Assembly (NCBI RefSeq): GCF_009392895.1
Contig: NZ_CP045488.1
Coordinates: 1,736,001-1,800,000 of the forward strand
Length of the DNA: 64,000 nucleotides
From: Natronorubrum aibiense
GTDB taxonomy: Archaea > Halobacteriota > Halobacteria > Halobacteriales > Natrialbaceae
Direction of reading: 5' to 3'
Part shown: positions 1-64,000 of the stretch, piece by piece
Position numbering within the stretch: the stretch's first letter is position 1
Layout of the letters: each line of letters begins with the position of its first letter
Notes under the pieces: model-generated
Told to the model about the DNA's origin: nothing
What the model saw: the letters and a program-made list of their open reading frames with translations, nothing else
The model's database searches: none
Translations under genes and position numbers: made by a program

Positions 1-1065
1 GCCCGCGAGTACGCCCGCCAGTTGGGTGACGGTGACGGCGGCGTCGAACTCCTCGACGGGCAGGATCTCCGAGCGATCGGCGAGGAGATCGGCATGGACC
101 TCTACAACGGCCGGATCGAGATCCTCTGTACTGAAACCCTCCAGCCGGTCCACCCCACCGCCGGCCGGGACGCCCCCGTCTTCGAGGCCGTCCGCGAGAT
201 CGATAATCTCGAGGCCGTGACCATCCCCACGCCGGAGACGACGGTCTCTCTCGAGCCGATGGTGACCGTCCGCGCGAAGACCGATGCCACGTTCGAGACC
301 TCCGTCGGTGTCATCCACCGAATCGACGAGACGAACGAGTTCGTCATTCACGCCGACCGCGATGCGCCCGCCGTGGCGACTGGTGACGTGCGAAACCTCG
401 TCGTGACCCGAACGGCACCCCGCGTCGACTTCGAGGACGCGGCGCTCGAGTCGATGTTCGACGGCGTCGAGCGCAAGCGATTCGGCCAGACCGAGACGGC
501 CTACAAGGAGTGGGCGATCGACCGGCTCCGGCAGGCACACACGACGACGATCCACTACACGGGCGGGAACAACGTTGACTACGAGAAGACCTGCACGCCG
601 ACGCGCTCGGATATCTCTATCCAGGAGATCGATCCTGTCTACGTCCCACACGTCCGTTCGCTGCTCTCGCTCGGTTCCTACGAGTACGAATACAGCTACT
701 ACGCCGCCGGCCCCTCGCGGTCGACCACGACCAACGACCTCCAGCGGTGTGTCCACTGTGAGACCGCCGGCCCGAACGAGTCGCACATCTACTGTGCCAA
801 CTGCGGGAGCATCAACTGCGACGACCACATCGAAACGGAGCGACTCGAGGGTAAGCCGGTCTGTACCGGCTGTGCCGTCACCGAGCGATTCGCGTTCAAG
901 ACGAAGTACTTCTACGACGAGGCGAACCTTGAGGCGTTCCGCGAGGAGTACGAGGCGATGCCGGTCCACGAGAAGGCGATGGAAAACCCGGCGCTCGCGG
1001 CGGGAGCCGTCCTCGCTGCGCTGTTCGTACTCGTGTTCGTCGCGAGTGTCGTCGGCGTCGTTTGA
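1..1065 (+). CDS. Mrr-type restriction endonuclease-like membrane protein, 5' truncated
   Basis: The frame is open from base 1, so the start lies outside the window; a TTG at 22 is internal. The first visible residues (AREYARQLGDG..VELLDGQDL) match the end of the Mrr catalytic fold, where the nuclease domain closes with a strand and helix. The middle has no recognised domain. Near the C-terminus are paired CxxC motifs (CVHC, CANC, CTGC, with extra Cys and His) that should form one or two zinc ribbons. They are followed by one hydrophobic helix in the last 25 residues, so the protein is probably tail-anchored with its zinc and nuclease parts in the cytoplasm. The catalytic D and QxK residues are outside the window, so activity cannot be judged. 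DNA cleavage or quality control is inferred from the fold only. Confidence 0.7.
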   Translation, partial: AREYARQLGDGDGGVELLDGQDLRAIGEEIGMDLYNGRIEILCTETLQPVHPTAGRDAPVFEAVREIDNLEAVTIPTPETTVSLEPMVTVRAKTDATFETSVGVIHRIDETNEFVIHADRDAPAVATGDVRNLVVTRTAPRVDFEDAALESMFDGVERKRFGQTETAYKEWAIDRLRQAHTTTIHYTGGNNVDYEKTCTPTRSDISIQEIDPVYVPHVRSLLSLGSYEYEYSYYAAGPSRSTTTNDLQRCVHCETAGPNESHIYCANCGSINCDDHIETERLEGKPVCTGCAVTERFAFKTKYFYDEANLEAFREEYEAMPVHEKAMENPALAAGAVLAALFVLVFVASVVGVV

Positions 1066-1087
1066 TCCGACTCGTTGACGGCCGTTC

Positions 1088-2497
1088 TCACGCCGCGTCG
1101 GTTTCGACGGCGGAGCGTGCGGACTCGGACACCTCCGCTCGCCGTTTGAGTTCTCGAAGCATCCGTCGCTCCATGACGAAGTGGGCTGGTTCCCAGAAGA
1201 GGTAGTCGACCGCGGCCTCGAGCCCTGACGACGTGGGCGACCGCATCCGGGCGACGAGCCGCGTCTTCTCCTCTTCGGGCTCCTGGAGGACGAACGCCCA
1301 GGTCCACGTCGGCCCGTCGATGGGTGGCCGGAGAACGATGGCTCGCTGTGTCTCGAGATAGACGACCTCCGGTGCACTCTCCGGCGTCGAAATCGGAGAG
1401 TCCGCCGGAGCCAACCGGACGACGTCTCCCTCCTCGAGCGTCTGATACTCTGGAACGATTCGATCGACGGTGTGGATGTCCGCGCCGAACAGGTTCTCGA
1501 GGAAATCATAGCTGTAGAACCCGCCCCGGTTCTGGCCGATCTGGACGAGCCACTGCCACGCCGCGTCGGGAGCCGCGTCGATCTCGATCGCGTGTGTCAC
1601 CTGATTGGCGGGCTCGTCGACGAACTCGTCGCCCGGCAGTGCGCCGACGGCTTCTCTGGGCGTCGTCCCCCACCGCCGGTGCCATGGTCGCACGCGGGTG
1701 TGATACGCGCCGCCTATCGAGAGGGCAGCAAGGAGCCACGGCCATCGGCGGCGCGGGACACTGACCGGCGTCCGGGCCGCGTTGCCGTCCCCGCTCGCTG
1801 TGCCCGCTGCGTCGTCGGTCGCCGATCGCGGCCGCGTCGTGTCCCGGTCGCGTGCCCGATCCTCGGCATCAGTCCGGATTCGATCGAGGGCGCGCTGCAT
1901 CAGGTAGCCGGCGAACGGGCCGATCACCCGCCAGTACCGCTCGAACTGCCGTCGGGACTCGTCGTCGGTCGTCGCCGTCCGCGCTTCGTAGGTGAGCAGC
2001 GTTCGGTGCTCGCCGTACGGCCGGACCGACAGACTCACCGCGAGTTTCGCATACCCCGGGTCGTCGAACGTCGCGAAGTCGTCGGGGTCGATCTCGAGCC
2101 ACTCGATCGACGGCTTCCAGAACGTTCCGACGGTGCCGAAGACGAGCTCCTCGTGTGCTCGTTCGTCGATCAGGACCCACTCGTCGCTCTCACCGAGTCG
2201 TTCGATCGTCAACTCGTCCGGGAACTGTGCCGGTTCAGTGCCCCGAATCAAGCGCTCGAGTCGAGCCGGGAGGTCCCGGAGCCGACTCAGCCCGCGAACG
2301 ACGGGGCCCGTATCCATCATGTCAGCTTCGAGCATCGCGTCGTAGGTCGTCTCCGGTGCGGCGTCGACGACGGTATGACGCCGCTGTGTAGCATCGTACG
2401 TCGGGAGATACTGATCGATCAGTAGCGAGTCATCAACTCGTAACGCGTCGTGGTCGCCTCGACGCCGGTTCAGTGTCTTGACGAGTGGGGCGAGCAT
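1088..2497 (-). CDS. double SRPBCC (START-like) domain protein
   Basis: A 469-residue protein with two regions that look like SRPBCC ligand-binding folds. The first covers roughly residues 35-210 and the second roughly 300-450, where the pattern of a beta strand ending in EIDAAPDAAWQWLVQIG is typical of the family. An acidic and Arg-rich linker separates them and contains a short hydrophobic stretch (WPWLLAALSIGGAY), possibly a membrane-associated helix. SRPBCC domains bind hydrophobic ligands; no ligand or catalytic residues can be named here. It converges with the nuclease-like gene to its left. Start at ATG 2497, the first in frame. Confidence 0.65.
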   Translation of the reverse strand: MLAPLVKTLNRRRGDHDALRVDDSLLIDQYLPTYDATQRRHTVVDAAPETTYDAMLEADMMDTGPVVRGLSRLRDLPARLERLIRGTEPAQFPDELTIERLGESDEWVLIDERAHEELVFGTVGTFWKPSIEWLEIDPDDFATFDDPGYAKLAVSLSVRPYGEHRTLLTYEARTATTDDESRRQFERYWRVIGPFAGYLMQRALDRIRTDAEDRARDRDTTRPRSATDDAAGTASGDGNAARTPVSVPRRRWPWLLAALSIGGAYHTRVRPWHRRWGTTPREAVGALPGDEFVDEPANQVTHAIEIDAAPDAAWQWLVQIGQNRGGFYSYDFLENLFGADIHTVDRIVPEYQTLEEGDVVRLAPADSPISTPESAPEVVYLETQRAIVLRPPIDGPTWTWAFVLQEPEEEKTRLVARMRSPTSSGLEAAVDYLFWEPAHFVMERRMLRELKRRAEVSESARSAVETDAA

Positions 2498-2562
2498 GGC
2501 ACCGTCCTACGCCGGCAACGCGTATAGAACGACAGTGTCTTCGAGTTTCGGCCGGTGGCCGA

Positions 2563-3114
2563 TCACGGCTCGTCGGGGAGCAGCGTCGTAAACTCCTCGG
2601 CGAACGACTCGATCTCGTCCCAGTCGGTGTACTCGTAGTCCCGGGAGGTGTCGGTGTCGCCGCCTTCGCTCCCCGCGATTCGGCGCATCATGAACCGTTT
2701 GAGCAGCCCGTACTCGCGGTACTTGAGCGCGCCCGCGACGAGCAACGTAGCGTCCGGCTCCCATCCCGTCGTTTCGAGGAACTCCTCGAGCAGATCCCGA
2801 ACTGGCTTGCGCTCGGCGGGATCGTCGTGGGCCGCCGTCAGGCTCACCGAGAAAAACGCCGACGGGAGCCGGTTTAGCGCCTCGTTGTGCTCGCGGACGA
2901 ACGACTCGACGTACGACTGGTGTGACCCCATGTGGATCGATGCGCCGACGATCACACCCTCGTACGTGCCCGGATCGAGTTCCGCCGGCGGGTGTTTCGC
3001 GTGGACGACCACCACGTCGTGGCCCGCCGTCTCGAGGACGTCGCCGATTCGTTCGGCGACCGTCGCCGTCTGGCCTTCGTTCGAGCCGAACGCGACCAGT
3101 ACGCGGGCCATCAC
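2563..3114 (-). CDS. flavodoxin-domain protein (HemG-like)
   Basis: A 183-residue single-domain flavodoxin fold. The N-terminal strand followed by FGSNEGQTATVAERI is the FMN phosphate-binding loop. The later GVIVGASIHMGSHQ segment and a C-terminal helix resemble the short flavodoxin/HemG group that contains menaquinone-linked protoporphyrinogen oxidase. A role in haem synthesis is possible, but haloarchaea carry several such paralogues and no haem genes lie nearby, so it should be read as an FMN redox protein of unknown partner. Two adjacent ATGs (3114 and 3111) are possible starts. It is encoded just downstream of the P-type ATPase gene on the same strand, after a 150-base gap. Confidence 0.75.
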   Translation of the reverse strand: MMARVLVAFGSNEGQTATVAERIGDVLETAGHDVVVVHAKHPPAELDPGTYEGVIVGASIHMGSHQSYVESFVREHNEALNRLPSAFFSVSLTAAHDDPAERKPVRDLLEEFLETTGWEPDATLLVAGALKYREYGLLKRFMMRRIAGSEGGDTDTSRDYEYTDWDEIESFAEEFTTLLPDEP

Positions 3115-3267
3115 CGCTCACCCCGACGCGGTCGGCGTGTGTGGTCGACCAGAACGATCCGCGCTCGCGAGCGAGCCGTCTCGAGGGCAGCCATACGCTT
3201 CCTACGGGATGGAGTGCTATCAAACGATGCCGTCGACGAGGCGCCTGTGGGACGCGTCGTACCCTGC

Positions 3268-5841
3268 TCACTCGCGGTCGGCCCCGAGCAGCGATCGGGA
3301 GGAGTTGCCGACGATCAGCAGGCCGCTTACGATCAGCGCCGCAGTTGTGACGACGGGACTCAACAGTCCCGCCAGCGCGACGGGGATCACGAGCGCGTTG
3401 TAGGCGAGCGCGAGCCAGCCGTTCTGGACGACGCGCCGGCGAGCGCCGCGTGCGATCGCGAACGCCCGCTCGACGGCGGTGAGGTCGTCTTCGACGATCG
3501 CGAGGTCGGCGGCGTCGGCGGCGAGCGCCGTCCCACCGCCCAGCGAGATGCCGAGATCGGCGGCGGCGAGGGCGGGCGCGTCGTTCGTCCCGTCGCCGAC
3601 CATCGCAACGCGGTTGTCGGCCCGTAGCCGTTCGATCGTCGCCGTCTTCGCCGCGGGAGAGACGTTTGCGAAGACGTGGTCGATACTCGAGTGCGCCCGG
3701 AACTGGGCTGCCGCCGAGTCGTCGTCGCCGGTCAGGATGACGACGTCGACGCCGCTATCGGCGAGCGCCGTCACCGTCTCTTTCCACTCCGCGCGCGGTT
3801 CGTCGCCGACGACGATGACCCCTTCAGCACGGCCGTCGCGCCCGACGACGGCGGGGAGGTGGCCGTCCGATCGGACGGCTGCGACGCGCTCCTCGAGGTC
3901 GGTATCGATCGCCCACCCCTGATCGCGAAAGAGGTCGGGATGGCCGACGAGCACGCGCTGGCCGTCGACGACGCCCTCGACGCCGGTCGCGTGGCGTTCG
4001 AACGCCCGGATTCGCCCGCTTCCCGGCCCGGTGCTCGCATCCTCGTCCGCGACGCCGCCGTCAGTCCGCGTTGAGTCCGCTCCGTCGTCGGCGAAGGCGG
4101 CTTCGATCGCCGCGGCGGCGGGGTGTGCGCCGCGTCGTTCGATCGCCCCGGCCGCCGAGAGGAGGTCGTCCGGAGCGTCCGCCTCGAGGACGGTCATCTC
4201 GCCGGTCGTCAGCGTCCCGGTCTTGTCGAAGACGACGACGTCGACCGCGCGGAGCCGTTCGAAAACGCTCTCGTCGAAGACGACGATGCCGGCCTCGAGC
4301 GCGTCGCGGATGCTGGTCGCGATCGAGTACGGCGTCGCGAGCGCGAGCGCCCACGGGCTCACGGCGATGATCGCCACGAGTGCGGCCGTCGTGGTCGTCA
4401 GGGGCCCGTTGCCCAACACCACAGATCCCAGCGCGGCGGCGACGACGGCGACGGCGACGACCGGGAGCAGTCGCCCGGCGAGGGCGTCCGCCCGGTGCTG
4501 GACGCCGTGATCGGCGCTCTGGAGGTTCCAGACGGTGCGCGTCAGCTGGTCGATGCTGCTCGTCGTTCGCTCGCCGACAGCGACGACGGCGGCGTTGCCC
4601 GTCACGACCGAGCCGCCGACGACCGGATCGCCGGCCGATTTCGAGACCGGGAGCGACTCGCCGGTGATGACCGCCTCGTCGACCGTACACTCCCCTTCGG
4701 CGAGCGTTCCGTCGACCGGGATTCGCTCGCCTGCCCGAACCAGCAGGCGGTCGTCGGCGTCGACCTCCTCGACCGGCGTCTCGGTGGTCGAGCCGTCAGC
4801 CTCGAGGACGCGAGCCGTCCCGACCTGCGAGACCGTGAGATCGGTGAGTCGGTTCATCGCCGTGCGTTTGATCGACTCCTCGTAGAAGACCGCGGCCATG
4901 ACGGTGGCGGCGATGAGGATCGTCAGATCGTAGTAGATGTGGGGATCGCTGCGGGCGAACGAGAGCGTCCCGTAGCCGAACGCGGCGAGGATCGAGAGCG
5001 CCGCGAACAGATGTGTACTCGGCCGCCGAAGCTTTAGACTGATGTACGCGCCGCGCAACAGCGGCATTCCGGTCAAATAGAGGACGATCCCGGTCACTAC
5101 GAGAAAGGTCCGCAGGAACAGCAACCCCTCGAAGTTCGCGAACGCCCCGCTATAGCGCTCGAACAGCCAGTAGTCGGTGTACGCCGAGAGATACACCGGG
5201 TACAACACCGAGGCGTACGGCACGAGCAGAAACGAGCCGAAGAGAATTCCGACGATGTAGCGCACCTCGAGGACGTCCTCCGACCGGCGTTTTCGTAGCC
5301 CGCGCATTTCGCGGGATCGACGCGTGGTACTCGAGTCGTCCGTCGTGGCGTCGTCTGTCTCCGCGTCCGCCGCCTCGTCGCGACGGTACGCCGTGTAGCC
5401 GGTCGTCGTCAGCGCGTCCTCGAGCGTCGCCGCCGAGACGCGGTCGGGGTCGTGGTCGACTCGGACGGCCTCCGTGACGTAGCTCGCTTCGGCGTCCGAC
5501 ACGCCGTCGATACCGTCGGCGACCGACTCGAGATACTCCTCACAGAGCGCCGAGTGCATCCCGTCGACCCGGAAGAACGTGCGCGTCTGCGAGGCAGCCG
5601 AATCGCTAGAGTTCTCGGGGCCGGTATCGCCGTCGACGTGCTCGACGGTGCCGACAGCACCGTCAACTGGTCCGAGTGCAGCGGCGACGTCACGACAGCC
5701 CGACGAACAGAACGGGCCGTCCGCGACCGTTTCAGAGCCCGTCTCGGTGGGCGGTTCGGTGATCGCTGTCCCGCAGAGGCGACAGCGGTCGTGGTCCGTT
5801 CGCTGATCGCTCACGAGTCGAGATAGCGCGCTCGAGGACAA
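3268..5841 (-). CDS. heavy-metal P1B-type ATPase with unusual metal motifs
   Basis: An 857-residue membrane cation pump. In order it has a TRASH-like Cys pair (C20-x2-C23 and C45-x3-C49), an HMA-like domain (about 88-155), transmembrane helices, the actuator motif TGES at 393-396, the phosphorylation motif DKTGT at 539-543, an HP dipeptide and the hinge GDGTND. This layout is that of CopA/FixI-type P1B ATPases. Two metal sites deviate: the HMA loop is GMHSALC instead of GMxCxxC, and the membrane CPx motif is SPW (495-497) instead of CPC or SPC. The transported ion is therefore not predictable; copper is the family default. The catalytic cycle residues are all present, so the pump itself looks functional. 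Confidence 0.85.
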   Translation of the reverse strand: MSSSALSRLVSDQRTDHDRCRLCGTAITEPPTETGSETVADGPFCSSGCRDVAAALGPVDGAVGTVEHVDGDTGPENSSDSAASQTRTFFRVDGMHSALCEEYLESVADGIDGVSDAEASYVTEAVRVDHDPDRVSAATLEDALTTTGYTAYRRDEAADAETDDATTDDSSTTRRSREMRGLRKRRSEDVLEVRYIVGILFGSFLLVPYASVLYPVYLSAYTDYWLFERYSGAFANFEGLLFLRTFLVVTGIVLYLTGMPLLRGAYISLKLRRPSTHLFAALSILAAFGYGTLSFARSDPHIYYDLTILIAATVMAAVFYEESIKRTAMNRLTDLTVSQVGTARVLEADGSTTETPVEEVDADDRLLVRAGERIPVDGTLAEGECTVDEAVITGESLPVSKSAGDPVVGGSVVTGNAAVVAVGERTTSSIDQLTRTVWNLQSADHGVQHRADALAGRLLPVVAVAVVAAALGSVVLGNGPLTTTTAALVAIIAVSPWALALATPYSIATSIRDALEAGIVVFDESVFERLRAVDVVVFDKTGTLTTGEMTVLEADAPDDLLSAAGAIERRGAHPAAAAIEAAFADDGADSTRTDGGVADEDASTGPGSGRIRAFERHATGVEGVVDGQRVLVGHPDLFRDQGWAIDTDLEERVAAVRSDGHLPAVVGRDGRAEGVIVVGDEPRAEWKETVTALADSGVDVVILTGDDDSAAAQFRAHSSIDHVFANVSPAAKTATIERLRADNRVAMVGDGTNDAPALAAADLGISLGGGTALAADAADLAIVEDDLTAVERAFAIARGARRRVVQNGWLALAYNALVIPVALAGLLSPVVTTAALIVSGLLIVGNSSRSLLGADRE

Positions 5842-5865
5842 TAACTGTGGCCGACGGCCAGCCGC

Positions 5866-7116
5866 TTACCGTTGCCCTCGTTCGACGACGGTTCCGCCCT
5901 CGCCGACCGCGACTGCTCGATCGGGGCCGAGCGACACGGCCAGCAGCCCGCCGGCGGCGTCGGTGTCGAACCGTTCCCACGAAGCCTCCGGAGACAGCCG
6001 TTCGAACATGCCGTCGCCCGTCGTACACGCGACCGTTCGGTCCCCGTGTCGATCGAGTCCCGACAGCGATCCGTCGACGACGCGCTCGGGAGTCCATCGC
6101 GAGCCGTCGTAGCGGTGGACGACGCCGTCGTCGTCGCTGACGACGCAGTCCCCGCGCCCCGCCGTTGCGACGTCGGTGAGCGTCCCGTCAGCTCCCTCGA
6201 GGCCGATCCGTTCAAACGACTCGCCGCTGTCGGTCGTCTCGAAGACGCTGTCGTTAGTGTCACAGCAGTAGCCGACTCCGCCGTCGGCGAGCGAAACGCC
6301 GCTCAGACTCGAGCCGCTGCCGGGTTTGTCGGGGCCGGTCCACTCGAGATCGCCCTCGCGGTACGCGCCGCGAACGATGCCGCCGGAACCGGTTATCAAC
6401 AGGACCGTCTCCTCGCCGCTCGCGCCGCCGACGGCGACGCCGAGCCAGTTGTCGGTGATGTCTTCGGGGGCCGTGTAGTCCGTGTGACGGCCGGTCTCAC
6501 CGTCGATTCGCCCGAGCGCGCCGCTGTCGCCGGCGATCCAGACCGCCTCGCCGTCCGCCGTCGCAGCCACGCCACGGAGGTCGTTGCCTCCTGCTCCCGG
6601 CCCGTCCTCGAGGGCGGGCGTCCACTCGGCGCCGTCGCTCGCGAGGACGACCCCGCCGTCGCCAACGGCGTAGCCGCCGTTCGACCCGGTGACGGTTACG
6701 TCGTGCAGCGTCGCGTCCGTCGGCGTCTCGACCGCGTTCCAGCCGACGACCGCGGAACCCCGTTCGTCGGGCCGCCGTTCGCGTTCGCCTCGTGTGCCGT
6801 CGTCAGCGGAGTCCGGCCGTTCACGTCCCGTTCCATCCGGCGTTTCGATCGGTTCCGCATCAGCGTCGGGTTCCGCGGACTGTGCTTCGCTGTCGGTTCC
6901 ACCGTCCTCGAGGGAGCCTCGTCGCCGAAGATAGAGCACGATCGGCGGGACGACGTATGCTGCGATTGCGAGGCCGGCAAACCAGCGGTGGACGATCGTC
7001 AGCGTCCCGAACGCGGTCAGCCCGGCCGTCGCGATGGCGTGGATCCACGTCTTCGTGTAGGATCGAAAGAACGGGACGAACCCGCCCTCCTCGAGTCGGA
7101 CAGTGTGGAATGTCAT
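5866..7116 (-). CDS. membrane-anchored beta-propeller-like protein
   Basis: About 416 residues from the ATG at 7116; a longer frame to 7230 adds only an Arg-rich leader and is unlikely. Two hydrophobic segments near residues 20-65 anchor the protein. An acidic low-complexity spacer follows, then about 280 residues of repeats of the form GVAVG...VLLITGSGGIVRG and SVFETTDSGESFERI. These resemble BNR/Ycf48-like or WD-type beta-propeller blades. Such propellers on the cell surface often serve in assembly or binding, but no ligand can be named. It lies between the sulfatase-like gene and the P-type ATPase on the same strand. Confidence 0.6.
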   Translation of the reverse strand: MTFHTVRLEEGGFVPFFRSYTKTWIHAIATAGLTAFGTLTIVHRWFAGLAIAAYVVPPIVLYLRRRGSLEDGGTDSEAQSAEPDADAEPIETPDGTGRERPDSADDGTRGERERRPDERGSAVVGWNAVETPTDATLHDVTVTGSNGGYAVGDGGVVLASDGAEWTPALEDGPGAGGNDLRGVAATADGEAVWIAGDSGALGRIDGETGRHTDYTAPEDITDNWLGVAVGGASGEETVLLITGSGGIVRGAYREGDLEWTGPDKPGSGSSLSGVSLADGGVGYCCDTNDSVFETTDSGESFERIGLEGADGTLTDVATAGRGDCVVSDDDGVVHRYDGSRWTPERVVDGSLSGLDRHGDRTVACTTGDGMFERLSPEASWERFDTDAAGGLLAVSLGPDRAVAVGEGGTVVERGQR

Positions 7117-7254
7117 CGGTCGAAGCGTCGACGGTCGCTGCTCGTTTCGTCGCTCGAGTCGTCCCCGGCGTGGCGACGTGCGTCGGCATCCGGCGACGCG
7201 GACTGCCGGCCGAATAGGCTCTGCAGACACCGTCGCGACGGCGACGCGGTCGTC

Positions 7255-8766
7255 TTACAGGTAGCCCAGATCCGCGAGTCGCTGTTTCGTCCCCTCGCGC
7301 ATCTCGACATCGTCCGCCGTCGCGGCTTCGGCGAGCGGTTCGAACCGTTCCTCGAGGCGCTCGCGGAGCACCCGGACCTGTTCGGGCTCCTCGGCTGCGA
7401 TATCGGTGTGCTCGAGCGGGTCGGTCTCGACGTCGTGGAGTCGTTCGAAGCCGTCGTCGCCGCGGACGTACTTGTACGATCGCGTGCGGACGGCCCGCAG
7501 TCGCCGGTCGAACGCCTGGACCCGGTCAGGGACGTCGCCGAAGCGCGCCTCGAGGCGCTCGATCGAGGGTTGGGGCGCGACGTACTCGGCGAAGACGGCG
7601 TCGCGCGGTTCCGCCGCCGAGTTCGGGTGCAGCGATCGGCTCGAGCCCTGCTCGTCGAGTTCGGGGTCGTCGATGCCGACGGTCTTGAGCAGCGTCGCGG
7701 GGAGATCGAGCAACTGGACCAGTTCGGCTCGTCGGCCGCCGCCGGTAAACGGGCCACCGTGGACGACCAGTGGAACGTTGAGAAGGGTATCATAGAGGTT
7801 GTACTGGTGGCCGAAAAAGCCGTGCTCGCCGATGTGCTCGCCGTGGTCGCCACAGACGACGAACAGGGTATCGTCCCATTCATTGGCGTCCTCGAGCGCC
7901 CGCCGAAGGGCGGCGAGTTGGTCGTCAACGTAGGCAAGTTCGGCCCGGTAGAGGCCGCGAAGCAGCGCGAACTCCCGATCGGAAAGGGAGTAGTCTTCAC
8001 AGTCGTAGGCGCGGGGGTCCTGCCGGATGGCGGTCGCCTCGTCGTAGCTCGCGCCCTCGGGAAGGAACCGATCGGCGTACGCCTTCGGCGGATCGTACTC
8101 GACGTGTGGCTCGATGAAGTTACAGAACAGAAAGAACGGGCGGTCTTCCGACCGTTCCTCGAGCCAGCCGTCGACCCAGGTCGTCGATCGGTCGGCCCCG
8201 TCGTCGCCGGCCGGCTGGAACACCTCGCTGTAGAGGATGTTCGCCGCGTTGACGACCGGGTTGCCGTCGAACAGTCGGTTGCGGGCCGCCTGCAGTTTTT
8301 CTTGGAGGTCTTCGCCACGGACGACCGCGCCCATGTCGGCGTCGGACTGGATGAACTGCCAGCCCTTTCGCAATTCGTCGAACCCACGGTCGAAGCCGAA
8401 CTCCTCGGTGATCCAGGTGTTGTTCGAGACGCCGATGGTCTCGTATCCCGCGTCGGCGAACGCTTCGGGGAGCGTGCGCAGGTCCGCATCGAGATACGTA
8501 TGACCACCGTGAGTGCCGTGCTCGGAGGGATAGGTTCCCGTAAACAGTGACGCGTGGGAGGGCAGCGTCCACGGGGCGGCTGCGAAGGCGTTGTCGAAGG
8601 TTGTGCCCTCGGCCTCGAGTTGGGTCATCGTCGGGGTCGTCTCCGGGCCGGTGCTTTTCGCCCGGGCCGTATCGAGTACGACGAGCACGACGTTCCGCAC
8701 AGTCGAATGTGACTCCGGGTCACGTCCGTTAGCCGACACTGAATCGTGTCCGTTGGATTCCGCCAT
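7255..8766 (-). CDS. sulfatase-like hydrolase (alkaline phosphatase superfamily)
   Basis: A 503-residue protein from ATG 8766; an in-frame ATG at 8874 would add 36 residues. It has the sulfatase fold: a first metal-binding strand VVLVVLDTAR, the active-site segment APWTLPSHASLFTG, the later strand VVCGDHGEHIGEHG and the family's C-terminal region. In classical sulfatases the nucleophile is Cys or Ser in C/SxPSR, converted to formylglycine. Here the position is Thr (T67 in this numbering) and the final Arg is His. That arrangement is known in haloarchaeal sulfatase-like proteins and resembles threonine-nucleophile relatives such as LTA synthases, so a phosphate-ester substrate or phosphotransfer is as likely as sulfate-ester hydrolysis. 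Confidence 0.8.
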   Translation of the reverse strand: MAESNGHDSVSANGRDPESHSTVRNVVLVVLDTARAKSTGPETTPTMTQLEAEGTTFDNAFAAAPWTLPSHASLFTGTYPSEHGTHGGHTYLDADLRTLPEAFADAGYETIGVSNNTWITEEFGFDRGFDELRKGWQFIQSDADMGAVVRGEDLQEKLQAARNRLFDGNPVVNAANILYSEVFQPAGDDGADRSTTWVDGWLEERSEDRPFFLFCNFIEPHVEYDPPKAYADRFLPEGASYDEATAIRQDPRAYDCEDYSLSDREFALLRGLYRAELAYVDDQLAALRRALEDANEWDDTLFVVCGDHGEHIGEHGFFGHQYNLYDTLLNVPLVVHGGPFTGGGRRAELVQLLDLPATLLKTVGIDDPELDEQGSSRSLHPNSAAEPRDAVFAEYVAPQPSIERLEARFGDVPDRVQAFDRRLRAVRTRSYKYVRGDDGFERLHDVETDPLEHTDIAAEEPEQVRVLRERLEERFEPLAEAATADDVEMREGTKQRLADLGYL

Positions 8767-9008
8767 GGTTGCCACAACTCCACCTTTCGAGGGGAAGGGT
8801 GTCAGCCCGGAGTATGCAGGTATCGTGTCTGTTATTTCGGCTTCAGATGCGCCGATATCGTCGGGGAACCCCATCAGACCAACGGACAGCTGACAGTATC
8901 GATCACTTACGCCGACCTAACCAAAGCCTGATAGTCGTCCCAGAGAGACACCCTTGCGTCTGTATCCCTCCGAACGCTTACTCTCGCCGTTCACATACAC
9001 CAGGCATC

Positions 9009-9109
9009 ATGGACCCGCCGAATATCGTCCTCGTCTACTGTCACTACTGGGGAAATACGTAGGCTGTTACGGCGTGGCCGTCGACACCCCGCGGGTTCGA
9101 CGGCCCTAA
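9009..9109 (+). pseudogene. remnant of a sulfatase gene N-terminus
   Basis: A short decayed fragment. Reading from ATG 9009 gives MDPPNIVLVYCHYWG, then a stop at 9060. Shifting one base continues with KYVGCYGVAVDTPRV before another stop at 9107. Together these match the start of sulfatases (NIVLVYCDDWG.KYVGCYG..VDTP), with one frameshift and loss of the metal-ligand DD pair (now HY). Nothing recognisable follows before truA. It lies opposite in strand to the complete sulfatase-like gene 240 bases away, which suggests a former second sulfatase at this locus. The call rests on about 30 residues. Confidence 0.55.
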
Positions 9110-9142
9110 CACGGCCGCGCTCCTCAGTTGGAGCGAAAACCG

Positions 9143-9985
9143 ATGCGCGCCTTTCGGATCGCTTACGACGGCACCGGCTACTACGGCTTCCAGCGCCAGC
9201 CCGACGTCGCGACCGTCGAGGACGCTATTTTCGACGCCGTACGCTCGCTCGAGGTGCTCGCGCCCGATGTCGACAAGCCCGCTGGGTACGCCGCCGCCGG
9301 CCGCACCGACGCCGGCGTCTCCGCACTCGCCCAGACGATTACCCTCGAGAGCCCAGACTGGCTGCGGCCGCGAGCGCTCAACGCCGATCTCCCCGCCGAC
9401 GTCCGCGCCTGGGCGTTCGCTGACGTCCCCGACTCGTTTCACGCTACCCACGACGCGACCCGGCGAACGTACACGTACCACCTCTACGCGCCGCCAGCCG
9501 CGGGCGGCAACAGTTCACGGCCCGTCTCGAAGTCGATCGACGACGACCGGTTCCACGCCGCCTGTGAGGCCCTGTCCGGTCCCCACGATTTCCACAACCT
9601 CACCCCGGACGACCACAACACCGAGCGCTCGCCGACGCTCGAGGCGACCCGCGACGGCGACTACCTCGTCCTCACCGTCACCGCCGGCGGCTTCGCCCGC
9701 GAACTCGTTCGGCGACTCGTCTCGCTCGCTCGGGCCGTCGCCACCGGCGCGGCCACGTTCAAAAAGATCGAGCGGGTTTTCGAGTCCGAGTCGCTGCCCG
9801 GCCACGAAGGGATCGCGCCCGCGCCGCCGGAACCGCTCGTGCTCGCCGATGTCGAGTATCCGGGTCTCGAGTTCGTCGTGGACGAACAGGCGGCCTCGAG
9901 TGCGCGGGAGCTCTTCGAAACGCGCTGTATCGACCGTCGAACCGGTGCACGGGTCGCCGGACAGATCGCCGACGGCGTTCGGTGA
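9143..9985 (+). CDS. truA: tRNA pseudouridine(38-40) synthase TruA
   Basis: A 280-residue TruA that converts uridines 38-40 of the tRNA anticodon stem to pseudouridine. The catalytic Asp is in AAGRTDAGVSA (D56). The N-terminal MRAFRIAYDGTGYYGFQRQP is the family signature, and the central RRTYTYHLY strand and C-terminal FARELVRRLV segment also fit. The ATG at 9143 is preferred because the protein then begins directly at the conserved strand; a TTG at 9128 would add five residues. It is a stand-alone housekeeping gene followed by a small membrane-protein gene. Confidence 0.93.
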   Translation: MRAFRIAYDGTGYYGFQRQPDVATVEDAIFDAVRSLEVLAPDVDKPAGYAAAGRTDAGVSALAQTITLESPDWLRPRALNADLPADVRAWAFADVPDSFHATHDATRRTYTYHLYAPPAAGGNSSRPVSKSIDDDRFHAACEALSGPHDFHNLTPDDHNTERSPTLEATRDGDYLVLTVTAGGFARELVRRLVSLARAVATGAATFKKIERVFESESLPGHEGIAPAPPEPLVLADVEYPGLEFVVDEQAASSARELFETRCIDRRTGARVAGQIADGVR

Positions 9986-10027
9986 GTGGACGATGATTTT
10001 TTATCGCCGGGGCCGACTGTTCGGCGC

Positions 10028-10270
10028 ATGGAACTGTCGCCGGAAGAGTACGGCGCGTACTGGCGGGCATCGCTCTACGTCGCTGCAGGAATCGTGATCG
10101 CGGTGCTCGGCACGCGCGTCACGTCTCCGTTTCTCTCCCATCCCAACGCCGGTGCGGTCGGACTCGGGCTCTTCCTGTTCGTGGCCACCGTCGTCGTGAG
10201 CGCGTTCGTCGCGATGCTCGGCGTCGCTCGCGTCGTCCGAACCGCTGTCGACGCCGAGATGCGTGGGTGA
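10028..10270 (+). CDS. small two-helix membrane protein
   Basis: An 80-residue protein with two hydrophobic segments (about residues 15-33 and 43-66) and a short charged tail, so an integral membrane protein with little outside the membrane. No family is recognised. It begins at the ATG at 10028, with a T/A-rich stretch (ttttttatc) about 30 bases upstream that could be its TATA element. It sits 42 bases after truA on the same strand. Confidence 0.6.
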   Translation: MELSPEEYGAYWRASLYVAAGIVIAVLGTRVTSPFLSHPNAGAVGLGLFLFVATVVVSAFVAMLGVARVVRTAVDAEMRG

Positions 10271-10393
10271 CCGCGCTACGGCAGGTGCTTTCAACACGCA
10301 CTCGCTCGAGTCGATGCCACATGACTCCGGCGTCGGTGCGACCCGACTCCGGCGGTGGACAGAGATTTATCCGCCCAGTCCGTTCGCTCTCCC

Positions 10394-10714
10394 ATGAGTG
10401 ACTCCGCCGATACCCAGTCCCCGGAAGACGCCGTTAGAGAAGCTGTCTCCCTGTTCCTCCAGCGGAACTTCCCACAGATTCAGGCCCACGGTGGCGACTC
10501 GTCGATCACCGAGGTCGACCTCGAGGCAGGTCACGTCTCGATCAACCTGAGTGGTGCCTGCAGCGGCTGTGGCGTCAGCCCGATGACGACCCAGGCGATC
10601 CAGCGCCGACTGCCGAGCGAGATCGACGAGATCGATCGCGTCTCGGTGACGACCGGCTTCGACGGCCTGACGGAGGGAACGCCTCGAGATATTTCCGACG
10701 ACGTCCCGTTCTGA
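10394..10714 (+). CDS. NifU C-terminal-domain Fe-S scaffold-like protein
   Basis: A 106-residue protein consisting of a NifU C-terminal (Nfu) domain, which carries and delivers Fe-S clusters. The cluster-binding CxxC is seen in SGACSGCGVSP, preceded by the family's GGDSSITEVD strand and followed by MTTQAIQRRL. It starts at the ATG at 10394, with the promoter-like ttatccg about 20 bases upstream. No other Fe-S assembly genes are adjacent, so it probably acts as a free-standing carrier. Confidence 0.85.
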   Translation: MSDSADTQSPEDAVREAVSLFLQRNFPQIQAHGGDSSITEVDLEAGHVSINLSGACSGCGVSPMTTQAIQRRLPSEIDEIDRVSVTTGFDGLTEGTPRDISDDVPF

Positions 10715-10816
10715 GTGGCCGTCAGTCGTACGTTTTTCCGGTAGCCGACAGGACGGTTCGTTCCGATACCTTCGGCGTTCGACACGCTTTACCACCTTCG
10801 TTGCGAAATCGCAGCC

Positions 10817-12628
10817 ATGAGTTCCGTTCCCGACCGCTCCGAGGTCGACGAGGTGTACACCTGGGACCTCGAGAGCATCTACGCGACCGACGACGACTGG
10901 GAGGCCGCCTACGAAGCGGTCGCCGAGCGCGTCGACGAGCTCGCCGCTTACGAGGGACAGGTCACCGACGACGCCGAGACGTTGCGTGCTGTCCTCGAGT
11001 TGCGCGACGAGATCATGCGCGAGGTATCGACAGTCGCTGCGTACGCTCGAATGCGCCGCGATGAGGATACGACCAATCAGGAGTATCAGGCACTGACCGC
11101 GCGAGCCCAGTCGCTGGCGGCCGACGCACAATCCGCTGCCTCGTTTATCGATCCCGAGATTCAGGAACTGACCCGCGAGGAGTTCGAGGAGATGGTCGAG
11201 GCCGAATCCACCCTCGAAACCTACGACCACTACGTCGACGACGTCCTCCGGATGAAACCCCACACCCGATCGGCGGAAGTCGAGGAGCTGCTCGCGGATT
11301 TGAGCGAGGTCACGGGCGCGACAGGCGAGGTCTACACGATGCTTTCGAACGCCGACATGGAGTTCCCCACCGTCGAGGACCCTGATGGCGAGGCTGTCGG
11401 GATTACCCAGAGCAACTTCGTGAACCTGCTCAAACGCCCCGATCGGGAGTTTCGACAGCGCGTCTACGACGCCTACTACGATGAGTGGGAGTCGGTCCGA
11501 AACACGGTCGCGACCGCCTACAAGAACAGCGTCAAAGCCGATGTGAAGACGGCCCAGGCGCGTAACTACGACACCGCCCGTGAGGCCGCCCTCGACGGGC
11601 CCAACGTCCCCGTCGACGTCTACGATACGCTCGTCGAGACTGTCCACGACAACCTCGACAAACTCCACCGTCACGCCGACCTCAAAGCCCAGGCGCTCGA
11701 GGTCGACGGCCTCGAGATGTGGGACGTCTACATGCCCCTCACCGGCGACGAAGGGCCGGACGTCGACTACGAGCAGGCGACCGAGTACGTCGTCGACGCG
11801 CTCGAACCGCTGGGCGAGGAGTACCAGTCCCGCGTTGCCGAGGGACTCGATTCCCAGTGGGTCGACGTCTACGAGAACGAGGGTAAACAGTCGGGTGCCT
11901 ACTCCGGCGGCACCTACGACACCCAGCCGTTTATCCTGATGAACTATCAGGACGACATCTCCTCGATGTACACGCTGGCCCACGAACTCGGCCATTCGAT
12001 GCATTCGGAACTCACGAAAGACGAACAGCCGTTCGTCTACTCCGGCTACGAGATCTTCGTGGCCGAAGTCGCCAGCACGGTCAACGAGGCCCTGCTGACG
12101 AACCACCTCCTCGAGACCGTCGACGACCCCGAGTTCCGCAAACATGTCTTGAACGAGTTCCTAGAGCGCGTGCGCTCGACGCTCTACCGCCAGACGCTGT
12201 TCGCGGAGTTCGAGCACAAGACCCACGAACTCGAGGAGGCGGGCGAACCGCTGACGGCGGACCGACTCGACGACCTCTATCAGGGGCTCAAAGCGGACTA
12301 CTACGAGCCCGCCGCGATCGACGACCGCATCGCCCGCGAGTGGATGCGCATTCCGCACTTCTACCGGGCCTTTTACGTCTACCAGTACGCGACCGGTATC
12401 TCCGCCGCGCTGGCGATCGTCGACGGGATCCTTCCGAACGGTGCCAGCGACGAACCCAACCGGGATGCCGCCGAGGACTACCTCGAGTTCCTCCGGCGTG
12501 GCTCCCGGGAGTACCCGCTCGAGCTGTTGCGGATCGCTGGCGTCGACATGAGTACGTCCGAGCCGATCGATCGCGCCCTCGAGACCTACGGCGAACGGCT
12601 CGACGAGATGGAAGCGCTGCTCGAGTAG
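10817..12628 (+). CDS. pepF: oligoendopeptidase F (M3 family metallopeptidase)
   Basis: A 603-residue cytoplasmic zinc peptidase of the M3B/PepF group, which cleaves short peptides. The HExxH zinc motif is HELGH at residues 389-393, followed 25-30 residues on by the third ligand region (GYEIFVAEVASTVNE). Length and the C-terminal Y.YATGISAALAI segment match PepF. It lies 65 bases upstream of the proteasome ATPase gene on the same strand. That suits a role in trimming peptides released by the proteasome, though this is inferred from position only. Confidence 0.93.
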   Translation: MSSVPDRSEVDEVYTWDLESIYATDDDWEAAYEAVAERVDELAAYEGQVTDDAETLRAVLELRDEIMREVSTVAAYARMRRDEDTTNQEYQALTARAQSLAADAQSAASFIDPEIQELTREEFEEMVEAESTLETYDHYVDDVLRMKPHTRSAEVEELLADLSEVTGATGEVYTMLSNADMEFPTVEDPDGEAVGITQSNFVNLLKRPDREFRQRVYDAYYDEWESVRNTVATAYKNSVKADVKTAQARNYDTAREAALDGPNVPVDVYDTLVETVHDNLDKLHRHADLKAQALEVDGLEMWDVYMPLTGDEGPDVDYEQATEYVVDALEPLGEEYQSRVAEGLDSQWVDVYENEGKQSGAYSGGTYDTQPFILMNYQDDISSMYTLAHELGHSMHSELTKDEQPFVYSGYEIFVAEVASTVNEALLTNHLLETVDDPEFRKHVLNEFLERVRSTLYRQTLFAEFEHKTHELEEAGEPLTADRLDDLYQGLKADYYEPAAIDDRIAREWMRIPHFYRAFYVYQYATGISAALAIVDGILPNGASDEPNRDAAEDYLEFLRRGSREYPLELLRIAGVDMSTSEPIDRALETYGERLDEMEALLE

Positions 12629-12693
12629 CACGCGAAAACCGTCCGCGACCCAAAGGCACATTTATCGTGGGGGACTTACCAGCGTACGTCAGG

Positions 12694-13926
12694 ATGTCTC
12701 GAAGCCCGTCTATTCCCGACCGACCTCACCGCGATATCGATCCCGATCTCCCCGACGATGAGCGGCTCGAGGCGCTCCGCGGGCATTTTGCCGATCTCGT
12801 GGACGTCAACGAACAGCTCTCCGACCAACTCGAGGCGGCCGACGAACGCCGCCAAAAACTGCGCGAGCGCGCCGACCGCGTCGAGCGCGAAAACGAGGCG
12901 CTCAAGAGTTCGTCGCTGTACATCGCCACCGTCGAGGACGTCCTCGAGAACGACGAAGTGATCGTCAAACAGCACGGTAACAACCAGGAAGTGCTCACCG
13001 ACGTCTCACCACAGATTCTCGAGGACGTCACGGCGGGCGACCGCGTCGCCGTCAACGACTCGTTTGCGATCCAGACGATCCTTGACGCCGAAACCGACGC
13101 GCGCGCCCAGTCGATGGAGATTACCGAGCGTCCCGAGGTCACCTACGCCGACATCGGCGGGATCGACGACCAGGTCCGCGAGGTTCGCGAGGCCGTCGAA
13201 CAACCGCTGGCCGAACCCGAGCTGTTCGACGAGGTCGGCATCGAGCCGCCAAGCGGCGTGCTCCTCTACGGTCCGCCGGGCACCGGGAAGACGATGCTCG
13301 CCAAAGCCGTCGCTCACGAGACCGACGCCACCTTCATCAAGATGGCCGGCTCGGAGCTCGTCCGCAAGTTCATCGGCGAAGGCTCCCGGCTCGTCCGTGA
13401 TCTCTTCGAGATGGCTCGCGAACGCCAGCCAGCGATCATCTTCATCGACGAGATCGACGCCATCGCCACCACACGAACAGAGTCCAAAACGTCGGGCGAC
13501 GCCGAAGTTCAGCGGACGATGATGCAACTCTTGAGCGAGATGGACGGCTTCGAGGCCCGCGGCGAGATCCGCATCATCGCCGCCACGAACCGCTTCGACA
13601 TGCTCGACCGCGCGATCCTCCGCCCGGGCCGGTTCGACCGCCTCATCGAGGTGCCCGAACCCGACCGCGACGGTCGCGAGCAGATCCTCCAGATTCACAC
13701 CCGCGGCATGAACGTCAGCGACGACGTCGACTTCGAGACGCTCTCCGAAGAGACCGAAGGCTACTCCGGGGCCGAAATCGAAAGTCTCGCTACCGAAGCC
13801 GGCATGTTTGCCATCCGCGACGACCGCGACGAGGTCCACCACGAAGACTTCCTCGAGGCCCTAGAGAAAATCGAAAACGACGACTCGAGCGACGTCATCT
13901 CCTCGGCCGGCTACTTCTACCAGTAA
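12694..13926 (+). CDS. pan: proteasome-activating nucleotidase PAN
   Basis: A 410-residue AAA ATPase that unfolds substrates and feeds them to the 20S proteasome. In order: an N-terminal coiled coil (about 30-75), an OB domain, Walker A GPPGTGKT at 193-200, Walker B IIFIDEID, the second region of homology (ATNRFDMLDRAILRPGRFDR), a C-domain, and the C-terminal tripeptide FYQ. The tripeptide fits the hydrophobic-Tyr-X gate-opening motif. The ATG at 12694 gives the expected length; the frame is open further upstream, over the end of pepF, but that part is a non-coding shadow. Confidence 0.96.
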   Translation: MSRSPSIPDRPHRDIDPDLPDDERLEALRGHFADLVDVNEQLSDQLEAADERRQKLRERADRVERENEALKSSSLYIATVEDVLENDEVIVKQHGNNQEVLTDVSPQILEDVTAGDRVAVNDSFAIQTILDAETDARAQSMEITERPEVTYADIGGIDDQVREVREAVEQPLAEPELFDEVGIEPPSGVLLYGPPGTGKTMLAKAVAHETDATFIKMAGSELVRKFIGEGSRLVRDLFEMARERQPAIIFIDEIDAIATTRTESKTSGDAEVQRTMMQLLSEMDGFEARGEIRIIAATNRFDMLDRAILRPGRFDRLIEVPEPDRDGREQILQIHTRGMNVSDDVDFETLSEETEGYSGAEIESLATEAGMFAIRDDRDEVHHEDFLEALEKIENDDSSDVISSAGYFYQ

Positions 13927-13989
13927 GGCTGCTGAAGCGTTTTTCCGCTAGATCGCAACATCTTACGCTGTTCATCCCCGAACACAGGT

Positions 13990-14469
13990 ATGAGTCTGAT
14001 TCGAGTCGTCTGGGGATCGGCGTCTGCGCCGACCGAGATGGCGTCGTACGACGCTGCACTCGCAGCGGCCGGCGTCGAGAACTACAATCTCGTCTCTGTC
14101 TCTTCCGTGATTCCGGCGGCAACCGACGTCGAAGCCGTCGGCACCGCACCAGACCTCGGCCCCGCCGGCGAGCGACTGACCGTCGTCGAGGCTCGGGCCA
14201 CCACAGCCGGCCCGGGACAGGTGTCGGCCGCGCTCGCGTGGTCGCAAGCCGCCGACGACGGGCCGGGACTGTTCTACGAAGTTGCGGGCGAGACGGACGC
14301 CAAGGACGTCGACCGACGCGTCCACGAGGGGCTGCGTGCAGGCCAAGAACTTCGCGACTGGGAGTTCACCGACCCGAACGTCGTCGTCGAGAGCGAACAG
14401 GCGAAATCGGGAACGTACACGACGGCACTCGTACTGGCTGTTTACGGCGAAAGCGAGCCGATTTGTTAA
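13990..14469 (+). CDS. pdaD: pyruvoyl-dependent arginine decarboxylase
   Basis: A 159-residue PvlArgDC, which converts arginine to agmatine. In archaea this serves polyamine synthesis and provides agmatine for tRNA-Ile2 agmatidine modification. The self-cleavage site is visible in NYNLVSVSSVIP: cleavage between S38 and S39 yields the beta and alpha chains and the pyruvoyl cofactor. The C-terminal GTYTTALVLAVYG strand fits the family. Length is normal. It is followed closely by a small conserved gene on the same strand. Confidence 0.93.
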   Translation: MSLIRVVWGSASAPTEMASYDAALAAAGVENYNLVSVSSVIPAATDVEAVGTAPDLGPAGERLTVVEARATTAGPGQVSAALAWSQAADDGPGLFYEVAGETDAKDVDRRVHEGLRAGQELRDWEFTDPNVVVESEQAKSGTYTTALVLAVYGESEPIC

Positions 14470-14552
14470 CCAGTGACAAGTCCGACTGTCCGGATTGTCC
14501 GAAGGCGAATCCTTTTCACCTGTCGGTACGTTGGTCCGGGTACACACTTCTC

Positions 14553-14951
14553 ATGAACGGAAATACGCCGTACGCAGGGCTGCCGGGAGAAACGGGTGCT
14601 GGTCAGCGTGCCGCGGCGGACGTTCCGGACCTCTCGAGGGCGCAAAAACGGCTGCTTCACCGCGACGTCTCGCGGATCGCCGCCCGCACACGAGAGTTCC
14701 TCCCCGACGAGTACGTCGTCGACTCGGAGATCTCGAGCGGACTCACCGGTCCGCAGGTCACCGTCGCTGTCCGCCCGCCGGTTGGCCACGCCGTCAGCGC
14801 CGGGTTTACGCCCGACGTCGACGAGGTCGCGGCCGCAGACGAGGTCATCACGGCCGCCGAACGCGACGAAGTCGCCCGCGGACTGGCTGCAAGCGCCGCA
14901 CTGCAGGTCAAACAGGCTATCAGTAACGGCGTCACGCCAACCGCGAAGTAA
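14553..14951 (+). CDS. conserved haloarchaeal protein (DUF5811-like)
   Basis: A 132-residue acidic protein without membrane segments or cysteines. The opening MNGNTPYAGLPGETGAGQRAAADVPDLS is, from memory, that of a family found widely in haloarchaea and labelled DUF5811; function unknown. The C-terminal half is alanine-rich and probably helical. It starts at the ATG at 14553, 83 bases after pdaD on the same strand, and a shared transcript is possible. Confidence 0.7.
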   Translation: MNGNTPYAGLPGETGAGQRAAADVPDLSRAQKRLLHRDVSRIAARTREFLPDEYVVDSEISSGLTGPQVTVAVRPPVGHAVSAGFTPDVDEVAAADEVITAAERDEVARGLAASAALQVKQAISNGVTPTAK

Positions 14952-15084
14952 GGCGTTCAGGTACGACGTTCAGTTCTCGGGCACCGCGCCCGCGCATCGT
15001 CTCTTACTTGGATAGCCTCGGCTCTTGGGTTGCAAATCGACCGTTCACCCGAAGCGGTTCGACCACCGCACTCAACGACGGCGC

Positions 15085-15486
15085 TCAGTACAACAACTGC
15101 TCGAGTTGGTGGCGGCGTCGCTCGAGGTCGATCGCTGGCTCGATCGACGGATCCGCACTGAGTCGATCGAGGACCAGGAGCGGGTCCGTGCCCGCCCGTT
15201 CGACGGCCTCGAGTAGCGTCTCGATCGCCGATCGATTGGTCGCAAGCGAGGAACACAGCCCCAGCACGAGCGAAAGCGGCACCGCCGCGTCCGCCGTCGT
15301 CGGAAACGCATCGCTGACGCGGGCAAACTCCGGCTCGCTACTCGAGTCGATCGACGCGGCCGCTGATTCGACAGTGAGACAGCGCGTACAGAGCGTCGCT
15401 GCTGCTGATTCGTCCGGCGCGTACGCTCGATACCGCTCCGGAACGGAAAACACGATCGTCGGTGCGTCACACGCTGCACAGGCCAT
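15085..15486 (-). CDS. small putative zinc-binding haloarchaeal protein
   Basis: A 133-residue protein that opens with MACAACDAPTIVF and has a second CTRC at residues 33-36. The two CxxC pairs would bind one zinc ion. The rest is alanine- and leucine-rich and likely helical. It resembles a haloarchaeal family of unknown function (DUF6276 by memory, not certain). It lies directly downstream of atpD on the same strand with a 21-base gap, so it is probably co-transcribed with atpD. Confidence 0.6.
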   Translation of the reverse strand: MACAACDAPTIVFSVPERYRAYAPDESAAATLCTRCLTVESAAASIDSSSEPEFARVSDAFPTTADAAVPLSLVLGLCSSLATNRSAIETLLEAVERAGTDPLLVLDRLSADPSIEPAIDLERRRHQLEQLLY

Positions 15487-15507
15487 AGTGGGTCGTTGCG
15501 GGCGAGT

Positions 15508-16242
15508 TCAGTCGCCGCCCGGAATACCGCCTGCAGTCGACTGCTCCATGTCTGGCTCGGCCGTGCTGTCGGCTTCCGCCGCTTCTTCTTCTTCGGCCTC
15601 CCGCTCTGCTTTCTCCTGTTGTTCTTTCTTCTCTTTGATCTTCTTCAAGCGGAAGGTCTCCTCACGCTCTTGCTCCTCAAGTTTCTGCTCGATGTACTCC
15701 TGATTCTCGTAGAGGTCGGGTAGGAGTTTGAATTCGAGTGCGTTGACACGACGCTTGGTCGTCTCGATCTCGCGGAGCATCTTCTTCATCGCTGTCTCGA
15801 CTTCGGCGGCGAGGATGATGCTCTCCAGAAGGTCTTCGTAGGCTTCGGCGGCTTCGTCGATACGGGCGGAAGTGCCCATGATCCCGTAGCCACGTTGATC
15901 TAAGCTCTTCGAGACTCGCGAGGACTCGATCTGAGGGACGACGACGCCCATGATGTTTTTCGACTCGGTGGTGATCTCGGGGTGTTCCTGCAACGCCGCG
16001 GCAGCGCCGCGAACCGCGACGTCGCCTTCCATGGCCCGCGCCATGTTGATTTTCTTCTGGGCGGCTTCGTAGTCGTCGGCTAAGTCACCGCGGACGTCCT
16101 GGGCTTTGTCCAGGATGTCCATGAACTCCATAATCAGCCCGTCCCGTTTCTTCTCTAAGGTGCCGTGCCCGCGCTCGGAGAGTTCGATCCGATCCTCGAT
16201 CTCCATCAGGTTCTTGCGGGTGGGCTTGACGTCCTTGGCCAT
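15508..16242 (-). CDS. atpD: A-type ATP synthase subunit D
   Basis: A 244-residue central-stalk subunit of the archaeal A1Ao ATP synthase. It begins with the family signature ([30 protein letters not shown], split here across residues 6-35) and is largely two long antiparallel helices that form the rotor coiled coil. The C-terminal 60 residues are a Glu/Lys-rich extension typical of halophiles. It is not contiguous with the other eight subunit genes: an acyl-CoA ligase gene intervenes. The 140-base upstream gap holds its own promoter-like sequence (around 16273-16290). Confidence 0.95.
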
Positions 16243-16272
16243 CTTGTGGGGGGATTGCGCACCCAGCCGGAT

Positions 16273-16286
16273 AACTGTTTACAGTT
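16273..16286 (-). promoter_or_regulatory. palindrome in the atpD upstream region
   Basis: The segment reads aactg-ttta-cagtt, a perfect 5-bp inverted repeat with a 4-base centre, 31-44 bases upstream of the atpD start. On the minus strand its TAAA centre lies where a TATA element would be expected for a short-leader transcript. It supports separate transcription of atpD and could be a regulator site, but no regulator is known. Confidence 0.35.
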
Positions 16287-16383
16287 TTCTGCGTCGGTCC
16301 CCCACATCAGCGCCGCTCATCCACCACCGACCGCCCCTCGAGCTGACCTCGAGCGGGCCCCTTTCGATACTGCCGAAGTAGTA

Positions 16384-18006
16384 TCACCCCTGGCCGACCA
16401 TCCGGTCTTCGTCTTCCCACTCCTCCTGCCGGAGTTCGTACTTCTGAATCTTGCCCGTTGCCGTCGTGGGCAGTTCGTCGACGAACTCGATCCGTCGAAC
16501 GGTCTTGTATCCGGCGAGGTGCTCGCGCGTGAACGCGACGAGGTCGTCGACCGACACACCGGGTTCGTCGGGGTCGCTGCTCGCCGGCACGACGAACGCC
16601 TTCGGCGTCTCGCCCCACTCGTCGCTCGGGGCCGGAATCACCGCGACGTCAGCCACCTCGGGATGGTCGAACAGCGTGTCCTCGAGTTCGATGCTCGAGA
16701 TGTTCTCGCCGCCCGAGATGATAATGTCCTTCTTGCGGTCCTGAATCGCGATCATCCCGTGTTCGTCGATCGTCGCGAGATCGCCAGTGTGATAGTAGCC
16801 CTCGACGCGGTCGGAAAACGCCTCCTCGGTGGCGTCGGGTTTCCCCCAGTACTTTTCCATGACTTGGTTCCCGCGGACGACGACCTCGCCGAGCGTGTCG
16901 TCGTCCCGTGGGACGTCGTTGCCGTCCTCGTCGACGACGCGGATCTCGGTTCCCAGAAAGGCAAGTCCTTGCCGTTTTTTGATCCGGAACCGGTCGTCGC
17001 TATCCGTTTCGAAGTGGCGCGCAGCGTCGGAGGTCGTGATCAGCGGTCCCGTCTCAGTCGCCCCGTAGACGTGTTTCAGGTACCAGCCGAACTCGTCTTC
17101 GACAGTCCGGATCGTCGCCTCCGGCGGCGCACTGCCGGCAGTCGCAAGTCGGACCGGCGCGTCGCCGGTCGTCTCGGGGTCGTGGTCGTTGTAGTAGTCG
17201 ACGAGCATGTTCAACACTGTCGGTGCGCCGCACATGTACGAGACGTTCTCCTCGCGAACTGTCTCGAAGATTTCGCCGGCGTCGATCCCGCGCGTACAGA
17301 CATGCGTCGCGCCGATCCCGGTGACGGCGAAGATGTGACCCCAGCCGTTGGCGTGGAACATCGGCAGCGTCCACAGGTAGACGTCGTCGTCGCTGATCTC
17401 CTGATGGGCGACCGTCAGATAGGCGTGGATCGTCTCCCCGCGGTGCGTTCGACAGACGCCTTTCGGATCGCCCGTCGTCCCCGAAGTGTAGTTGATCGTG
17501 ATGATCTCGTCTTCGTCCATCTCGGGCCGGTCGTAGTCGGTGCCCGCGTCTTCGAGGACGGCGTCGAACGACTCCCACTCACCCTCGACAGCGTCGACGT
17601 CGTTCGTAATGAACGTCTCCGTCGGCACGTCGTCCCGAACCGCCTCGATGTTTTCGGCGTACTCGTAATCGGCGTAGATGGCGTCGACACCGGCGTCCGA
17701 GAGGATATACGCGAAGTCGTCCGGTGTGAGCCGGTAGTTCAGTGGCGTGTGAATCGCCCCCGTCTGCATGATTCCGTACGCCGCCTCGAGGTGGTAGTGC
17801 GTGTTCGGGTCCAACACGGCGACGCGGTCGCCTTTCTCGATCCCCCGCTGTTGGAGCGCAGCCGAGAATCGATCGGCGCGATCGCCGAGTTCGTCGTACG
17901 TGAATCGTTCCCCCGTGGTGGCGACGACTGCCTCGTCGTCGCCGTAGTGCGTTCGTGCCCGGTCTAAGAACTCCGCAACGAGCAGTGGTTTGTGCATACA
18001 TACCAT
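16384..18006 (-). CDS. AMP-forming acyl-CoA synthetase (fatty-acid-CoA ligase type)
   Basis: A 540-residue adenylate-forming enzyme that activates a carboxylic acid with ATP and joins it to CoA. The P-loop motif is YTSGTTGDPKGV, the A5-type motif is YGATETGPL, the hinge region is GYYHTGDLATIDEHG, and the catalytic lysine is in TATGKIQKYELR near the C-terminus. The overall sequence is closest to medium- or long-chain fatty-acid-CoA ligases; the exact substrate cannot be read. The start is ATG 18006 or 17997 (MHKPLL, the more family-like). A TATA-like attataaatc lies about 35 bases upstream on the minus strand. It sits between atpB and atpD on the same strand. Confidence 0.88.
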   Translation of the reverse strand: MVCMHKPLLVAEFLDRARTHYGDDEAVVATTGERFTYDELGDRADRFSAALQQRGIEKGDRVAVLDPNTHYHLEAAYGIMQTGAIHTPLNYRLTPDDFAYILSDAGVDAIYADYEYAENIEAVRDDVPTETFITNDVDAVEGEWESFDAVLEDAGTDYDRPEMDEDEIITINYTSGTTGDPKGVCRTHRGETIHAYLTVAHQEISDDDVYLWTLPMFHANGWGHIFAVTGIGATHVCTRGIDAGEIFETVREENVSYMCGAPTVLNMLVDYYNDHDPETTGDAPVRLATAGSAPPEATIRTVEDEFGWYLKHVYGATETGPLITTSDAARHFETDSDDRFRIKKRQGLAFLGTEIRVVDEDGNDVPRDDDTLGEVVVRGNQVMEKYWGKPDATEEAFSDRVEGYYHTGDLATIDEHGMIAIQDRKKDIIISGGENISSIELEDTLFDHPEVADVAVIPAPSDEWGETPKAFVVPASSDPDEPGVSVDDLVAFTREHLAGYKTVRRIEFVDELPTTATGKIQKYELRQEEWEDEDRMVGQG

Positions 18007-18107
18007 GATTTATCGACGGCGTATACGACTGTTTCGATTTATAATCCATATTATGTGTTTTACGAGACAGCGATCAACACGGTTTCGCCATCCACTCCAG
18101 CCATCGC

Positions 18108-18124
18108 CGCGCGTTCTACGCGCG
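18108..18124 (-). terminator. GC hairpin downstream of atpB
   Basis: A 6-bp stem (cgcgcg/cgcgcg) with a 5-base loop lies about 95 bases beyond the atpB stop in the gap before the acyl-CoA ligase promoter. It may mark the end of the ATP synthase transcript. Archaeal termination usually relies on T-runs rather than hairpins, so this is weak. Confidence 0.2.
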
Positions 18125-18216
18125 ATGCGACTCGAGTTGGCGTCGGGTCAGGATGTCACATTGGCCGGGTCGTTATTCCAGCCGTCGAAAGACCGAGTCG
18201 AAAAGAACTGCCTCGA

Positions 18217-19632
18217 TCAGTCGGCCTGCACGGCTTCGGCAGTCTCGTCTTCGCGGTAGTGTTCTTCGATGAGTTCCTCGTCGATACGGTTGAGGGCCTC
18301 TTTCGGGAGGTCCGACAGCAGGTCCCAGCCGAGCTCGATCGTCTCGTCGATCGTCCGGTTGGTGTCGTACCCCTGTTGGACGAACTCCGTCTCGAAGCGG
18401 TCTGCGAAGTCGAGATACTTGTTGTCCAGTTCAGACAGCGCCTCGCGACCGACAATGTTCACGAGGTCACGCAGGTCCTCACCCTCCGCGTAGGCGGCGC
18501 ACATCTGGTCGGAGACGTCGGCGTGGTCGCCGCGAGTCAGACCCTCGCCGATCCCGTCGTCCATCAGCCGCGAGAGGCTTGGCAGGACGTTGATCGGCGG
18601 CTCGATACCCTGACTGTTGAGGTCCCGATCCATCACGATCTGGCCCTCGGTAATGTAGCCAGTCAGGTCCGGAATCGGGTGGGTGTCGTCGTCGCCGGGC
18701 ATCGTGAGAATCGGAATCTGCGTGACCGATCCTTCCTTGCCCTCGATTCGACCGGCACGCTCGTAGAGCTGTGCCAGGTCAGTGTACATGTAACCGGGGT
18801 ATCCACGTCGACCCGGAACCTCCTCACGTGCGGCACCGATCTCACGAAGCGCTTCACAGTAGTTCGTGATGTCGGTGAGGATGACGAGCACGTGGTAGTC
18901 CTTCTCGAAGGCCAAGTACTCGGCCGTGGTGAGCGCGAGTCGCGGCGTGACCGTCCGCTCGACTGCGGGGTCGTCCGCGAGGTTCATGAAGACGACCGAT
19001 CGCTCGAGTGCGCCCGTGCGCTCGAAGTCGTCCATGAACTCGTTCGCCTCTTCCTGGGTAATGCCCATCGCACCGAAGATGACTGCGAACTCGGAGCCGT
19101 CCTCGTCGTCGCCTTCCTCTTCTTCCGGCACGGTCGCCTGACGGGCGATCTGGAGTGCGAGTTCGTTGTGGGGCAGTCCGGAGCCGGAGAAAATCGGCAG
19201 CTTCTGACCACGGACCAGGGTGTTCATCCCGTCGATCCCGGAGACACCGGTTTGGATGAACTCCTCTGGGTACTCTCGGGAGAAGGGGTTGATCGCTTCG
19301 CCGACGATGTCTTCACGGGACTCGGGGACGATCTCCGGACCGCCGTCGATCGGCTGTCCGGACCCGTCCAGCACCCGACCGAGGAGGTCCTCGGTGACGG
19401 GCATCTTCATCGTCTCGCCCAGGAACCGAACGGACGCGTTGCGGTCGATACCGCCGGTCCCTTCGAACACCTGGATCGAGACGAGTCCCTCGCTCGATTC
19501 CAGCACCTGACCGCGCAGGGTCTCGCCCTGTGGCGTTTCGATTTCGACGATTTCGTCGTAACCGACGGGTTCGTCGACTTCGGCGAACACCAGCGGGCCG
19601 CTGATCTCAGTGATTGTCTGGTACTCTTTCAT
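18217..19632 (-). CDS. atpB: A-type ATP synthase subunit B
   Basis: A 471-residue non-catalytic nucleotide-binding subunit of the A1 hexamer. It starts at the ATG at 19632 ([14 protein letters not shown]), two bases after the atpA stop; the frame is open further upstream but only within atpA. Family features include [28 protein letters not shown], a degenerate P-loop as expected for B, and the [12 protein letters not shown] segment. Length is normal. It ends the contiguous subunit cluster. Confidence 0.95.
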
Positions 19633-19634
19633 GA

Positions 19635-21398
19635 TTAGTACAGGCTCCGAATCTGTTCTTTGAGATCCGATTCGAGCTCGTCGATGAACTCGTTCCACTC
19701 ATCGGACGTGTTCATCCGGTTCAGGCGTGGAACGGCGTCGACGTCCTGAATCTCCTCGACCGGGACGCCGGCCTCGAGTGCATCGAAGGCCTCGTCGTTG
19801 AACGTCTTGATCGCGAGAAGCATCCGGTAGGTCTTCTTCGGTTCACAGTAAGTGTCGACGTCGTGGAACGCGTTCTGCTGGAGCCACGCCTCACGCAGGT
19901 AGCGTGCGACTTCCAGTGTGAGCTGCTGGTCCTCCGGCAGCGCGTCTTTCCCGACGAGCTGGACGATCTCTTGGAGTTCGTCCTCTTCGTCGAGCACGTC
20001 GACGGCCCACTGACGAACCTCCGGCCAGTCGTCGGAGACGTTGTCGCGGAACCACGGGTCGAGTTGCTGTCGATACAGCGAGTACGACTCGTTCCAGTTG
20101 ATCGACGGGAAGTGTCGACGCTCGGCGAGGTCTGCGTCCAGTGCCCAGAACGTCTTGACGATACGCAGCGTGTTCTGGGTCACGGGCTCCGAGAAGTCGC
20201 CACCGGGTGGGGAGACGGCACCGATTGCCGTCACCGACCCTTCGAGGCCGTTCATCAGCTGGAACTTTCCGGCGCGCTCGTAGAACTCCGAGAGCGACGC
20301 AGCGAGGTATGCTGGATACCCCTCTTCGCCGGGCATCTCCTCGAGTCGGCTCGAAATCTCACGCATGGCCTCTGCCCACCGGGAGGTGGAGTCGGCCATC
20401 AGTGCGACGTCGTAGCCCATGTCGCGGAAGTACTCCGCGATCGTGATCCCCGTGTAGATACAGGATTCACGGGCTGCGACGGGCATGTTGGACGTGTTCG
20501 CGATGAGACACGTCCGAGACATGAGCGGCTTGCCGGTCTTCGGGTCTTCCAGTTCTGGGAAGTCCTCGATGACCTCGGTCATCTCGTTGCCACGCTCACC
20601 ACAGCCAACGTAGACGACGATGTCCGCGTCGGCCCATTTGGCGAGCTGGTGCTGAGTAACCGTCTTCCCGGAGCCGAACGGACCGGGAATCGCAGCGGTC
20701 CCACCTTTGGCGATCGGGAAGAGACCGTCGAGGATCCGCTGCCCACTGACCAGCGGCACCGTCGGCGTTTCCTTCGTATCTGCAGGACGGGCCTGTCGAA
20801 CGGGCCACTCCTGGTGCATCGTGATCTCCTCGCCGGAGTCGAGTTCGACGACGACTTCGTCGACCGTGAACTCGCCGCTCTCGACCGACGTGACTTCGCC
20901 GCCCTCGTAATCCGGCGGGACCATCACTTTGTGGGTGATGCTCTCGGTCTCCGGGACTTCGCCGACGATGTCGCCGGCGTCGACGCTGTCACCAACGTCG
21001 ACGGTCGGAGTGAACTCCCACTCCGTCTCGAAGTCGATACCGGGTGCGTCGACTCCACGGTCCAAGAAGGCCGTTCCCATCTTCTCCTCGAGAACGTCGA
21101 GTGGACGCTGGACGCCGTCGTAGATGGCGTCGAGCACACCCGGTCCGAGGTCGACTGAAAGCGGCTCGCCCGTGTTCTCGACGGGTTCGCCCGGGCCAAC
21201 GCCCGAGGTTTCTTCGTAAACCTGAATCGTCGTACTGTTCCCTTCGATCTCGATGACCTCGCCCATCAGCCCTTCGTCGCCGACGTAGACGACGTCGTTC
21301 ATCCGGGCGTCGAGGTCCGTGGCGGTCACGACCGGACCACTCACGCTTTCGATAACACCGTCCTCCTGGACGGTTTCGGTGTCTTGTGCCTGACTCAT
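19635..21398 (-). CDS. atpA: A-type ATP synthase catalytic subunit A
   Basis: A 587-residue catalytic subunit. The Walker A motif is GPFGSGKT, and the non-homologous insertion typical of A/V-type subunits (about 110-190) precedes it. The [24 protein letters not shown] segment and [16 protein letters not shown] are characteristic. No intein interrupts the P-loop, unlike in some other archaea. It follows atpF with a 4-base gap, so translation is likely coupled. Confidence 0.97.
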
Positions 21399-21402
21399 AG
21401 TG

Positions 21403-21732
21403 TTACTCGCTGTCTTCTTCCATTAGGTCGATACCGATCGCACGTTTGATCTGGTCGCGCAGTCCGCCGCCACCCGTACCGCTTCCGATGGTGACGACGA
21501 CCGGTTCGACGCTCGTTTCGACGTTCTGGCGAACAGACCGCGACAGATGCTCGAGGTCGTCGTCGTGCATGACGACGATCCCGACGCCCTCGTCGTCGAG
21601 GACGTCGGTGACGGCATCGTCGAGTTCCGCCGCTTTGTCGCCGTCCGGGACGTTTTCGAACCGGCGGACGCCCGCAAGACGGAAGCCGGTCGTGAACTCC
21701 GGACTGCCAACGACTGCGATTTCCTGGCTCAT
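21403..21732 (-). CDS. atpF: A-type ATP synthase subunit F
   Basis: A 109-residue central-rotor subunit with the CheY-like fold of the family. The opening [18 protein letters not shown] and the central [13 protein letters not shown] are recognisable. Its start codon overlaps the atpC stop by 4 bases (21729-21732), which indicates tight coupling within the operon. Confidence 0.93.
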
Positions 21733-22799
21733 AGGATCACCAGCTCTTCTTCGATCTCGCTTTCTTCGAGGCCGACCTCTCGACCGCGCGCGATCGCACG
21801 GATGTTTTCGACCTCGCGCTCTTTCGCGAGGATATACGACAGCACGGCCGAGACGGAGGCCGGGTAGATACTCGAGAGCGTATCCGCGTACTCGAGCAAC
21901 GCAGCGTCTAGTGCGTGCTCGAACTGGATAAGGCTGTCAGCATCGCGCAGCCGATCGAGCGCTCCCGAGAGCCGGTCGCCGTAGCGTTTGTTCTCGGCGA
22001 TGTGGTCGACGAGTTCATCGTAGTTTCCGACGAGTCGGCTCAGTTCCGACTCGTCGAACAGGACGCCGCCCTCGATGTAGTAGCTGGCGGGGTCGAGATC
22101 GGCACCGCTGCGAGCGAGTCGCAGGGCGTTCCGGGCGTTCCGAAAGTCGATCTCGGCCTGCAGGAACTCGATGTACTTCGCCTCGGGGCCTTCTTGTGGC
22201 TCGTACTGACTCGCTGTTCGACTGACGTCCTCGAGCAACTGCTCGTAGAACTCTCGATCCAGTGCGTTCTCGAGCGGAACGAGTGCACCGGTCTCCTCGA
22301 ACTCCTCGTATGCGACGGTGAGCGGATCGTAATAATCCGTCCGGTTGAGAATCTCGATCGCATCCTCGATCGTGTCGGTCTCGAGCATTCGATCGAGCGT
22401 CGCCTCCTCGAGTTCACCGGCTCGGATCAGGTCCGTTCGGATCGCCTCGGGATCGGTGTCGGTGTAGATCCCGCGGATGATCGTCTTGAGATTCCAGACG
22501 TCGAACTTTCGCAGGTAACGCGAAATCAGGTCGTACAGTCGTCCTTCCGACCAGTCCAACAGGTCATGGAAGTGTTTTGCAAGATTGCGGTTGAGCGCGT
22601 ACTCGATCAGATCGACACCCGAGAACCGTGACCCGAGTGCGTTGATCTCGCGTTCGTACTCCGTCTCTTCCATGAACCGTGCGATCTCGCTCGGCCCCAT
22701 CCGGATCAGCTTCCGATAATCTTCGTCCGCGAACAGCGAGGCTCGGCGTGACCGAACGCGAGCGTTCACGTATTCCGGATTCGAGGCACCTATACTCAT
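21729..22799 (-). CDS. atpC: A-type ATP synthase subunit C
   Basis: A 356-residue funnel subunit that joins the central stalk to the membrane ring. It is almost entirely helical, with the expected NPEYVNARVRSRRASLF start and three repeated helical bundles. Start and stop each overlap the neighbours by 4 bases (atpE upstream, atpF downstream). Confidence 0.92.
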   Translation of the reverse strand: MSIGASNPEYVNARVRSRRASLFADEDYRKLIRMGPSEIARFMEETEYEREINALGSRFSGVDLIEYALNRNLAKHFHDLLDWSEGRLYDLISRYLRKFDVWNLKTIIRGIYTDTDPEAIRTDLIRAGELEEATLDRMLETDTIEDAIEILNRTDYYDPLTVAYEEFEETGALVPLENALDREFYEQLLEDVSRTASQYEPQEGPEAKYIEFLQAEIDFRNARNALRLARSGADLDPASYYIEGGVLFDESELSRLVGNYDELVDHIAENKRYGDRLSGALDRLRDADSLIQFEHALDAALLEYADTLSSIYPASVSAVLSYILAKEREVENIRAIARGREVGLEESEIEEELVIL

Positions 22800-23377
22800 T
22801 GCTCGAAGAGTTGGTTGCTGATCGTCCGGAGGTTCTCTTCCCAGACGTCCTCGAGCACCGAGTCGAACGTGTTGTTCACTCGGAGCCGGGACTGTTCGCT
22901 CTCGACGACGACGCCACCGAGACAGTCGTACTCGCCGGCGAACTCGTAGCCGTCGTACTCCTCGAGGAGGTCCGTGAGGAGGTCCTCGTCGTCGGCACGA
23001 CCGTAGACGCTGACGTCGTCACCCTCGTCGAACTCCTCGCTTGCAGCCTCGAGCAGTGTCCGCGTCAGCTCTTTGCGGGTGTCTCCCTCGAGGGCGGCGA
23101 GTTCGGCCTCGACCTGCTCGTGGACGTCACCGAGGACGTCACGGCGGGCCTCCAGACGCTTCTGTTTCGCCTCCAGCTTTGCACTGGAGAGGCGCTGTTC
23201 ACGCAGCTGCTCGATCTCGCGTTCGACCTCGTCCGCTGCGTTGGCGACGATCTCCTCGGCGTCCTCCTCGGCGGCCGATTCGATCTCTTCGGCGCGCGCT
23301 TCGCCCTCAGCACGGATGTCCTCCGCACGCGCGTGGGCCTCTTCTCGAATGTCTTCTACGACTGTGTCCAAACTCAT
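22796..23377 (-). CDS. atpE: A-type ATP synthase subunit E
   Basis: A 193-residue peripheral-stalk subunit. The first 100 residues are an uninterrupted Glu/Ala/Arg-rich helix that pairs with subunit H, and the C-terminal part is the globular domain contacting the A/B hexamer (GGVVVESEQSRLRVNNTFDS). It follows atpK by 23 bases. Confidence 0.92.
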   Translation of the reverse strand: MSLDTVVEDIREEAHARAEDIRAEGEARAEEIESAAEEDAEEIVANAADEVEREIEQLREQRLSSAKLEAKQKRLEARRDVLGDVHEQVEAELAALEGDTRKELTRTLLEAASEEFDEGDDVSVYGRADDEDLLTDLLEEYDGYEFAGEYDCLGGVVVESEQSRLRVNNTFDSVLEDVWEENLRTISNQLFEQ

Positions 23378-23400
23378 TGGTAAGAGAAGGGGGGCGGTGT

Positions 23401-23661
23401 TTAGACGATGAAGACGACGACCAGCGCCAGGATCACGAGCGTCTCTGGGAGGACGGTCATGATCAGGCCTGGGACGAACATGTCGTCGTCCTCGGCGATT
23501 GCGCCGACGGCTGCAGCGCCGATACCGCGCTCGGCGTAACCCGCTGCGAGTGCGGCGAGACCGACCGCGATCGCCGCTGCGCCAGAGTTTTCGAGAGTTG
23601 GTCCGGCAACTTCTTCTGCTTGCAGTGCAACTTCCGCGAGTTCAGGTGCTTGCTCAATCAT
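23401..23661 (-). CDS. atpK: A-type ATP synthase membrane rotor subunit K
   Basis: An 86-residue proteolipid with two transmembrane helices (about 28-52 and 61-86), one hairpin only and not the duplicated forms seen in some archaea. The ion-binding carboxylate is the Glu in LPETLVILALVVVF on the second helix. No Na+-type ligand signature is visible, so proton coupling is likely. It lies between atpI and atpE. Confidence 0.94.
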   Translation of the reverse strand: MIEQAPELAEVALQAEEVAGPTLENSGAAAIAVGLAALAAGYAERGIGAAAVGAIAEDDDMFVPGLIMTVLPETLVILALVVVFIV

Positions 23662-23667
23662 TGTTGA

Positions 23668-25905
23668 TTAGTCCTCACTGTGATTTCGATCGGTTCCGAA
23701 CGGTTCGTAGTTCTCCCCACCGCCCTCATAAAACTTGTTAAAGAATTCCACGTACTCGAGGCGCACGCCCTGTAAGCCGGCGCTTGTCACGCCAAGAACT
23801 AACACGACGATGTGCCCGAGAACGAGAATCACAAGTCCGCCGAGCAACCCGGCAGTACCGGAGTGCATGAGTCCGTCGAAGATGACGGTCGCTTCGCCGC
23901 CGTAGTGTTCGGCGACGTAGCTCGGCTCGTGAGTGCGTAGGAAGTGGAATGCGCCGTCTGGGTCCTCGTAGGCCCCGAAGAACAGCAGGTTGACCACGAA
24001 GGCCATGCCGGCCTTCGCGAGCAGGACTGCGCCCATTCGGGTGTACGAGAAGACGTTAACGACGACGTCGAGTGCTTCGACGGCTTCGACTGGATCGCTG
24101 ACGATCAGCATGACGAGCCCGATCAGGAAGATCAGCAGCGGGGCCGTCACCAGGAACCCGCCGAGTGCCGGAATCGCCTCGGGGAAAGCGAACAGCCCCC
24201 ACTCTGGGAATCCGGTAAATCCAATCGGGAACGGTCCGTCGCTGGCGAACGTCGTGAACAGGAAGTCGGGCTTGGAGCCCGCAGCCTGTGCCGAGAAGAT
24301 CCAGATCCAGATACCGTTGAGCATCAGGATCCACGAGCCGCTGTGGAACAGGGCGTCTTTGACGCCGTGGCTCATGTTCTCGTAGAAGTCCAGGATGTAC
24401 CCGATGTTGAGGTGGACGATCCCAGCCAGCACGCTAATGACCATCCAGCCAAGCGCGAAGTCGGCGGCTGCCGGCTCGAGTCCCTTGTTCAGCGGGAGCA
24501 GTTCCGAGCTGAAGATATCGTGCCATAGCACTTCGCCGAGCACGTGAAGGCCGAAGATTTCGCCGTAGATGATCCCGAAGAGGATCGTGAACAGGCCGGC
24601 CCAGATGGCGACACCGCCGAGACTCGAGATTCCTTTGCTGTCGAACTGCGTGGCCATGTACGCGCCGATAGCGACGTACACGATCCCGTATCCGACGTCC
24701 CCGATCATGAACCCGAAGAACGCCGGGAACGTCAGGAACAGGAAAATCGTCGGATCCAGTTCGGTATATTTCGGTTGGTTGACCGCCTGCACCAGCGTTT
24801 CGAACGGTTTTGCCGGGCCGGGATTGTTCTGGATCACCGGCGGTTCGTCGCTCATCGTCACCGCCGATCCACCATCGGTCACGGCCTTCTGTTGCTGGTC
24901 GTCCGATTCGGCTGGTTCGTCCGCCGCGGGCGCGCCCTTCTGGACGTCCTCCGTGTGGGAGTGGGCCCCGTGGCGGTCGTAACTCGCTCGCTCGAGTTCT
25001 TCGATCTCGACGCTGTCACCGACGGCGTCGTCGAGCGCGGCGACGAACCGCTCGTACTCGTCGCTCGGGATCCATCCCTCGGCGATGAACGCACGATCGG
25101 TCGTCGCAAACTGCAGCGGCGCTTCCGCGCGCTGGACTTCGATAGAGAGTTCCTCTTCAGCCCGCAGGAGGAAGCTCCCCTCTCTCTGTTTGATCTCCTC
25201 GAGTTCCGCGTCGATGTCCTCGAGTTCGTACTCGAGTTCGCGTTTCTGTTCCTCGAGGTCGTCGACGTACGCACTCGGCGTCTGGTCGGTTTCCGGCACC
25301 GGGTGGCGGGTAAACTCGATCCCGACGAGTACGTCGCCGAGTGGATCTTCGCCGGCGTCATCGGTGGGCGCGGCCACGATAGCCACGACATCGCCACCGG
25401 TGAACAGCTCGAACGCGTCGATCTCGTCCGCGGCGTCGATCGCCGCTTCGATCTCGTCGCGCTTTCCTTCGCCGACGACGACGTCGACCGTGTCGTACCC
25501 CGACAGGAGATCGAGGTCGATCCCCAACTCCGCGAAGGGAGCAACGCGGTCGATCTTTTCGTCGACCGTTCGGAGATCGTCACGGATCTCCGAGCGTCGG
25601 TCGTCGAGTTCGTTCACTCGGGTCCGAATCCCTTCGATTTGGTCTTCCCAGTCGTCGCCGATCGTCCCTGGTTCGGCGTCGTCGGCCGACAGTTCCAGGG
25701 TACTCTCGAGCGATCGAACCGTCACCAGCTTCTCGGAGGCGTCGTCGGCACCCTCGATCGGGTTGCCGTTGTCAAAGCCCTCCCAGGAGCCGTCGTAGTC
25801 CGAGAGATGGACCAGGTTCAGACCGTGGACTGTCTCGATGACCGTGGGCATGACGCCCTTGGAACCGGTCACCGAGATCTTGCTCATCTTTTCAGGTCTG
25901 AGCAT
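23668..25905 (-). CDS. atpI: A-type ATP synthase subunit I (a-type stator)
   Basis: A 745-residue subunit with a cytoplasmic coiled-coil arm (about 1-360) and a C-terminal membrane domain with seven or eight helices (about 390-715) that forms the ion half-channels. ATG 25905 overlaps the atpH stop; MSKISVTG at 25887 is an alternative start. Acidic linkers inside the arm are typical of halophiles. Confidence 0.94.
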   Translation of the reverse strand: MLRPEKMSKISVTGSKGVMPTVIETVHGLNLVHLSDYDGSWEGFDNGNPIEGADDASEKLVTVRSLESTLELSADDAEPGTIGDDWEDQIEGIRTRVNELDDRRSEIRDDLRTVDEKIDRVAPFAELGIDLDLLSGYDTVDVVVGEGKRDEIEAAIDAADEIDAFELFTGGDVVAIVAAPTDDAGEDPLGDVLVGIEFTRHPVPETDQTPSAYVDDLEEQKRELEYELEDIDAELEEIKQREGSFLLRAEEELSIEVQRAEAPLQFATTDRAFIAEGWIPSDEYERFVAALDDAVGDSVEIEELERASYDRHGAHSHTEDVQKGAPAADEPAESDDQQQKAVTDGGSAVTMSDEPPVIQNNPGPAKPFETLVQAVNQPKYTELDPTIFLFLTFPAFFGFMIGDVGYGIVYVAIGAYMATQFDSKGISSLGGVAIWAGLFTILFGIIYGEIFGLHVLGEVLWHDIFSSELLPLNKGLEPAAADFALGWMVISVLAGIVHLNIGYILDFYENMSHGVKDALFHSGSWILMLNGIWIWIFSAQAAGSKPDFLFTTFASDGPFPIGFTGFPEWGLFAFPEAIPALGGFLVTAPLLIFLIGLVMLIVSDPVEAVEALDVVVNVFSYTRMGAVLLAKAGMAFVVNLLFFGAYEDPDGAFHFLRTHEPSYVAEHYGGEATVIFDGLMHSGTAGLLGGLVILVLGHIVVLVLGVTSAGLQGVRLEYVEFFNKFYEGGGENYEPFGTDRNHSED

Positions 25906-26224
25906 GGACGTCCTCCTGGAACAGTTCGACGACGTGTTCGGTCACTTCGTCGACCCGGTCTTGGGCGCGCTCGGCGAGTGCCTCGCGCTCCTGTTCACCG
26001 TCCTCGAGGACGCGTTCGCTTTCCGCATCGATCTCTTCTCGCGCCTCCTCGAGACGGCGCTCTTTGAGATCCCGCGCTTCTTGTTCCGCTTCTGTGCGAA
26101 TTTCCTCGGCACGTTCCCGGGCCTCGGCTATTCGCTCGTCGCGGTCGTTTTGTGCCAATGCGACGATCTCGTCGGCTTCCTCCTCCGCCGACTTAATTCG
26201 TTCAAGAACCTCTGGCCTAGGCAT
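25892..26224 (-). CDS. atpH: A-type ATP synthase subunit H
   Basis: A 110-residue peripheral-stalk subunit that is one continuous charged helix with heptad-like spacing, as expected for the partner of subunit E. It is the first gene of the atpHIKECFAB cluster. A TATA-like atatacc lies about 30 bases upstream on the minus strand (near 26255) and probably drives the operon. Its stop overlaps the start of atpI. Confidence 0.9.
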   Translation of the reverse strand: MPRPEVLERIKSAEEEADEIVALAQNDRDERIAEARERAEEIRTEAEQEARDLKERRLEEAREEIDAESERVLEDGEQEREALAERAQDRVDEVTEHVVELFQEDVHAQT

Positions 26225-26379
26225 ACTCTAAGCAGACGGATGTTTACCAGAGCGGTATATGGTAGTTGCGAAAGTCATCCACAACCCCACCAGCGCTGGG
26301 GCGGTTCGGTCTGCCCATCATCGGTCCCCGATCGACCGGAACAGCAGACATATCCCGGTCCGGTCGAAACGGACTCACA

Positions 26380-27003
26380 ATGGGAATCCTCGAGAACAAG
26401 GCCCGGGCTCGACTGTTCTATAAGTACCTCTCGAAGGTCTACGACCAGATCAACCCCTTCATCTGGAACGAGGAGATGCGAGCCGACGCCCTCGAACTGC
26501 TCGACCTCGAGTCCGACATGACCGTCCTCGACGTCGGCTGTGGCACCGGCTTCGCGACCGAAGGACTGCTCGAGCACGTCGACGAGGTGTACGCCATCGA
26601 CCAGAGCGAACACCAACTCGAGCAGGCGTACGCGAAGTTCGGCAAGCAGGCACCGCCGGTTCATTTCCACCGCGGCGACGCCGAACGGCTGCCGTTCGCG
26701 ACCGACACGTTCGACGTCGTCTGGTCGTCGGGCTCGATCGAATACTGGCCGAACCCGATCCTCGCGCTTCGCGAGTTCCGTCGTGTACTGAAGCCCGGCG
26801 GACAGGTGCTCGTCGTTGGTCCAAACTACCCCGACAACGTCATCGCACAGAAACTCGCCGACTCGATCATGCTCTTTTACGACGAGTACGAGGCCGACCG
26901 GATGTTCAAGCGGGCCGGCTTCGAGGACGTCAAGCACATGTTCCAGGGGCCATCCTACGACCCCGAGGTCGCGATCACGACGATCGGCCGCGCACCGAAA
27001 TAG
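26380..27003 (+). CDS. SAM-dependent methyltransferase, possibly quinone-modifying
   Basis: A 207-residue class I methyltransferase. Motif I is LDVGCGTGFATEG (residues 51-63), followed by the acidic post-I motif AIDQS and the LKPGGQVLVVGPNY strand. The N-terminal segment GILENKARARLFYKYLSKVYDQINPFIW resembles enzymes that methylate prenylated quinols (MPBQ/MSBQ type), so methylation of menaquinone is a reasonable guess. It is divergent from the ATP synthase operon, and the link to respiration is consistent but indirect. The start at 26380 is chosen because the long upstream frame lies over the operon promoter. Confidence 0.75.
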   Translation: MGILENKARARLFYKYLSKVYDQINPFIWNEEMRADALELLDLESDMTVLDVGCGTGFATEGLLEHVDEVYAIDQSEHQLEQAYAKFGKQAPPVHFHRGDAERLPFATDTFDVVWSSGSIEYWPNPILALREFRRVLKPGGQVLVVGPNYPDNVIAQKLADSIMLFYDEYEADRMFKRAGFEDVKHMFQGPSYDPEVAITTIGRAPK

Positions 27004-27027
27004 CGTCCCGCCGCGTTTTTGCAAGTG

Positions 27028-27534
27028 TTAGTTTGCCGTCTCTTCGAGCACCGCGACTCGAGCGTCGTCGACGACGAGCGTGACGGTAACGGCATCGCCG
27101 GTGTCGATCGTCGGCTCGTTCGTGTCGGCCACGACGACGGTCGCTCGCTCTCCGGCCCGCCACTCGGAGTCCGTCGCCGCGTTGAACGGTCCGGTTGGCG
27201 CGCCGTCGAACCCGCTCGAACCGACGAACGGCACGGGTGGCTGGTTCGTCAGTTCCTCGTCGTCGACGGCAACTATCACCGACAGCTCCGTTACATCGAT
27301 CGAATCGCCGCCGAGATGTTCGACCGTGACCGCTGCCGTCTCACCATCGACCGTGAGCTCGAACGCCGCAGTCGGCGCGCCCGTCTCCAGTGACAACGCC
27401 CCGACGCCGACGGCGACGACGGCGGCCAGTCTGACGGTGAGCACGAGCAACGCGACGATGCCGACGACCGGGCTGATTCCACGATCTGCGCCTGGCTGCT
27501 CGCACGTCACGCTCCCGTCCGAACAGTCGGTCAC
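27028..27534 (-). CDS. type IV pilin-like protein
   Basis: About 168 residues from GTG 27534. The segment RGISPVVGIVALLVLTVRLAAVVAVGVG is a class III (prepilin-type) signal: a charged stretch, a cleavage point after Gly, then a long hydrophobic helix. The mature domain is beta-rich. The start is set by a TATA box (27559-27566) 25 bases upstream, which implies a leaderless GTG transcript; a GTG at 27513 is the alternative. The frame is open to 27615, but that reading would place the TATA box inside the gene. The protein is probably a minor pilin or a surface-filament subunit. Confidence 0.6.
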   Translation of the reverse strand: MTDCSDGSVTCEQPGADRGISPVVGIVALLVLTVRLAAVVAVGVGALSLETGAPTAAFELTVDGETAAVTVEHLGGDSIDVTELSVIVAVDDEELTNQPPVPFVGSSGFDGAPTGPFNAATDSEWRAGERATVVVADTNEPTIDTGDAVTVTLVVDDARVAVLEETAN

Positions 27535-27558
27535 GCACTGCTCTGGCTGCCCGTTCCG

Positions 27559-27566
27559 ATATAAAT
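27559..27566 (-). promoter_or_regulatory. TATA box of the pilin-like gene
   Basis: The minus strand reads atttatat, a good archaeal TATA box, 25 bases upstream of GTG 27534. This distance fits transcription starting at the start codon itself and decides the start of the gene. Confidence 0.5.
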
Positions 27567-27645
27567 GTCCGGCTGCCACCACCAGCGCTCGAGGAACGAC
27601 TCGAGTGGGCCTCACTGCTCGAGAACAACTGCAAAAAACGCGTGG

Positions 27646-28845
27646 TTAGTCGCCGACAGTGACGGTAGTGCTGCTGTTTTCGGTCGTTACGGTCAGCTCG
27701 TACGATTCAGCTGGCGGGACGAACCAGATGGTTCCGTCGCTATCGAGTTCGCCGACCTCGTACCCATCGACTGTGACCGTCGTCTCGGGACGCTCGCTTT
27801 CGAGACCGGTCACCGTGAGCTTGGCCGGTCCGTTCGCCGGCGTCTCGTTGAGCGCGAGACGGCGCTCGCCGTCCGTCCAGGTCGTTTCGGTCTCCGTGGG
27901 CAGCGAGGTGTAGCTCAGCACTTGCACTTCACGGTGGACGTTCCCCGTTCCCCCGTCGAGATACGCCTCGAGTTCACCCTGCTCGTGGATGGCCTGGATC
28001 TGGTAGAGGTTCACCGTCGTGTGCTCTCTCGCTCCTGCGGACTGTCTGTTGTCGAAGACCCACGGGTACAGCTCACCGGCGTACTCGTAGGCGTCGGAGA
28101 TATCGTTGAACTCGCTTCCCCAGGCAGCCTCACGGTTGTCGAATCTGGTCGCCTCGCGGACGTACTCGCTGTCGAGGATCGAAAGTGCGTATCCGTCTTC
28201 GTACGTCTGGACGACAACGTCCGTTTCGTCTCCGCTCCCGTGAGCCGCAAGCTCGAGGCGCGTTCGAACCGGCGTTCGATGCATCTCGAGTCTGTTCTGC
28301 TCGTCTTGTACTGACAGCGAGTAGCCGGGAATCCGATCCGTTCGATCATCGAGGTCGCCGAGTGCATCCGAGAGCACTGCCGCCTCGTTGTGGTTCCGAA
28401 GCAGGATCTGCAGAAGTTCCGTCGTTGAGAGTTCGCCTGCAGCGTGATCTCTCACGGCGTCTCTCTCCCGTCGCTCGAGTTCGTCCGATCGGTCCGTAAT
28501 CCGATCGTACGCGTCTTCGACCAGCACTTCTCGTTTGTTCTGGCTCGCGTCTTCGAACTCGTGCTCGACGATCGTGTACTGGGCGTAATCCGTTCGCAAC
28601 TCGTCGTCTGTCGCCGTGAGTACCACCCCGAGATCGGGGCCGTACGATACGGTGTCGCTTCGGATTTCTCCCTCGAGTTCGAGCCGCGCGGTCGTCTCGT
28701 CGGCGGCCGTATCGTTGACCGTCTGGTCCTGTAGCTCCGTCTGCAACTGAGCTTGCATCCCATCTCCGGGACCCGCTGCGACCGGGATCGCGACGAGCGA
28801 GAAGACGAGAAGCAACGCGAGGAGGGCGGGGGTCGCGCTGTTCAT
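27646..28845 (-). CDS. secreted haloarchaeal protein of unknown function
   Basis: A 399-residue protein with a Sec-type signal peptide (hydrophobic residues about 6-24, then AAG). The exported part is rich in Asp and Glu, with a helical region at about 100-170 containing many charged residues. A C-terminal beta-rich domain (about 300-399: PAKLTVTGLESERPETTVTVDGYEVG..) resembles a carboxypeptidase-regulatory or PEGA-like fold. No catalytic residues are seen. It is divergent from the membrane regulator at 29059, a pairing that may mean shared control. Confidence 0.6.
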   Translation of the reverse strand: MNSATPALLALLLVFSLVAIPVAAGPGDGMQAQLQTELQDQTVNDTAADETTARLELEGEIRSDTVSYGPDLGVVLTATDDELRTDYAQYTIVEHEFEDASQNKREVLVEDAYDRITDRSDELERRERDAVRDHAAGELSTTELLQILLRNHNEAAVLSDALGDLDDRTDRIPGYSLSVQDEQNRLEMHRTPVRTRLELAAHGSGDETDVVVQTYEDGYALSILDSEYVREATRFDNREAAWGSEFNDISDAYEYAGELYPWVFDNRQSAGAREHTTVNLYQIQAIHEQGELEAYLDGGTGNVHREVQVLSYTSLPTETETTWTDGERRLALNETPANGPAKLTVTGLESERPETTVTVDGYEVGELDSDGTIWFVPPAESYELTVTTENSSTTVTVGD

Positions 28846-28910
28846 CGACCCACTGTATGAACTCTTGATACAAAAACCGGTCGCACTGGAAGATGCAGTT
28901 GTAACAACTA

Positions 28911-28941
28911 TTTACCGTCAGTTTAATACGGTTTTACCGTC
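28911..28941. repeat. paired tttaccgtc motif in a divergent promoter region
   Basis: Two exact copies of tttaccgtc (28911-28919 and 28933-28941) start 22 bases apart, about two helical turns. Between them lies an inverted acggt. They sit in the gap shared by two divergent genes for exported or membrane proteins and look like paired regulator sites. Confidence 0.4.
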
Positions 28942-29058
28942 GTTTCGTCCCGTTTCGCGGTCTCGTCCGTCCTGCGGAGACTCTTCACAGCCACGGGTAA
29001 TCCTTTATTTTTCGATGGAAAGGGTTTTTTCCCCGGGGGGACCACCCTGTTGGTACGT

Positions 29059-30417
29059 ATGCGGGTATCCACCGCCATTACACTCGCCCTTACAGCCCTC
29101 CTCACGACATCTCTCGTCGGGGCGGTGGTCGCGACACCGGCTGTTGCCGTCGCTGCATCCGAGCAGCCACGGACGGACGCCGTCGGTGAGCAGCCACTGC
29201 TGGACCCTGCTTCGACGACCCTCTCACAGACGACTGCTCCGACGCCGCGTTTCGCAGCGGCTCAGTCCGGATTCGACGACACCGATCCGAAGCAGGTGAT
29301 CCGGATCAACGTCAGCGAGACGGGCGACGCGACGTGGACGATCGAAAGTCGCTTTCTCCTCGTCGACGATGACGACGAAGCGGCGTTTATCGACTACACC
29401 GACGAGGTGAGAAGCAGCCAACGAGACGTTCCTGACGACGTTGAACGGTTCGATTCGTTCCGGCAGGATGCCCAGCAAGCGACCGGCCGCGAAATGACGC
29501 TCGAGAACGCTGGCTGGGACGAGCCGCGGGTCATCTCCCCCGAGGATGCAGGTCTCGATACGATTCCCGAGACCGACAACACCTCGTCAGTTCGTGTCGG
29601 CGTCCTCGCCTACTCGTTTACTTGGACGAACTTCTCACGCGTCGACAGCGGTCAGATCCACTTCGGCGATGCCTTCCAGCCCGGCGCTGATTCGTGGTTT
29701 TCACTGACCGAGGGCCAGCGCCTCGTCATCGAATCGCCATCCGGCTACGCCGTCAGCGCACAGGGCTCGACCACGCTCCAGCGGGAAGGTCCGTATCAGT
29801 TCAGTGAGGGCGACTTCCCGATTATCTTCGTCCCCAGCGCTGGCGCTGGGGGTGGCAATGGGGGCGTCCCGACGCCCGCCATTCCGGACTGGCTGGTCGC
29901 TGGTGTGTTCGCACTCGTCGTCGCCGTCGGCGTAGGAAGCTATCTCCTCGCGCGCCGACGTCCAGTCAGCGACTTGCCGCTGCCGATCGCCCGACTTCGT
30001 GAGCGTGTCGTGACCCTCCCGCTCGTTCGACGACTCGACGTATCGACGTCTAATGAGCAGGCGCGCAACGAGTCGGTCCCGACCGATGGCGGTTCGATCG
30101 AGTCACCACCCGAGCGGGCCGATCCTATCGGCGCTGTCGCCTCGACCGGGTCCGGGATGGAACTCGAGTACGACGAGACGATCGACGACGGGATCGATCC
30201 CGAGCTGTTGAGTGACGAGGAACGCGTCCTTCGACTGCTCAAGCAAAACAACGGTCGGATGAAACAGGGGTCGATCGTCTCGGAGACTGGCTGGTCGAAC
30301 GCTAAGGTCTCGCAACTGCTCTCTCAGATGGACGAGGACGGCGAGATCGAGAAACTACGGATCGGTCGCGAGAACCTCATTACGCTCCCGGACGTCGATC
30401 CGACAGAAGTCAACTGA
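29059..30417 (+). CDS. membrane-anchored winged-helix regulator-like protein
   Basis: A 452-residue protein. It has a signal peptide (about 5-30), an extracellular beta-rich domain (about 75-260), one transmembrane helix (IPDWLVAGVFALVVAVGVGSYLL), a linker, and a C-terminal winged helix (LLKQNNGRMKQGSIVSETGWSNAKVSQLLSQMDEDGEIEKLRIGRE, spread over about 390-440). The layout suggests that the outer domain senses something and the cytoplasmic wHTH binds DNA, as in related haloarchaeal proteins, all uncharacterised to my knowledge. It starts at the ATG at 29059; a tttatttt TATA-like element lies at 29004-29011. Confidence 0.7.
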   Translation: MRVSTAITLALTALLTTSLVGAVVATPAVAVAASEQPRTDAVGEQPLLDPASTTLSQTTAPTPRFAAAQSGFDDTDPKQVIRINVSETGDATWTIESRFLLVDDDDEAAFIDYTDEVRSSQRDVPDDVERFDSFRQDAQQATGREMTLENAGWDEPRVISPEDAGLDTIPETDNTSSVRVGVLAYSFTWTNFSRVDSGQIHFGDAFQPGADSWFSLTEGQRLVIESPSGYAVSAQGSTTLQREGPYQFSEGDFPIIFVPSAGAGGGNGGVPTPAIPDWLVAGVFALVVAVGVGSYLLARRRPVSDLPLPIARLRERVVTLPLVRRLDVSTSNEQARNESVPTDGGSIESPPERADPIGAVASTGSGMELEYDETIDDGIDPELLSDEERVLRLLKQNNGRMKQGSIVSETGWSNAKVSQLLSQMDEDGEIEKLRIGRENLITLPDVDPTEVN

Positions 30418-30499
30418 CGTTCGCCCCCATCGGGTCCACTTGCTGGAACTGTTGGCTCTCTCGACACCGGGACAGATCGATCGCTATCGTCTCACTGGG

Positions 30500-30575
30500 C
30501 GCAGTTCGCTCACCCTCCTCCAAAAATCTACGCGAAAAAGCCACTCGCTCGCTTTGCTCGCTCGTGGTCTGAAAC
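30500..30575. repeat. intergenic repeat-like element, copy A
   Basis: Immediately downstream of the radical SAM gene's stop. It contains ttcgctcaccctcctcc, then aaaaatct, a short spacer, aaaaag and cactcgctcgctttgctcg. A diverged copy of the same order of motifs lies downstream of etfA (33785-33850). The tail is composed of tgctcgctcg-type repeats. It probably belongs to a dispersed haloarchaeal intergenic family. Confidence 0.4.
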
Positions 30576-31571
30576 CTACGCCAGCGGCGTCCGCTCGACG
30601 ACTTGTCCGTCGTAGCTCGGATACTGCTCGACGATCTCGCCGTCCTCGAGGTCGCCTTCTTCGATCATCTCCTCTAGGAGCCACCAAGCGACCTCGACGT
30701 GGTTCGTTTTGACGGTGTAGAACTCCTCGGGAACGCCAAGCGCCTCGAAGCGCTCGGGGTCAGCGTACGTCTTGCCGTAGACGAGCGTGCCGTCGTCGGT
30801 GACGTCGTCGAACTCTCGGCGAACGTTACGGGCCATGCGTTTCAGTCGACGGCGGTGCTGAGCGGCGTCTTTGAAAACGGAGGTACAGAAGTAGACCCGT
30901 TCGTGGTCACCCATCACGTCGAGGAGTTCATCGCGGTCGTTGTCGACGGCGCTCATGTGGTCCTCCTTGAGTTCGTACCCTTCCTTCTGCATGCGGCGGT
31001 AGTTCCCGTCGCTCATCTCGAACTCGTTGACGTTACAGAACTCCGCGGCACCCTCGTCGAGGAACTCGAGGAACTCCTCTTCGGGGCGAATACCGGGAAT
31101 CTCGAACGCGGGCGTGAGTCCTTCTTCGCGGGCGATATAGAGGATGTCTTCCCACTCGGTGCCGTGAAGGTCGCCCCACTGCTCGAGTGGCGGGTGGAAG
31201 CGAATCTCGTCGAGACCGGCTTCCGAGAGCCGGCGCATGTTCTCGCGGCCACCCGTAATCCCCGTATAGAGGTGCGTGTGGTGGTCCTCGCCGAATTCGT
31301 CTTTGAGCAGTTCGAGGTAGTGACAGGTGCGCTCGAGGGCTTCCTGTGGTTCGCCGCCGGTGATCGACGTGCCGAGTGCGTCCATCCGGTGGGCTTCCTC
31401 GAGGACGTCGTCGTCGCTCTCGACGCGGCGCTCGTTGGCGTAGACGTCGGTAACGTTCTTGCGGTTCTCACCGAGTGGGCAGTAAAAGCAGTCACGCTGG
31501 TCGCAGTATCCGTAGACGAACAGCACCATCTTGCCACCTTTCGCGCACTGCTCACAGCCCTTCGAGATCAT
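30576..31571 (-). CDS. radical SAM protein (COG2108-like)
   Basis: A 331-residue radical SAM enzyme related to pyruvate-formate-lyase activating enzymes. The cluster-binding motif is CDQRDCFYC, with spacing Cx4Cx2C instead of the standard Cx3Cx2C. A preceding CEQC pair is near the N-terminus. The SITGGEP segment is the SAM-binding GGEP motif. The archaeal family to which it appears to belong has no known substrate. It ends next to a repeat-like intergenic element and is divergent from the DUF373 gene. Confidence 0.75.
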   Translation of the reverse strand: MISKGCEQCAKGGKMVLFVYGYCDQRDCFYCPLGENRKNVTDVYANERRVESDDDVLEEAHRMDALGTSITGGEPQEALERTCHYLELLKDEFGEDHHTHLYTGITGGRENMRRLSEAGLDEIRFHPPLEQWGDLHGTEWEDILYIAREEGLTPAFEIPGIRPEEEFLEFLDEGAAEFCNVNEFEMSDGNYRRMQKEGYELKEDHMSAVDNDRDELLDVMGDHERVYFCTSVFKDAAQHRRRLKRMARNVRREFDDVTDDGTLVYGKTYADPERFEALGVPEEFYTVKTNHVEVAWWLLEEMIEEGDLEDGEIVEQYPSYDGQVVERTPLA

Positions 31572-31700
31572 TCAACACCACGTACTGGGCCGACTCACAA
31601 AAGCCGTGCGAAACGACTTACCGAGTCCGGCGGCCTCGAGTGCGCGAAATTCTGTCGTCCCCAGAAGATGGAAATACCCTGCACTCGAACGTATGGCCTA

Positions 31701-32831
31701 ATGCTGCTGGTCCTCTGTGTCGATCTCGACGACGACCTCGGTCGTAAAACCGGGTTCTCGACGCCGGTTATCGGCCGCGAGCCAGTCGAAGAGGCGGCCG
31801 TCGCACTCGCGACTGCGGACCCGGAGGACTCCGACGTCAACGTGATCTTTCAGGGGTTGCACATCTACGACGACCTCGACGAACGCGACGAGAGCGTCGA
31901 AGTCGCTGTCGTCACGGGCAACGACGACGGTGACGTCAACGCCAACCGCGAGGTCGGTGACGAAGTCGACACCGTGCTTGCGAGCCTCTCGACCGCTGAA
32001 GACGTCACGGCACTCGTGGTCACCGACGGTGCACAGGACGAATCCGTCATCCCGATCATCCGCTCGCGTGTGCCGATCGATGGCGTTCGTCGGGTCGTCG
32101 TCCGGCAGGCCCAGAACTTGGAGTCGATGTACTACACGATCAAACAGGTGTTGAACGATCCCGAAACGCGCGGGACGGTGTTGATCCCGCTCGGGATCCT
32201 CCTGCTCATCTACCCGCTTGCGCTATTTGGGACCGTCCTCGAGATGCCGGGGTTCGTGCTCGGGACGACCTCCGCGCTGCTCGGGCTGTATCTCATCTCT
32301 CGTGGCCTCGGACTCGGTGAACGCCTCGATAACGCCGTCGAGCGCGCCCGACGATCGCTGTACGCCGGCCGGACGACGCTCCTCGCTTACGTCGTTGCCG
32401 CCGCGTTGCTCGTCCTCGGTGGCGTCAGTGGGATGAACGCCCTCGAGGCGGAACGAGCCGCGACTGCCGGCGACGTCGGCGCACCGGTCATGCTCGCCGC
32501 AGTCGTCTCCGGCTCGGTGCAGTGGCTCGCTGCGGCGGGCGTGACGACCAGTCTCGGCCAGATCACCGACGAGTATATCGCCGGCACGCTCGAGTGGCGG
32601 TATCTCAACGCACCGTTCTACGTGCTTTCGATCGCCGTCGTCCTCCACGCCGTCAGTGCCTTCTTCCTCGACGACGTCGGGATCAGCTATCTGGCGACGG
32701 CGCTGACCGCCGGTACGCTATTAGGGATCGTAAGCACGCTCACGTTCGCGGTCGCCGAATCCAAGTTTTCCGACCCGCGAGACGACGAACAGGAGGCAGA
32801 GAGCGAGACGCGACAGCTAGGTCGCGTGTGA
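31701..32831 (+). CDS. DUF373 family integral membrane protein
   Basis: A 376-residue protein. The first 150 residues are a soluble alpha/beta domain (LLVLCVDLDDDLG..., TALVVTDGAQDE) with a possible Asp-rich site. About six or seven transmembrane helices follow (from about residue 160) and a short acidic tail. This is the layout of archaeal DUF373 proteins, function unknown. The start at ATG 31701 places the conserved strand at the N-terminus; the frame is open much further upstream only as an antisense shadow of the radical SAM gene. Confidence 0.8.
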   Translation: MLLVLCVDLDDDLGRKTGFSTPVIGREPVEEAAVALATADPEDSDVNVIFQGLHIYDDLDERDESVEVAVVTGNDDGDVNANREVGDEVDTVLASLSTAEDVTALVVTDGAQDESVIPIIRSRVPIDGVRRVVVRQAQNLESMYYTIKQVLNDPETRGTVLIPLGILLLIYPLALFGTVLEMPGFVLGTTSALLGLYLISRGLGLGERLDNAVERARRSLYAGRTTLLAYVVAAALLVLGGVSGMNALEAERAATAGDVGAPVMLAAVVSGSVQWLAAAGVTTSLGQITDEYIAGTLEWRYLNAPFYVLSIAVVLHAVSAFFLDDVGISYLATALTAGTLLGIVSTLTFAVAESKFSDPRDDEQEAESETRQLGRV

Positions 32832-32832
32832 G

Positions 32833-33675
32833 TCAGCGTTCGCGTTCGACGACGAACTCCGCGAGCTCGACCAGATACGCCCTCGCTGCCGGATCGACGA
32901 CCTCGACCCGATCTAAGGCGTCGATCGCGCGATCGGACTCGGCTCGAGCGCGGGTGTTGGCTTCATCAGGGGTGAGATCGGTTACCTGGACGACCGACGG
33001 CCGCTCTAAGGCGGCGTCGTGGCCGGTTGGCTTGCCCAGTTCGTCGGGTTCCGCGACCGCATCCAGGACGTCATCTCTGATCTGGAAGGCGATTCCGACC
33101 CGTTCGGCGTACTCTCCGAGCGCTTCGACGGTGACCGGATCCGAGCCAGCGGCGATAGCACCGAGTTCGGCGGCGGCCCGAAAGAGCGCCCCGGTCTTTC
33201 GACGGGCCAGCGTCATATATTCGGCTTCGTTCGCCGGCTGGGCCGAGAGTTCGGTCGCTTCGCCGACACCGAGTTCGACCATCGCTTCGGCGACGACCTG
33301 CATGGCATCCGGATCGGCCGAAAAGAGCGCAAACGCTTCGCCGAGTAAGCCGTCGCTCGAGACGATCGCTGGCCCGTAGCCGAACTCGCTCCACGCGCTG
33401 GCCGTCCCGCGGCGCAGTTCCGAGCGGTCGATAATGTCGTCGATCACCAGCGACGCGCTGTGAACGAGTTCGATCCCGACACCGAAGTCGACCGCTTCCT
33501 CGGCCGTCCCGCCGACGGTTTCGCAGGCTAACAGCGTCACCATCGGCCGAACGCGCTTGCCTCCCGACAGCGCCGTGTGGCGGACTTCCTCCCTGAGCGT
33601 GTCCGGCTCGAGGCCGTCGACTACCTCGACGAGACGCGCTTCGATCAGCGCCCGACGACGCTCCAGACGTTCCAT
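32833..33675 (-). CDS. polyprenyl diphosphate synthase (GGPP-type)
   Basis: A 280-residue trans-prenyltransferase that extends isoprenoid chains for archaeal lipids, quinones or carotenoids. It has the GGKRVRP substrate motif (38-44), the first Asp-rich motif DDIID (79-83) and the second DDVLD (201-205). Residues just before the first motif (LVHSASLVI) carry no bulky aromatic at the positions that usually limit chain length, so a C20 or longer product is likely. Convergent with DUF373, with almost no gap. Confidence 0.88.
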   Translation of the reverse strand: MERLERRRALIEARLVEVVDGLEPDTLREEVRHTALSGGKRVRPMVTLLACETVGGTAEEAVDFGVGIELVHSASLVIDDIIDRSELRRGTASAWSEFGYGPAIVSSDGLLGEAFALFSADPDAMQVVAEAMVELGVGEATELSAQPANEAEYMTLARRKTGALFRAAAELGAIAAGSDPVTVEALGEYAERVGIAFQIRDDVLDAVAEPDELGKPTGHDAALERPSVVQVTDLTPDEANTRARAESDRAIDALDRVEVVDPAARAYLVELAEFVVERER

Positions 33676-33784
33676 TGCCAGCGCTTAGGACGGGGGTAAA
33701 AAGTAGGTGACGGATCACAACCCAAGCGTTCGCTCGAGATACTCACGTTTTCGTGACCGTGTTCCACCTTTTTCGTCGGGGTTG

Positions 33785-33850
33785 CTTCGCTCACCGTCCT
33801 CGAAACATCTGGATCAAAAACCGCTCGCTCTCGAGAGCCGCCTGCGCTGA
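33785..33850. repeat. intergenic repeat-like element, copy B
   Basis: Downstream of the etfA stop. It has ttcgctcaccgtcctcg, then aaacatct, a spacer, aaaaa and ccgctcgct, in the same order as copy A at 30500-30575. Identity over the shared 45 bases is only partial. Both copies abut the stop codons of minus-strand genes. Confidence 0.35.
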
Positions 33851-33851
33851 C

Positions 33852-34805
33852 TTACTGGAACTCTTCGGTCAGCGCCGGCACGACGTCGAAGAGGTCGTCG
33901 ACGATCGCGTAGTCAGCGATATCCATGATCGGGGCGTTGGGGTCCGTGTTGATCGCGACGATCGTATCGGAGCCTTTCATGCCAGCGACGTGCTGGACGG
34001 CACCCGAGATACCGATGGCGATGTAGACGTCGGGCGTGACGACTTTCCCGGACTGGCCGACCTGGCGGTTCTTCGGCAGCCAGCCGTTGTCGACGATCGG
34101 GCGCGATGAGGAGACCGTCGCATCGAGCGCCTCCGCGAGCTCTTCGATGAGCGGGATGTTGTCTTCCTCTTCGATCCCACGACCGACGGAGACGAGCACG
34201 TCCGCCTCGCTGATGTCGACGTCGCCGCCGCCGACTTCCTCGAAGCCGGTGACGGTCGAGCCGATCGCGTCCTCGTCGATCTCGGCGTCGAACGCCTCGA
34301 TTGAGGCGTCGCCGGTGCCTTCGGCTTTGGCCCACTCAGCGCTTCGGATCGTGACGACGGCCTCTCCTTCGAGTTCGTTGGTCGTCTCGACTTTGCCACC
34401 GTACATCTCGCGGGTGGCGATCAGCGTCTCGCCGTCGGTCTCGAGGCCGATCGTGTCGGTGACAATCGGGAGATCGAGGTCGTTGGCGACGGCGGGGGCG
34501 TAGTCGAGCCCGTTGACGCTGTTGGGCGTCAGGACGTACTGCGGGGCGAGTTCGTCGTAGAGCTGCGTCGTCGCCTGCGTGTAGACGTCGTGGTTGAACT
34601 CCTCGCCGTAGTCGACGGTGTGGATGGCGTCGACACCCTCGCGGTTGAGGTCGTCTGCGAACTCGTCGACAGTGCCGCTGATGACGGCCAGATGGAGGTC
34701 GCCGCCGGTTTCGTCGGCGAGCACTCGGCCCGCGGTGATAATCTCGTAGCTAACGTCGCGCAGTTCGCCGCGGCGGTGGTCGGTGACTGCGAGGACGTCC
34801 GTCAT
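33852..34805 (-). CDS. etfA: electron transfer flavoprotein alpha subunit
   Basis: A 317-residue FAD-binding subunit that passes electrons from acyl-CoA and other dehydrogenases towards the quinone pool. The C-terminal FAD domain is clear: [21 protein letters not shown], then [19 protein letters not shown] and [15 protein letters not shown]. Its start overlaps the etfB stop by 4 bases, indicating a coupled operon. An acyl-CoA ligase is encoded 16 kb away, but no acyl-CoA dehydrogenase is in the window. Confidence 0.95.
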
Positions 34806-35593
34806 TGTGCCACCCCCTTGTCGCGAAGCAGTTCACCCAGCTCTGCGGCAGTCTCGTCGGCGCTGCCTTCCCAGACCGTCACGTCGCTTTCGCTCTCGGG
34901 TTCGTACATCTCCGTCAGCTCGAGTTCGGATTCGACGGCGCTCTCGTCGACGCCGATGTCGGCGAGGTGCTGGACGTCCAGCTCTTTGCGCTGGGCCTGA
35001 CGAATGCCACGCAGGCTCGCATACCGTGGCTCGTTGATCCCCGTCTGAATCGTCAAGACCGCGGGCAGGTCGATCTCGGTCAGCTCCTCGACGCCGCCCT
35101 CGAGTTCGCGTCGCACCGAGGCGACGCCGTCCTCGAGGTCGTGCTCGAGGTGGTTGACGACGGCTCCCCACTGGGCACCGATCTCTTCGGCCAGCGAAAC
35201 GCCGGTCGCGCCGAAGCTGTCGTCGCCGGCCTGCACGCCCGTCAGCACGAGGTCGGGGTCTTCCGCCTCGACGACGGCGCCCAGAATCTCCGTCTTCGCG
35301 TTGACGTCGAGCAGGTCGACGCCCTCGAGGGCGTCGTCCCAGACGCGGACGGCGCGGTCGGCACCCTTCGCGAGGGCCTGTCGGATGGTCTGTTCACACT
35401 CTTCCGGACCGATCGTGACCGTGACGACTTCGTCGGCGATCCCGTCTTCCTGCAGCTGAACCGCCTCTTCGACGGCGTAGTCGTCCCACTCATTGAGGTC
35501 GGCACCGAGGTACTGGTCTGCGATTTCAGTTCCCTCGATTTCGAACTCGTCTTCCACGGTCGCGACTTCTTTGACCGTAACGAGGATTTTCAT
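34802..35593 (-). CDS. etfB: electron transfer flavoprotein beta subunit
   Basis: A 263-residue partner of EtfA. It starts MKILVTVKEVATVED, the family's opening, at ATG 35593; two further ATGs lie directly upstream (35596, 35599). The AMP/nucleotide-loop region VLTGVQAGDDSFGATG and the signature RYASLRGIRQAQRKEL are present. It is the first gene of the etfBA pair, with a TATA-like tttacgg about 30 bases upstream on the minus strand. Confidence 0.95.
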   Translation of the reverse strand: MKILVTVKEVATVEDEFEIEGTEIADQYLGADLNEWDDYAVEEAVQLQEDGIADEVVTVTIGPEECEQTIRQALAKGADRAVRVWDDALEGVDLLDVNAKTEILGAVVEAEDPDLVLTGVQAGDDSFGATGVSLAEEIGAQWGAVVNHLEHDLEDGVASVRRELEGGVEELTEIDLPAVLTIQTGINEPRYASLRGIRQAQRKELDVQHLADIGVDESAVESELELTEMYEPESESDVTVWEGSADETAAELGELLRDKGVAQ

Positions 35594-35798
35594 CATCAAT
35601 CACTGCAACGTCCGTACCGTAAACCTTTTCGAAACGCCCCTTCAGATACGCGCAGTTCATTTACCAACGTTATCGGTCATCCACTATCAGATTACGTCTC
35701 CTATCGTATAGTGGGTAAGCGCTACCAGCGTTTCTTCTTGATGCTGGTTCGATCCTCGAGACGGAAACGGTTTAACGCCACCACTGGTAGTACGCCGT

Positions 35799-36278
35799 AT
35801 GGCAGACTGTCCACTTGCCGACGACTGTCCAAACTTCTCCGAACGGATCTCAGGAATGGGGTGTCAACATTACGGTGATCGGGGTGGCAAAGAGTGGTGT
35901 AACCATTACAGCCAGCCGATCGAGGACCTCAAGACCCAGCCTGTCAAGTCCGGAGAGGAGGTCATCATCGACGTTGTCGACATGCACGAAAGCGGTGCCG
36001 GTGTCGGTCGGACCGAGGACGGGTTTATCGTTATGGTCGACGGTGTCTTGCCGGAAGCCCGCGCTCGAGTCGAAATCACGCGGGTGCACAGCAACCACGC
36101 GCGCGCCGAGGAACTCGAGTTACTGCCGATGGATCCCGACGAAGTCGACGAGGCCGACGAGACAGCCGACACGGACGACGTGACGGCCGAGGCCGACGAT
36201 GATGACGAGGACAACGACGATGGAGGTCGTTCCCGCCGTGAGCGCCTTGGAAGCCGCGAGAACTTCTGGGGTTCCTAA
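35799..36278 (+). CDS. TRAM-domain RNA-binding protein with Cys-rich N-terminus
   Basis: A 159-residue protein. The N-terminal 35 residues carry four or more cysteines (CPLADDC, GCQHY, WCNHY) that could bind zinc or an Fe-S cluster. A TRAM domain follows at about 50-110 (GEEVIIDVVDMHESGAGVGRTEDGFIVMVDGVLPEAR), a small beta-barrel that binds RNA. The tail is extremely acidic and ends in an Arg-rich patch. Stand-alone archaeal TRAM proteins are proposed RNA chaperones. Divergent from etfB. Confidence 0.8.
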   Translation: MADCPLADDCPNFSERISGMGCQHYGDRGGKEWCNHYSQPIEDLKTQPVKSGEEVIIDVVDMHESGAGVGRTEDGFIVMVDGVLPEARARVEITRVHSNHARAEELELLPMDPDEVDEADETADTDDVTAEADDDDEDNDDGGRSRRERLGSRENFWGS

Positions 36279-36476
36279 CGCCGGAGTGCGTTCCACCGAG
36301 TGGACAGTCACCGGAACAGTTGTCACTCCCGCCACGTTTCTGACGAGCAACCGTCTGTCGTTACACCGATCGTGAACCAAATCGCCAGCGTCGGCTTCGT
36401 CGCGGCGGTGTTCGTGCTTGCTCGTCGCCGTGCGTGTCTCGCAACAGTTTTCACATTCTCTGTGTGATATGATCTC

Positions 36477-37469
36477 ATGGAGCGAATTTCCTTATCGAAC
36501 TCCGCGTTCGAGGGTAACAACAACGCGTACCTCTTTGCGGACGGACCGGAGACGGTCCTGATCGACACCGGCGACTGGATGGAAACGACACGCGAGCAAC
36601 TCGAGGCCGCATTCGACGAGCGAAACGTCGACCTCGCCGACGTCGATCGGATCTTCTTGACACACTGGCACGGGGACCACACCGGGCTGGCGGGCGAGAT
36701 TCAGGCCGAAAGCGGGGCCGAAGTCTACGCCCACGCTGACGACGCGGCACTCATCGCGGGTGACGAAGACGCGTGGGCCGACCTCCACGACCTTCAGGAA
36801 CAGTATTTCGAGCAGTGGGGGATGCCCGAGGAGAAACAGGCCGTCCTCCGCGAGGTGCTTGCCGGCGGGAAGCCGACAGGGACGTCTCCGACCGTAACGG
36901 CGTTCGACGACGGCGAAACGTTCGCCATCAACGGCTACGACCTCGAGGTCGTCCACACCTCGGGCCACGCTGCGGGGCTCAGCATGTTCGCGTTCGACCT
37001 CGATGGCCGCCGCGAAGTCTGTTCCGGAGACGCCTTGTTGCCCGTCTACACACCCAACGTCGGCGGCGCGGACGTCCGGGTCGAGCAGCCACTCGAGAAG
37101 TACCTGCGGGCGCTTCAGGGGATCGTCGACGCCGACTACGACCGGGCCTGGCCGGGCCATCGCGACCCGATCGACGAGCCAGCTGTACGCGCCCAGTACA
37201 TCATCGACCATCACGAGGAACGCTCGTGGCGGGTCCTCGACGCTATCGACCGAAAGGGGCCCTGTGACACGTGGACGATCAGTGACGATCTGTTCGGCGA
37301 CCTCGAGAGCATCCACATCCTCCACGGGCCCGGCGAGTCCTACGCTCACCTGGAGCACCTAGAACGAACGGGCACCGTGGTCCGGGAGGGCACCGAGTAT
37401 CGTCTGGCCGACGGCGTCGCCGATGACCTCGCCGCGATGGACAACCAGCGATGGTCGCTCGAGTACTGA
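36477..37469 (+). CDS. MBL-fold metallo-hydrolase
   Basis: A 330-residue metallo-beta-lactamase-fold hydrolase. The metal motif is HWHGDH at 63-68, with later ligands in HTSGHAAG and WPGHRD. A C-terminal helical extension (about 230-330), rich in charged residues and ending in a winged-helix-like segment, is typical of the LACTB2-like or hydroxyacylglutathione hydrolase-like group. The substrate is unknown. It starts at the ATG at 36477, with a TATA-like stretch near 36445. Confidence 0.8.
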   Translation: MERISLSNSAFEGNNNAYLFADGPETVLIDTGDWMETTREQLEAAFDERNVDLADVDRIFLTHWHGDHTGLAGEIQAESGAEVYAHADDAALIAGDEDAWADLHDLQEQYFEQWGMPEEKQAVLREVLAGGKPTGTSPTVTAFDDGETFAINGYDLEVVHTSGHAAGLSMFAFDLDGRREVCSGDALLPVYTPNVGGADVRVEQPLEKYLRALQGIVDADYDRAWPGHRDPIDEPAVRAQYIIDHHEERSWRVLDAIDRKGPCDTWTISDDLFGDLESIHILHGPGESYAHLEHLERTGTVVREGTEYRLADGVADDLAAMDNQRWSLEY

Positions 37470-37719
37470 TACGACTACTGTACGTCATTTTCCGCGCAAC
37501 CGCAGGACGATCGCGGTTGCACCGGTACATCGGTACAGCAGACCGTACGAGTCGCGCTCGAGGACGACAGGGTCGCTGCCGGCCGTGTTCTCGACGACTG
37601 CTCGGATCGCTGTCTCGCGGTCGGAGGGTAGAGAACCGGGGAAGCTTTGATCCTACCGCTATCTTACTGGTGTGTATGTGCGCACGCGAGATCGAGCACC
37701 GACAGTGGGGGCGGTCGCC

Positions 37720-38178
37720 GTGATCGACGAGGTCGAGGACCTCCTCGAGGAGATCGGCTTCGAACCGGAGACGAGCGTGTTGACGCACCGTCAGGCCCAG
37801 GTGCTTGCGTTGCGCGAACGCGGTATCTCACAGGCTGATATCGCCGACGCGCTCGGGACGTCGCGCGCGAACGTGTCCTCGATCGAATCGAGTGCGAGAG
37901 AGAACTTATCGAAAGCCCGCGAGACGGTCGCCTTCGAGGAAGCGCTTCGGGCCCCGGTTCGCGTCCGCGTCCCGGCGGGAACCGACCTCTACGACGTACC
38001 ACAACTCGTCTACGAGGCCTGCGACGAACAGGGTGTCAAAGTCGACTACACCGCACCGGATCTCATGAAGGCCGTCAGCGATGCCGCCGGCGCTGCAGTG
38101 TCGGGACGCGAGATCGTCACGCCGCTGATCGTCGGCGTGACGTCCGAGGGTATGGTTCGCGTCCGTCATCAGGAGTAA
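37720..38178 (+). CDS. Tfx family DNA-binding protein
   Basis: About 152 residues from GTG 37720. The N-terminal helix-turn-helix (LTHRQAQVLALRERGISQADIADALGTSRANVSSIESSARENL, about 20-65) is that of Tfx, a regulator first described in a methanogen. The C-terminal domain (about 80-152) matches the family's ligand-binding half. All possible starts are GTG: 37672 and 37678 would add 14-16 residues that do not look like the family, so 37720 is preferred. The regulated gene is unknown. Confidence 0.75.
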   Translation: MIDEVEDLLEEIGFEPETSVLTHRQAQVLALRERGISQADIADALGTSRANVSSIESSARENLSKARETVAFEEALRAPVRVRVPAGTDLYDVPQLVYEACDEQGVKVDYTAPDLMKAVSDAAGAAVSGREIVTPLIVGVTSEGMVRVRHQE

Positions 38179-38232
38179 TCGCTGTCGCGAGGATCGCCAG
38201 ACCGAAAGGCGGTGACCGCGTAGACGACTGTA

Positions 38233-38871
38233 ATGTCCGCCGATCTGCCGGAGTCGCTGGCCACCTCGTGGCGTCGGGTCGGGACGCGAACGGGAACGAC
38301 GAACGTCCTCTTGCTTTCGATTACCGCAGAGACGACGCTGTACGAACCGATCGAAGCCGCCGAAGAACGGGCCTCGATCGGGATCAGCGAGATCCCTATC
38401 CGGTCGCTGTTTACCGTCGACCTGACGTTTTCGCCGCCGCTTTCGAACGTCGGCGTTCCGCCGTCAACCGTCTTCTCGCAGGCAGCCCCCAAGGCGAAAC
38501 GGCAGTTCGTCGAAACGATTGAAGACGAGGGGTTGGTCATCGACGGCACGCGAACCACTCTCGAGTTCGAGGCGTCGAACGGCGAAGCGGGCGTCTGGTA
38601 CGTCATCGACGCAAGCTATCCCGTCGATCCCGACCGGCTGGGTGTCGATTGCGAATCGCTCACTGCCGAGATCCACGTCGCCGTCTGGCCGACCGAGACG
38701 AGCTACGGAATGGCCGGCGGCACAGTGCCACTCGAGTCCGTCGCCGACGCCGCCGACGTGGACGACGCTGCTGAACTGCCGACTCACGCTGAGATCGATC
38801 CGGAACGCGACCGCGAGACGATCGCCGAGTTGATTCGGACGATCGACCTCGAGTCCGGCACCGACGCCTAA
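38233..38871 (+). CDS. conserved haloarchaeal hypothetical protein
   Basis: A 212-residue acidic soluble protein with alternating strands and no membrane helices, cysteine motifs or known domain. The centre (IPIRSLFTVDLTFSPPLSNVGV) and the end are regular enough for a folded domain. It lies 54 bases after the Tfx-like gene on the same strand, so the two may be transcribed together. I do not recognise it. Confidence 0.55.
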   Translation: MSADLPESLATSWRRVGTRTGTTNVLLLSITAETTLYEPIEAAEERASIGISEIPIRSLFTVDLTFSPPLSNVGVPPSTVFSQAAPKAKRQFVETIEDEGLVIDGTRTTLEFEASNGEAGVWYVIDASYPVDPDRLGVDCESLTAEIHVAVWPTETSYGMAGGTVPLESVADAADVDDAAELPTHAEIDPERDRETIAELIRTIDLESGTDA

Positions 38872-38944
38872 CGATCGACCGTCGATCGTCGTCGAACGAC
38901 CGTGGGACCCCCATGCTTTTGGCAATTGGTAGCACGCAATATGT

Positions 38945-40939
38945 ATGGAAAACAACCGGCACCCGATCGACACCGGCGCCGAAACGGGCGACGAGTCGTC
39001 CGGCACCCTCGAGGGTGCGTTCGCCCGGGTCTCGGACGCCGTCTACGCCCTCGATTCCGAGTTGCAGTGTACGGCTGCAAACGAGCAGGCCAGAGCCCTG
39101 TTCGGTCGAGATGCCGGCGGCGAGGGGGAAGGGGCCGGAGTAGACCGAACAACGGACGCCACCACTCGCTCGCTCTTTGGAGACGCACACGTACGCGCGT
39201 TCGAGTCCCAGCACCCACACACGGCCGAGGCGTACCACGACGCCGTCGGTCGCTGGTTCGAGGCGCAGTGTTATCCGGACGAAACCGGCGTCACCGTCCT
39301 CGTTCGAGACGTCACCGACCGGAAAGACCGGGAACGAACCCTCGTCGATGGGAACAGACGGCTGCGGTCGATCTTCGAGGACGCACACGATGCGATCCTC
39401 GTCGGTGACGAGGACGAAATCGTCGCCGCCAACCCGGCCGCAGGCGAATTGCTCGGCCTCGAGCGCGCGGAACTATACGGTCGCTCGCTCGAGGAGTTCG
39501 TCCACGACGACCACGACGTTGACTCGGCCTGGACGGCGCTGCTCGAGCAGGGGCGACTTCGCGGTTCGTTTTCGGTGGTTCGCCCCGATGGAACCGATCG
39601 AATTGTCGAGTACAACGCCGTCGCGAACGTTTTACCCGGCACCCACCTCTCGATTCTCAGGGACGTTACCGACGCCCGCCGTCGCGAGCGCCAACTCGAG
39701 TGTCAACAGGCGCGGCTGGCGGCACTCGACCACATCAACGGCGTCGTTCGCGAGATCAACGACGCGATCGTCAACGGCTCGAACAGGGCCCACCTCGAGC
39801 GGGTAACCTGCGAGTCGCTGGCTGATTCGCCGTCGTACGAGTTCGCGTTCATCGGGGACGTCGACATCCGGACGAATAGCATCACCCACCGCGTCGAAGC
39901 GGGAATCGACAACTACGTCGAAACCATTCCGCTGTCGACAGACGCCGACGACCCTGCCGGTCGTGGACCGGCAGGGACGGCCATCCGAACCGGAACGATG
40001 CAGGTTTCGAACGACGTCTTCGAGGACCCGTCGTTCGAGCCCTGGCGCGAGGACGCCCGCGAGCACGGCTACACCTCGGCGGCGGCGATTCCGATCACAC
40101 ACGACGACGTCCTCTACGGCGTCCTCGGTGTGACGAGCGCCCGTCGGAACGCGTTTACCGACGAGGAACGCGACGTCATCGGGCAACTCGGTGAAATCTT
40201 GGGCCACGCGATCGCTGCCCTCGAGCGCCGGCGCGTACTGCTCGGCGACGAACTGATCGAACTCGAACTCGTGGTCGACGACGCCGTCGCGCACTTCGAC
40301 GGCCCCGAGATGACGGGCCACTCCGTCTGGTTCGATCGCGTCGTCCGGATCGACGACGAGCAGTACCTCGAGTACGGGACGACGGCCGCCGAGACCTTTC
40401 CGACGGTCGAAACCCTAACCGAGCGCGTGCCCCACTGGGAGGGGGTGACGGCCCTCGACGAGTCACACGGCGAAGTAACGTTCGAACTGGTGATCGATGC
40501 ACCGCCGTTGATCGGCGTCGTCGACGCCTATGGCGGCTACGTCGAGTCGGCGGCCATCCGCGACGGCGACTACGCCGTGACGGCGCACTTCTCGACCGGG
40601 ACGGACGTTCGCTGCGTCGTCGACGACATCACCGACGTCTACCCCCGGACGCGCACCGTCGCCCGTCGCCGAATCACGCCCTCGAGAGAGCCGGTCGAAC
40701 AGCTTCGAACCCGGCTGGCGGAGACGCTGACCGATCGCCAGCAGGTCGCCCTCGAGATGGCGTACTCTCGCGGCTACTTCGAGTGGCCGCGCCACAGTTC
40801 CGGCGAGGAGGTCGCCGAGGCGATGACCGTCACGCCAGCGACGTTTCACGAACATCTCCGTGCCGCCCAGCAGAAACTCATTACGGCAATCCTCGAGCCA
40901 CCGGAGACCACCCGTGACGCGGTCACCGACGATCCCTGA
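38945..40939 (+). CDS. PAS/GAF-Bat sensor regulator with HTH_10 domain
   Basis: A 664-residue relative of bacterio-opsin activator. In order: a PAS-like domain (about 20-120), a second PAS domain (about 138-245), a GAF domain (about 270-420), the Bat (BAT) domain (about 430-590) and a C-terminal HTH_10 (about 605-660, LTDRQQVALEMAYSRGYFEWPR). PAS and GAF parts probably sense light, oxygen or redox state, and HTH_10 binds DNA. No histidine kinase or receiver domain is present. It starts at the ATG at 38945 after a short promoter gap. The left boundary of the integrated element lies 65 bases downstream. Confidence 0.85.
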   Translation: MENNRHPIDTGAETGDESSGTLEGAFARVSDAVYALDSELQCTAANEQARALFGRDAGGEGEGAGVDRTTDATTRSLFGDAHVRAFESQHPHTAEAYHDAVGRWFEAQCYPDETGVTVLVRDVTDRKDRERTLVDGNRRLRSIFEDAHDAILVGDEDEIVAANPAAGELLGLERAELYGRSLEEFVHDDHDVDSAWTALLEQGRLRGSFSVVRPDGTDRIVEYNAVANVLPGTHLSILRDVTDARRRERQLECQQARLAALDHINGVVREINDAIVNGSNRAHLERVTCESLADSPSYEFAFIGDVDIRTNSITHRVEAGIDNYVETIPLSTDADDPAGRGPAGTAIRTGTMQVSNDVFEDPSFEPWREDAREHGYTSAAAIPITHDDVLYGVLGVTSARRNAFTDEERDVIGQLGEILGHAIAALERRRVLLGDELIELELVVDDAVAHFDGPEMTGHSVWFDRVVRIDDEQYLEYGTTAAETFPTVETLTERVPHWEGVTALDESHGEVTFELVIDAPPLIGVVDAYGGYVESAAIRDGDYAVTAHFSTGTDVRCVVDDITDVYPRTRTVARRRITPSREPVEQLRTRLAETLTDRQQVALEMAYSRGYFEWPRHSSGEEVAEAMTVTPATFHEHLRAAQQKLITAILEPPETTRDAVTDDP

Positions 40940-41003
40940 TCGTCGAGACCGAGTCCCACGCCGGTCCCAACGTGGCGGGATTGATTACGGCGTCGCGCCA
41001 CGT

Positions 41004-41060
41004 ATCGCGTATGCAAACCCACATCGTCCCGGTCGGGTTCGACTACGACCGGCTGATCGC
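41004..41060 (+). repeat. attL: left 57-bp attachment repeat
   Basis: Identical to 50452-50508. It covers 7 bases before and 50 bases from the ATG of the regulator gene, so the recombination site lies in a protein-coding start region instead of a tRNA gene. Flanking bases differ at once on both sides. Confidence 0.88.
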
Positions 41061-41067
41061 GCCTTAG
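41011..41067 (+). pseudogene. 18-codon stub of the interrupted regulator gene
   Basis: The left repeat copy keeps the ATG and first 16 codons of the gene now complete at 50459. Two element-derived codons and a TAG follow, giving MQTHIVPVGFDYDRLIAP. It should still be transcribed from the presumed native promoter (a TATA-like ttgattac at about 40981) and could run on into the integrase gene. Confidence 0.65.
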
Positions 41068-41107
41068 TCGGCCTATATCTCTCGTCTCGGGTTTCTCGGA
41101 GATCACA

Positions 41108-42124
41108 ATGCAAGACCAGAAACTCGAGCCGATTGCACCGGATGAAGCAGTCAGTCTCTACCTTCAGGATAGAGAAAACGAATTGGCGAACGGGACGATC
41201 AAATCCTATCGGCACAAGCTGACGAGATTCGTAGAATGGTGTGACCAAGAAGAAATAGAGAATCTAAATACGCTATCGGGACGTGATATACTTCGGTTCA
41301 AACAGTCCCGGTCTAACGTGCTCAACTCTGTGTCATTAAAGGGCCAAATGGACACACTGAGGAGTTTCATTCGATGGTGTGAATCAATCGACGGAGTAGA
41401 ACAGGATCTCCACAATAAGGTCATGTCTCCTACTCTAAGCCAAGGAGACAGGGAGAGAGACATCTTGATTGATTCAGAGATCGCCAAAGATATTCTCGAA
41501 CATTTGTCCCGGTTCGAATATGCTTCACTCCATCATGCACTCCTCACTCTGCTATGGCGTTGTGGAGCAAGATCTGGAACAGTCCGTTCCTTCGATCTTC
41601 GGGACTACGAGAGAGAGAATCAAAGACTGGAGGCGAAACATCGTCCTGAAACTCCACTAAAGAACAAGAAACGAGGGGAGAGGCTAATTGCACTCAGCTC
41701 CGATGTATGCCAAGTCCTGAACGACTACATAGACCATAACCGGGAGAAGGTAACAAATGAACCAGGACGAAAGCCGTTACTCACAACTCAATTTGGACGG
41801 ATTTCAAAGTCTACTATTCGAGAAACCTGTTATCGGTGGACTCATCCCTGCCAATATAATGGCGGTGAGTGCCCACACAGTCGGGATATGGATGAGTGTC
41901 AAGCCCTGAATCCACCCAAGAAAGCACCCTCTCTATGTCCATCCTCTCGTAGCCCTCACGCTTGGAGAAGAGGTGCTATCACTCACCATCTTACTGAAGA
42001 TGTTCCTATAGAAGTTGTGAGTGACCGGATGAACGTCTCTCGAGACGTATTGGATCAGCATTACGATAGACGGTCTGAAGAGGTGAAGGTAGAACAAAGA
42101 CGGGAATATCTATCAAATATTTAG
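41108..42124 (+). CDS. tyrosine recombinase/integrase of the element
   Basis: A 338-residue site-specific recombinase. The N-terminal core-binding domain (about 10-105) is followed by the catalytic domain with Arg155 (GARSGT), Lys in KNKKRGER (about 185-191), His284-x-x-Arg287 (HAWRR) and nucleophile Tyr319 (LDQHYD). All catalytic residues are present, so it is likely active. Between Arg and HxxR lies a cluster of five cysteines (C241, 248, 255, 264, 277), probably a zinc-binding insertion. A TATA-like tatatc lies about 30 bases upstream, and a GGAG sequence lies six bases before the ATG. The gene is not split by integration, unlike SSV-type integrases. Confidence 0.93.
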   Translation: MQDQKLEPIAPDEAVSLYLQDRENELANGTIKSYRHKLTRFVEWCDQEEIENLNTLSGRDILRFKQSRSNVLNSVSLKGQMDTLRSFIRWCESIDGVEQDLHNKVMSPTLSQGDRERDILIDSEIAKDILEHLSRFEYASLHHALLTLLWRCGARSGTVRSFDLRDYERENQRLEAKHRPETPLKNKKRGERLIALSSDVCQVLNDYIDHNREKVTNEPGRKPLLTTQFGRISKSTIRETCYRWTHPCQYNGGECPHSRDMDECQALNPPKKAPSLCPSSRSPHAWRRGAITHHLTEDVPIEVVSDRMNVSRDVLDQHYDRRSEEVKVEQRREYLSNI

Positions 42125-42154
42125 ATCACGAGTCATCCGTTTCTCTAATTGATG

Positions 42155-43030
42155 TTAGTTTTCGCCAAACCACTTATCTAATGTTTCCTGTGGCTCTTCT
42201 TCCTCTAATTCTTCAAGCACCTCCATACATTCGCGACGAAATGATTGGCTGGTTCTCACGTAATAGGTTTGGCCACTTTCTTCTAATTTCCTCATATCTT
42301 CGTCCATACTCCTTTCATTAAATTTAACTAGAATATGATTTATCTTTTTAACTATTTGGGCCTTCCCCTCCGTGCTTAATAACTTCCAGTAATCATGGAT
42401 ATCACTAGCTATTTCTGTTGCATCAATTTTACCCCCATCTGTTCTTACAGAAGCAGATTCCCTAGAGATGGACTCTGACATGAGGTGTCGCAATAATCGT
42501 TGACCGATTATCGGTAGTGGATCCTCGGGAGAAAATGGATAAAACTGGGTGGGTATCTGACGAGGAATGGTGCTTGAATGGATGAGTTCATTGAGAGTAT
42601 CATCAGCAAATTTATTTCGTTTTGAAATGGTCCCTGCACTTCGATCAAACACTAAGCCAGGATCGTCAATATCCAAATTAGAAAAAGATTGGTCAAGATC
42701 ATTCATTCCCGAGTAAACTATTTCATGACTATCTATACTGTCACTCTCCGGTACTTCCCTCTTTATATTGTCTGTCTTAATATCAGAGTTCTTTTCTACT
42801 TCCTCAATTGTTAATCCATTTGTTCGACAGTCAGTCAATAAAACACGATCATGACACTGGAGAAGGATCTCCGGGTTCACTCTTTGACCTGATTTGTTCC
42901 GAAAGGAAGGGTGTAATTTTCGTAAATTATATCCTGCTCTATCTAATGGAGTTGGCCAATTCCGTGGCCCTCCCTCCGCCAGTCCAATGCACATGTTAAT
43001 CAGCTTTGACTTATCAGATAATCTGGCCAT
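42155..43030 (-). CDS. unknown protein with possible nuclease-like N-terminus
   Basis: A 291-residue protein from ATG 43030; an ATG at 43063 would add 11 residues. I do not recognise its family. The segment at residues 51-72 (VNPEILLQCHDRVLLTDCRT) has the look of a PD-(D/E)xK core: a PE/PD turn, a strand, then D-x-basic, here D67-C68-R69 with Arg in place of the usual Lys. The remainder is helical, with a Glu-rich C-terminus. It overlaps the upstream gene by 17 bases, so the two are almost surely one operon. The low GC content matches the element. A defence or anti-defence role is inferred only from the setting. Confidence 0.6.
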   Translation of the reverse strand: MARLSDKSKLINMCIGLAEGGPRNWPTPLDRAGYNLRKLHPSFRNKSGQRVNPEILLQCHDRVLLTDCRTNGLTIEEVEKNSDIKTDNIKREVPESDSIDSHEIVYSGMNDLDQSFSNLDIDDPGLVFDRSAGTISKRNKFADDTLNELIHSSTIPRQIPTQFYPFSPEDPLPIIGQRLLRHLMSESISRESASVRTDGGKIDATEIASDIHDYWKLLSTEGKAQIVKKINHILVKFNERSMDEDMRKLEESGQTYYVRTSQSFRRECMEVLEELEEEEPQETLDKWFGEN

Positions 43031-44165
43031 GCATACTCCCTTCCAGTGTTGCTTCTGAATCAAAATAGTGTTGGATGTTAGTATAAAGCCTTAGGATTAC
43101 ATTTCCACAACTGTCTTCAGGGAGATAGATTCTCATCCAATTCGGAGCTACCTCGAGGTCTAATTCATCTCCAGTATGAAGATCTACCGCTGAAACACTA
43201 TAATAATCCTCGTCAATCTGGTTTTCTAACCCCCATAATCGGAATGGCTTAGTAGAACCTAATAAAGTAGAAAAGAACGACTCAAAGTCTGTTATCTCAC
43301 GGTCAAAACTTATCAAAACTGGCTCTCCAGTGAGATTTCCACCGTACTTGTCGACCCCTCTTTTTATTGCATAATCTTCTTCAAGTGAATATAGAATATC
43401 TTTATATTTGTCTTTTATTTCTTCTATCTGATAGAAATGGCCATCAACCGAATCGCCTCTTGCGGTAAACTTCGCTGTGTGGGTAATATCTTCTAAAAGA
43501 ATTCGACCATCGTCAAATGCTCTTCTAATACCAACATTGGAGAGTGAAGTAGATTTCCCTAGTGTTTCGTCGCCACTTAATGTTGAAAGAACTTTCTTAG
43601 CGTTTTCTCCCCATAAACGCATTGACATTTTTGAGATTTCTCTCGCTGTAGGATGTTCAGAACCGTCTTCTTGGGATCTTGCCTTCTGGAATTCGTCTTC
43701 AAATTTCAGAGAGAAGCTTCTAAAATCATTTCTTGGGCTTTCTCCTATGTTCCTCAGAAAGCTATTCGAAAGCCATGAATAGTCGAGCTTGGTGAATCGA
43801 GGGAAAACGAGTTTGTCAAGCAGGCTATCACTATTTTTTGATTTTGCTAAGCTGTGTACTGCCCAGAACCTTTCATCAAGATTCTCAATATAGAATCGTG
43901 CTTTCTTATCGGAACCTAGCTTCCTAATTTGAATGTTTTCAAAGTCGCTTTCTCGAGTCTTATCCCTTTTAAGTCGATAATCTTCGGTATCCCCTAAAAG
44001 GCCTTTTGTGGTTGGCCGTTCCGACTCGATCAAGTATGATTTTAAATATGTCTCCCCTTCGTTTAGCTCTTGATTCTGATTCACAGAATCGTATGAGTCA
44101 ACCATTTTCTCTTGAAGGAGCTCTTTTAACTCCATTCTTGACGAGATCATGGCTGACCCAGACAT
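43014..44165 (-). CDS. unknown protein, first gene of a two-gene operon
   Basis: A 383-residue soluble protein without recognised domain. It is rich in Lys, Glu and Ser, unusual against the acidic host proteins, and mixed alpha/beta. The C-terminal 120 residues (PVLISFDREITDFESFFSTLLG..., DLEVAPNWMRIYLPED) look like a separate beta-rich domain. A good TATA box (tttaaata, 44190-44197) lies 25 bases upstream of ATG 44165, implying a leaderless transcript. It overlaps the following gene. The pair is transcribed away from the channel-fusion gene, with which it shares a divergent promoter region. Confidence 0.6.
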   Translation of the reverse strand: MSGSAMISSRMELKELLQEKMVDSYDSVNQNQELNEGETYLKSYLIESERPTTKGLLGDTEDYRLKRDKTRESDFENIQIRKLGSDKKARFYIENLDERFWAVHSLAKSKNSDSLLDKLVFPRFTKLDYSWLSNSFLRNIGESPRNDFRSFSLKFEDEFQKARSQEDGSEHPTAREISKMSMRLWGENAKKVLSTLSGDETLGKSTSLSNVGIRRAFDDGRILLEDITHTAKFTARGDSVDGHFYQIEEIKDKYKDILYSLEEDYAIKRGVDKYGGNLTGEPVLISFDREITDFESFFSTLLGSTKPFRLWGLENQIDEDYYSVSAVDLHTGDELDLEVAPNWMRIYLPEDSCGNVILRLYTNIQHYFDSEATLEGSMHGQII

Positions 44166-44189
44166 GTTAATGGGTATTCCCTCGGGTGG

Positions 44190-44197
44190 TTTAAATA
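44190..44197 (-). promoter_or_regulatory. TATA box of the unknown two-gene operon
   Basis: The sequence tttaaata lies 25-32 bases upstream of ATG 44165 on the minus strand. This is the spacing of a leaderless archaeal transcript. Confidence 0.5.
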
Positions 44198-44250
44198 TTC
44201 ACCTGATTCTTCTATGTTGGAAACATTGATGCCTTCTAACAATTTTATAA

Positions 44251-45783
44251 ATGAGATGCATGAACTGTGATATGGATCGATGCGGAGAAATCTTTCAGTG
44301 GTCATCTAAATACAATCCACTAGGACGAGACTTAGAAAGAACGTCTGGTGACGTAACTGCAATCTCTTTTTCGAGACAAAAGATTCGGAACCACTGTTGT
44401 TATAGAGAAACCATACCAGGAAGTGATAAGTGTTATTGGCACACAAAAAAGGAAAAAACTCAGAAGGAATTACAACAAAATCTGGGCGACCACGATGAGC
44501 CTGTTGGGAATGCCTATATTTCGGGTGAATTCAAAAATCTTGATCTTCTAGTAGAGTTTCCAGAAGCTACTTTTGAAGACTGCACATTCAAGAATGTTGA
44601 TTTCACCGGGTCTCTTTTCCCGAATGCAGTTTTTATGGATGTTGAATTAACTGATTTCAAATTCGATCAATGTGTGCTACAGGGTTCAAAGTTAGATAAT
44701 GTGAATGATATGAAACAAGGTAGAAGTAGTCTCCAACAATGTGACTTAAGAGGTACTATCCTATCTAATGTTGACTTTAAGGGGGGAAATTTTGAAGGAT
44801 CCGTGTTTAATGTGAGATCTAGATTAGAGAACAGCACAGAGTTAGATGGTGCAAATTTTCAAAATGCGGATCTCGAGGAAGTAAAGTGGCAGAATATTGA
44901 TCTAACTAAATCGGATTTCACAGGCGCGAACGTTCAAAATGCAAACTTCTCTAATAGTACTTTAGTTCAAACTATATTTAGCCATGCAAATTGCTTAGGT
45001 GCGGATTTTTCTAATGCGGATCTTGAGGGTGCGAAATTTGATCAAGCATACTTAGTTGGATCAAATTTTATTGGTTCCGAATACCATAATGCAGTATTAT
45101 CTGATGTTCAAATTGATCATACTACAGAATTTGATGAAACGTCTTCGTATCAACGAGAAGATGCACCTCCCGGGAAATTCGAGAATAGATCCGTACGCGA
45201 TCTCAAAGCTTTGTGGACATATAGGACGTTACAGAACGTATTTAGAGAGAACGGGATGATAGAAAAATCTAGACAATACTATGTGAAGGAGAAGGATTTG
45301 CGACGCGAGCAATACTGGCGACAATTTAGAAATGAAGCTACATTATTGGAAAATCAAGATGATTTTTTGCGGATTTCTCTTGAAGACCGACCTAAACTGA
45401 AATGGCTGGTGTTTCTATTCCGAGCACTTCGAGCAGAGTCATCTAAATGGATAATAAGATTTGGAGAAGGTATTGAAAACTTAATCATATCTGCAATACT
45501 AACCATAATTGGATTCGGTATTGTTTATCCATTAACTGGTCTGAATACTTCAACTGGCGAATATAGATTTAAGTTCCCTGTCGAATTGAGTGATCTTCTA
45601 AATGTCTCTTGGAGTCCTTTTCTTGAAGGGCTTCTTTTTAGTGTTCTAACTTTTACACCAGGTAATAGTGGTGATATTACTCCTATAGGATTCTCCCAAG
45701 TATTGGCAATCATAGAAGCTTCACTTGGAACAATTTTCTTCGCTCTAGTGGTCTTTGTATTAGGTCGTCGTACCACACGGTAG
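44251..45783 (+). CDS. zinc-finger/pentapeptide-repeat/ion-channel fusion protein
   Basis: A 510-residue protein in three parts. The N-terminus has Cys and His residues (C11, C49, C50, C61, H64) suited to a zinc finger ending in KCYWHT. Residues about 85-290 are pentapeptide repeats of the A(N/D)F/LxX type (GANVQNANFSNSTL, GADFSNADLEGAKF), which fold as a right-handed beta-helix. After a charged helical linker, the last 100 residues hold two transmembrane helices around a pore loop TFTPGNSGD (467-475), as in two-helix potassium channels but without the TxGYG filter. An ATG at 44272, 28 bases after a ttataaa, may be the true start. It could be a gated membrane pore. Confidence 0.75.
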   Translation: MRCMNCDMDRCGEIFQWSSKYNPLGRDLERTSGDVTAISFSRQKIRNHCCYRETIPGSDKCYWHTKKEKTQKELQQNLGDHDEPVGNAYISGEFKNLDLLVEFPEATFEDCTFKNVDFTGSLFPNAVFMDVELTDFKFDQCVLQGSKLDNVNDMKQGRSSLQQCDLRGTILSNVDFKGGNFEGSVFNVRSRLENSTELDGANFQNADLEEVKWQNIDLTKSDFTGANVQNANFSNSTLVQTIFSHANCLGADFSNADLEGAKFDQAYLVGSNFIGSEYHNAVLSDVQIDHTTEFDETSSYQREDAPPGKFENRSVRDLKALWTYRTLQNVFRENGMIEKSRQYYVKEKDLRREQYWRQFRNEATLLENQDDFLRISLEDRPKLKWLVFLFRALRAESSKWIIRFGEGIENLIISAILTIIGFGIVYPLTGLNTSTGEYRFKFPVELSDLLNVSWSPFLEGLLFSVLTFTPGNSGDITPIGFSQVLAIIEASLGTIFFALVVFVLGRRTTR

Positions 45784-45804
45784 CTCGTTTTTCAAAGGAG
45801 TTAC

Positions 45805-45902
45805 TTTAATTCGAAACCGATCAAAGCGTCAGCCGACGTCCCCGTTATCTTGGTTTAATTCGAAACCGATCAAAGCGTCAGCCGACGTCCCCGTTATCTT
45901 GG
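45805..45902. repeat. perfect 49-bp tandem direct repeat (two copies)
   Basis: Two adjoining identical units, 45805-45853 and 45854-45902. Each starts tttaattcgaaaccg and ends gttatcttgg. The unit is more GC-rich than its surroundings and does not resemble a CRISPR repeat; there is no spacer. It lies 21 bases after the channel-fusion gene. It could be a duplicated 3' element, a recombination product or a protein-binding site. Confidence 0.85.
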
Positions 45903-46031
45903 TAAAGCGGAAGCATATGGAAGATGTCAAGCTTAGTAGTAATCTTTGAAAAATCACTAAAAACCGAAGAGCAACGCGAGCGTTCGCAAGATGGGGAGAT
46001 GGAGATTACTGGCATGTAGGAAACCTCTCCA

Positions 46032-46232
46032 ATGCAGTCCGAACTGGTGAAGATTGGACATGTTCATTGGGCCAATGAACTATTCGAGCCCAAAAGCCGG
46101 CGACTCACTGATGATCTCTATCTTTGGGTTCATGCATGGGATCGAAACAACGACAGTGGTCCATATCGAAGGCCTGCTACCTTAGCAGAAGTGGGTCCCT
46201 CTTCCACAACAGTTCAACTTGGGCTTTTATAA
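46032..46232 (+). CDS. doubtful small reading frame in the element
   Basis: A 66-residue frame (MQSELVKIGHVHWANELFEPK... to ...TTVQLGLL). It has no clear TATA box or ribosome site and no recognised domain. Neighbouring frames upstream also look partly coding, so it may be the tail of a frameshifted gene. Reported only because it is the one sizeable frame in a long gap. Confidence 0.25.
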   Translation: MQSELVKIGHVHWANELFEPKSRRLTDDLYLWVHAWDRNNDSGPYRRPATLAEVGPSSTTVQLGLL

Positions 46233-46369
46233 GTAACCTACTATCCAACATCCGAATTTAACCGTCAAAAGCTCTATTCCGCCGAATCCTGCAACATAAT
46301 ATGATTTCCTCTCCTCTCTCCCTTTTTCACCTATACAACACTAATCTAGACAATAACGACAACTTGAAA

Positions 46370-47929
46370 CTAAATATTCTTTCGAGTTATATTCGAAGAA
46401 GAGTAATTAGGCGTCCAATCGTATTTGTTACAAGCTGATCGGATATGTTTGTTTGTTAACTTTGGGTCGTAGTTGTCGCCGTATTGTTCCTTGAACCAAT
46501 TTCTGGTTCCGTCTACTCTATTAATAGATAATTGGCGCAGCATCACGAACAGACGCTCTCCATGTGTGAGAGATTCAATTCCCTTCTCTTCGGCTTGTTT
46601 CTGCAATCTAAATGCTCTAGATTCGTTCTGCTTCGAAGGGGGATGATCATTTCTGTAGTTTGATGGATGATATCCTGATTCACCTGTATCGTAGTCAAAT
46701 GCTTCTAATGTCTCGATAGCCTCGCTAAAGGAACCTGATCCCGCTATGATTTTTGCTACAAAGATTCGGGGTTTGTAGATCCGACTTTTTCTGGATTGGC
46801 CGCCGATGAGAACAAAGAAATCACCTTCTTGGATTCCTTTCGTGGTGAATTTCTCATAGTCTGGTTTCGAAAGTTGGATCGGACGATATTCTCTCGCTTC
46901 GATTTGATATTTTCGATCACATGCCCAAAAGTTATACAATTGACAAGGGACGAAAGTCTGAGTCTGCTTGCCGTTGTAATCCCCGTTCGCATCTCGTTTC
47001 TCTCCGAACGGTCCATCAATAACCTTGGCTATCAGCAGGCTTCGATTCCCGTTTCCTGCATTTGCGTATGGACTTACCGGGTGCGAATAGTGTGCTTTCC
47101 ACTTCTGGTGATTAGCTCCCCGATATGGTTCGAATCGTTCCCATGAATTAAGACCGGGATCGATAGGTTCGTTCTCTGTATTCGTCTTTGGTTCCCACAG
47201 ATGATTTTCAGGGTCCTTGAGTACATCTGAAGGGAACGTATCAGTAAGCACTTCAGCAAACGATTGTGGCTTCTTCACGTCGCTTTCAGTGGCTTCCTTG
47301 ATGATTCTCTCATGGGACCATTCGGGTTCGATCTTAACTTTCGGTAGTTCTGTTTGTTCGTGGCTAGTTCCGGGAAGTCTGAATAACCGCTTCTTAGTAT
47401 ATATTTGAGAGTCTATGTCGTACTCGAACTCTTTCGCCATCTTTCGCAATATTTCCAAGTCATTCTGTTTCACGAAATTCGGAAGATGAGCGTGAATTGA
47501 TCGTCCCCCGGAAAAGTACCACGTACAGGCAGAGGGATCTGTATTTAGATAATTCAAGCAAAAATCTTCAATCCAATCAATTTGTTTTTCCAATGAAATT
47601 TCTGCATCGGATTCGATATAGAGGGGATAATAGACTCTTCCTTCGGCTTCTGCTTTATCTTGAAGCTTCTTGGCGATGTTCTTACCAGAAACAGCATATG
47701 GGTTCTCCAATTTATGTTGTTCCTTGATTTCATCGAAACCTAAATAATAAATTGGAGACCCAAAAGACATCTCCTGTGATAGTGATTTAAAAGCACTCTG
47801 AAGAATCGGCTCTGGATTCGTTGGGGATTCTGCCAATCGGATGTATGGCTCATATTGCGCCGTTTCTGCTTCATTCTGTTCCGTAGTGGATTTCTGCTTG
47901 ATCGGAGCTGTACCAGTTTGTGACTTCAT
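46370..47929 (-). CDS. primase-like replication protein of the element
   Basis: A 519-residue protein. Residues about 55-200 look like an archaeo-eukaryotic primase domain: a strand ending in YPLYIESDAE (acidic pair near 106-108) and the motif FSGGRSIHAHLP (139-150), which matches the family's SGxRGxH site for nucleotide binding. The C-terminal 200 residues are unassigned and could contain a DNA-binding domain. No helicase motifs are seen. It starts two bases after the stop of the small gene upstream, so they are translationally coupled. It is probably the replication initiator or primase of the element when excised. Confidence 0.65.
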   Translation of the reverse strand: MKSQTGTAPIKQKSTTEQNEAETAQYEPYIRLAESPTNPEPILQSAFKSLSQEMSFGSPIYYLGFDEIKEQHKLENPYAVSGKNIAKKLQDKAEAEGRVYYPLYIESDAEISLEKQIDWIEDFCLNYLNTDPSACTWYFSGGRSIHAHLPNFVKQNDLEILRKMAKEFEYDIDSQIYTKKRLFRLPGTSHEQTELPKVKIEPEWSHERIIKEATESDVKKPQSFAEVLTDTFPSDVLKDPENHLWEPKTNTENEPIDPGLNSWERFEPYRGANHQKWKAHYSHPVSPYANAGNGNRSLLIAKVIDGPFGEKRDANGDYNGKQTQTFVPCQLYNFWACDRKYQIEAREYRPIQLSKPDYEKFTTKGIQEGDFFVLIGGQSRKSRIYKPRIFVAKIIAGSGSFSEAIETLEAFDYDTGESGYHPSNYRNDHPPSKQNESRAFRLQKQAEEKGIESLTHGERLFVMLRQLSINRVDGTRNWFKEQYGDNYDPKLTNKHIRSACNKYDWTPNYSSSNITRKNI

Positions 47930-47931
47930 TT

Positions 47932-48075
47932 CTAACTCGAATATTCGTTAATCACATCTGCCATCTTCTGCTGGAGCAAGTCGTCATAGGTGGAGAATCT
48001 CTCGTTAGCTTTCGCCATAGCGAGTGCCCTTTTCGTTTCGGGTCGAACCGAAATAGTAGCATATTCAGAAGTCAT
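47932..48075 (-). CDS. small ribbon-helix-helix-like regulator
   Basis: A 47-residue protein (MTSEYATISVRPETKRALAM... to ...VINEYSS). The ATISVRPETKRAL strand-helix, then ANERFSTYDDLLQQKMADV, is the pattern of CopG/VapB-type ribbon-helix-helix proteins. It directly precedes the primase-like gene with two bases between, as copy-control or autorepressor genes precede replication genes on plasmids. A TATA box lies at 48102-48109, and a perfect inverted repeat lies between it and the ATG. No toxin-like partner is adjacent. Confidence 0.7.
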   Translation of the reverse strand: MTSEYATISVRPETKRALAMAKANERFSTYDDLLQQKMADVINEYSS

Positions 48076-48085
48076 TTTCACATAT

Positions 48086-48102
48086 ACTTACGCATTGTAA
48101 GT
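48086..48102 (-). promoter_or_regulatory. inverted repeat operator candidate
   Basis: Perfect 6-bp arms acttac/gtaagt around a 5-base centre. It ends at the edge of the TATA box (48102-48109) and lies just upstream of the small regulator's ATG (48075). A bound ribbon-helix-helix dimer there would block transcription, the usual autoregulation of such genes. Confidence 0.5.
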
Positions 48103-48109
48103 TTATAAA
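48102..48109 (-). promoter_or_regulatory. TATA box of the regulator-primase operon
   Basis: The sequence tttataaa lies 27-34 bases upstream of ATG 48075 on the minus strand. It fits a leaderless or short-leader transcript. Confidence 0.5.
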
Positions 48110-48451
48110 TGCATTGAAATTGGAGTTTATAATTGAATTTGTAAATTCATATCTCATTTCTAACTCACTAATTGGAGTATGTATATTGGACTTGAAACGG
48201 AGGTTGAGGGTGTTTGAAGAGGATAACTTTCTGGGAAATTACGATGAACTTCCCAATAAGTTTGGATGGCATAACTCGAGAGATGTTGTTTAGAAGCGTT
48301 ATACCGGTGATTTAGTAGAACTGATTATCATATACGCTACAATAGGGATAAAGAACCGCTCTTGGAGAGGGTTTGGCTCGGATTTTATCGTTTCCTGTAT
48401 AACGGTTAAACGCAATTTCTGCGTGCTTTATACGACTTAATTGCTAAAATC

Positions 48452-48868
48452 CTAATTCGTGGGATACCTGTCCCTGAAGTCCTCAAGTGTTGTCCCGATC
48501 AGTTTATTGTAAAGACACTCTGCATCCCAGAGATCAATGGTGGTGTCGCTATTTCGCTCAATTTTGTCTGCCGTTTCTAACGCACCCTTTGTGAAGGAGA
48601 CTGCAGTTACAGCTGTTTCTGATACATTGTGTTCAGATGCAGCGCCTGCGATTTCACGGATTTCACCCGGTCCAACACCCTCTCGATTAACTACTTCAAC
48701 AATCACCTCTCTCCTTCCTCGATTCAAAATAACATCATGACCACCGTCTCCTGTCGCTTTCGTTCGAGTTGTGTCCCACTCTTCGTATTCGAGGATATCT
48801 TGTACTACCTTTTCGAGTGTAGCGTGATCATGACTCGATATCCAGTTATGAAACGATGGTGGAACCAT
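48452..48868 (-). CDS. Mrr-fold protein lacking the catalytic lysine
   Basis: A 138-residue single-domain protein matching the Mrr endonuclease fold: TGDGGHDVIL (Asp45), a strand REVIVEVVNRE, then VGPGEIREIAGAA, VSFTKGALETAD and DLWDAECLYNKL. In active Mrr enzymes the strand ends QxK; here the triplet is E58-V59-V60, so the metal-site lysine is missing. The protein may bind DNA without cutting, or use another residue. It starts at ATG 48868, with a TATA-like ttttaatagg 23-32 bases upstream. Confidence 0.72.
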   Translation of the reverse strand: MVPPSFHNWISSHDHATLEKVVQDILEYEEWDTTRTKATGDGGHDVILNRGRREVIVEVVNREGVGPGEIREIAGAASEHNVSETAVTAVSFTKGALETADKIERNSDTTIDLWDAECLYNKLIGTTLEDFRDRYPTN

Positions 48869-49178
48869 ACCAATGGTCTCCCATACCGGCCCTATTAAAA
48901 TCCCACAATCCCCACCGAGAATTTATGCTATATGTATACAATCGCTCCCCAAGAACCAATAATTGTATACATCAGATTGGCTAATTCCTTGTTAATTCAA
49001 TTTGAAAAGCTGGGGAGATTTTTCACTTGTAGATTTTCGGCTGGCAAATCTCCTTCAGAAGAAAAATTTTTGATTGCTCGGAACAGTAAGGAGTTGATTG
49101 ATTAGAATCCTATCGTAAATGAGAAACCAACTTTCTTTTATATTTCACATGCATAATTTAGACGATCTGTGTTTTTAG
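48869..49178. other. AT-rich intergenic region with paired palindromes
   Basis: Between the Mrr-fold gene's start and the membrane protein gene's stop. Contains the Mrr gene's TATA box (48891-48900), the tgtataca pair (48932-48972) and a weaker inverted repeat (ggagattt at 49014-49021, aaatctcc at 49046-49053). No coding sequence seen. Confidence 0.45.
48932..48972. promoter_or_regulatory. 11-bp inverted repeat made of two tgtataca palindromes
   Basis: Arms atgtatacaat (48932-48942) and attgtatacat (48962-48972) are perfect complements. Each contains the self-complementary octamer tgtataca, and the octamers lie 31 bases apart, about three helical turns. It is 30-70 bases upstream of the Mrr gene's TATA box. 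It looks like a double operator or a replication/partition site. Confidence 0.5.
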
Positions 49179-50153
49179 TTAATTATTTATCTTTTGACTA
49201 TCAGACTCTTCAAACCCTTCTCGGTCAACGTAGATCTCGAGATCATCTGCTAGTTCCTCTAGTTCGTCCATCAGTTCATTCTGATGCTGCTGTAGCTCGT
49301 TACCGAGGTCAGTGGGCAGTTGATCTTGGAGGAGGCTGCTGTATTCAAGACGTGTTTCAAAGGAGCTGTCAAGTAGCTGTTGTTGAAGACTCGCGATTTT
49401 CTGTTTATCGTCGCTACGACTCTTGTTTGACCATGCTTTAAGAGAAGCGACAAATCCTTCTTCAATTTCTTCTTCTTTTGTTTCATCGTCAATGACTTGA
49501 TTGTACCAGCGTTTGACTTGGTTGACTAGGGCCATTCGAAGTGGCCAATCTAGTTCATCAAGTTCGTCCGTGTCAACAGCGACAAATGCATCTCCTGCAT
49601 ATATCACACTCATATTTGCGAAGATATCTGTCCGGCTTTCACCAGCAGTATTTAGTGTTCTTTCACTGACTTCTCCTGTGATTAGAACACGAATCACGTC
49701 CCGTTGGTGAATCGGAAACGAGGAAGTCTCTTCCTGCATATAAAAATACCCTCCGGCAAGAGTCAACCCAACCCCAAGAAGTGCAATAATCGGATCCCCG
49801 AGTCCAACTAATGTCAAAAGTAACCCTACGATAATCCCTAAAGCTCCGTGTGGTCCTTTTGGTTTATATGTGAGTGATCCAGATCCAATTTCACGCCATT
49901 CAGAGGTTGCAACAAGTCTTCCCTTTACCGTGCCGGTCAATTCTCCTACGTTCTCGCTTTCTATATCGAGGTTTGCCTCTTGACTCCCATGTGTATGGTA
50001 TTTGAAATTATCTCCGTCTTGAATTTCTTCCAGGCTGCGTTTTAATCTCCGATAAAATTGTCTGGGGTTAATTCCATTATATTCGCCTTCGACAAATTTG
50101 GTTGCTTTGCGAAGGTTTTGCCGTGTATATTCCCATGATCTGTTCTTGTCCAT
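49179..50153 (-). CDS. two-helix membrane protein with coiled-coil tail
   Basis: A 324-residue protein from ATG 50153 (MDKNRSWEYT); ATG 50162 would add three residues. A soluble N-terminal region of about 100 residues precedes two transmembrane helices forming a hairpin (about 105-140). A beta-rich part (about 145-215) and a helical, Glu/Gln-rich C-terminal region follow, likely a coiled coil. No family is recognised. The last gene before attR, transcribed towards the Mrr-fold gene. Confidence 0.6.
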   Translation of the reverse strand: MDKNRSWEYTRQNLRKATKFVEGEYNGINPRQFYRRLKRSLEEIQDGDNFKYHTHGSQEANLDIESENVGELTGTVKGRLVATSEWREIGSGSLTYKPKGPHGALGIIVGLLLTLVGLGDPIIALLGVGLTLAGGYFYMQEETSSFPIHQRDVIRVLITGEVSERTLNTAGESRTDIFANMSVIYAGDAFVAVDTDELDELDWPLRMALVNQVKRWYNQVIDDETKEEEIEEGFVASLKAWSNKSRSDDKQKIASLQQQLLDSSFETRLEYSSLLQDQLPTDLGNELQQHQNELMDELEELADDLEIYVDREGFEESDSQKINN

Positions 50154-50289
50154 TACAGTCATTCTAAATTATGTATGACGTAAATAGCTTTGTAGATGAT
50201 TATCAAATTCGATAACTTGTTAGATTCGTTCCACACAATATTATTATAATTGTACACTACTTATAAATTAATCACTCCTTCTATTCCAG

Positions 50290-50338
50290 TAGAGTTAGAG
50301 CTAAGGGATTTCCACTCTACGATTCTAACGAGAAATCC
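50290..50338. other. interleaved inverted repeats near attR
   Basis: Two short inverted repeats overlap in order: tagagt (50290-50295) with actcta (50314-50319), and ggatttc (50306-50312) with gaaatcc (50332-50338). As RNA they could form a pseudoknot-like fold or two alternative hairpins; as DNA they may be arm sites for recombination. They lie in the 290-base AT-rich gap between the last element gene and attR. Confidence 0.3.
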
Positions 50339-50399
50339 GAGGCGGGAGCAAGGGCCAACAGTAAGAATGTGGAATTGAACGGTGCGTGATCTGATATAG

Positions 50400-50410
50400 G
50401 ATATTTAAAT
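50400..50410 (+). promoter_or_regulatory. element-borne promoter (TATA box) for the downstream regulator
   Basis: The sequence gatatttaaat is a strong TATA match about 50-60 bases upstream of ATG 50459 and lies inside the element. It predicts a transcript start near 50435 and a leader of about 25 bases crossing into attR. It would replace the host promoter now separated by 9.4 kb. Confidence 0.5.
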
Positions 50411-50451
50411 CCTCTGTAGATCAACACCATTACAGCGTCTACCTCCCAACA

Positions 50452-50508
50452 ATCGCGTATGCAAACCCACATCGTCCCGGTCGGGTTCGACTACGACCGG
50501 CTGATCGC
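50452..50508 (+). repeat. attR: right 57-bp attachment repeat
   Basis: Identical to 41004-41060. It includes the last 7 bases before the start codon and the first 50 bases of the regulator gene, which continues intact to the right. Confidence 0.88.
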
Positions 50509-51361
50509 CCCACTGGTTCGCGATCAGATCGACGTCGATAGCGTCATTTTGCTCGAGGGTGCCGTCGGCAGCGAGGCCAACGTCGAGTACTCGCGTCGGC
50601 TCTCGAAGAAACTCGAGACGGACTTTCGGAACTTACTGGGGGCGAGTACGGAACGGTTCGTGCTGGCGGACGTGTACGACTACGACGCCGCCTTCGAGCA
50701 GGCCTACGAACTCATCACCACGGAACTCGACGACGGAAACGAGGTCTGGGTCAACATCGCTGCGATGCCGCGAACCGTCAGTTTCGCCTTTGCGAACGCT
50801 GCCCACTCGCTGATGGTCGAACGTCAGGACGACCGCGAGCATATCCACACCTACTACACCGCCCCCGAGAAGTACCTCGAGACGGAACTCGCCGAGGAAC
50901 TGCGCGAGCAGATCACGCTGCTTGAGTCGTTTCGCGACGCGGGCGAGATCGACGACGAACGGATCGACGCTCGCCTCAAGAGCGCACAGGAGTTACTCGC
51001 TGAGTTCGACGAGCGCGGAACGACCATCGGCGCGAAGGAGATCGACGGCAAGCACATCGTCGAGCTCCCGGTGGCCTCGTTTTCGAACGTCAAACCCTTC
51101 GAGGAACTCATTCTCTACAAACTCGGCGAGGACGGCGAGTTCAACTCGGTCTCGGAACTCGCCGAAGCGCTCGCTCGCGAACTGAACGAGGAGTACACTG
51201 ACAGCTTTCGCTCGAAAGTCATCTACAACGTGGATCGGCTCGGCCCCGGCGGTAAAGGCTACATCGAACGCGAAGAACACGGGAAATCCTACCGAACGCG
51301 TCTTTCGCGCATCGGCGAGTTGTGGGTCCGGGCTCACTCCGATAGCGGCCTCGAGCAGTAA
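50459..51361 (+). CDS. CARF-like/winged-helix regulator (HFX_2341-type)
   Basis: A 300-residue protein. The N-terminal 140 residues form a Rossmann-like domain: MQTHIVPVGFDYDRL, a strand VDSVILLEG, and VWVNIAAMPRTVSFAFANAA, which occupies the place of the ligand loop in CARF domains such as that of Csa3. A helical spacer follows, and the C-terminal 90 residues are a winged helix (ILYKLGEDGEFNSVSELAEAL). I associate it with the haloarchaeal HFX_2341/DUF6293 family, from memory. It may sense a nucleotide and regulate transcription. Its first codons coincide with the element's attachment site, so its promoter is foreign although the coding sequence is complete. Confidence 0.75.
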   Translation: MQTHIVPVGFDYDRLIAPLVRDQIDVDSVILLEGAVGSEANVEYSRRLSKKLETDFRNLLGASTERFVLADVYDYDAAFEQAYELITTELDDGNEVWVNIAAMPRTVSFAFANAAHSLMVERQDDREHIHTYYTAPEKYLETELAEELREQITLLESFRDAGEIDDERIDARLKSAQELLAEFDERGTTIGAKEIDGKHIVELPVASFSNVKPFEELILYKLGEDGEFNSVSELAEALARELNEEYTDSFRSKVIYNVDRLGPGGKGYIEREEHGKSYRTRLSRIGELWVRAHSDSGLEQ

Positions 51362-51580
51362 CAGGTCGGAAGAACACGGTTTCTCACCTCGAGTTGCACG
51401 TATCGTCGCGTCGTCGACCTCTCGGTGGCCACGAGCCTCGTCGCCGAAAGGCTGTTAACTCCCGGGGAGACACACCAGAACTGACGATGCGGCCGTTGGA
51501 TCATACGGACTCCTGTACGTCGGTGCCGGTAACCGCGAACCGTCCTGCGGTTGCGCCGAGGCACCGTACAGCGGGCCGTC

Positions 51581-52639
51581 TCACTCGAAGTGGATGAGCG
51601 GCTTGATGATCCCGTCTTCTTTCTTGTCCATCATCTCGAAGGCTTCCTCGATCTCGTCGAACTCGAACTCGTGGGTCGTCATCTCGGTCGGATCGACCCG
51701 GTCGTTCTCCAGCAGTCGCAGCAGTCGTTCGATACGGAGCCGGCCGCCGGGACAGAGATCGGTGACGATGTCGATCTCGGCCATCCCGACGCCCCACTCT
51801 TCTCGAGGGATGTGACGGAACTCGCCCTCCCCGTGGTAGCCGACATTCGAGACGGTCCCGCCAGGCTTGACGGCCTTGATGCAGTCCTGAAAGGTCTGAT
51901 CGGTGCCGAGCGCTTCGATGGCGGCGTCGACGCCCTCGTCGTCGGTGTGGTCCATGATCGCCTCAATCGGATCGACCTCCTGGAAGTCGACGACGTGGTC
52001 AGCACCGTAGGTTCGGGCGATTTCCTGACGCTTGTCGACCGTCTCGACGGCGATGATCTCGCCAGCGCCCTGTAACTCGGCCCCCTTCGTCGCCATCAGC
52101 CCGACCGGTCCCTGGGCGAAGACGGCGACGGTTCCACCGACCGGAATGTCGGCGTTTTCGGCCGCGGCGAACCCGGTCGACATCATGTCCGTCGTGTACA
52201 GTGCCTCGTGATCGCTGACGTCGTCTGGAATGTGTGCCAGGTTCCCGTCGGCGTCGTTGACGTGGGCGTACTCAGCGAACGTCCCGTCTTTGACGTTTGC
52301 GAACTTCCAGCCGCCAAGCGCCCCGTTCGACTGCGAGGAATGGCCGTCCTGTGCGGCTTTCGAATTCCAGTCGGGCGTGATCGCGCCAACAGCGACGCGG
52401 TCGCCGGACTCGAAGTCGCTCACCGAGTCGCCGACCTCCTCGACGACGCCAACAACCTCGTGGCCCAGCGTGAGGTTCTCGCGATCACCGATCGCCCCGT
52501 GGACGGTGTGGCAGTCCGAGGTGCAGATCAGCCCCTTCGTTGGCTTGAGGATCGCATCCGCCGGTCCCGGTTCCGGCGGCTCCTTCTCTGTAATTCTCGT
52601 CTCGCCGATCCCATCCATGACAAATGCTTTCATGCTCAT
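51581..52639 (-). CDS. zinc-dependent NAD(P) alcohol dehydrogenase, secondary-alcohol type
   Basis: A 352-residue medium-chain dehydrogenase. The catalytic zinc ligands are in CTSDCHTVHG (Cys), GHEVVG (His-Glu) and TTDMMSTGF (Asp). The structural-zinc lobe lacks its four cysteines. The nucleotide-binding loop is AQGPVGLMA. The pattern TPDWNS...NGALGGWKFANVKDG matches the Clostridium/Thermoanaerobacter NADP-dependent secondary alcohol dehydrogenases, so oxidation of 2-propanol-type alcohols or reduction of ketones is a fair prediction. In place of the GxGxxG turn it has AQGPVG, so cofactor choice is uncertain. Same strand as the RND transporter upstream. Confidence 0.88.
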   Translation of the reverse strand: MSMKAFVMDGIGETRITEKEPPEPGPADAILKPTKGLICTSDCHTVHGAIGDRENLTLGHEVVGVVEEVGDSVSDFESGDRVAVGAITPDWNSKAAQDGHSSQSNGALGGWKFANVKDGTFAEYAHVNDADGNLAHIPDDVSDHEALYTTDMMSTGFAAAENADIPVGGTVAVFAQGPVGLMATKGAELQGAGEIIAVETVDKRQEIARTYGADHVVDFQEVDPIEAIMDHTDDEGVDAAIEALGTDQTFQDCIKAVKPGGTVSNVGYHGEGEFRHIPREEWGVGMAEIDIVTDLCPGGRLRIERLLRLLENDRVDPTEMTTHEFEFDEIEEAFEMMDKKEDGIIKPLIHFE

Positions 52640-52691
52640 TGTGTGCTATCTCGCGACACCGCCGACCAGCAAAAAGGTTTCAGCGACTGAT

Positions 52692-52797
52692 ACTGCCGGA
52701 CAAAACTAGTCACACACCGACCGTACGCGAATGATCGTCGCCTTCGGCGACGTACCGTGAGACGCGATCGGGCGTTTACTGACTGTTGTCCGGCAGT
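52692..52797. repeat. 12-bp inverted repeat across the RND-ADH gap
   Basis: The arms actgccggacaa (52692-52703) and ttgtccggcagt (52786-52797) are perfect complements separated by 82 bases. The right arm ends five bases before the transporter stop codon. Next to both arms is the related 8-mer agtcacac/gtgtgact. The pair nearly fills the gap between two tandem genes. Confidence 0.45.
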
Positions 52798-52802
52798 GTG
52801 AC

Positions 52803-55424
52803 TCACGCACCAACGCGCTCGAGCACCCGTTCACGAAGCACGAGCAGACACGGGAGGACGGTGAGACAAGCGATGAACGCGAAGATGATGCTCAGGCCCG
52901 TCACCAGCCCGAAGCGTTGCAGCGGCGGCGCGAGCGCCAGCGCGAGGACGCCGAAGCCGGCTGCCGTCGTCGCCGCGCTGCCGAGCAACGCGCCGCCGGT
53001 GCCGGTAATCGTCGCCGCCAGCGCGTCCTCGAGCGAGTCCCGTTCGTCCCGTTCGGCGACGAATCGTTCCCCGACGTGGATGCTGTAGTCCACGCCGAGT
53101 CCGATCGCGAGGCTCGTAATCACTGCCGTCTCGCTGTTGAAGGGGAGATCCAGCAGCGCCATCGTCCCGAGAAGCCACGCGAGCGCGGCGACGACCGGCG
53201 CGAGCGTGACCACGCCGAGCGAGAGCGCCCGGTGGCGGACCCAGTAGAGGGCCGTCAGGAAGACCAGGATGACCACCAGCGTGACGACAAACGCCTGCAC
53301 GAGCGTCTCGAGCAGGGCATCCTGAACGACGGCCGTCGTTACGGGCCCGCCCGTCGCGACTGCCGTGACGACGCCGCTGTCACTGATCGCGGCCGCCACG
53401 TCGCGGGTATCGTCGGCGACGGTCTGTGCCGGCGCGTCGCTCTGGACGTTGACGAGCAGCCGTGCGGATTCGTACGTACCGTCGTCGGTCCGGTAGAGGA
53501 CCTCCGACGCGCGGTCCGGATCGACCTCGAACAGCACGTCGTAGAGGCCGGGGACGTCTTCGTCCGGCAGCCCGTCATTGTTCGTATCACGCGCCTCGAC
53601 CGCGGCGGCGACGGTTTCGTTCTCGCTTGCGAGTTCGCGGATCACCGCGGGCGGGCCGTCGATCGCAGCCTGCCCGTTTGGTCGAACGACGATCGTGCCG
53701 TCGCCGTCGACGCCCGCGATCGCGTCGTCCATCGCGACGAGCGCCTCCGGATCGGTGACGTCGCCGCTATCACCGCGTATCAGAACCTGTGTCCGACTGT
53801 TCTCGCCGCGGTCGGCGAAGTTCGCGCCGAGGTACGCGGCGTCGTCGCTGATCGTGTAGGTTCCCGGCGCGAGCGGTCCGGGGAGGGATTTCGCCCACTC
53901 GGGAGCGTCCTCGGGGAGGAAATCAGCCTGATTGAACTCCGTATCGATTCCCGTCGCCCCGTAGGCCCCGCCGGCAGCCAAGAGGAGCGCGACGATCACG
54001 ATCACAACCGGTGCGCGACGAGCTAACGTGACGAACTTCGAGAGCACGCGGTTGACGACGCTGGTCCCCGTTCCGAACGGCGGTTTCGCTCGATTGCGGC
54101 CGAACCGTGTCTCGAGGACGTCGTCGACCAGCACCTTGAGCGCGGGCACGAAGACGGCGAAGGCGACGAACGTCGCGAGAATGCCGCCGGCGCTCAAGAT
54201 CGCGAAGTCCTGAATCGCCGGAAGCGGACTGACGACGTTCGAGAGGAAGCCGACACCGGTCGAGACGGTCGCCGCCGCGAGCGCGAGCACGACGCCCGCG
54301 AGCCCCATCGTCATGCCGGCTTTCGTTCCCAGTGCTGGCGCGTCGACGTCGGCCTCGAGACTGGTCGCCGTGCCGCCGTCGCTCGTCGCGTGGCCACCGG
54401 CTGAGATCTCGAGTTCGCTAGCTCTGGCCTCGCGATAGCGCATCACGACGTGGAGTGCGTAGTCGATACTCAGCCCTATCAGTAAGAAGGGGACGGCGAT
54501 CAGCAACTGACTCGAGGGGATCTCGAGCCAGCCCTGGATGCCGGCGAGCCACGCCATCACGATCCCGATCCCGAGCAGGCCGATGAGGACGTCGACGACG
54601 TCCCGGTACGTGATCGCGAGCACGCCGAGGACGAGCACGAGCGCAACGGGTGTGATGATCGCGAAGCTGTCGCCGACCGCGCTCGACGACGCCGCGTCGG
54701 TGATCCCCTGCCCGAAGACGAACGCGTCGTCGAACCGCTCGTCGACGAGATCAGCGATCTCGACTTGCGCGTCGTAGGCTGCCTGCGGGTCCTCGTCGGG
54801 GCCGCTGTCGTCGACCTGGAAGATGAAGGTGATCCGTGACTCGGCTTCGGTCGAGCCCGGTTCGTAGCTCGTCGGCAGGAACTCGTAGGCGTCCTCGCCG
54901 CCCTGTTCGGCGTCGGGATCGAGGACCCGCTCGAGCAGCGCCTCGACTTCAGCGTCGTCCCGTGCTTCGAGCGCTGCGATCTGTTCCTCGAGCGTCGGTT
55001 CGCTCGTCTCCGGCGGCCCCTCGGCCGCCGCTCGATCCTCGAACACCGCAGCCGTTCCGACGATGTTCTCGAGACCGACGAAGCCCTCGTCCTCGAACGT
55101 CGCGTTCAACTCGTCGTCCTCACGGATCTCCTGTTGAAGGCGCAACCCCTCGAGTAACGACTCGCGCGTGAGAACGTCCCCGCCTTCGTCGCGGACGACG
55201 AGTTGGGCGACGACCCCGTCGTCGGTGCCGTAGGTCGCATCGATCTCCTCGAGAGCTGCGGTCTCTTCGGAGTCGGTCTCGAACTGGCCGATCTCGCCGT
55301 CTTCGCTCTCACCGATCGCCGCGCCGCCGGCGACGACGCCGGTGAGCAACAAGACGAGCACGACGACGAGGCGACTGTGCGAGACGATCGCGTCGGCGTA
55401 TCGGGCTGCAATGGAGCCGCTCAT
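52803..55424 (-). CDS. RND/MMPL-family membrane transporter
   Basis: An 873-residue polytopic protein from ATG 55424; ATG 55484 would add 20 residues. It has the duplicated RND layout: one helix, a large extracellular loop (about 50-215), five or six helices, a second helix plus loop (about 470-680), then five or six helices. The GLSIDYALHVVMRYREA and GLGVDYSIHVGERF segments, one in each half, are the family's signature region with the proton-relay Asp. It resembles haloarchaeal MMPL/HpnN-type proteins, which may export lipids or hydrophobic compounds. No periplasmic partner is adjacent, as expected in archaea. Confidence 0.88.
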   Translation of the reverse strand: MSGSIAARYADAIVSHSRLVVVLVLLLTGVVAGGAAIGESEDGEIGQFETDSEETAALEEIDATYGTDDGVVAQLVVRDEGGDVLTRESLLEGLRLQQEIREDDELNATFEDEGFVGLENIVGTAAVFEDRAAAEGPPETSEPTLEEQIAALEARDDAEVEALLERVLDPDAEQGGEDAYEFLPTSYEPGSTEAESRITFIFQVDDSGPDEDPQAAYDAQVEIADLVDERFDDAFVFGQGITDAASSSAVGDSFAIITPVALVLVLGVLAITYRDVVDVLIGLLGIGIVMAWLAGIQGWLEIPSSQLLIAVPFLLIGLSIDYALHVVMRYREARASELEISAGGHATSDGGTATSLEADVDAPALGTKAGMTMGLAGVVLALAAATVSTGVGFLSNVVSPLPAIQDFAILSAGGILATFVAFAVFVPALKVLVDDVLETRFGRNRAKPPFGTGTSVVNRVLSKFVTLARRAPVVIVIVALLLAAGGAYGATGIDTEFNQADFLPEDAPEWAKSLPGPLAPGTYTISDDAAYLGANFADRGENSRTQVLIRGDSGDVTDPEALVAMDDAIAGVDGDGTIVVRPNGQAAIDGPPAVIRELASENETVAAAVEARDTNNDGLPDEDVPGLYDVLFEVDPDRASEVLYRTDDGTYESARLLVNVQSDAPAQTVADDTRDVAAAISDSGVVTAVATGGPVTTAVVQDALLETLVQAFVVTLVVILVFLTALYWVRHRALSLGVVTLAPVVAALAWLLGTMALLDLPFNSETAVITSLAIGLGVDYSIHVGERFVAERDERDSLEDALAATITGTGGALLGSAATTAAGFGVLALALAPPLQRFGLVTGLSIIFAFIACLTVLPCLLVLRERVLERVGA

Positions 55425-55528
55425 CTCCCACCTCGTCGATCGGGAACCTGGGTCATTGCCACCCATTCGAACCGGGAGAGTCATAGCAGTTCGGATAGTA
55501 TCCGATGTCGTATAATCGGTATTCGATT

Positions 55529-56194
55529 ATGAACACTGAAATTGATCGCGAACGCGGCGTGTTGAGCCCCGCGGATCGGGCCTACCTGCTCGGCGACCGG
55601 GAGATGAGCCACGAGCAGTCAAAACGCAACGCGGAGGCACGCATCCGTCGCCGGATTCACGCGGCGATGCTCGATTTCGACCTCCTCTTGCACACGCTCC
55701 CCGAGAAGGATCGCAAACAGCTCTTCGAGCGGACGACGACCGACGAGGCGTTTCTCGACGGCCTTCGGGCAACCGTCGCCTTCCTCTATCTCGGCACGGA
55801 AAAATACGGCGTCGACTTCGAGGATGTCATAGAGCCTGCGATCCGAAGCTCGGAGGAGTATCTCGCCGCGACCGACCGCGCAGCGAACGTCTCGGTCGAC
55901 GTCACCTTCGACGTCGAAACGACCGTCGAATCCTCGCTCGAGGGGGTCGCCGCGCGGCTGGACGCCGGCGACCCGGTGACGCCCAGAGAGCTGTTTTCCC
56001 TCGTTATGCACGGCGAGTACGACACGCGCGACCACGAACGAATCCGACTCGTCGGCACCGACGACGAGCAGACGGCCGACGGCTTTCTCGAGCGATTGGC
56101 GTCGTATCTCGGCGGCGACCTTGAACAGGTCAGCGACTCGCGGGCAGTGATTCGACTCGACGAGACGACCGCAAATGAAGACGACGGCTGCTGA
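55529..56194 (+). CDS. conserved haloarchaeal hypothetical protein
   Basis: A 221-residue soluble acidic protein, largely helical in its first half (LSPADRAYLLGDREMSHEQSKRNAEARIRRRI...) and mixed in the second. The opening strings resemble a haloarchaeal family seen in many genomes; function unknown. It starts at ATG 55529, preferred over an ATG 24 bases upstream (55505). Divergent from the RND transporter, with a short shared promoter gap. Confidence 0.6.
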   Translation: MNTEIDRERGVLSPADRAYLLGDREMSHEQSKRNAEARIRRRIHAAMLDFDLLLHTLPEKDRKQLFERTTTDEAFLDGLRATVAFLYLGTEKYGVDFEDVIEPAIRSSEEYLAATDRAANVSVDVTFDVETTVESSLEGVAARLDAGDPVTPRELFSLVMHGEYDTRDHERIRLVGTDDEQTADGFLERLASYLGGDLEQVSDSRAVIRLDETTANEDDGC

Positions 56195-56469
56195 AACGAT
56201 CGTAGACGAGGACGACGAAACACCTAACACCGTGCCCGGCGCTACGTTCAGCCATGTCCGACGCCGTCGCGGTCGCGACTGATGGGTTCGACGGGCCGTG
56301 TCACGCCGTTTTCGTAGGGGCGGCCTAGCCCCACATTTCCAACCCCGTTTCGACGGATGTATTGTCGGCGACCAGCATTCACCGAGCAACGACCGGTATC
56401 ACCAATGAACGAGCGCAATTTCAACGCCACGACGACGCACCGACGACGCCCGCTTCGGGCGGTGAGAGC

Positions 56470-59133
56470 ATGAGCATGGACGACCCCGAACAGGACGTCG
56501 AACCGACGCTCGAGGGCGGCTACGATCCCGAGAGTGTCGAAACGCGCTGGCAACAGCGCTGGGTTGACGAGGAGACCTACGCCTACGGCGGCGAGCCGGG
56601 CCAGGACCCGAACACGACCTACGCGATCGACACCCCGCCGCCGACGGTCTCGGGCAGCCTGCACATGGGCCACCTTTATGGCTCGACGTTGCAGGACTTC
56701 GCCGCTCGCTTCCAGCGGATGGCCGACGGCGACGTCCTCTTTCCCTTCGGCTACGACGACAACGGGATCGCGAGCGAACGCCTGACCGAGAAGGAACTCG
56801 ACATTCGCCATCAGGATTACGAGCGCCGGGAGTTCCAAGAGCTTTGTCGCGAGGTCTGTACGGAGTACGAAGCCGAGTTCACCGACAAGATGCAGTCACT
56901 CGGTACCTCGATCGACTGGTCACACACCTACAAGACGATCGAACCACGCGTCCAGCGCATCTCGCAGCTTTCGTTCCTCGATCTCTACGAGAAGGGCCGC
57001 GAGTACCGGAAGAAAGCGCCGGCGATCTGGTGTCCCGAATGTGAGACGGCGATCTCGCAGGTCGAGACCGAAGACGACGAGCGCCACGCCCACTTCAACG
57101 ACATCGCGTTCGAAATCGCCAGCGACGGCACGGACCGCGAGGAGTTCGTCATCTCGACGACTCGCCCGGAACTCATCCCGGCGTGTGTCTCCGTCTTCGT
57201 CCACCCCGACGACGAGGCCAACGCCGATTTGATCGGCGAAACCGCTCGCGTCCCGATCTTCGGCCACGAGGTGCCGGTCATCGAGGACGAGCGCGTCGAC
57301 ATGGAGAAAGGCAGCGGGATCGTCATGTGCTGTACCTTCGGCGACCAGAAGGACATCGAGTGGTACCAGGCTCACGACCTGCCTCTGCGGGTCGCCATCG
57401 ACGAGACGGCGACGATGACCGACCTCGCCGGCGACTACGAAGGGCTCTCGACCGAGGACGCTCGCGAGGCCATCGTCGAAGATCTCGATGACGCGGGCTC
57501 CCTTCGCGACCGACGCGAGATCGTCCACGACGTCGGCGTCCACGAACGCTGTGACACGCCCGTCGAGTACCGCGTCTCCAAGCAGTGGTACGTCGAAATT
57601 CTCGATCACAAAGACGAGTACCTCGAGGCCGGCCAGGAGATGGACTGGTACCCCGAGAAGATGTTTACCCGGTATCGTCACTGGATCGAGGGCTTAGAGT
57701 GGGACTGGCTGATCTCCCGCCAGCGTGACTCGGGCATTCCGTTCCCGGTCTGGTACTGCGAGGACTGTGACAACGCGATCATGGCCGAGAAGGAAGCCCT
57801 CCCGGTCGATCCGCTCTCCGACGACCCACCCGTCGACAGCTGTCCCGAGTGCGGTCACGACGCCTTCGAGCCCGAAGAGGACGTCTTCGACACGTGGGCG
57901 ACTTCCTCGCTGACCCCGCTGATCAACGCCGGCTGGGACTGGGACGCCGACGCCGAGACGTTCACGATGGATAACCCCGAACTCTACCCGTTCGACCTGC
58001 GCCCACAGGGCCACGACATCATCTCCTTCTGGCTGTTCCACACCATCGTCAAGTGTTACGAACACACCGGCGAGGTGCCGTTCGACGCGACGATGATCAA
58101 CGGTCACGTGCTCGACGAGAACCGCGAGAAGATGTCCAAATCGCGGGGCAACGTCGTCGAGCCCGACGCAGTGCTCGCGGAGTACCCCGTCGACGCCGTG
58201 CGCTTCTGGGCCGCAAGCGCCGCCGTCGGCGACGACTTCCCGTATCAAGAGAAGGACCTGACCGCGGGCGAAAAGCTCCTGCGCAAGCTCTGGAACGCCT
58301 CGAAACTCGTCGACACGCTCGCTCCCCGCGACCCCGACGAGCCCGAGACGCTCGAGGCGATCGACCGCTGGCTGCTCGCGGAACTCGACGACGCCGTCGA
58401 GGATCTCACAGCCCACCTCGAGGCCTACGAGTTCGCCAAGGCTCGCGACCGCCTGCGGACGTTCTTCTGGAACACCTTCTGTGACGACTACTTAGAGATC
58501 GCCAAGACTCGCGAGGACGAGCCATCGACGCAGTACGCGCTGCGGACGGCCCACCGGACCTTCCTCGAGTTGTGGGCCCCGTTCCTACCCCACGCGACCG
58601 AGGAAATCTGGCAGGCGGTGTATGCAACGGACACGGCGGACCTCGAGAGCATCCACACCCGCGAGTGGCCCGCCCCGCAAGGGTATGAGGCCGACCTTGA
58701 GGCCGGCGAAACCGCGATGGAGGTCATCTCGGCGCTGCGACGCTACAAGAGCGAGAACCAGCTACCGCTGAACGCCGACCTCGAGTCGGTGTCGGTCTAC
58801 GGTCCGATCGGGGGCTTCGAGGACGCCATTCAGCACGTGATGCACGTCCAGGAACTGTCGGTCCTCGAGGACGAACCCGAGGTGACAACCGAGGTCGCGT
58901 CGATCGACCTTGATTACTCGACGCTCGGGCCGAAGTTCGGTTCGAAAGTGGGCGAGATCGACGCCGGAATCGACAGCGGCGAGTACGAGATCGACGACGA
59001 TGCTGGCGTCCTTCGCGTCGCCGGCGAGGAGCTCAAGGACGACTTATTCGAGGTTTCCCTCGAGCGAACGTACTCCGGCGAAGGCGAGATGATTGAAACC
59101 GAGTCGGCGGTCGTCATCCTGCAACACGACTGA
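56470..59133 (+). CDS. valS: valyl-tRNA synthetase
   Basis: An 887-residue class I synthetase that charges tRNA-Val. The HIGH-type motif is HMGH (in PPPTVSGSLHMGHLYGST) and the KMSKS motif is intact. The editing domain (about 190-350), the zinc-knuckle cysteines (CPEC, CEDC/CPEC pairs) and the anticodon-binding domain are in place. The C-terminal coiled coil of bacterial ValS is lacking, as is usual in archaea. ATG 56470 and ATG 56476 are both possible. The 275 bases upstream hold no gene I can support. Confidence 0.95.
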   Translation: MSMDDPEQDVEPTLEGGYDPESVETRWQQRWVDEETYAYGGEPGQDPNTTYAIDTPPPTVSGSLHMGHLYGSTLQDFAARFQRMADGDVLFPFGYDDNGIASERLTEKELDIRHQDYERREFQELCREVCTEYEAEFTDKMQSLGTSIDWSHTYKTIEPRVQRISQLSFLDLYEKGREYRKKAPAIWCPECETAISQVETEDDERHAHFNDIAFEIASDGTDREEFVISTTRPELIPACVSVFVHPDDEANADLIGETARVPIFGHEVPVIEDERVDMEKGSGIVMCCTFGDQKDIEWYQAHDLPLRVAIDETATMTDLAGDYEGLSTEDAREAIVEDLDDAGSLRDRREIVHDVGVHERCDTPVEYRVSKQWYVEILDHKDEYLEAGQEMDWYPEKMFTRYRHWIEGLEWDWLISRQRDSGIPFPVWYCEDCDNAIMAEKEALPVDPLSDDPPVDSCPECGHDAFEPEEDVFDTWATSSLTPLINAGWDWDADAETFTMDNPELYPFDLRPQGHDIISFWLFHTIVKCYEHTGEVPFDATMINGHVLDENREKMSKSRGNVVEPDAVLAEYPVDAVRFWAASAAVGDDFPYQEKDLTAGEKLLRKLWNASKLVDTLAPRDPDEPETLEAIDRWLLAELDDAVEDLTAHLEAYEFAKARDRLRTFFWNTFCDDYLEIAKTREDEPSTQYALRTAHRTFLELWAPFLPHATEEIWQAVYATDTADLESIHTREWPAPQGYEADLEAGETAMEVISALRRYKSENQLPLNADLESVSVYGPIGGFEDAIQHVMHVQELSVLEDEPEVTTEVASIDLDYSTLGPKFGSKVGEIDAGIDSGEYEIDDDAGVLRVAGEELKDDLFEVSLERTYSGEGEMIETESAVVILQHD

Positions 59134-59372
59134 TCTGCAGGTCCTCGACTCGAGTCCGACTCACCATCCGAGGCCGCCGGTCGATCTCCCGTTCTGACAC
59201 GCGACGGTATCGATTCTATCATCGCCGGGTAGCGTCACTCTCGAACGAATTTTGTTTCGGTCACGTTGGAAAAAAGCTATAATGAGCGTCGCGAACTATC
59301 TGCTGTGCTCTGCTGAAGTCGCGTCGAGTCGAATCTGTCGCTTGCCGTCGCGTAAGCCGAGTACAGAGCACT

Positions 59373-59729
59373 ATGAATACCGATACCACAAACGTCGAAC
59401 ACGCCGATACTGACGCCAGCCTGCCCTCGAATACGGTGTTCGAACTGTTACTCGAGGACCGACGTCGGTACACATTGTACTACCTGTCCCGGAAAGTCGG
59501 CACGGTGACGCTGGACGACGTCGTTGATCGACTCGCCCATCGAGAAGGAACGCCGACACGCGACCGACGCGAGGAGATCCGCCTCGAGTTTCATCACAAC
59601 CACCTCCCGAAACTGACCGAATCGGACGTGGTGGCGTACGATCCCGACGCCGAAACGATCGAACGGAAGCCGGCGGCCCGCGCGCTCGATTCCTATCTCG
59701 AACTCGCGTTCGTCGACGACCTGCGTTAG
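59373..59729 (+). CDS. small winged-helix protein (DUF7344-like)
   Basis: A 118-residue protein with a winged-helix fold: VFELLLEDRRRYTLYYLSRK, a middle helix DDVVDRLAHRE, and RLEFHHNHLPKLTESDVVAYD. This is the pattern of a large haloarchaeal family (DUF7344 by memory) of presumed transcription factors. Its stop codon overlaps the stop of the convergent membrane-protein gene by 4 bases. Confidence 0.75.
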   Translation: MNTDTTNVEHADTDASLPSNTVFELLLEDRRRYTLYYLSRKVGTVTLDDVVDRLAHREGTPTRDRREEIRLEFHHNHLPKLTESDVVAYDPDAETIERKPAARALDSYLELAFVDDLR

Positions 59730-60418
59730 GTGCGGTGGTCAGACGTTGCTTCGCACTTTTTGACTCGTGTTGCCAGTGCGAGAAAGAGCGCTAGCAGGAC
59801 GAACATCACTTCGCCCGCGGCGACGACGCCGAGTGCGTCCGCACCGAGAAACATTGGTGTCTCGCGTGCGACGGGGATAATGGTGTGGTGTGGCTCGCCG
59901 ACGATCGGAATGAAGTAGTCAACGACCAGATTGCTGGCGTACCAGACGGCGGCGACGGCAACCCCCCAGACCGGGAAGCCGCTGATCCGATGGAGGACGA
60001 ACGCCTGTACGACCATCGCGAGATGACTCCAGAAGAGGAACTGGTACATCAACGGATGCAGGTACGAGTACGCGTCGGCGAACGCGAGCAGCGTGTACGG
60101 CGTCCATAACCCGAGGACGATGTTTCCGAAAAACGCGAGCGACGTCAGCCACGGCTGTTCGTACCCGAGTTTCCAGCAGGCGATCGCCAGCGCGATAAAC
60201 AACGTCGCCATCGGGCTGTCGGGCACCCACGGCCACATGACGGTCGCGGTTTCGGTGAACTGCCCGGCGTAGTACCAGAACCCAAACGCCGTCCCCACGA
60301 GGTTGATCGCGACGATGAGCCACGCGAATCGCAATCCGAGGTTTTCGATCGTCTTGGGCACGGGTGCGAGATACGTCGGCAGTGGGTCCCGGTCGGGCAA
60401 CCCGGTCGTCGCAGACAT
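59726..60418 (-). CDS. DUF1405-like integral membrane protein
   Basis: A 230-residue protein with about six transmembrane helices, beginning MSATTGLPDRDPLPTY at ATG 60418. Conserved-looking polar residues are in WYYAGQF, WVPDSPMATLF and YLHPLMYQFLFW. It matches the DUF1405 type, function unknown. The frame is open upstream to 60700, but that part overlies the next gene and is Arg-rich shadow sequence. Confidence 0.75.
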   Translation of the reverse strand: MSATTGLPDRDPLPTYLAPVPKTIENLGLRFAWLIVAINLVGTAFGFWYYAGQFTETATVMWPWVPDSPMATLFIALAIACWKLGYEQPWLTSLAFFGNIVLGLWTPYTLLAFADAYSYLHPLMYQFLFWSHLAMVVQAFVLHRISGFPVWGVAVAAVWYASNLVVDYFIPIVGEPHHTIIPVARETPMFLGADALGVVAAGEVMFVLLALFLALATRVKKCEATSDHRT

Positions 60419-60503
60419 CGTTTCGTCCGGCGTGACGAACGACACCTGCAAAACAGTAGCGGTTATCTCGCCGCCGCGCTCAGAACTCGCCTCGAGTGCC
60501 TCG

Positions 60504-60511
60504 GATATATC
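60504..60511 (+). promoter_or_regulatory. TATA box of the ADC-like gene
   Basis: The sequence gatatatc lies 24-31 bases upstream of ATG 60535. It supports this start and a leaderless transcript. Confidence 0.45.
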
Positions 60512-60534
60512 CACTGTCACGCCCTTGTCGGCAT

Positions 60535-61314
60535 ATGCAGTCACCACCCGGCGATCGGTCTCGAGTAACCCTCTCGACCGGCCACGAGATCGCCCTCCCG
60601 CTGGAACTCTCTCTGGCGGTCGGCGGCGTGATCGTCCCGGCCCGGCGCCGGCGACTCGAGGCACTGTTGCCTGCACCCCTGAGTTCGCTCGCGATCGCAC
60701 CCGGCGTCGGCTGTGTCGCGCTCGTTGGGATCCAGTACCATCGTGTCGGCGGTCCGAGCGACGAGACTGCGACAGCGACCACCGCGGACGCCGGCCTAGA
60801 GCCCTACGACGAGTTCGCGGTCATCGTGCCCGCCGTCCGCGGCGGCCGGACCACCGTACCGCTCGCTCAACTCACCGACGCCGAACTCGGCGGCTACGTC
60901 CACTGGCTGCCCGTCACGACCGAGCCGTCGGTCGCGCTCGGCCGCGAGATCTGGGGATACCCCAAAGAACGGATTCCGATCACGATCACGGACGGACCAC
61001 GCGGGATTCGAACCGTCGTCGATGGGGGTGATGGAAAGCAGGTACGACTTGAGGTGACTCGCCCGCGCACGCGAAAGACAACGATTGATCGTGACTGGGC
61101 GCTATGGAGTTACACGACGATGAACGGCGACGTCGTGCGAACGCAGGCACTGCTCCGAGGTGACCTCGCCGTCGGCACGCCGCTGAGCACGACGCTCGAA
61201 CTCGGCCCCGAACTGCAGACGGAACTGGGTTGCTGGAACCGCCCGCTTGCACGGCTATACGGCTCTCGAGTACGCGCGTGGTTGTTCGACGGCGAGGCGG
61301 TTGCTGAGGCCTGA
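60535..61314 (+). CDS. acetoacetate-decarboxylase-family protein
   Basis: A 259-residue protein of the ADC superfamily. The motif GREIWGYPKERIP holds the lysine that forms a Schiff base in acetoacetate decarboxylase. The following residue is Glu, where I recall a second lysine in the classical enzyme, so true decarboxylation of acetoacetate is uncertain. Other family members act on different keto acids. ATG 60535 is chosen from the TATA box upstream; a frame to 60496 exists. Confidence 0.7.
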   Translation: MQSPPGDRSRVTLSTGHEIALPLELSLAVGGVIVPARRRRLEALLPAPLSSLAIAPGVGCVALVGIQYHRVGGPSDETATATTADAGLEPYDEFAVIVPAVRGGRTTVPLAQLTDAELGGYVHWLPVTTEPSVALGREIWGYPKERIPITITDGPRGIRTVVDGGDGKQVRLEVTRPRTRKTTIDRDWALWSYTTMNGDVVRTQALLRGDLAVGTPLSTTLELGPELQTELGCWNRPLARLYGSRVRAWLFDGEAVAEA

Positions 61315-61388
61315 ACGTGTGTCTCGAATCCAGGTAAAAACAGCGAGGAACGGACACGTGTAAGTACAGTGGTTCCTAACGGCGCACC

Positions 61389-62297
61389 ATGGCCGAAGAT
61401 ACTGATCTCGAGGAACTGCGACGCGGAACTGATCTCGTCAAACGTGGATTCGCTCGGATGCAGAAAGGCGGCGTCATCATGGACGTTGTCAACAAAGAAC
61501 AGGCGCGGATCGCCGAAGACGCCGGCGCGGTCGCCGTCATGGCACTCGAAGCGGTCCCAGCAGACATCCGCAAACGTGGCGGCGTCGCTCGGATGGCAGA
61601 CCCCGCAGACGTCGAGGAGATCGTCAACGAGGTCTCGATTCCGGTCATGGGCAAGGCCCGAATCGGCCACACGAAGGAAGCTCAGATCCTCGAGGCCGTC
61701 GGTGTCGACATGATCGACGAGTCGGAAGTCCTGACCCCGGCTGACGACGCCTACCACATCGACAAACGTGACTTTACCGCGCCGTTCGTCTGTGGCGCGC
61801 GCAACCTCGGCGAAGCCCTGCGCCGGATCAGCGAGGGTGCGGCGATGATCCGCACCAAAGGCGAGGCCGGCACCGGCGACGTCAATCAGGCCGTCCACCA
61901 CCAGCGAACGATCAAAGGCGAGATTCGCAAACTCGAGGGCATGAGCCACGAGGAACGCGAGGCCTACGCCCGCGAGATCGAAGCGCCCGCGGAACTGGTC
62001 CACGAGACCGCCGAGATGGGCCGGCTGCCAGTCGTCAACTTCGCCGCCGGCGGGATCGCGACGCCCGCAGACGCAGCGTTGATGATGCACCACGAGTGTG
62101 ACGGCATCTTCGTCGGCAGCGGGATCTTCGGCGCGGAGAACCCCGAAGCGATGGGTGAAGCGATCGTCGAAGCGACGAACAACTGGGATGACCCCGAGCG
62201 ACTCGCAGACATCTCGAAGAACCTCGGCAAAGGGATGAAAGGCGACGCAAACGTCGACCTCCCCGAAGAGGAGAAACTGCAAGGCCGCGGCGTCTAG
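61389..62297 (+). CDS. pdxS: pyridoxal 5'-phosphate synthase lyase subunit PdxS
   Basis: A 302-residue PdxS/Pdx1 that makes pyridoxal phosphate from ribose 5-phosphate, glyceraldehyde 3-phosphate and ammonia. Family motifs include [43 protein letters not shown] (catalytic lysine) and [15 protein letters not shown]. The ammonia-supplying partner PdxT is not in the window. It starts at the ATG at 61389. An IS1341-type element lies 30-40 bases beyond its stop. Confidence 0.96.
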
Positions 62298-62336
62298 CTG
62301 GCTGCCAGCGAAACTATCTTTGAACAGCGAGAGAAT

Positions 62337-62354
62337 CCCGGCGTTTACGCCGGG
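62337..62354. repeat. left-end hairpin of the IS1341-type element
   Basis: Stem cccggcg/cgccggg (7 bp, perfect) with loop ttta. IS200/IS605 elements are recognised by such subterminal hairpins. Confidence 0.6.
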
Positions 62355-62455
62355 CGTGAATCGCGTCACTCGACTACACAATCCACAGTCGATGGCAAGC
62401 TGGATATTTAACGTGAATCCACACCACTAAGTTGGATTGTCTATATAGGCTATGT

Positions 62456-63706
62456 ATGGCGATTCAGGTCACTCGCACCTATGTTGGTTCCATTCAGAAT
62501 CAGCGACAGGTCTGCGATGACCTGGATTTGCTCGGAGACTCCGCCTCGAAGATCTGGAACGTCGCACGCTGGACAGCCGACCGCATCTGGGATGAAATCG
62601 GTGAGATTCCCGATGAAGGGACGCTCAAAGCGTACATGAAGAACCAAGCGTGCTGGAAAGACCTAAACGCACAATCCAGTCAGAAAGTCATCGAAGAACT
62701 TTCTGACGCTTTCCAGTCATGGTTCGACCTGCGACACAAGTTTGACGAGGCGAATCCGCCCGGCTACCGTAAACACGGCGACACTCGACCCAAGAGTACG
62801 GTCACGTTCAAAGCAGACGGCTTCAAACACGACCCCGAGAATAACCGAGTCAGACTCTCAAAGGGCAAGAACCTGAAAGAGAACTGGTCGGACTTCATCC
62901 TTTGTGAGTACCAGACCCGGCCAGACGTTGACCTCACAGAAGTCAACAGCGTGCAGAACGTGCGCACCGTCTGGAATGGTGACGAGTGGGAACTACACCT
63001 CGTCTGCAAAGTCGAACTCGAAACCAACGATTCCGCAGGCGACGAAGTGGCAGGAATCGACCTCGGTATCAAGAACATTGCCACTGTCGCATTCCCCGGC
63101 GAATACGTCCTGTATCCCGGCAACTCGCTCAAACAGGACAAACACTACTTCACCCGAGTAGAGTACGACACGGAGGGTGAGAACGGTCCCTCAGAGAAGT
63201 CGATGTGGGCACGCCGGAAACTCGCTGATCGAGAGACACACTTCTACCACACGCTTACGGACGCCATCATCACGGAGTGTGTCGAACGCGGTGTTGGAAC
63301 GCTCGCGGTGAGCTGGCCCGAAGACGTGCGAGAGTCCGACTGGGGCAAGACCGGCAACAAGAAAATCCACACGTGGGCGTTCGACCGCATCTACCAGTAT
63401 CTCGAATACAAGGGCGAGATTCGTGGTGTCGAGGTGCTGAAAGAGAACGAGTGGGATACCTCGAAGATGTGTTCACGGTGTGGCGACGACACGAAGTCGA
63501 ACCGTGTCGAACGTGGTCTGTACGTCTGCTCGTCGTGTGAGTTGGTAGCCAACGCGGACTGCAACGGAGCGGAGAATATGCGCCAGAAGATAACTCCGAG
63601 TCCTCACGGTGAGGATAGGAGTAACGGCTGTGTGGCACAGCCATCGGTACACCTGTTCGACCGCGAGAGCGGGACGTTTCACACGAGAGAACAGGTCGTG
63701 TCGTAG
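62456..63706 (+). CDS. tnpB: TnpB (OrfB) RNA-guided nuclease of an IS1341-type element
   Basis: A 416-residue TnpB. RuvC residues appear intact: Asp in GIDLGIKNIA, the presumed Glu in AVSWPEDVRES, and Asp in NADCNGAENM. The zinc ribbon is CSRC...CSSC. The start at ATG 62456 gives the usual MAIQVTRTYVGS opening. TnpB proteins cut DNA guided by an RNA from the element's right end and help retain the element after excision. No tnpA is adjacent. Confidence 0.92.
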   Translation: MAIQVTRTYVGSIQNQRQVCDDLDLLGDSASKIWNVARWTADRIWDEIGEIPDEGTLKAYMKNQACWKDLNAQSSQKVIEELSDAFQSWFDLRHKFDEANPPGYRKHGDTRPKSTVTFKADGFKHDPENNRVRLSKGKNLKENWSDFILCEYQTRPDVDLTEVNSVQNVRTVWNGDEWELHLVCKVELETNDSAGDEVAGIDLGIKNIATVAFPGEYVLYPGNSLKQDKHYFTRVEYDTEGENGPSEKSMWARRKLADRETHFYHTLTDAIITECVERGVGTLAVSWPEDVRESDWGKTGNKKIHTWAFDRIYQYLEYKGEIRGVEVLKENEWDTSKMCSRCGDDTKSNRVERGLYVCSSCELVANADCNGAENMRQKITPSPHGEDRSNGCVAQPSVHLFDRESGTFHTREQVVS

Positions 63707-63768
63707 ACCAGCAAATATCCCACCTGCGGTACGGGAAGCCGTGCCGTTTACGGCGCGGAGGATGTCAC
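63640..63768 (+). ncRNA. candidate TnpB guide RNA (omegaRNA/reRNA) region
   Basis: In this family the guide RNA covers the 3' end of tnpB and the right end of the element, and its last bases come from flanking DNA. Here the end of tnpB is followed by a hairpin (63739-63758: stem ccgtgccg/cggcgcgg with one G-T pair, loop ttta) and the end sequence ggaggatgtca. The guide would begin near 63769. The extent is an estimate from the known architecture. Confidence 0.4.
63739..63758. repeat. right-end hairpin of the IS1341-type element
   Basis: An 8-bp stem with one wobble pair and a ttta loop, matching the loop of the left hairpin. Probably both a transposition signal and part of the guide RNA scaffold. 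Confidence 0.6.
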
Positions 63769-63844
63769 TCCGTGTGCAGACGGTCCAGAGCTGCAACTGA
63801 TCGATAAGTAACTCCGTTTTACGCGTACACAGTTTGTCCTCTGT

Positions 63845-64000
63845 ATGACTCAGGCGATATCCCCATCGACCGTCGAGCAACTGTCCGATCAGATCGAAGC
63901 GGGAACCGCACTGTTGCTTCGGGAAATCAGCGACGGTGCCTCGGGCGAGACGCTGTCGTCGACGGCGAACGAACTGTGGGACGTCGTCGAGGAAGTCGAA
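63845..64000 (+). CDS. start of an unidentified gene, truncated by the window edge
   Basis: Fifty-two residues from ATG 63845 (MTQAISPSTVEQLSDQIEAG...). They are acidic and helical, with an end rich in Glu and Val (ELWDVVEEVE). The frame is open to the last base. Codon use fits the host. The family is not recognisable from this fragment. Confidence 0.55.
   Translation, partial: MTQAISPSTVEQLSDQIEAGTALLLREISDGASGETLSSTANELWDVVEEVE

Follow-up and report, generated by a model that had tools for sequence, protein, structure and literature searches.

A haloarchaeal zinc-pentapeptide channel beside a gene pair with one degenerate nuclease-fold member: a candidate membrane effector on an integrative element

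We analysed a window of 64,000 nucleotides from Natronorubrum aibiense (NZ_CP045488.1, positions 1,736,001 to 1,800,000), in which a putative channel gene is transcribed away from a two-gene operon, here called PairA and PairB. The channel gene is an open reading frame of 510 codons (44251..45783, plus strand), PairA encodes 383 residues (43014..44165, minus strand) and PairB follows it (42155..43063, minus strand). Between them lies a divergent promoter region (44166..44250) with a TATA-like TTTAAATA (about 44190) facing PairA and a TATA-like TTTATAAA (about 44244) facing the channel, both apparently positioned for leaderless starts. The channel probably starts at the Met at 44272: TTTATAAA stands about 26 bp before it, and the starts of relatives fall in the same vicinity. 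The divergent arrangement noted in the preliminary description is confirmed, with a spacer of about 85-86 bp. Directly 3' of the channel gene, a 49-nt unit occurs in two perfect tandem copies (45805-45902).

The channel protein combines, in order, a CCCH zinc site, a pentapeptide-repeat helix, a helical linker and a two-transmembrane (2TM) pore domain. The pentapeptide helix (residues about 106-290; 44566..45120) matches the Pfam Pentapeptide family in five stretches (E 4.8e-30), and Ion_trans_2 matches residues 455-509 with 22.6 bits, just above its gathering score of 22.5. Hydropathy gives two hydrophobic segments, with peaks at 411-429 (TM1) and 486-504 (TM2), which frame the pore domain (45481..45762). 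The zinc ligands (C11, C50, C61 and H64; 44281..44442) and W63 are invariant in all 20 aligned relatives, which were chosen as full-length family members, so the N-terminal cysteines form a real CCCH site; the looser pattern C..C..CxWH occurs in 31 of 45 channel-family proteins. Pfam, the invariant CCCH and hydropathy therefore bear out the earlier claim that a zinc finger, a pentapeptide helix and a two-helix channel are joined in one protein.

The loop between the two transmembrane segments is TFTPGNSGD (467-475), reading TPGNSG where most relatives read TLGYG, and the potassium-channel signature T-x-G-Y/F/M-G is absent from it. A strict T[LIV]G[YFM]G filter is present in 31/45 channel-family proteins, which places the window protein in the minority that has lost it, just as the preliminary description had read this loop. 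By eye, five further family proteins have near-intact filters and nine, the window protein included, are clearly degenerate. Seven more family loci have a degenerate filter with no adjoining PairAB (L030, L034, L035, L036, L045, L046 and L047), and filter loss has apparently occurred repeatedly in this family.

PADLOC-DB 2.0.0 has no family for any of the three window proteins, and against 26 PairA and 26 PairB members it gave only weak matches to single members (best E 0.0018); Pfam gave PairA and PairB only single-member or sub-threshold matches, and PDB sequences gave nothing convincing for either. Good AlphaFold2 models (pLDDT 82.6 for PairA and 85.1 for PairB) predict that residues 1-160 of PairB form the alpha/beta core of a PD-(D/E)XK nuclease, with many matches, each of them middling (Foldseek probability up to 1.00, best Z 8.4): the R2 endonuclease domain (probability 0.99-1.00), EndoMS (Z 7.9), XisH, SdaI, FokI, BsmI, McrC and Can2. 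Residues 172-280 match the winged-helix proteins MukE, JetC and CymR; we class the PDB entries matched by PairB as PD-(D/E)XK or winged-helix proteins.

PairA is predicted to consist of two alpha/beta domains, with weak matches to CENP-L (the best, Z 9.4), RdgC (Z 8.9) and viral TATA-box-binding proteins (TBPs). Best Z scores of 9.4 for PairA and 8.4 for PairB are middling, a level that the comparison tool itself calls common, and we read PairA as a TBP/RdgC-like nucleic-acid-binding or scaffold fold without taking these matches as proof. Its residues about 266-380 also weakly resemble the N-terminal and NRD domains of RnlA of RNase LS (Foldseek probability 0.92, E 5.8e-3; Z 6.0), but the matches to PairA included no HEPN nuclease domain. 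We know of no counterpart of PairA in restriction systems.

The three genes lie on an integrative element. Repeat search and flank comparison located 60-bp direct repeats, 98% identical and 9,448 bp apart, that bound it: a left att repeat at 41004..41063 and a right one at 50452..50511, which overlaps the 5' end of the target gene (50459-51361). That gene is chromosomal and carries HFX_2341_N and DUF7776. The repeats were absent from the observations of the preliminary description. Between them, GC content is about 40%, compared with about 63% for the chromosome. Five of nine congeners (G002, G005, G006, G007 and G008) have empty sites, where the left flank runs straight into the right one with an overlap of roughly the repeat length; the site in G009 was considered as a further insertion and rejected, since the DNA examined there holds ordinary genes.

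Besides the trio, the element carries a tyrosine recombinase/integrase gene (41108..42124, plus strand; assigned from profile and sequence matches), a 519-aa protein, an Mrr-like nuclease and a 327-aa protein. The integrase is 49% identical to one beside the related trio at locus L083. That trio, too, lies on an insertion, of tRNA type and about 12.6 kb long, between a tRNA-Phe gene at 18408-18481 of L083 and a copy of that gene's end at 5759. The small Mrr_cat-type nuclease (48452-48868, minus strand; Pfam E 5.1e-13) is a possible second defence gene. Pfam found no match for the 519-aa protein (46370-47929, minus strand) and no family above cut-off for the 327-aa protein; YFSGGRSIHAHLP in the former may resemble archaeal primase motifs.

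Association of the channel with the pair extends beyond this element. The closest full-length channel homologues found in 392 genomes of the order are in G339 (36% identity), G162 (32%) and G366 (32%), with E values from 5e-81 to 2e-55, and in all three PairA-PairB divergently adjoins the channel across a spacer of 89-129 bp. The co-occurrence search that the preliminary description had called for found the pair at 4 of 45 channel loci and a channel homologue at 4 of 30 pair loci, within flanks of usually 8-10 kb (L109 is short, cut at one side). These are the same four loci, the window and its three closest channel homologues, and in each of them order and orientation are fixed, with PairA next to the channel. 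Neighbour clustering of 556 open reading frames from the 45 channel loci returned no other recurrent partner as consistently close; the remaining recurrent neighbours were broad families (ABC ATPases, integrases) or common chromosomal context. The earlier suggestion that the three genes belong together is well founded, given the same divergent pair beside the three closest channel homologues and the window copy on an integrative element.

In the PairA tree, the four channel-bearing rows form one clade (99/99). Loci L084 and L085 come from different families and have alignable DNA in common only across the trio, which in L085 is matched by a block of about 41-45% GC inside DNA of about 65% GC; their spacers hold a promoter-like block in common. 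Across the three genes, pN between L084 and L085 is 0.063, 0.175 and 0.290, against a saturated pS of 0.78-0.85. With synonymous sites saturated (pS 0.77-0.85 overall), only the contrast of pN (0.063 to 0.444) with pS was used, and the saturation indicates that the trios of L084 and L085 do not reflect a recent transfer. All three genes are under protein-level constraint and none is pseudogene-like. We conclude that the three genes very probably constitute one mobile unit.

PairA and PairB also have a life of their own. At E<=1e-5, PairA was found in 28 of the 392 genomes of the order, in 24 of which we read the hit as near full length, and PairB stands beside every near-complete PairA found. 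Contigs of Methanosarcina and Methanoregula carry PairA too, as do plasmids of Methanocaldococcus jannaschii, Halobacterium hubeiense, Lysinibacillus and Metabacillus, where it is annotated hypothetical. PairA-PairB is a mobile two-gene family of archaea and bacteria. Viral contigs searched with a PairA relative gave no match. Of the 30 counted pair loci, 26 lie within A3/A4, with L108 and three plasmid loci outside; partial or broken PairA rows were left out (G392/L137, L113, G130, G329, G143 and L108/L157). Channel-free pairs often adjoin type I restriction-modification genes, large helicases, recombinases and toxin-antitoxin genes, functions mostly read by eye from sequence except in annotated plasmid records, and this company suggests defence islands.

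One residue separates pairs with a channel from pairs without one. The N-terminal domain of PairB appears to have the fold of PD-(D/E)XK restriction endonucleases. Where no channel is present, PairB retains the PD...(D/E)xK motif; in the trio it lacks the lysine of that motif. The pair has no methylase. The catalytic lysine is kept in 26/26 channel-free PairB, including those of methanogens, M. jannaschii and two Bacillaceae plasmids; the 26 comprise 22 aligned rows (16 clusters at 90%), L108, whose PairB was counted here and whose PairA was left out of the alignment, and three plasmid proteins read by eye. It is lost in all four channel-bearing PairB, which read DCR (the window), ECE, DCS and NCE. 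Because these four loci are one clade, lysine loss and channel gain count as one evolutionary event, not four. Measured against PairA, PairB also diverges more quickly in the branch with the channel (56/35 and 89/71%, compared with 83/76, 60/50, 93/92, 60/54, 69/63 and 64/53%), and the differing lysine replacements together with this faster divergence fit a protein released from catalysis. Alternatively, catalysis might persist through the arginine of DCR in the window protein or through a lysine at another position.

Combining these observations, we propose a model in which the ancestor of PairA and PairB was a restriction-like module of two genes, its PairB being a PD-(D/E)XK nuclease with a winged helix. 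In the branch that gained the channel, PairB lost its catalytic lysine, so the PairAB complex most likely no longer cuts. It would instead read a nucleic-acid state, such as foreign, damaged or degraded DNA, and hold or trigger the pore, either by contact or through the pentapeptide or zinc part of the channel. Infection, or loss of the module, would open the pore, which would dissipate ion gradients and stop growth. Two of the four trio channels keep an intact TLGYG and two lack it, so loss of the potassium filter is no part of this mechanism; the permeating ion need not matter, and depolarisation would serve with or without a potassium-type filter.

Nucleic-acid binding by PairAB, its control over the channel and the direction of that control, conduction by the pore and a purpose in defence are all inferred. 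The reading we favour, with slightly less than even confidence, makes the channel the membrane effector of a mobile module and the nuclease-less PairAB the nucleic-acid sensor that controls its pore, in an abortive-infection or guard system. More tentative is the fuller claim that this is an undescribed immune module, in which an inactivated restriction-like pair serves as sensor and foreign or degraded DNA opens a zinc-pentapeptide pore. The gated pore with a sensor domain envisaged in the preliminary description is upheld as plausible only.

The strongest competitor, which we nevertheless consider unlikely, is an addiction module: the channel would be a toxin, PairA/PairB an antitoxin and a repressor whose winged helix acts on the common promoter, and the trio would serve to keep the mobile element. 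In favour of such an arrangement are the divergent order around an 85-bp common promoter region, the winged-helix matches in PairB, the location on an integrative element and the promoter-like spacer block common to L084 and L085. A dedicated antitoxin, however, should not behave as this pair does, occurring without the channel in 26 of 30 loci and keeping its nuclease motif there. Defence and addiction are not mutually exclusive.

Somewhat less probable still is that one cassette holds two independent defence genes, PairAB acting on foreign DNA by binding or residual cleavage and the channel acting alone. PairAB does work without the channel elsewhere, and the channel family mostly lacks the pair, which adjoins only 4/45 channel loci. 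Yet independence would leave without explanation that lysine loss coincides exactly with the channel, that order and orientation are fixed in 4/4 trios, and that the divergence of PairB, relative to that of PairA, is faster in the branch with the channel.

The wider channel family gives some footing to a third alternative, a little less likely again, that the mobile element captured an ordinary osmotic or potassium channel with no role in defence. At E<=1e-18, the Zn-pentapeptide-2TM architecture is found in 57 of the 392 genomes of the order, often within ordinary neighbourhoods; 31/61 relatives match at E<=1e-3, pentapeptide-only matches included. A subgroup of about 350 aa occupies a conserved chromosomal one (L037, L038 and L097). 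The window protein belongs to this family by its N-terminal CCCH, its pentapeptide repeats and its Ion_trans_2-type 2TM C-terminus, and it shares with the haloarchaeal proteins annotated "pentapeptide repeat-containing protein" the zinc site, the pentapeptides, a Y..L..EN linker and a 2TM domain ending in FVLGRR. Most of those proteins, unlike the window channel, have a T(L/I)GYG-type filter and no PairAB. A captured transport channel would fit a family common in haloarchaea, with a strict potassium-type filter in 31/45 members and some stable chromosomal neighbourhoods, but the degenerate filter of the window protein speaks against it, and a fixed link to a restriction-like pair is unexpected for a transport gene.

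The same survey does not support one part of the preliminary description, that the architecture by itself marks an abortive-infection effector. Since the family is common, usually has a potassium-type filter and includes a stable chromosomal subgroup, architecture alone is no sign of defence, and the wider channel family is not defence-linked. Searches of viral contigs with the channel protein and of phages with its C-terminal part gave no match, nor did PDB sequences give anything convincing for the C-terminus. In the literature collection searched, we found no paper on a pentapeptide-repeat potassium channel in haloarchaea, nor on such a protein as an ion-channel transmembrane effector of phage defence.

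A Hailong-type system with a diverged HalA is very improbable: the NCBIfam HalA model matches channel residues 200-510 (40.2 bits, E 2.2e-10) and 12 of 20 channel-family members at E<=1e-3, but its curated cut-off lies at 250 bits, the C-terminal 218 residues by themselves score 15.1 bits (E 0.0098), so that much of the signal is pentapeptide, the trio channels of L084 and L085 have no HalA match at 1e-5, and Pfam and NCBIfam scans of seven element proteins found no nucleotidyltransferase. Sub-cut-off matches in 5 of 14 control genomes indicate that weak HalA matches say little, and HalA exceeded its curated cut-off in 0 of 21 genomes scanned. We therefore rejected Hailong membership, on a HalA score far below cut-off and the lack of a HalB nucleotidyltransferase partner among the seven element proteins scanned.

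Hailong is nevertheless the nearest functional analogue. This anti-phage system consists of a HalA channel and a HalB nucleotidyltransferase; it is reported to make single-stranded DNA that restrains its effector, and HalB poly-dA adducts are reported to block the HalA ion channel (PMC12657230, PMC13275509). Both systems place pentapeptide-like repeats before a C-terminal ion channel, and in both a separate partner that handles nucleic acid controls the channel, or in the trio would do so. The trio differs in its TBP/RdgC-like and degenerate PD-(D/E)XK partners, its N-terminal CCCH site and its lack of a nucleotidyltransferase; without being a member, it may work like Hailong.

The trio may well represent a novel alarm-and-kill defence, directed at viruses or foreign DNA. 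If so, it would show how a DNA-cutting module can evolve directly into an alarm-and-pore system and would add a pore-based candidate to archaeal immunity. Haloarchaea would then hold intact and retired versions of one pair, open to side-by-side comparison, and PairAB, a hypothetical pair known from Methanocaldococcus to Bacillaceae plasmids, would become a concrete target.

Channel-free pairs offer some further observations. The M. jannaschii plasmid (L159) and two Bacillaceae plasmids (L160 and L161) carry PairA-PairB annotated as hypothetical proteins only. Small transmembrane or NYN proteins beside some channel-free PairA genes (L049, L050, L051 and L156) were considered as alternative effectors and set aside, no recurrent family emerging among them. 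In Halorubrum aquaticum (L051, 5290-7490), adjacent genes for 361 and 372 aa, without a Pfam family, stand beside PairA/PairB; inspection by eye suggests a second, distant PairA-like/PairB-like pair, with a small transmembrane protein between the two pairs. Two related channel-free loci have an NYN-domain RNase-like gene divergent to PairA, in L050 at 10693-11205 (Pfam E 3.4e-18) and in L156, where it was recognised by eye 243-725 bp upstream of PairA, and this gene is possibly an alternative partner of PairA.

Follow-up and report, generated by a model that had tools for sequence, protein, structure and literature searches.

In Natronorubrum aibiense, the DNA immediately upstream of crr, the gene for a CARF-like regulator, forms the right junction (attR) of an integrated element. 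The SNJ2-type integrase of this element is, as far as sequence comparison tells, dedicated to the 5′ end of crr. We consider it likely, at a probability of about 0.74, that integration at this site is a reciprocal swap of promoters, in which crr receives a look-alike substitute from the element.

The integrated element and its target gene

Within the window (the whole 64,000-nt stretch of DNA that was analysed), comparison of the sequence with itself revealed an exact 57-bp direct repeat, consisting of a 7-nt leader and the first 50 nt of crr, which bounds an element of ~9.4 kb (41061-50451; Table 1). GC content is ~0.40-0.49 inside the repeats versus 0.60-0.68 in the surrounding chromosome. 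Where congeners lack the element (G106, G108 and others), a gene for a bat-type regulator directly adjoins crr, and the native promoter GGGATTGATTACG is found ~30 nt upstream of the crr ATG. The sequence-only reading had placed the element boundary at 50452 and the presumed native promoter at about 40980, and had proposed a comparison with relatives bearing an empty site. This comparison bore out both placements: the 45 bp upstream of the crr stub match the same-genus empty sites of G108 and G106 at 43/45 and 38/45 positions, versus 19/45 and 17/45 for the 45 bp upstream of the intact gene, and GGGATTGATTACG is conserved in these empty sites. Since the empty sites match the left junction and not the right one, all of the sequence preceding 50452 belongs to the element.

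Table 1. Features of the element and of its target gene in the window.
Feature	Coordinates	Strand	Basis or remark
Native crr promoter core GGGATTGATTACG	40977..40989	+	same distance to ATG in same-genus empty sites; now 5′ of stub and integrase gene
attL copy of the 57-bp att core	41004..41060	+	exact repeat
crr stub, 18 codons and TAG	41011..41067	+	translation
SNJ2-type tyrosine recombinase, crr-specific clade	41108..42124	+	PF02899/PF00589; SNJ2 match; tree
Cargo: two proteins of uncharacterised PHROG families, pentapeptide-repeat/ion-channel protein, primase-like protein, Mrr-type nuclease, unknown protein	42155..50162		
Conserved arm of the element right end (...GGCCAACAGTAAGAATGTGGAATTGAACGGT)	50331..50383	+	similar in right ends of ten genomes
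Candidate TATA box 1, TATTTAAA	50402..50409	+	sequence; predicted start near 50430-50435, ~28-nt leader
Candidate promoter box 2, GATCAACACCATTAC	50419..50433	+	-40 to -26 in the leaderless register
attR copy of the 57-bp att core	50452..50508	+	exact repeat
Intact crr, HFX_2341 family, CARF and DUF7776	50459..51361	+	NCBIfam NF051475, PF19810, PF24989, PADLOC CARF3

The regulator gene itself is intact, as had been read from the sequence: it encodes 300 amino acids, its first codons are unchanged at attR, and, the stub aside, it is present once in the genome. Its product scores 573 bits against NCBIfam equivalog NF051475 (cut-off 500), matches Pfam PF19810 (HFX_2341_N) above the cut-off as well as PF24989 (DUF7776) and PADLOC CARF3 (E 1.9e-159), and is 78% identical to a Haloferax crr product. 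A crr relative was found in 124 of the 125 genomes of the family. Sequence search matched no solved structure to Crr, and the locus had no Rfam match for a structured RNA. The gene shares its NCBIfam equivalog with crr (HFX_2341) of Haloferax mediterranei. The product of the latter acts as a global regulator: cas genes are strongly repressed when it is over-expressed, repression of transport genes is described as well, and deletion has modest effects; Crr also occurs in CRISPR-negative species (PMC11434293, Turgeman-Grott et al. 2024). In H. mediterranei the HFX_2341 locus, where the gene has a 'putative transposable element' as its neighbour, is the strongest hotspot of self-spacer acquisition; the study reports no integrase or promoter exchange there (PMC11434293).

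The integrase clade and the displaced host promoter

The window's integrase is 46% identical to the SNJ2 integrase over 99% of the query, which falls within the definition of the SNJ2 type (identity of 30% or more across 60% of the protein; PMC8371274), and its catalytic residues R155, H284, R287 and Y319 (R ... H-x-x-R ... Y) are invariant in the integrase alignment. The open reading frame that follows it is on the opposite strand and had no match to an accessory recombination gene; many SNJ2-type relatives do without such genes (PMC8371274). Unlike SNJ2 relatives, which include those of pleolipoviruses and use tRNA 3′ ends and short att sites, it has a 57-bp core lying in crr, and there is no tRNA gene in the window.

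All integrases found whose identity to the window's reaches 70% sit behind a crr stub. Eight copies are intact (G000, G005 (Haloarchaeobius sp. FL176), G050, G119, G262, G296 (Halomarina rubra), G397 and Haloferax profundi), a broken one is found at crr in the metagenome-assembled genome QH_7_65_31, and decayed elements occupy crr in G079, G094 and G425. In the tree the crr-targeting integrases form a single clade with support of 100/100, whereas integrases at 55-58% identity (G192, G357, G170, G362) are not at crr. By eye, a tRNA T-arm-like sequence lies just 5′ in three of these four loci; no complete tRNA gene was detected in the short loci. The position of the core, the lack of a tRNA gene in the window and the tree together point to a target-switched clade within the SNJ2-type family, and related elements in several archaeal families occupy this exact site. 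A literature search, with most subscription journals outside its scope, returned no description of crr as an integration site and a single paper that mentions DUF6293, and a review of archaeal integration lists few sites in protein genes and none of the crr kind (PMC8371274). The same genome also has a second SNJ2-type integrase (45% identical; G000:C1:2608656-2609648; loci L034, L044), beside a tRNA-Ala gene.

The integrase ATG at 41108 lies 97 nt past the stub ATG. This spacing is 85-97 nt in 10/10 attL sites examined, and in 8 of the 10 no stop codon closes the stub frame before the integrase start. The displaced host crr promoter is, by sequence, directly 5′ of the stub and integrase gene. 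It had been thought to drive only the 18-codon stub, which is probably wrong because the integrase ATG is so close; the old crr promoter now probably reads into the integrase gene. The exchange would be reciprocal because an integrase gene at this distance would be read from the host promoter after integration and from the element promoter in the circle. Viral contigs contained no free circular form with the order promoter, core, integrase gene, and plasmid records yielded just more distant integrases and distant DUF6293 relatives.

We think it unlikely that the swap is instead one-way, with crr acquiring the element promoter, the integrase gene using a promoter of its own between the stub and its ATG, and the host promoter driving the stub alone. 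The integrase could have its own promoter, since a weak TATA-like sequence, TATATC (41074-41079), lies ~30 nt upstream of its ATG in the window. However, the box reads TGTATC in the related G094 element, type-B elements (see below) have no evident comparable TATA-like box, and the stub frame that stays open across the integrase start at most sites also argues against separate expression.

The cargo proteins matched no structural protein in PHROGs or Pfam, and by this comparison the element is not a pleolipovirus provirus, which would be marked by spike and replication genes. One cargo protein searched in phage records and the primase-like protein searched in plasmid records found no relatives. 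Genes at 48452-48868, 44251-45783 and 46370-47929 include those for the Mrr-type nuclease, the pentapeptide-repeat protein with an ion-channel domain and the primase-like protein; another element (L035, 2240-12360) encodes, by eye, a Dam-like methylase, restriction-like proteins and a helicase-like protein. With such cargo, these elements may be defence carriers.

Promoter-like right ends of the elements and their probable exchange over evolution

The sequence that the element places before crr is promoter-like, conserved and in register, and is predicted to drive the gene. The sequence-only reading had named a strong TATA box inside the element. A box, TATTTAAA, is indeed there; taken by itself it is only moderately unusual, with three 8-mers of its kind in the 9.4 kb of the element. 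Other TATA-like sequences replace it in related ends, and the adjacent GATCAACACCATTAC is better conserved among the type-A ends and scars G094, G008, G039 and G040; either box may serve crr in the window. The resemblance of the whole 45 bp before the ATG is not due to chance: the type-A end of the window agrees with further ends of elements, or with probable scars, at 34/45 (G094), 33/45 (G008) and 32/45 (G040) positions, where the 99% maximum of a shuffle control was 24.

Element ends also resemble crr promoters that look native. Type-B ends (G005, G050, G119), which carry ACTGGTGCTTTATATAAACGCC or near variants, match native-looking crr promoters of other genera at 31-34 of 45 positions when aligned by their distance from the ATG (99% level of the shuffle, 23-24); the G005 end, for example, matches G104 and G007 at 33/45 and G017 at 32/45. 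The type-A end of G084 matches the crr promoters of its genus-mates at 34/45. The window's right end, in contrast, shows only a borderline match, up to 24/45, to high-GC native promoters of other genera. Many crr promoters (G397, G061, G262, H. profundi and others; e.g. L159) contain an inverted repeat spanning the TATA box (CTGGTACTTTTTATAAGTACCAG, GATGGTTTTTATAACCATC, GGTAGTTTTTATAACTACC), and type-B ends retain this dyad of native promoters. Its arms vary yet stay complementary (0.636 of arm cells versus 0.555 for shuffled partners, 0/300 as high; at most 0.405 at other centres), and this covariation suggests that the repeat is an operator, perhaps for Crr itself.

Elements appear to have exchanged these promoters repeatedly. 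Of 15 Haloferax species, 9 have at crr either an element or a scar that bears an element-type promoter; the crr coding sequence, in contrast, is vertically inherited. G424, G432 and G436 have one upstream gene in common, at 54 bp from crr, and also a common native promoter, which is present in G430 and G434 as well; in eight species this gene is 338-3026 bp from crr, with a gap of mostly low GC and element-type promoters. Haloferax profundi has an intact element at crr. The promoter of Haloferax G433 agrees at 40/45 positions with that of G079, which belongs to another family, as against 17/45 with its congener G432 (coding 41/41), and G079 agrees with its own congener G074 at 19/45 (coding 174/183). 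Each of the two therefore differs from its congener at 26-28 of 45 promoter bases where the coding sequences agree at 95-100%, and because of this discordance crr promoters seem to move between families when the gene does not. Insertions of another kind could account for some of the upstream gaps, and the 'native' promoters of other genera could include old scars. Scars without stub and integrase still keep the element promoter. In G094 (L039, 738-3700) a 3-kb remnant with a truncated integrase and an asparagine-synthase-like gene remains between stub and crr, and the element-type promoter is kept. In G050 (L036) the attL promoter is of a second element type, CTACTTGAGGGGATTGATAAAG, common to the low-GC DNA before crr in the congener G049 (L058); the G050 element is probably a new insertion into an older scar.

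As the sequence shows, recombination within the first ~50 nt of crr does not alter the protein and puts the element's right arm, with its crr-like promoter at native spacing, in place of all upstream DNA. According to the reciprocal scheme, crr would stay expressed from this promoter. When integrated, the integrase gene would be transcribed from the host crr promoter; in the circle, the element's crr-like promoter would precede the stub and integrase gene and drive the latter, and neither partner would be harmed by the exchange. As the element decays, the borrowed promoter would be kept because crr needs it, so that the promoter would travel horizontally and the crr coding sequence vertically.

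It is quite unlikely that all this is a neutral by-product, the start of crr having been chosen for its conservation, the arm serving to bind integrase and crr transcription after integration being incidental. The att core is highly conserved coding DNA, and arms of tyrosine-recombinase att sites commonly bind Int. Sequences resembling the window's arm (GCAAACATCGGTGATGTGNAATTGAACGGT-like) are found in G094, G005, G050, G119, G397, G262, G296, G422, G079 and G084; ends that differ in their promoters still share the arm upstream of the TATA region, part of which may be integrase-binding DNA, not promoter. Against this reading stand the match of the last 45 bp to crr promoters in register, the native dyad in type-B ends, and the promoters kept by scars.

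Host regulation, known parallels and significance

The sequence-only reading had left open whether the insertion takes control of the regulator or merely supplies a substitute promoter at little cost to the host. It was right that the promoter of a CARF-like regulator is replaced and a substitute supplied, and missed the probable reciprocity. The comparison favours the second option, because the ends are crr-like at native spacing, type-B ends keep the dyad and scars retain the promoter. A hostile take-over, in which Crr, raised or mistimed by the element promoter, would protect the element by repressing cas and other defence genes, is very unlikely. The target does belong to the HFX_2341 family (NF051475), and over-expressed HFX_2341 does repress cas genes strongly in H. 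mediterranei (PMC11434293). However, the window's host has no cas1, intact elements are found in cas1-positive hosts in 2 of 7 cases versus 131 of 392 genomes across the order (a weak test, given the small count), element ends resemble ordinary crr promoters, and Crr is a global regulator that occurs also in CRISPR-negative species (PMC11434293). A search of the element's own genome for spacers against it matched only the element itself. CRISPR evasion as the driver was rejected, the host being without cas1 and the occupied genomes not enriched for it. Finally, a direct repeat of a gene start could by itself come from segmental duplication or an assembly artefact, an explanation of negligible probability given that the same junctions with an integrase recur in independent genomes of several families and that congeners have empty sites.

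Promoter-swapping insertion at a 5′ end is already known from SXT (prfC), from dusA islands and from pTN3 integrases. Like the crr elements, SXT and IMEVchUSA3 enter a protein gene at its 5′ end and supply a new promoter, as shown experimentally for IMEVchUSA3 at dusA (PMC8409611; dusA family, PMC4482086), and at crr, too, the target frame is restored at attR. These insertions alter the N-terminus of the product (in dusA, 35 residues with 61% identity), whereas the crr core is identical and the protein unchanged; further, the substitute resembles a crr promoter, the displaced host promoter faces the integrase gene, the integrase family differs and the hosts are archaeal. The pTN3-like integrases of Thermococcales share the exchange of promoters between target and integrase: attB is the 5′ half of the target, and after recombination the integrase promoter drives the tRNA gene (PMC8371274). 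They differ in that they target a tRNA gene and that integration splits their suicidal integrase gene; the crr elements target a protein-coding regulator and keep their integrase gene whole.

We offer as a speculation, which we judge rather improbable in its full form, that this lineage of elements wires its integrase, both integrated and excised, to the promoter of a probably self-regulated CARF repressor, that the trading of promoters sets the level of the repressor, and that haloarchaeal defence regulation evolves in this way. The reciprocal swap would provide an archaeal case in which one conserved regulator, a repressor of cas and of many metabolic genes, has its promoter replaced time and again by mobile elements, and in which an integrase family has moved from tRNA genes to a protein gene with the host gene left unbroken. 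It would account for the sharp differences between crr promoters of sister species, and pairs within a genus that have native, occupied and scar promoters would constitute a natural experiment on the expression of a CARF repressor.
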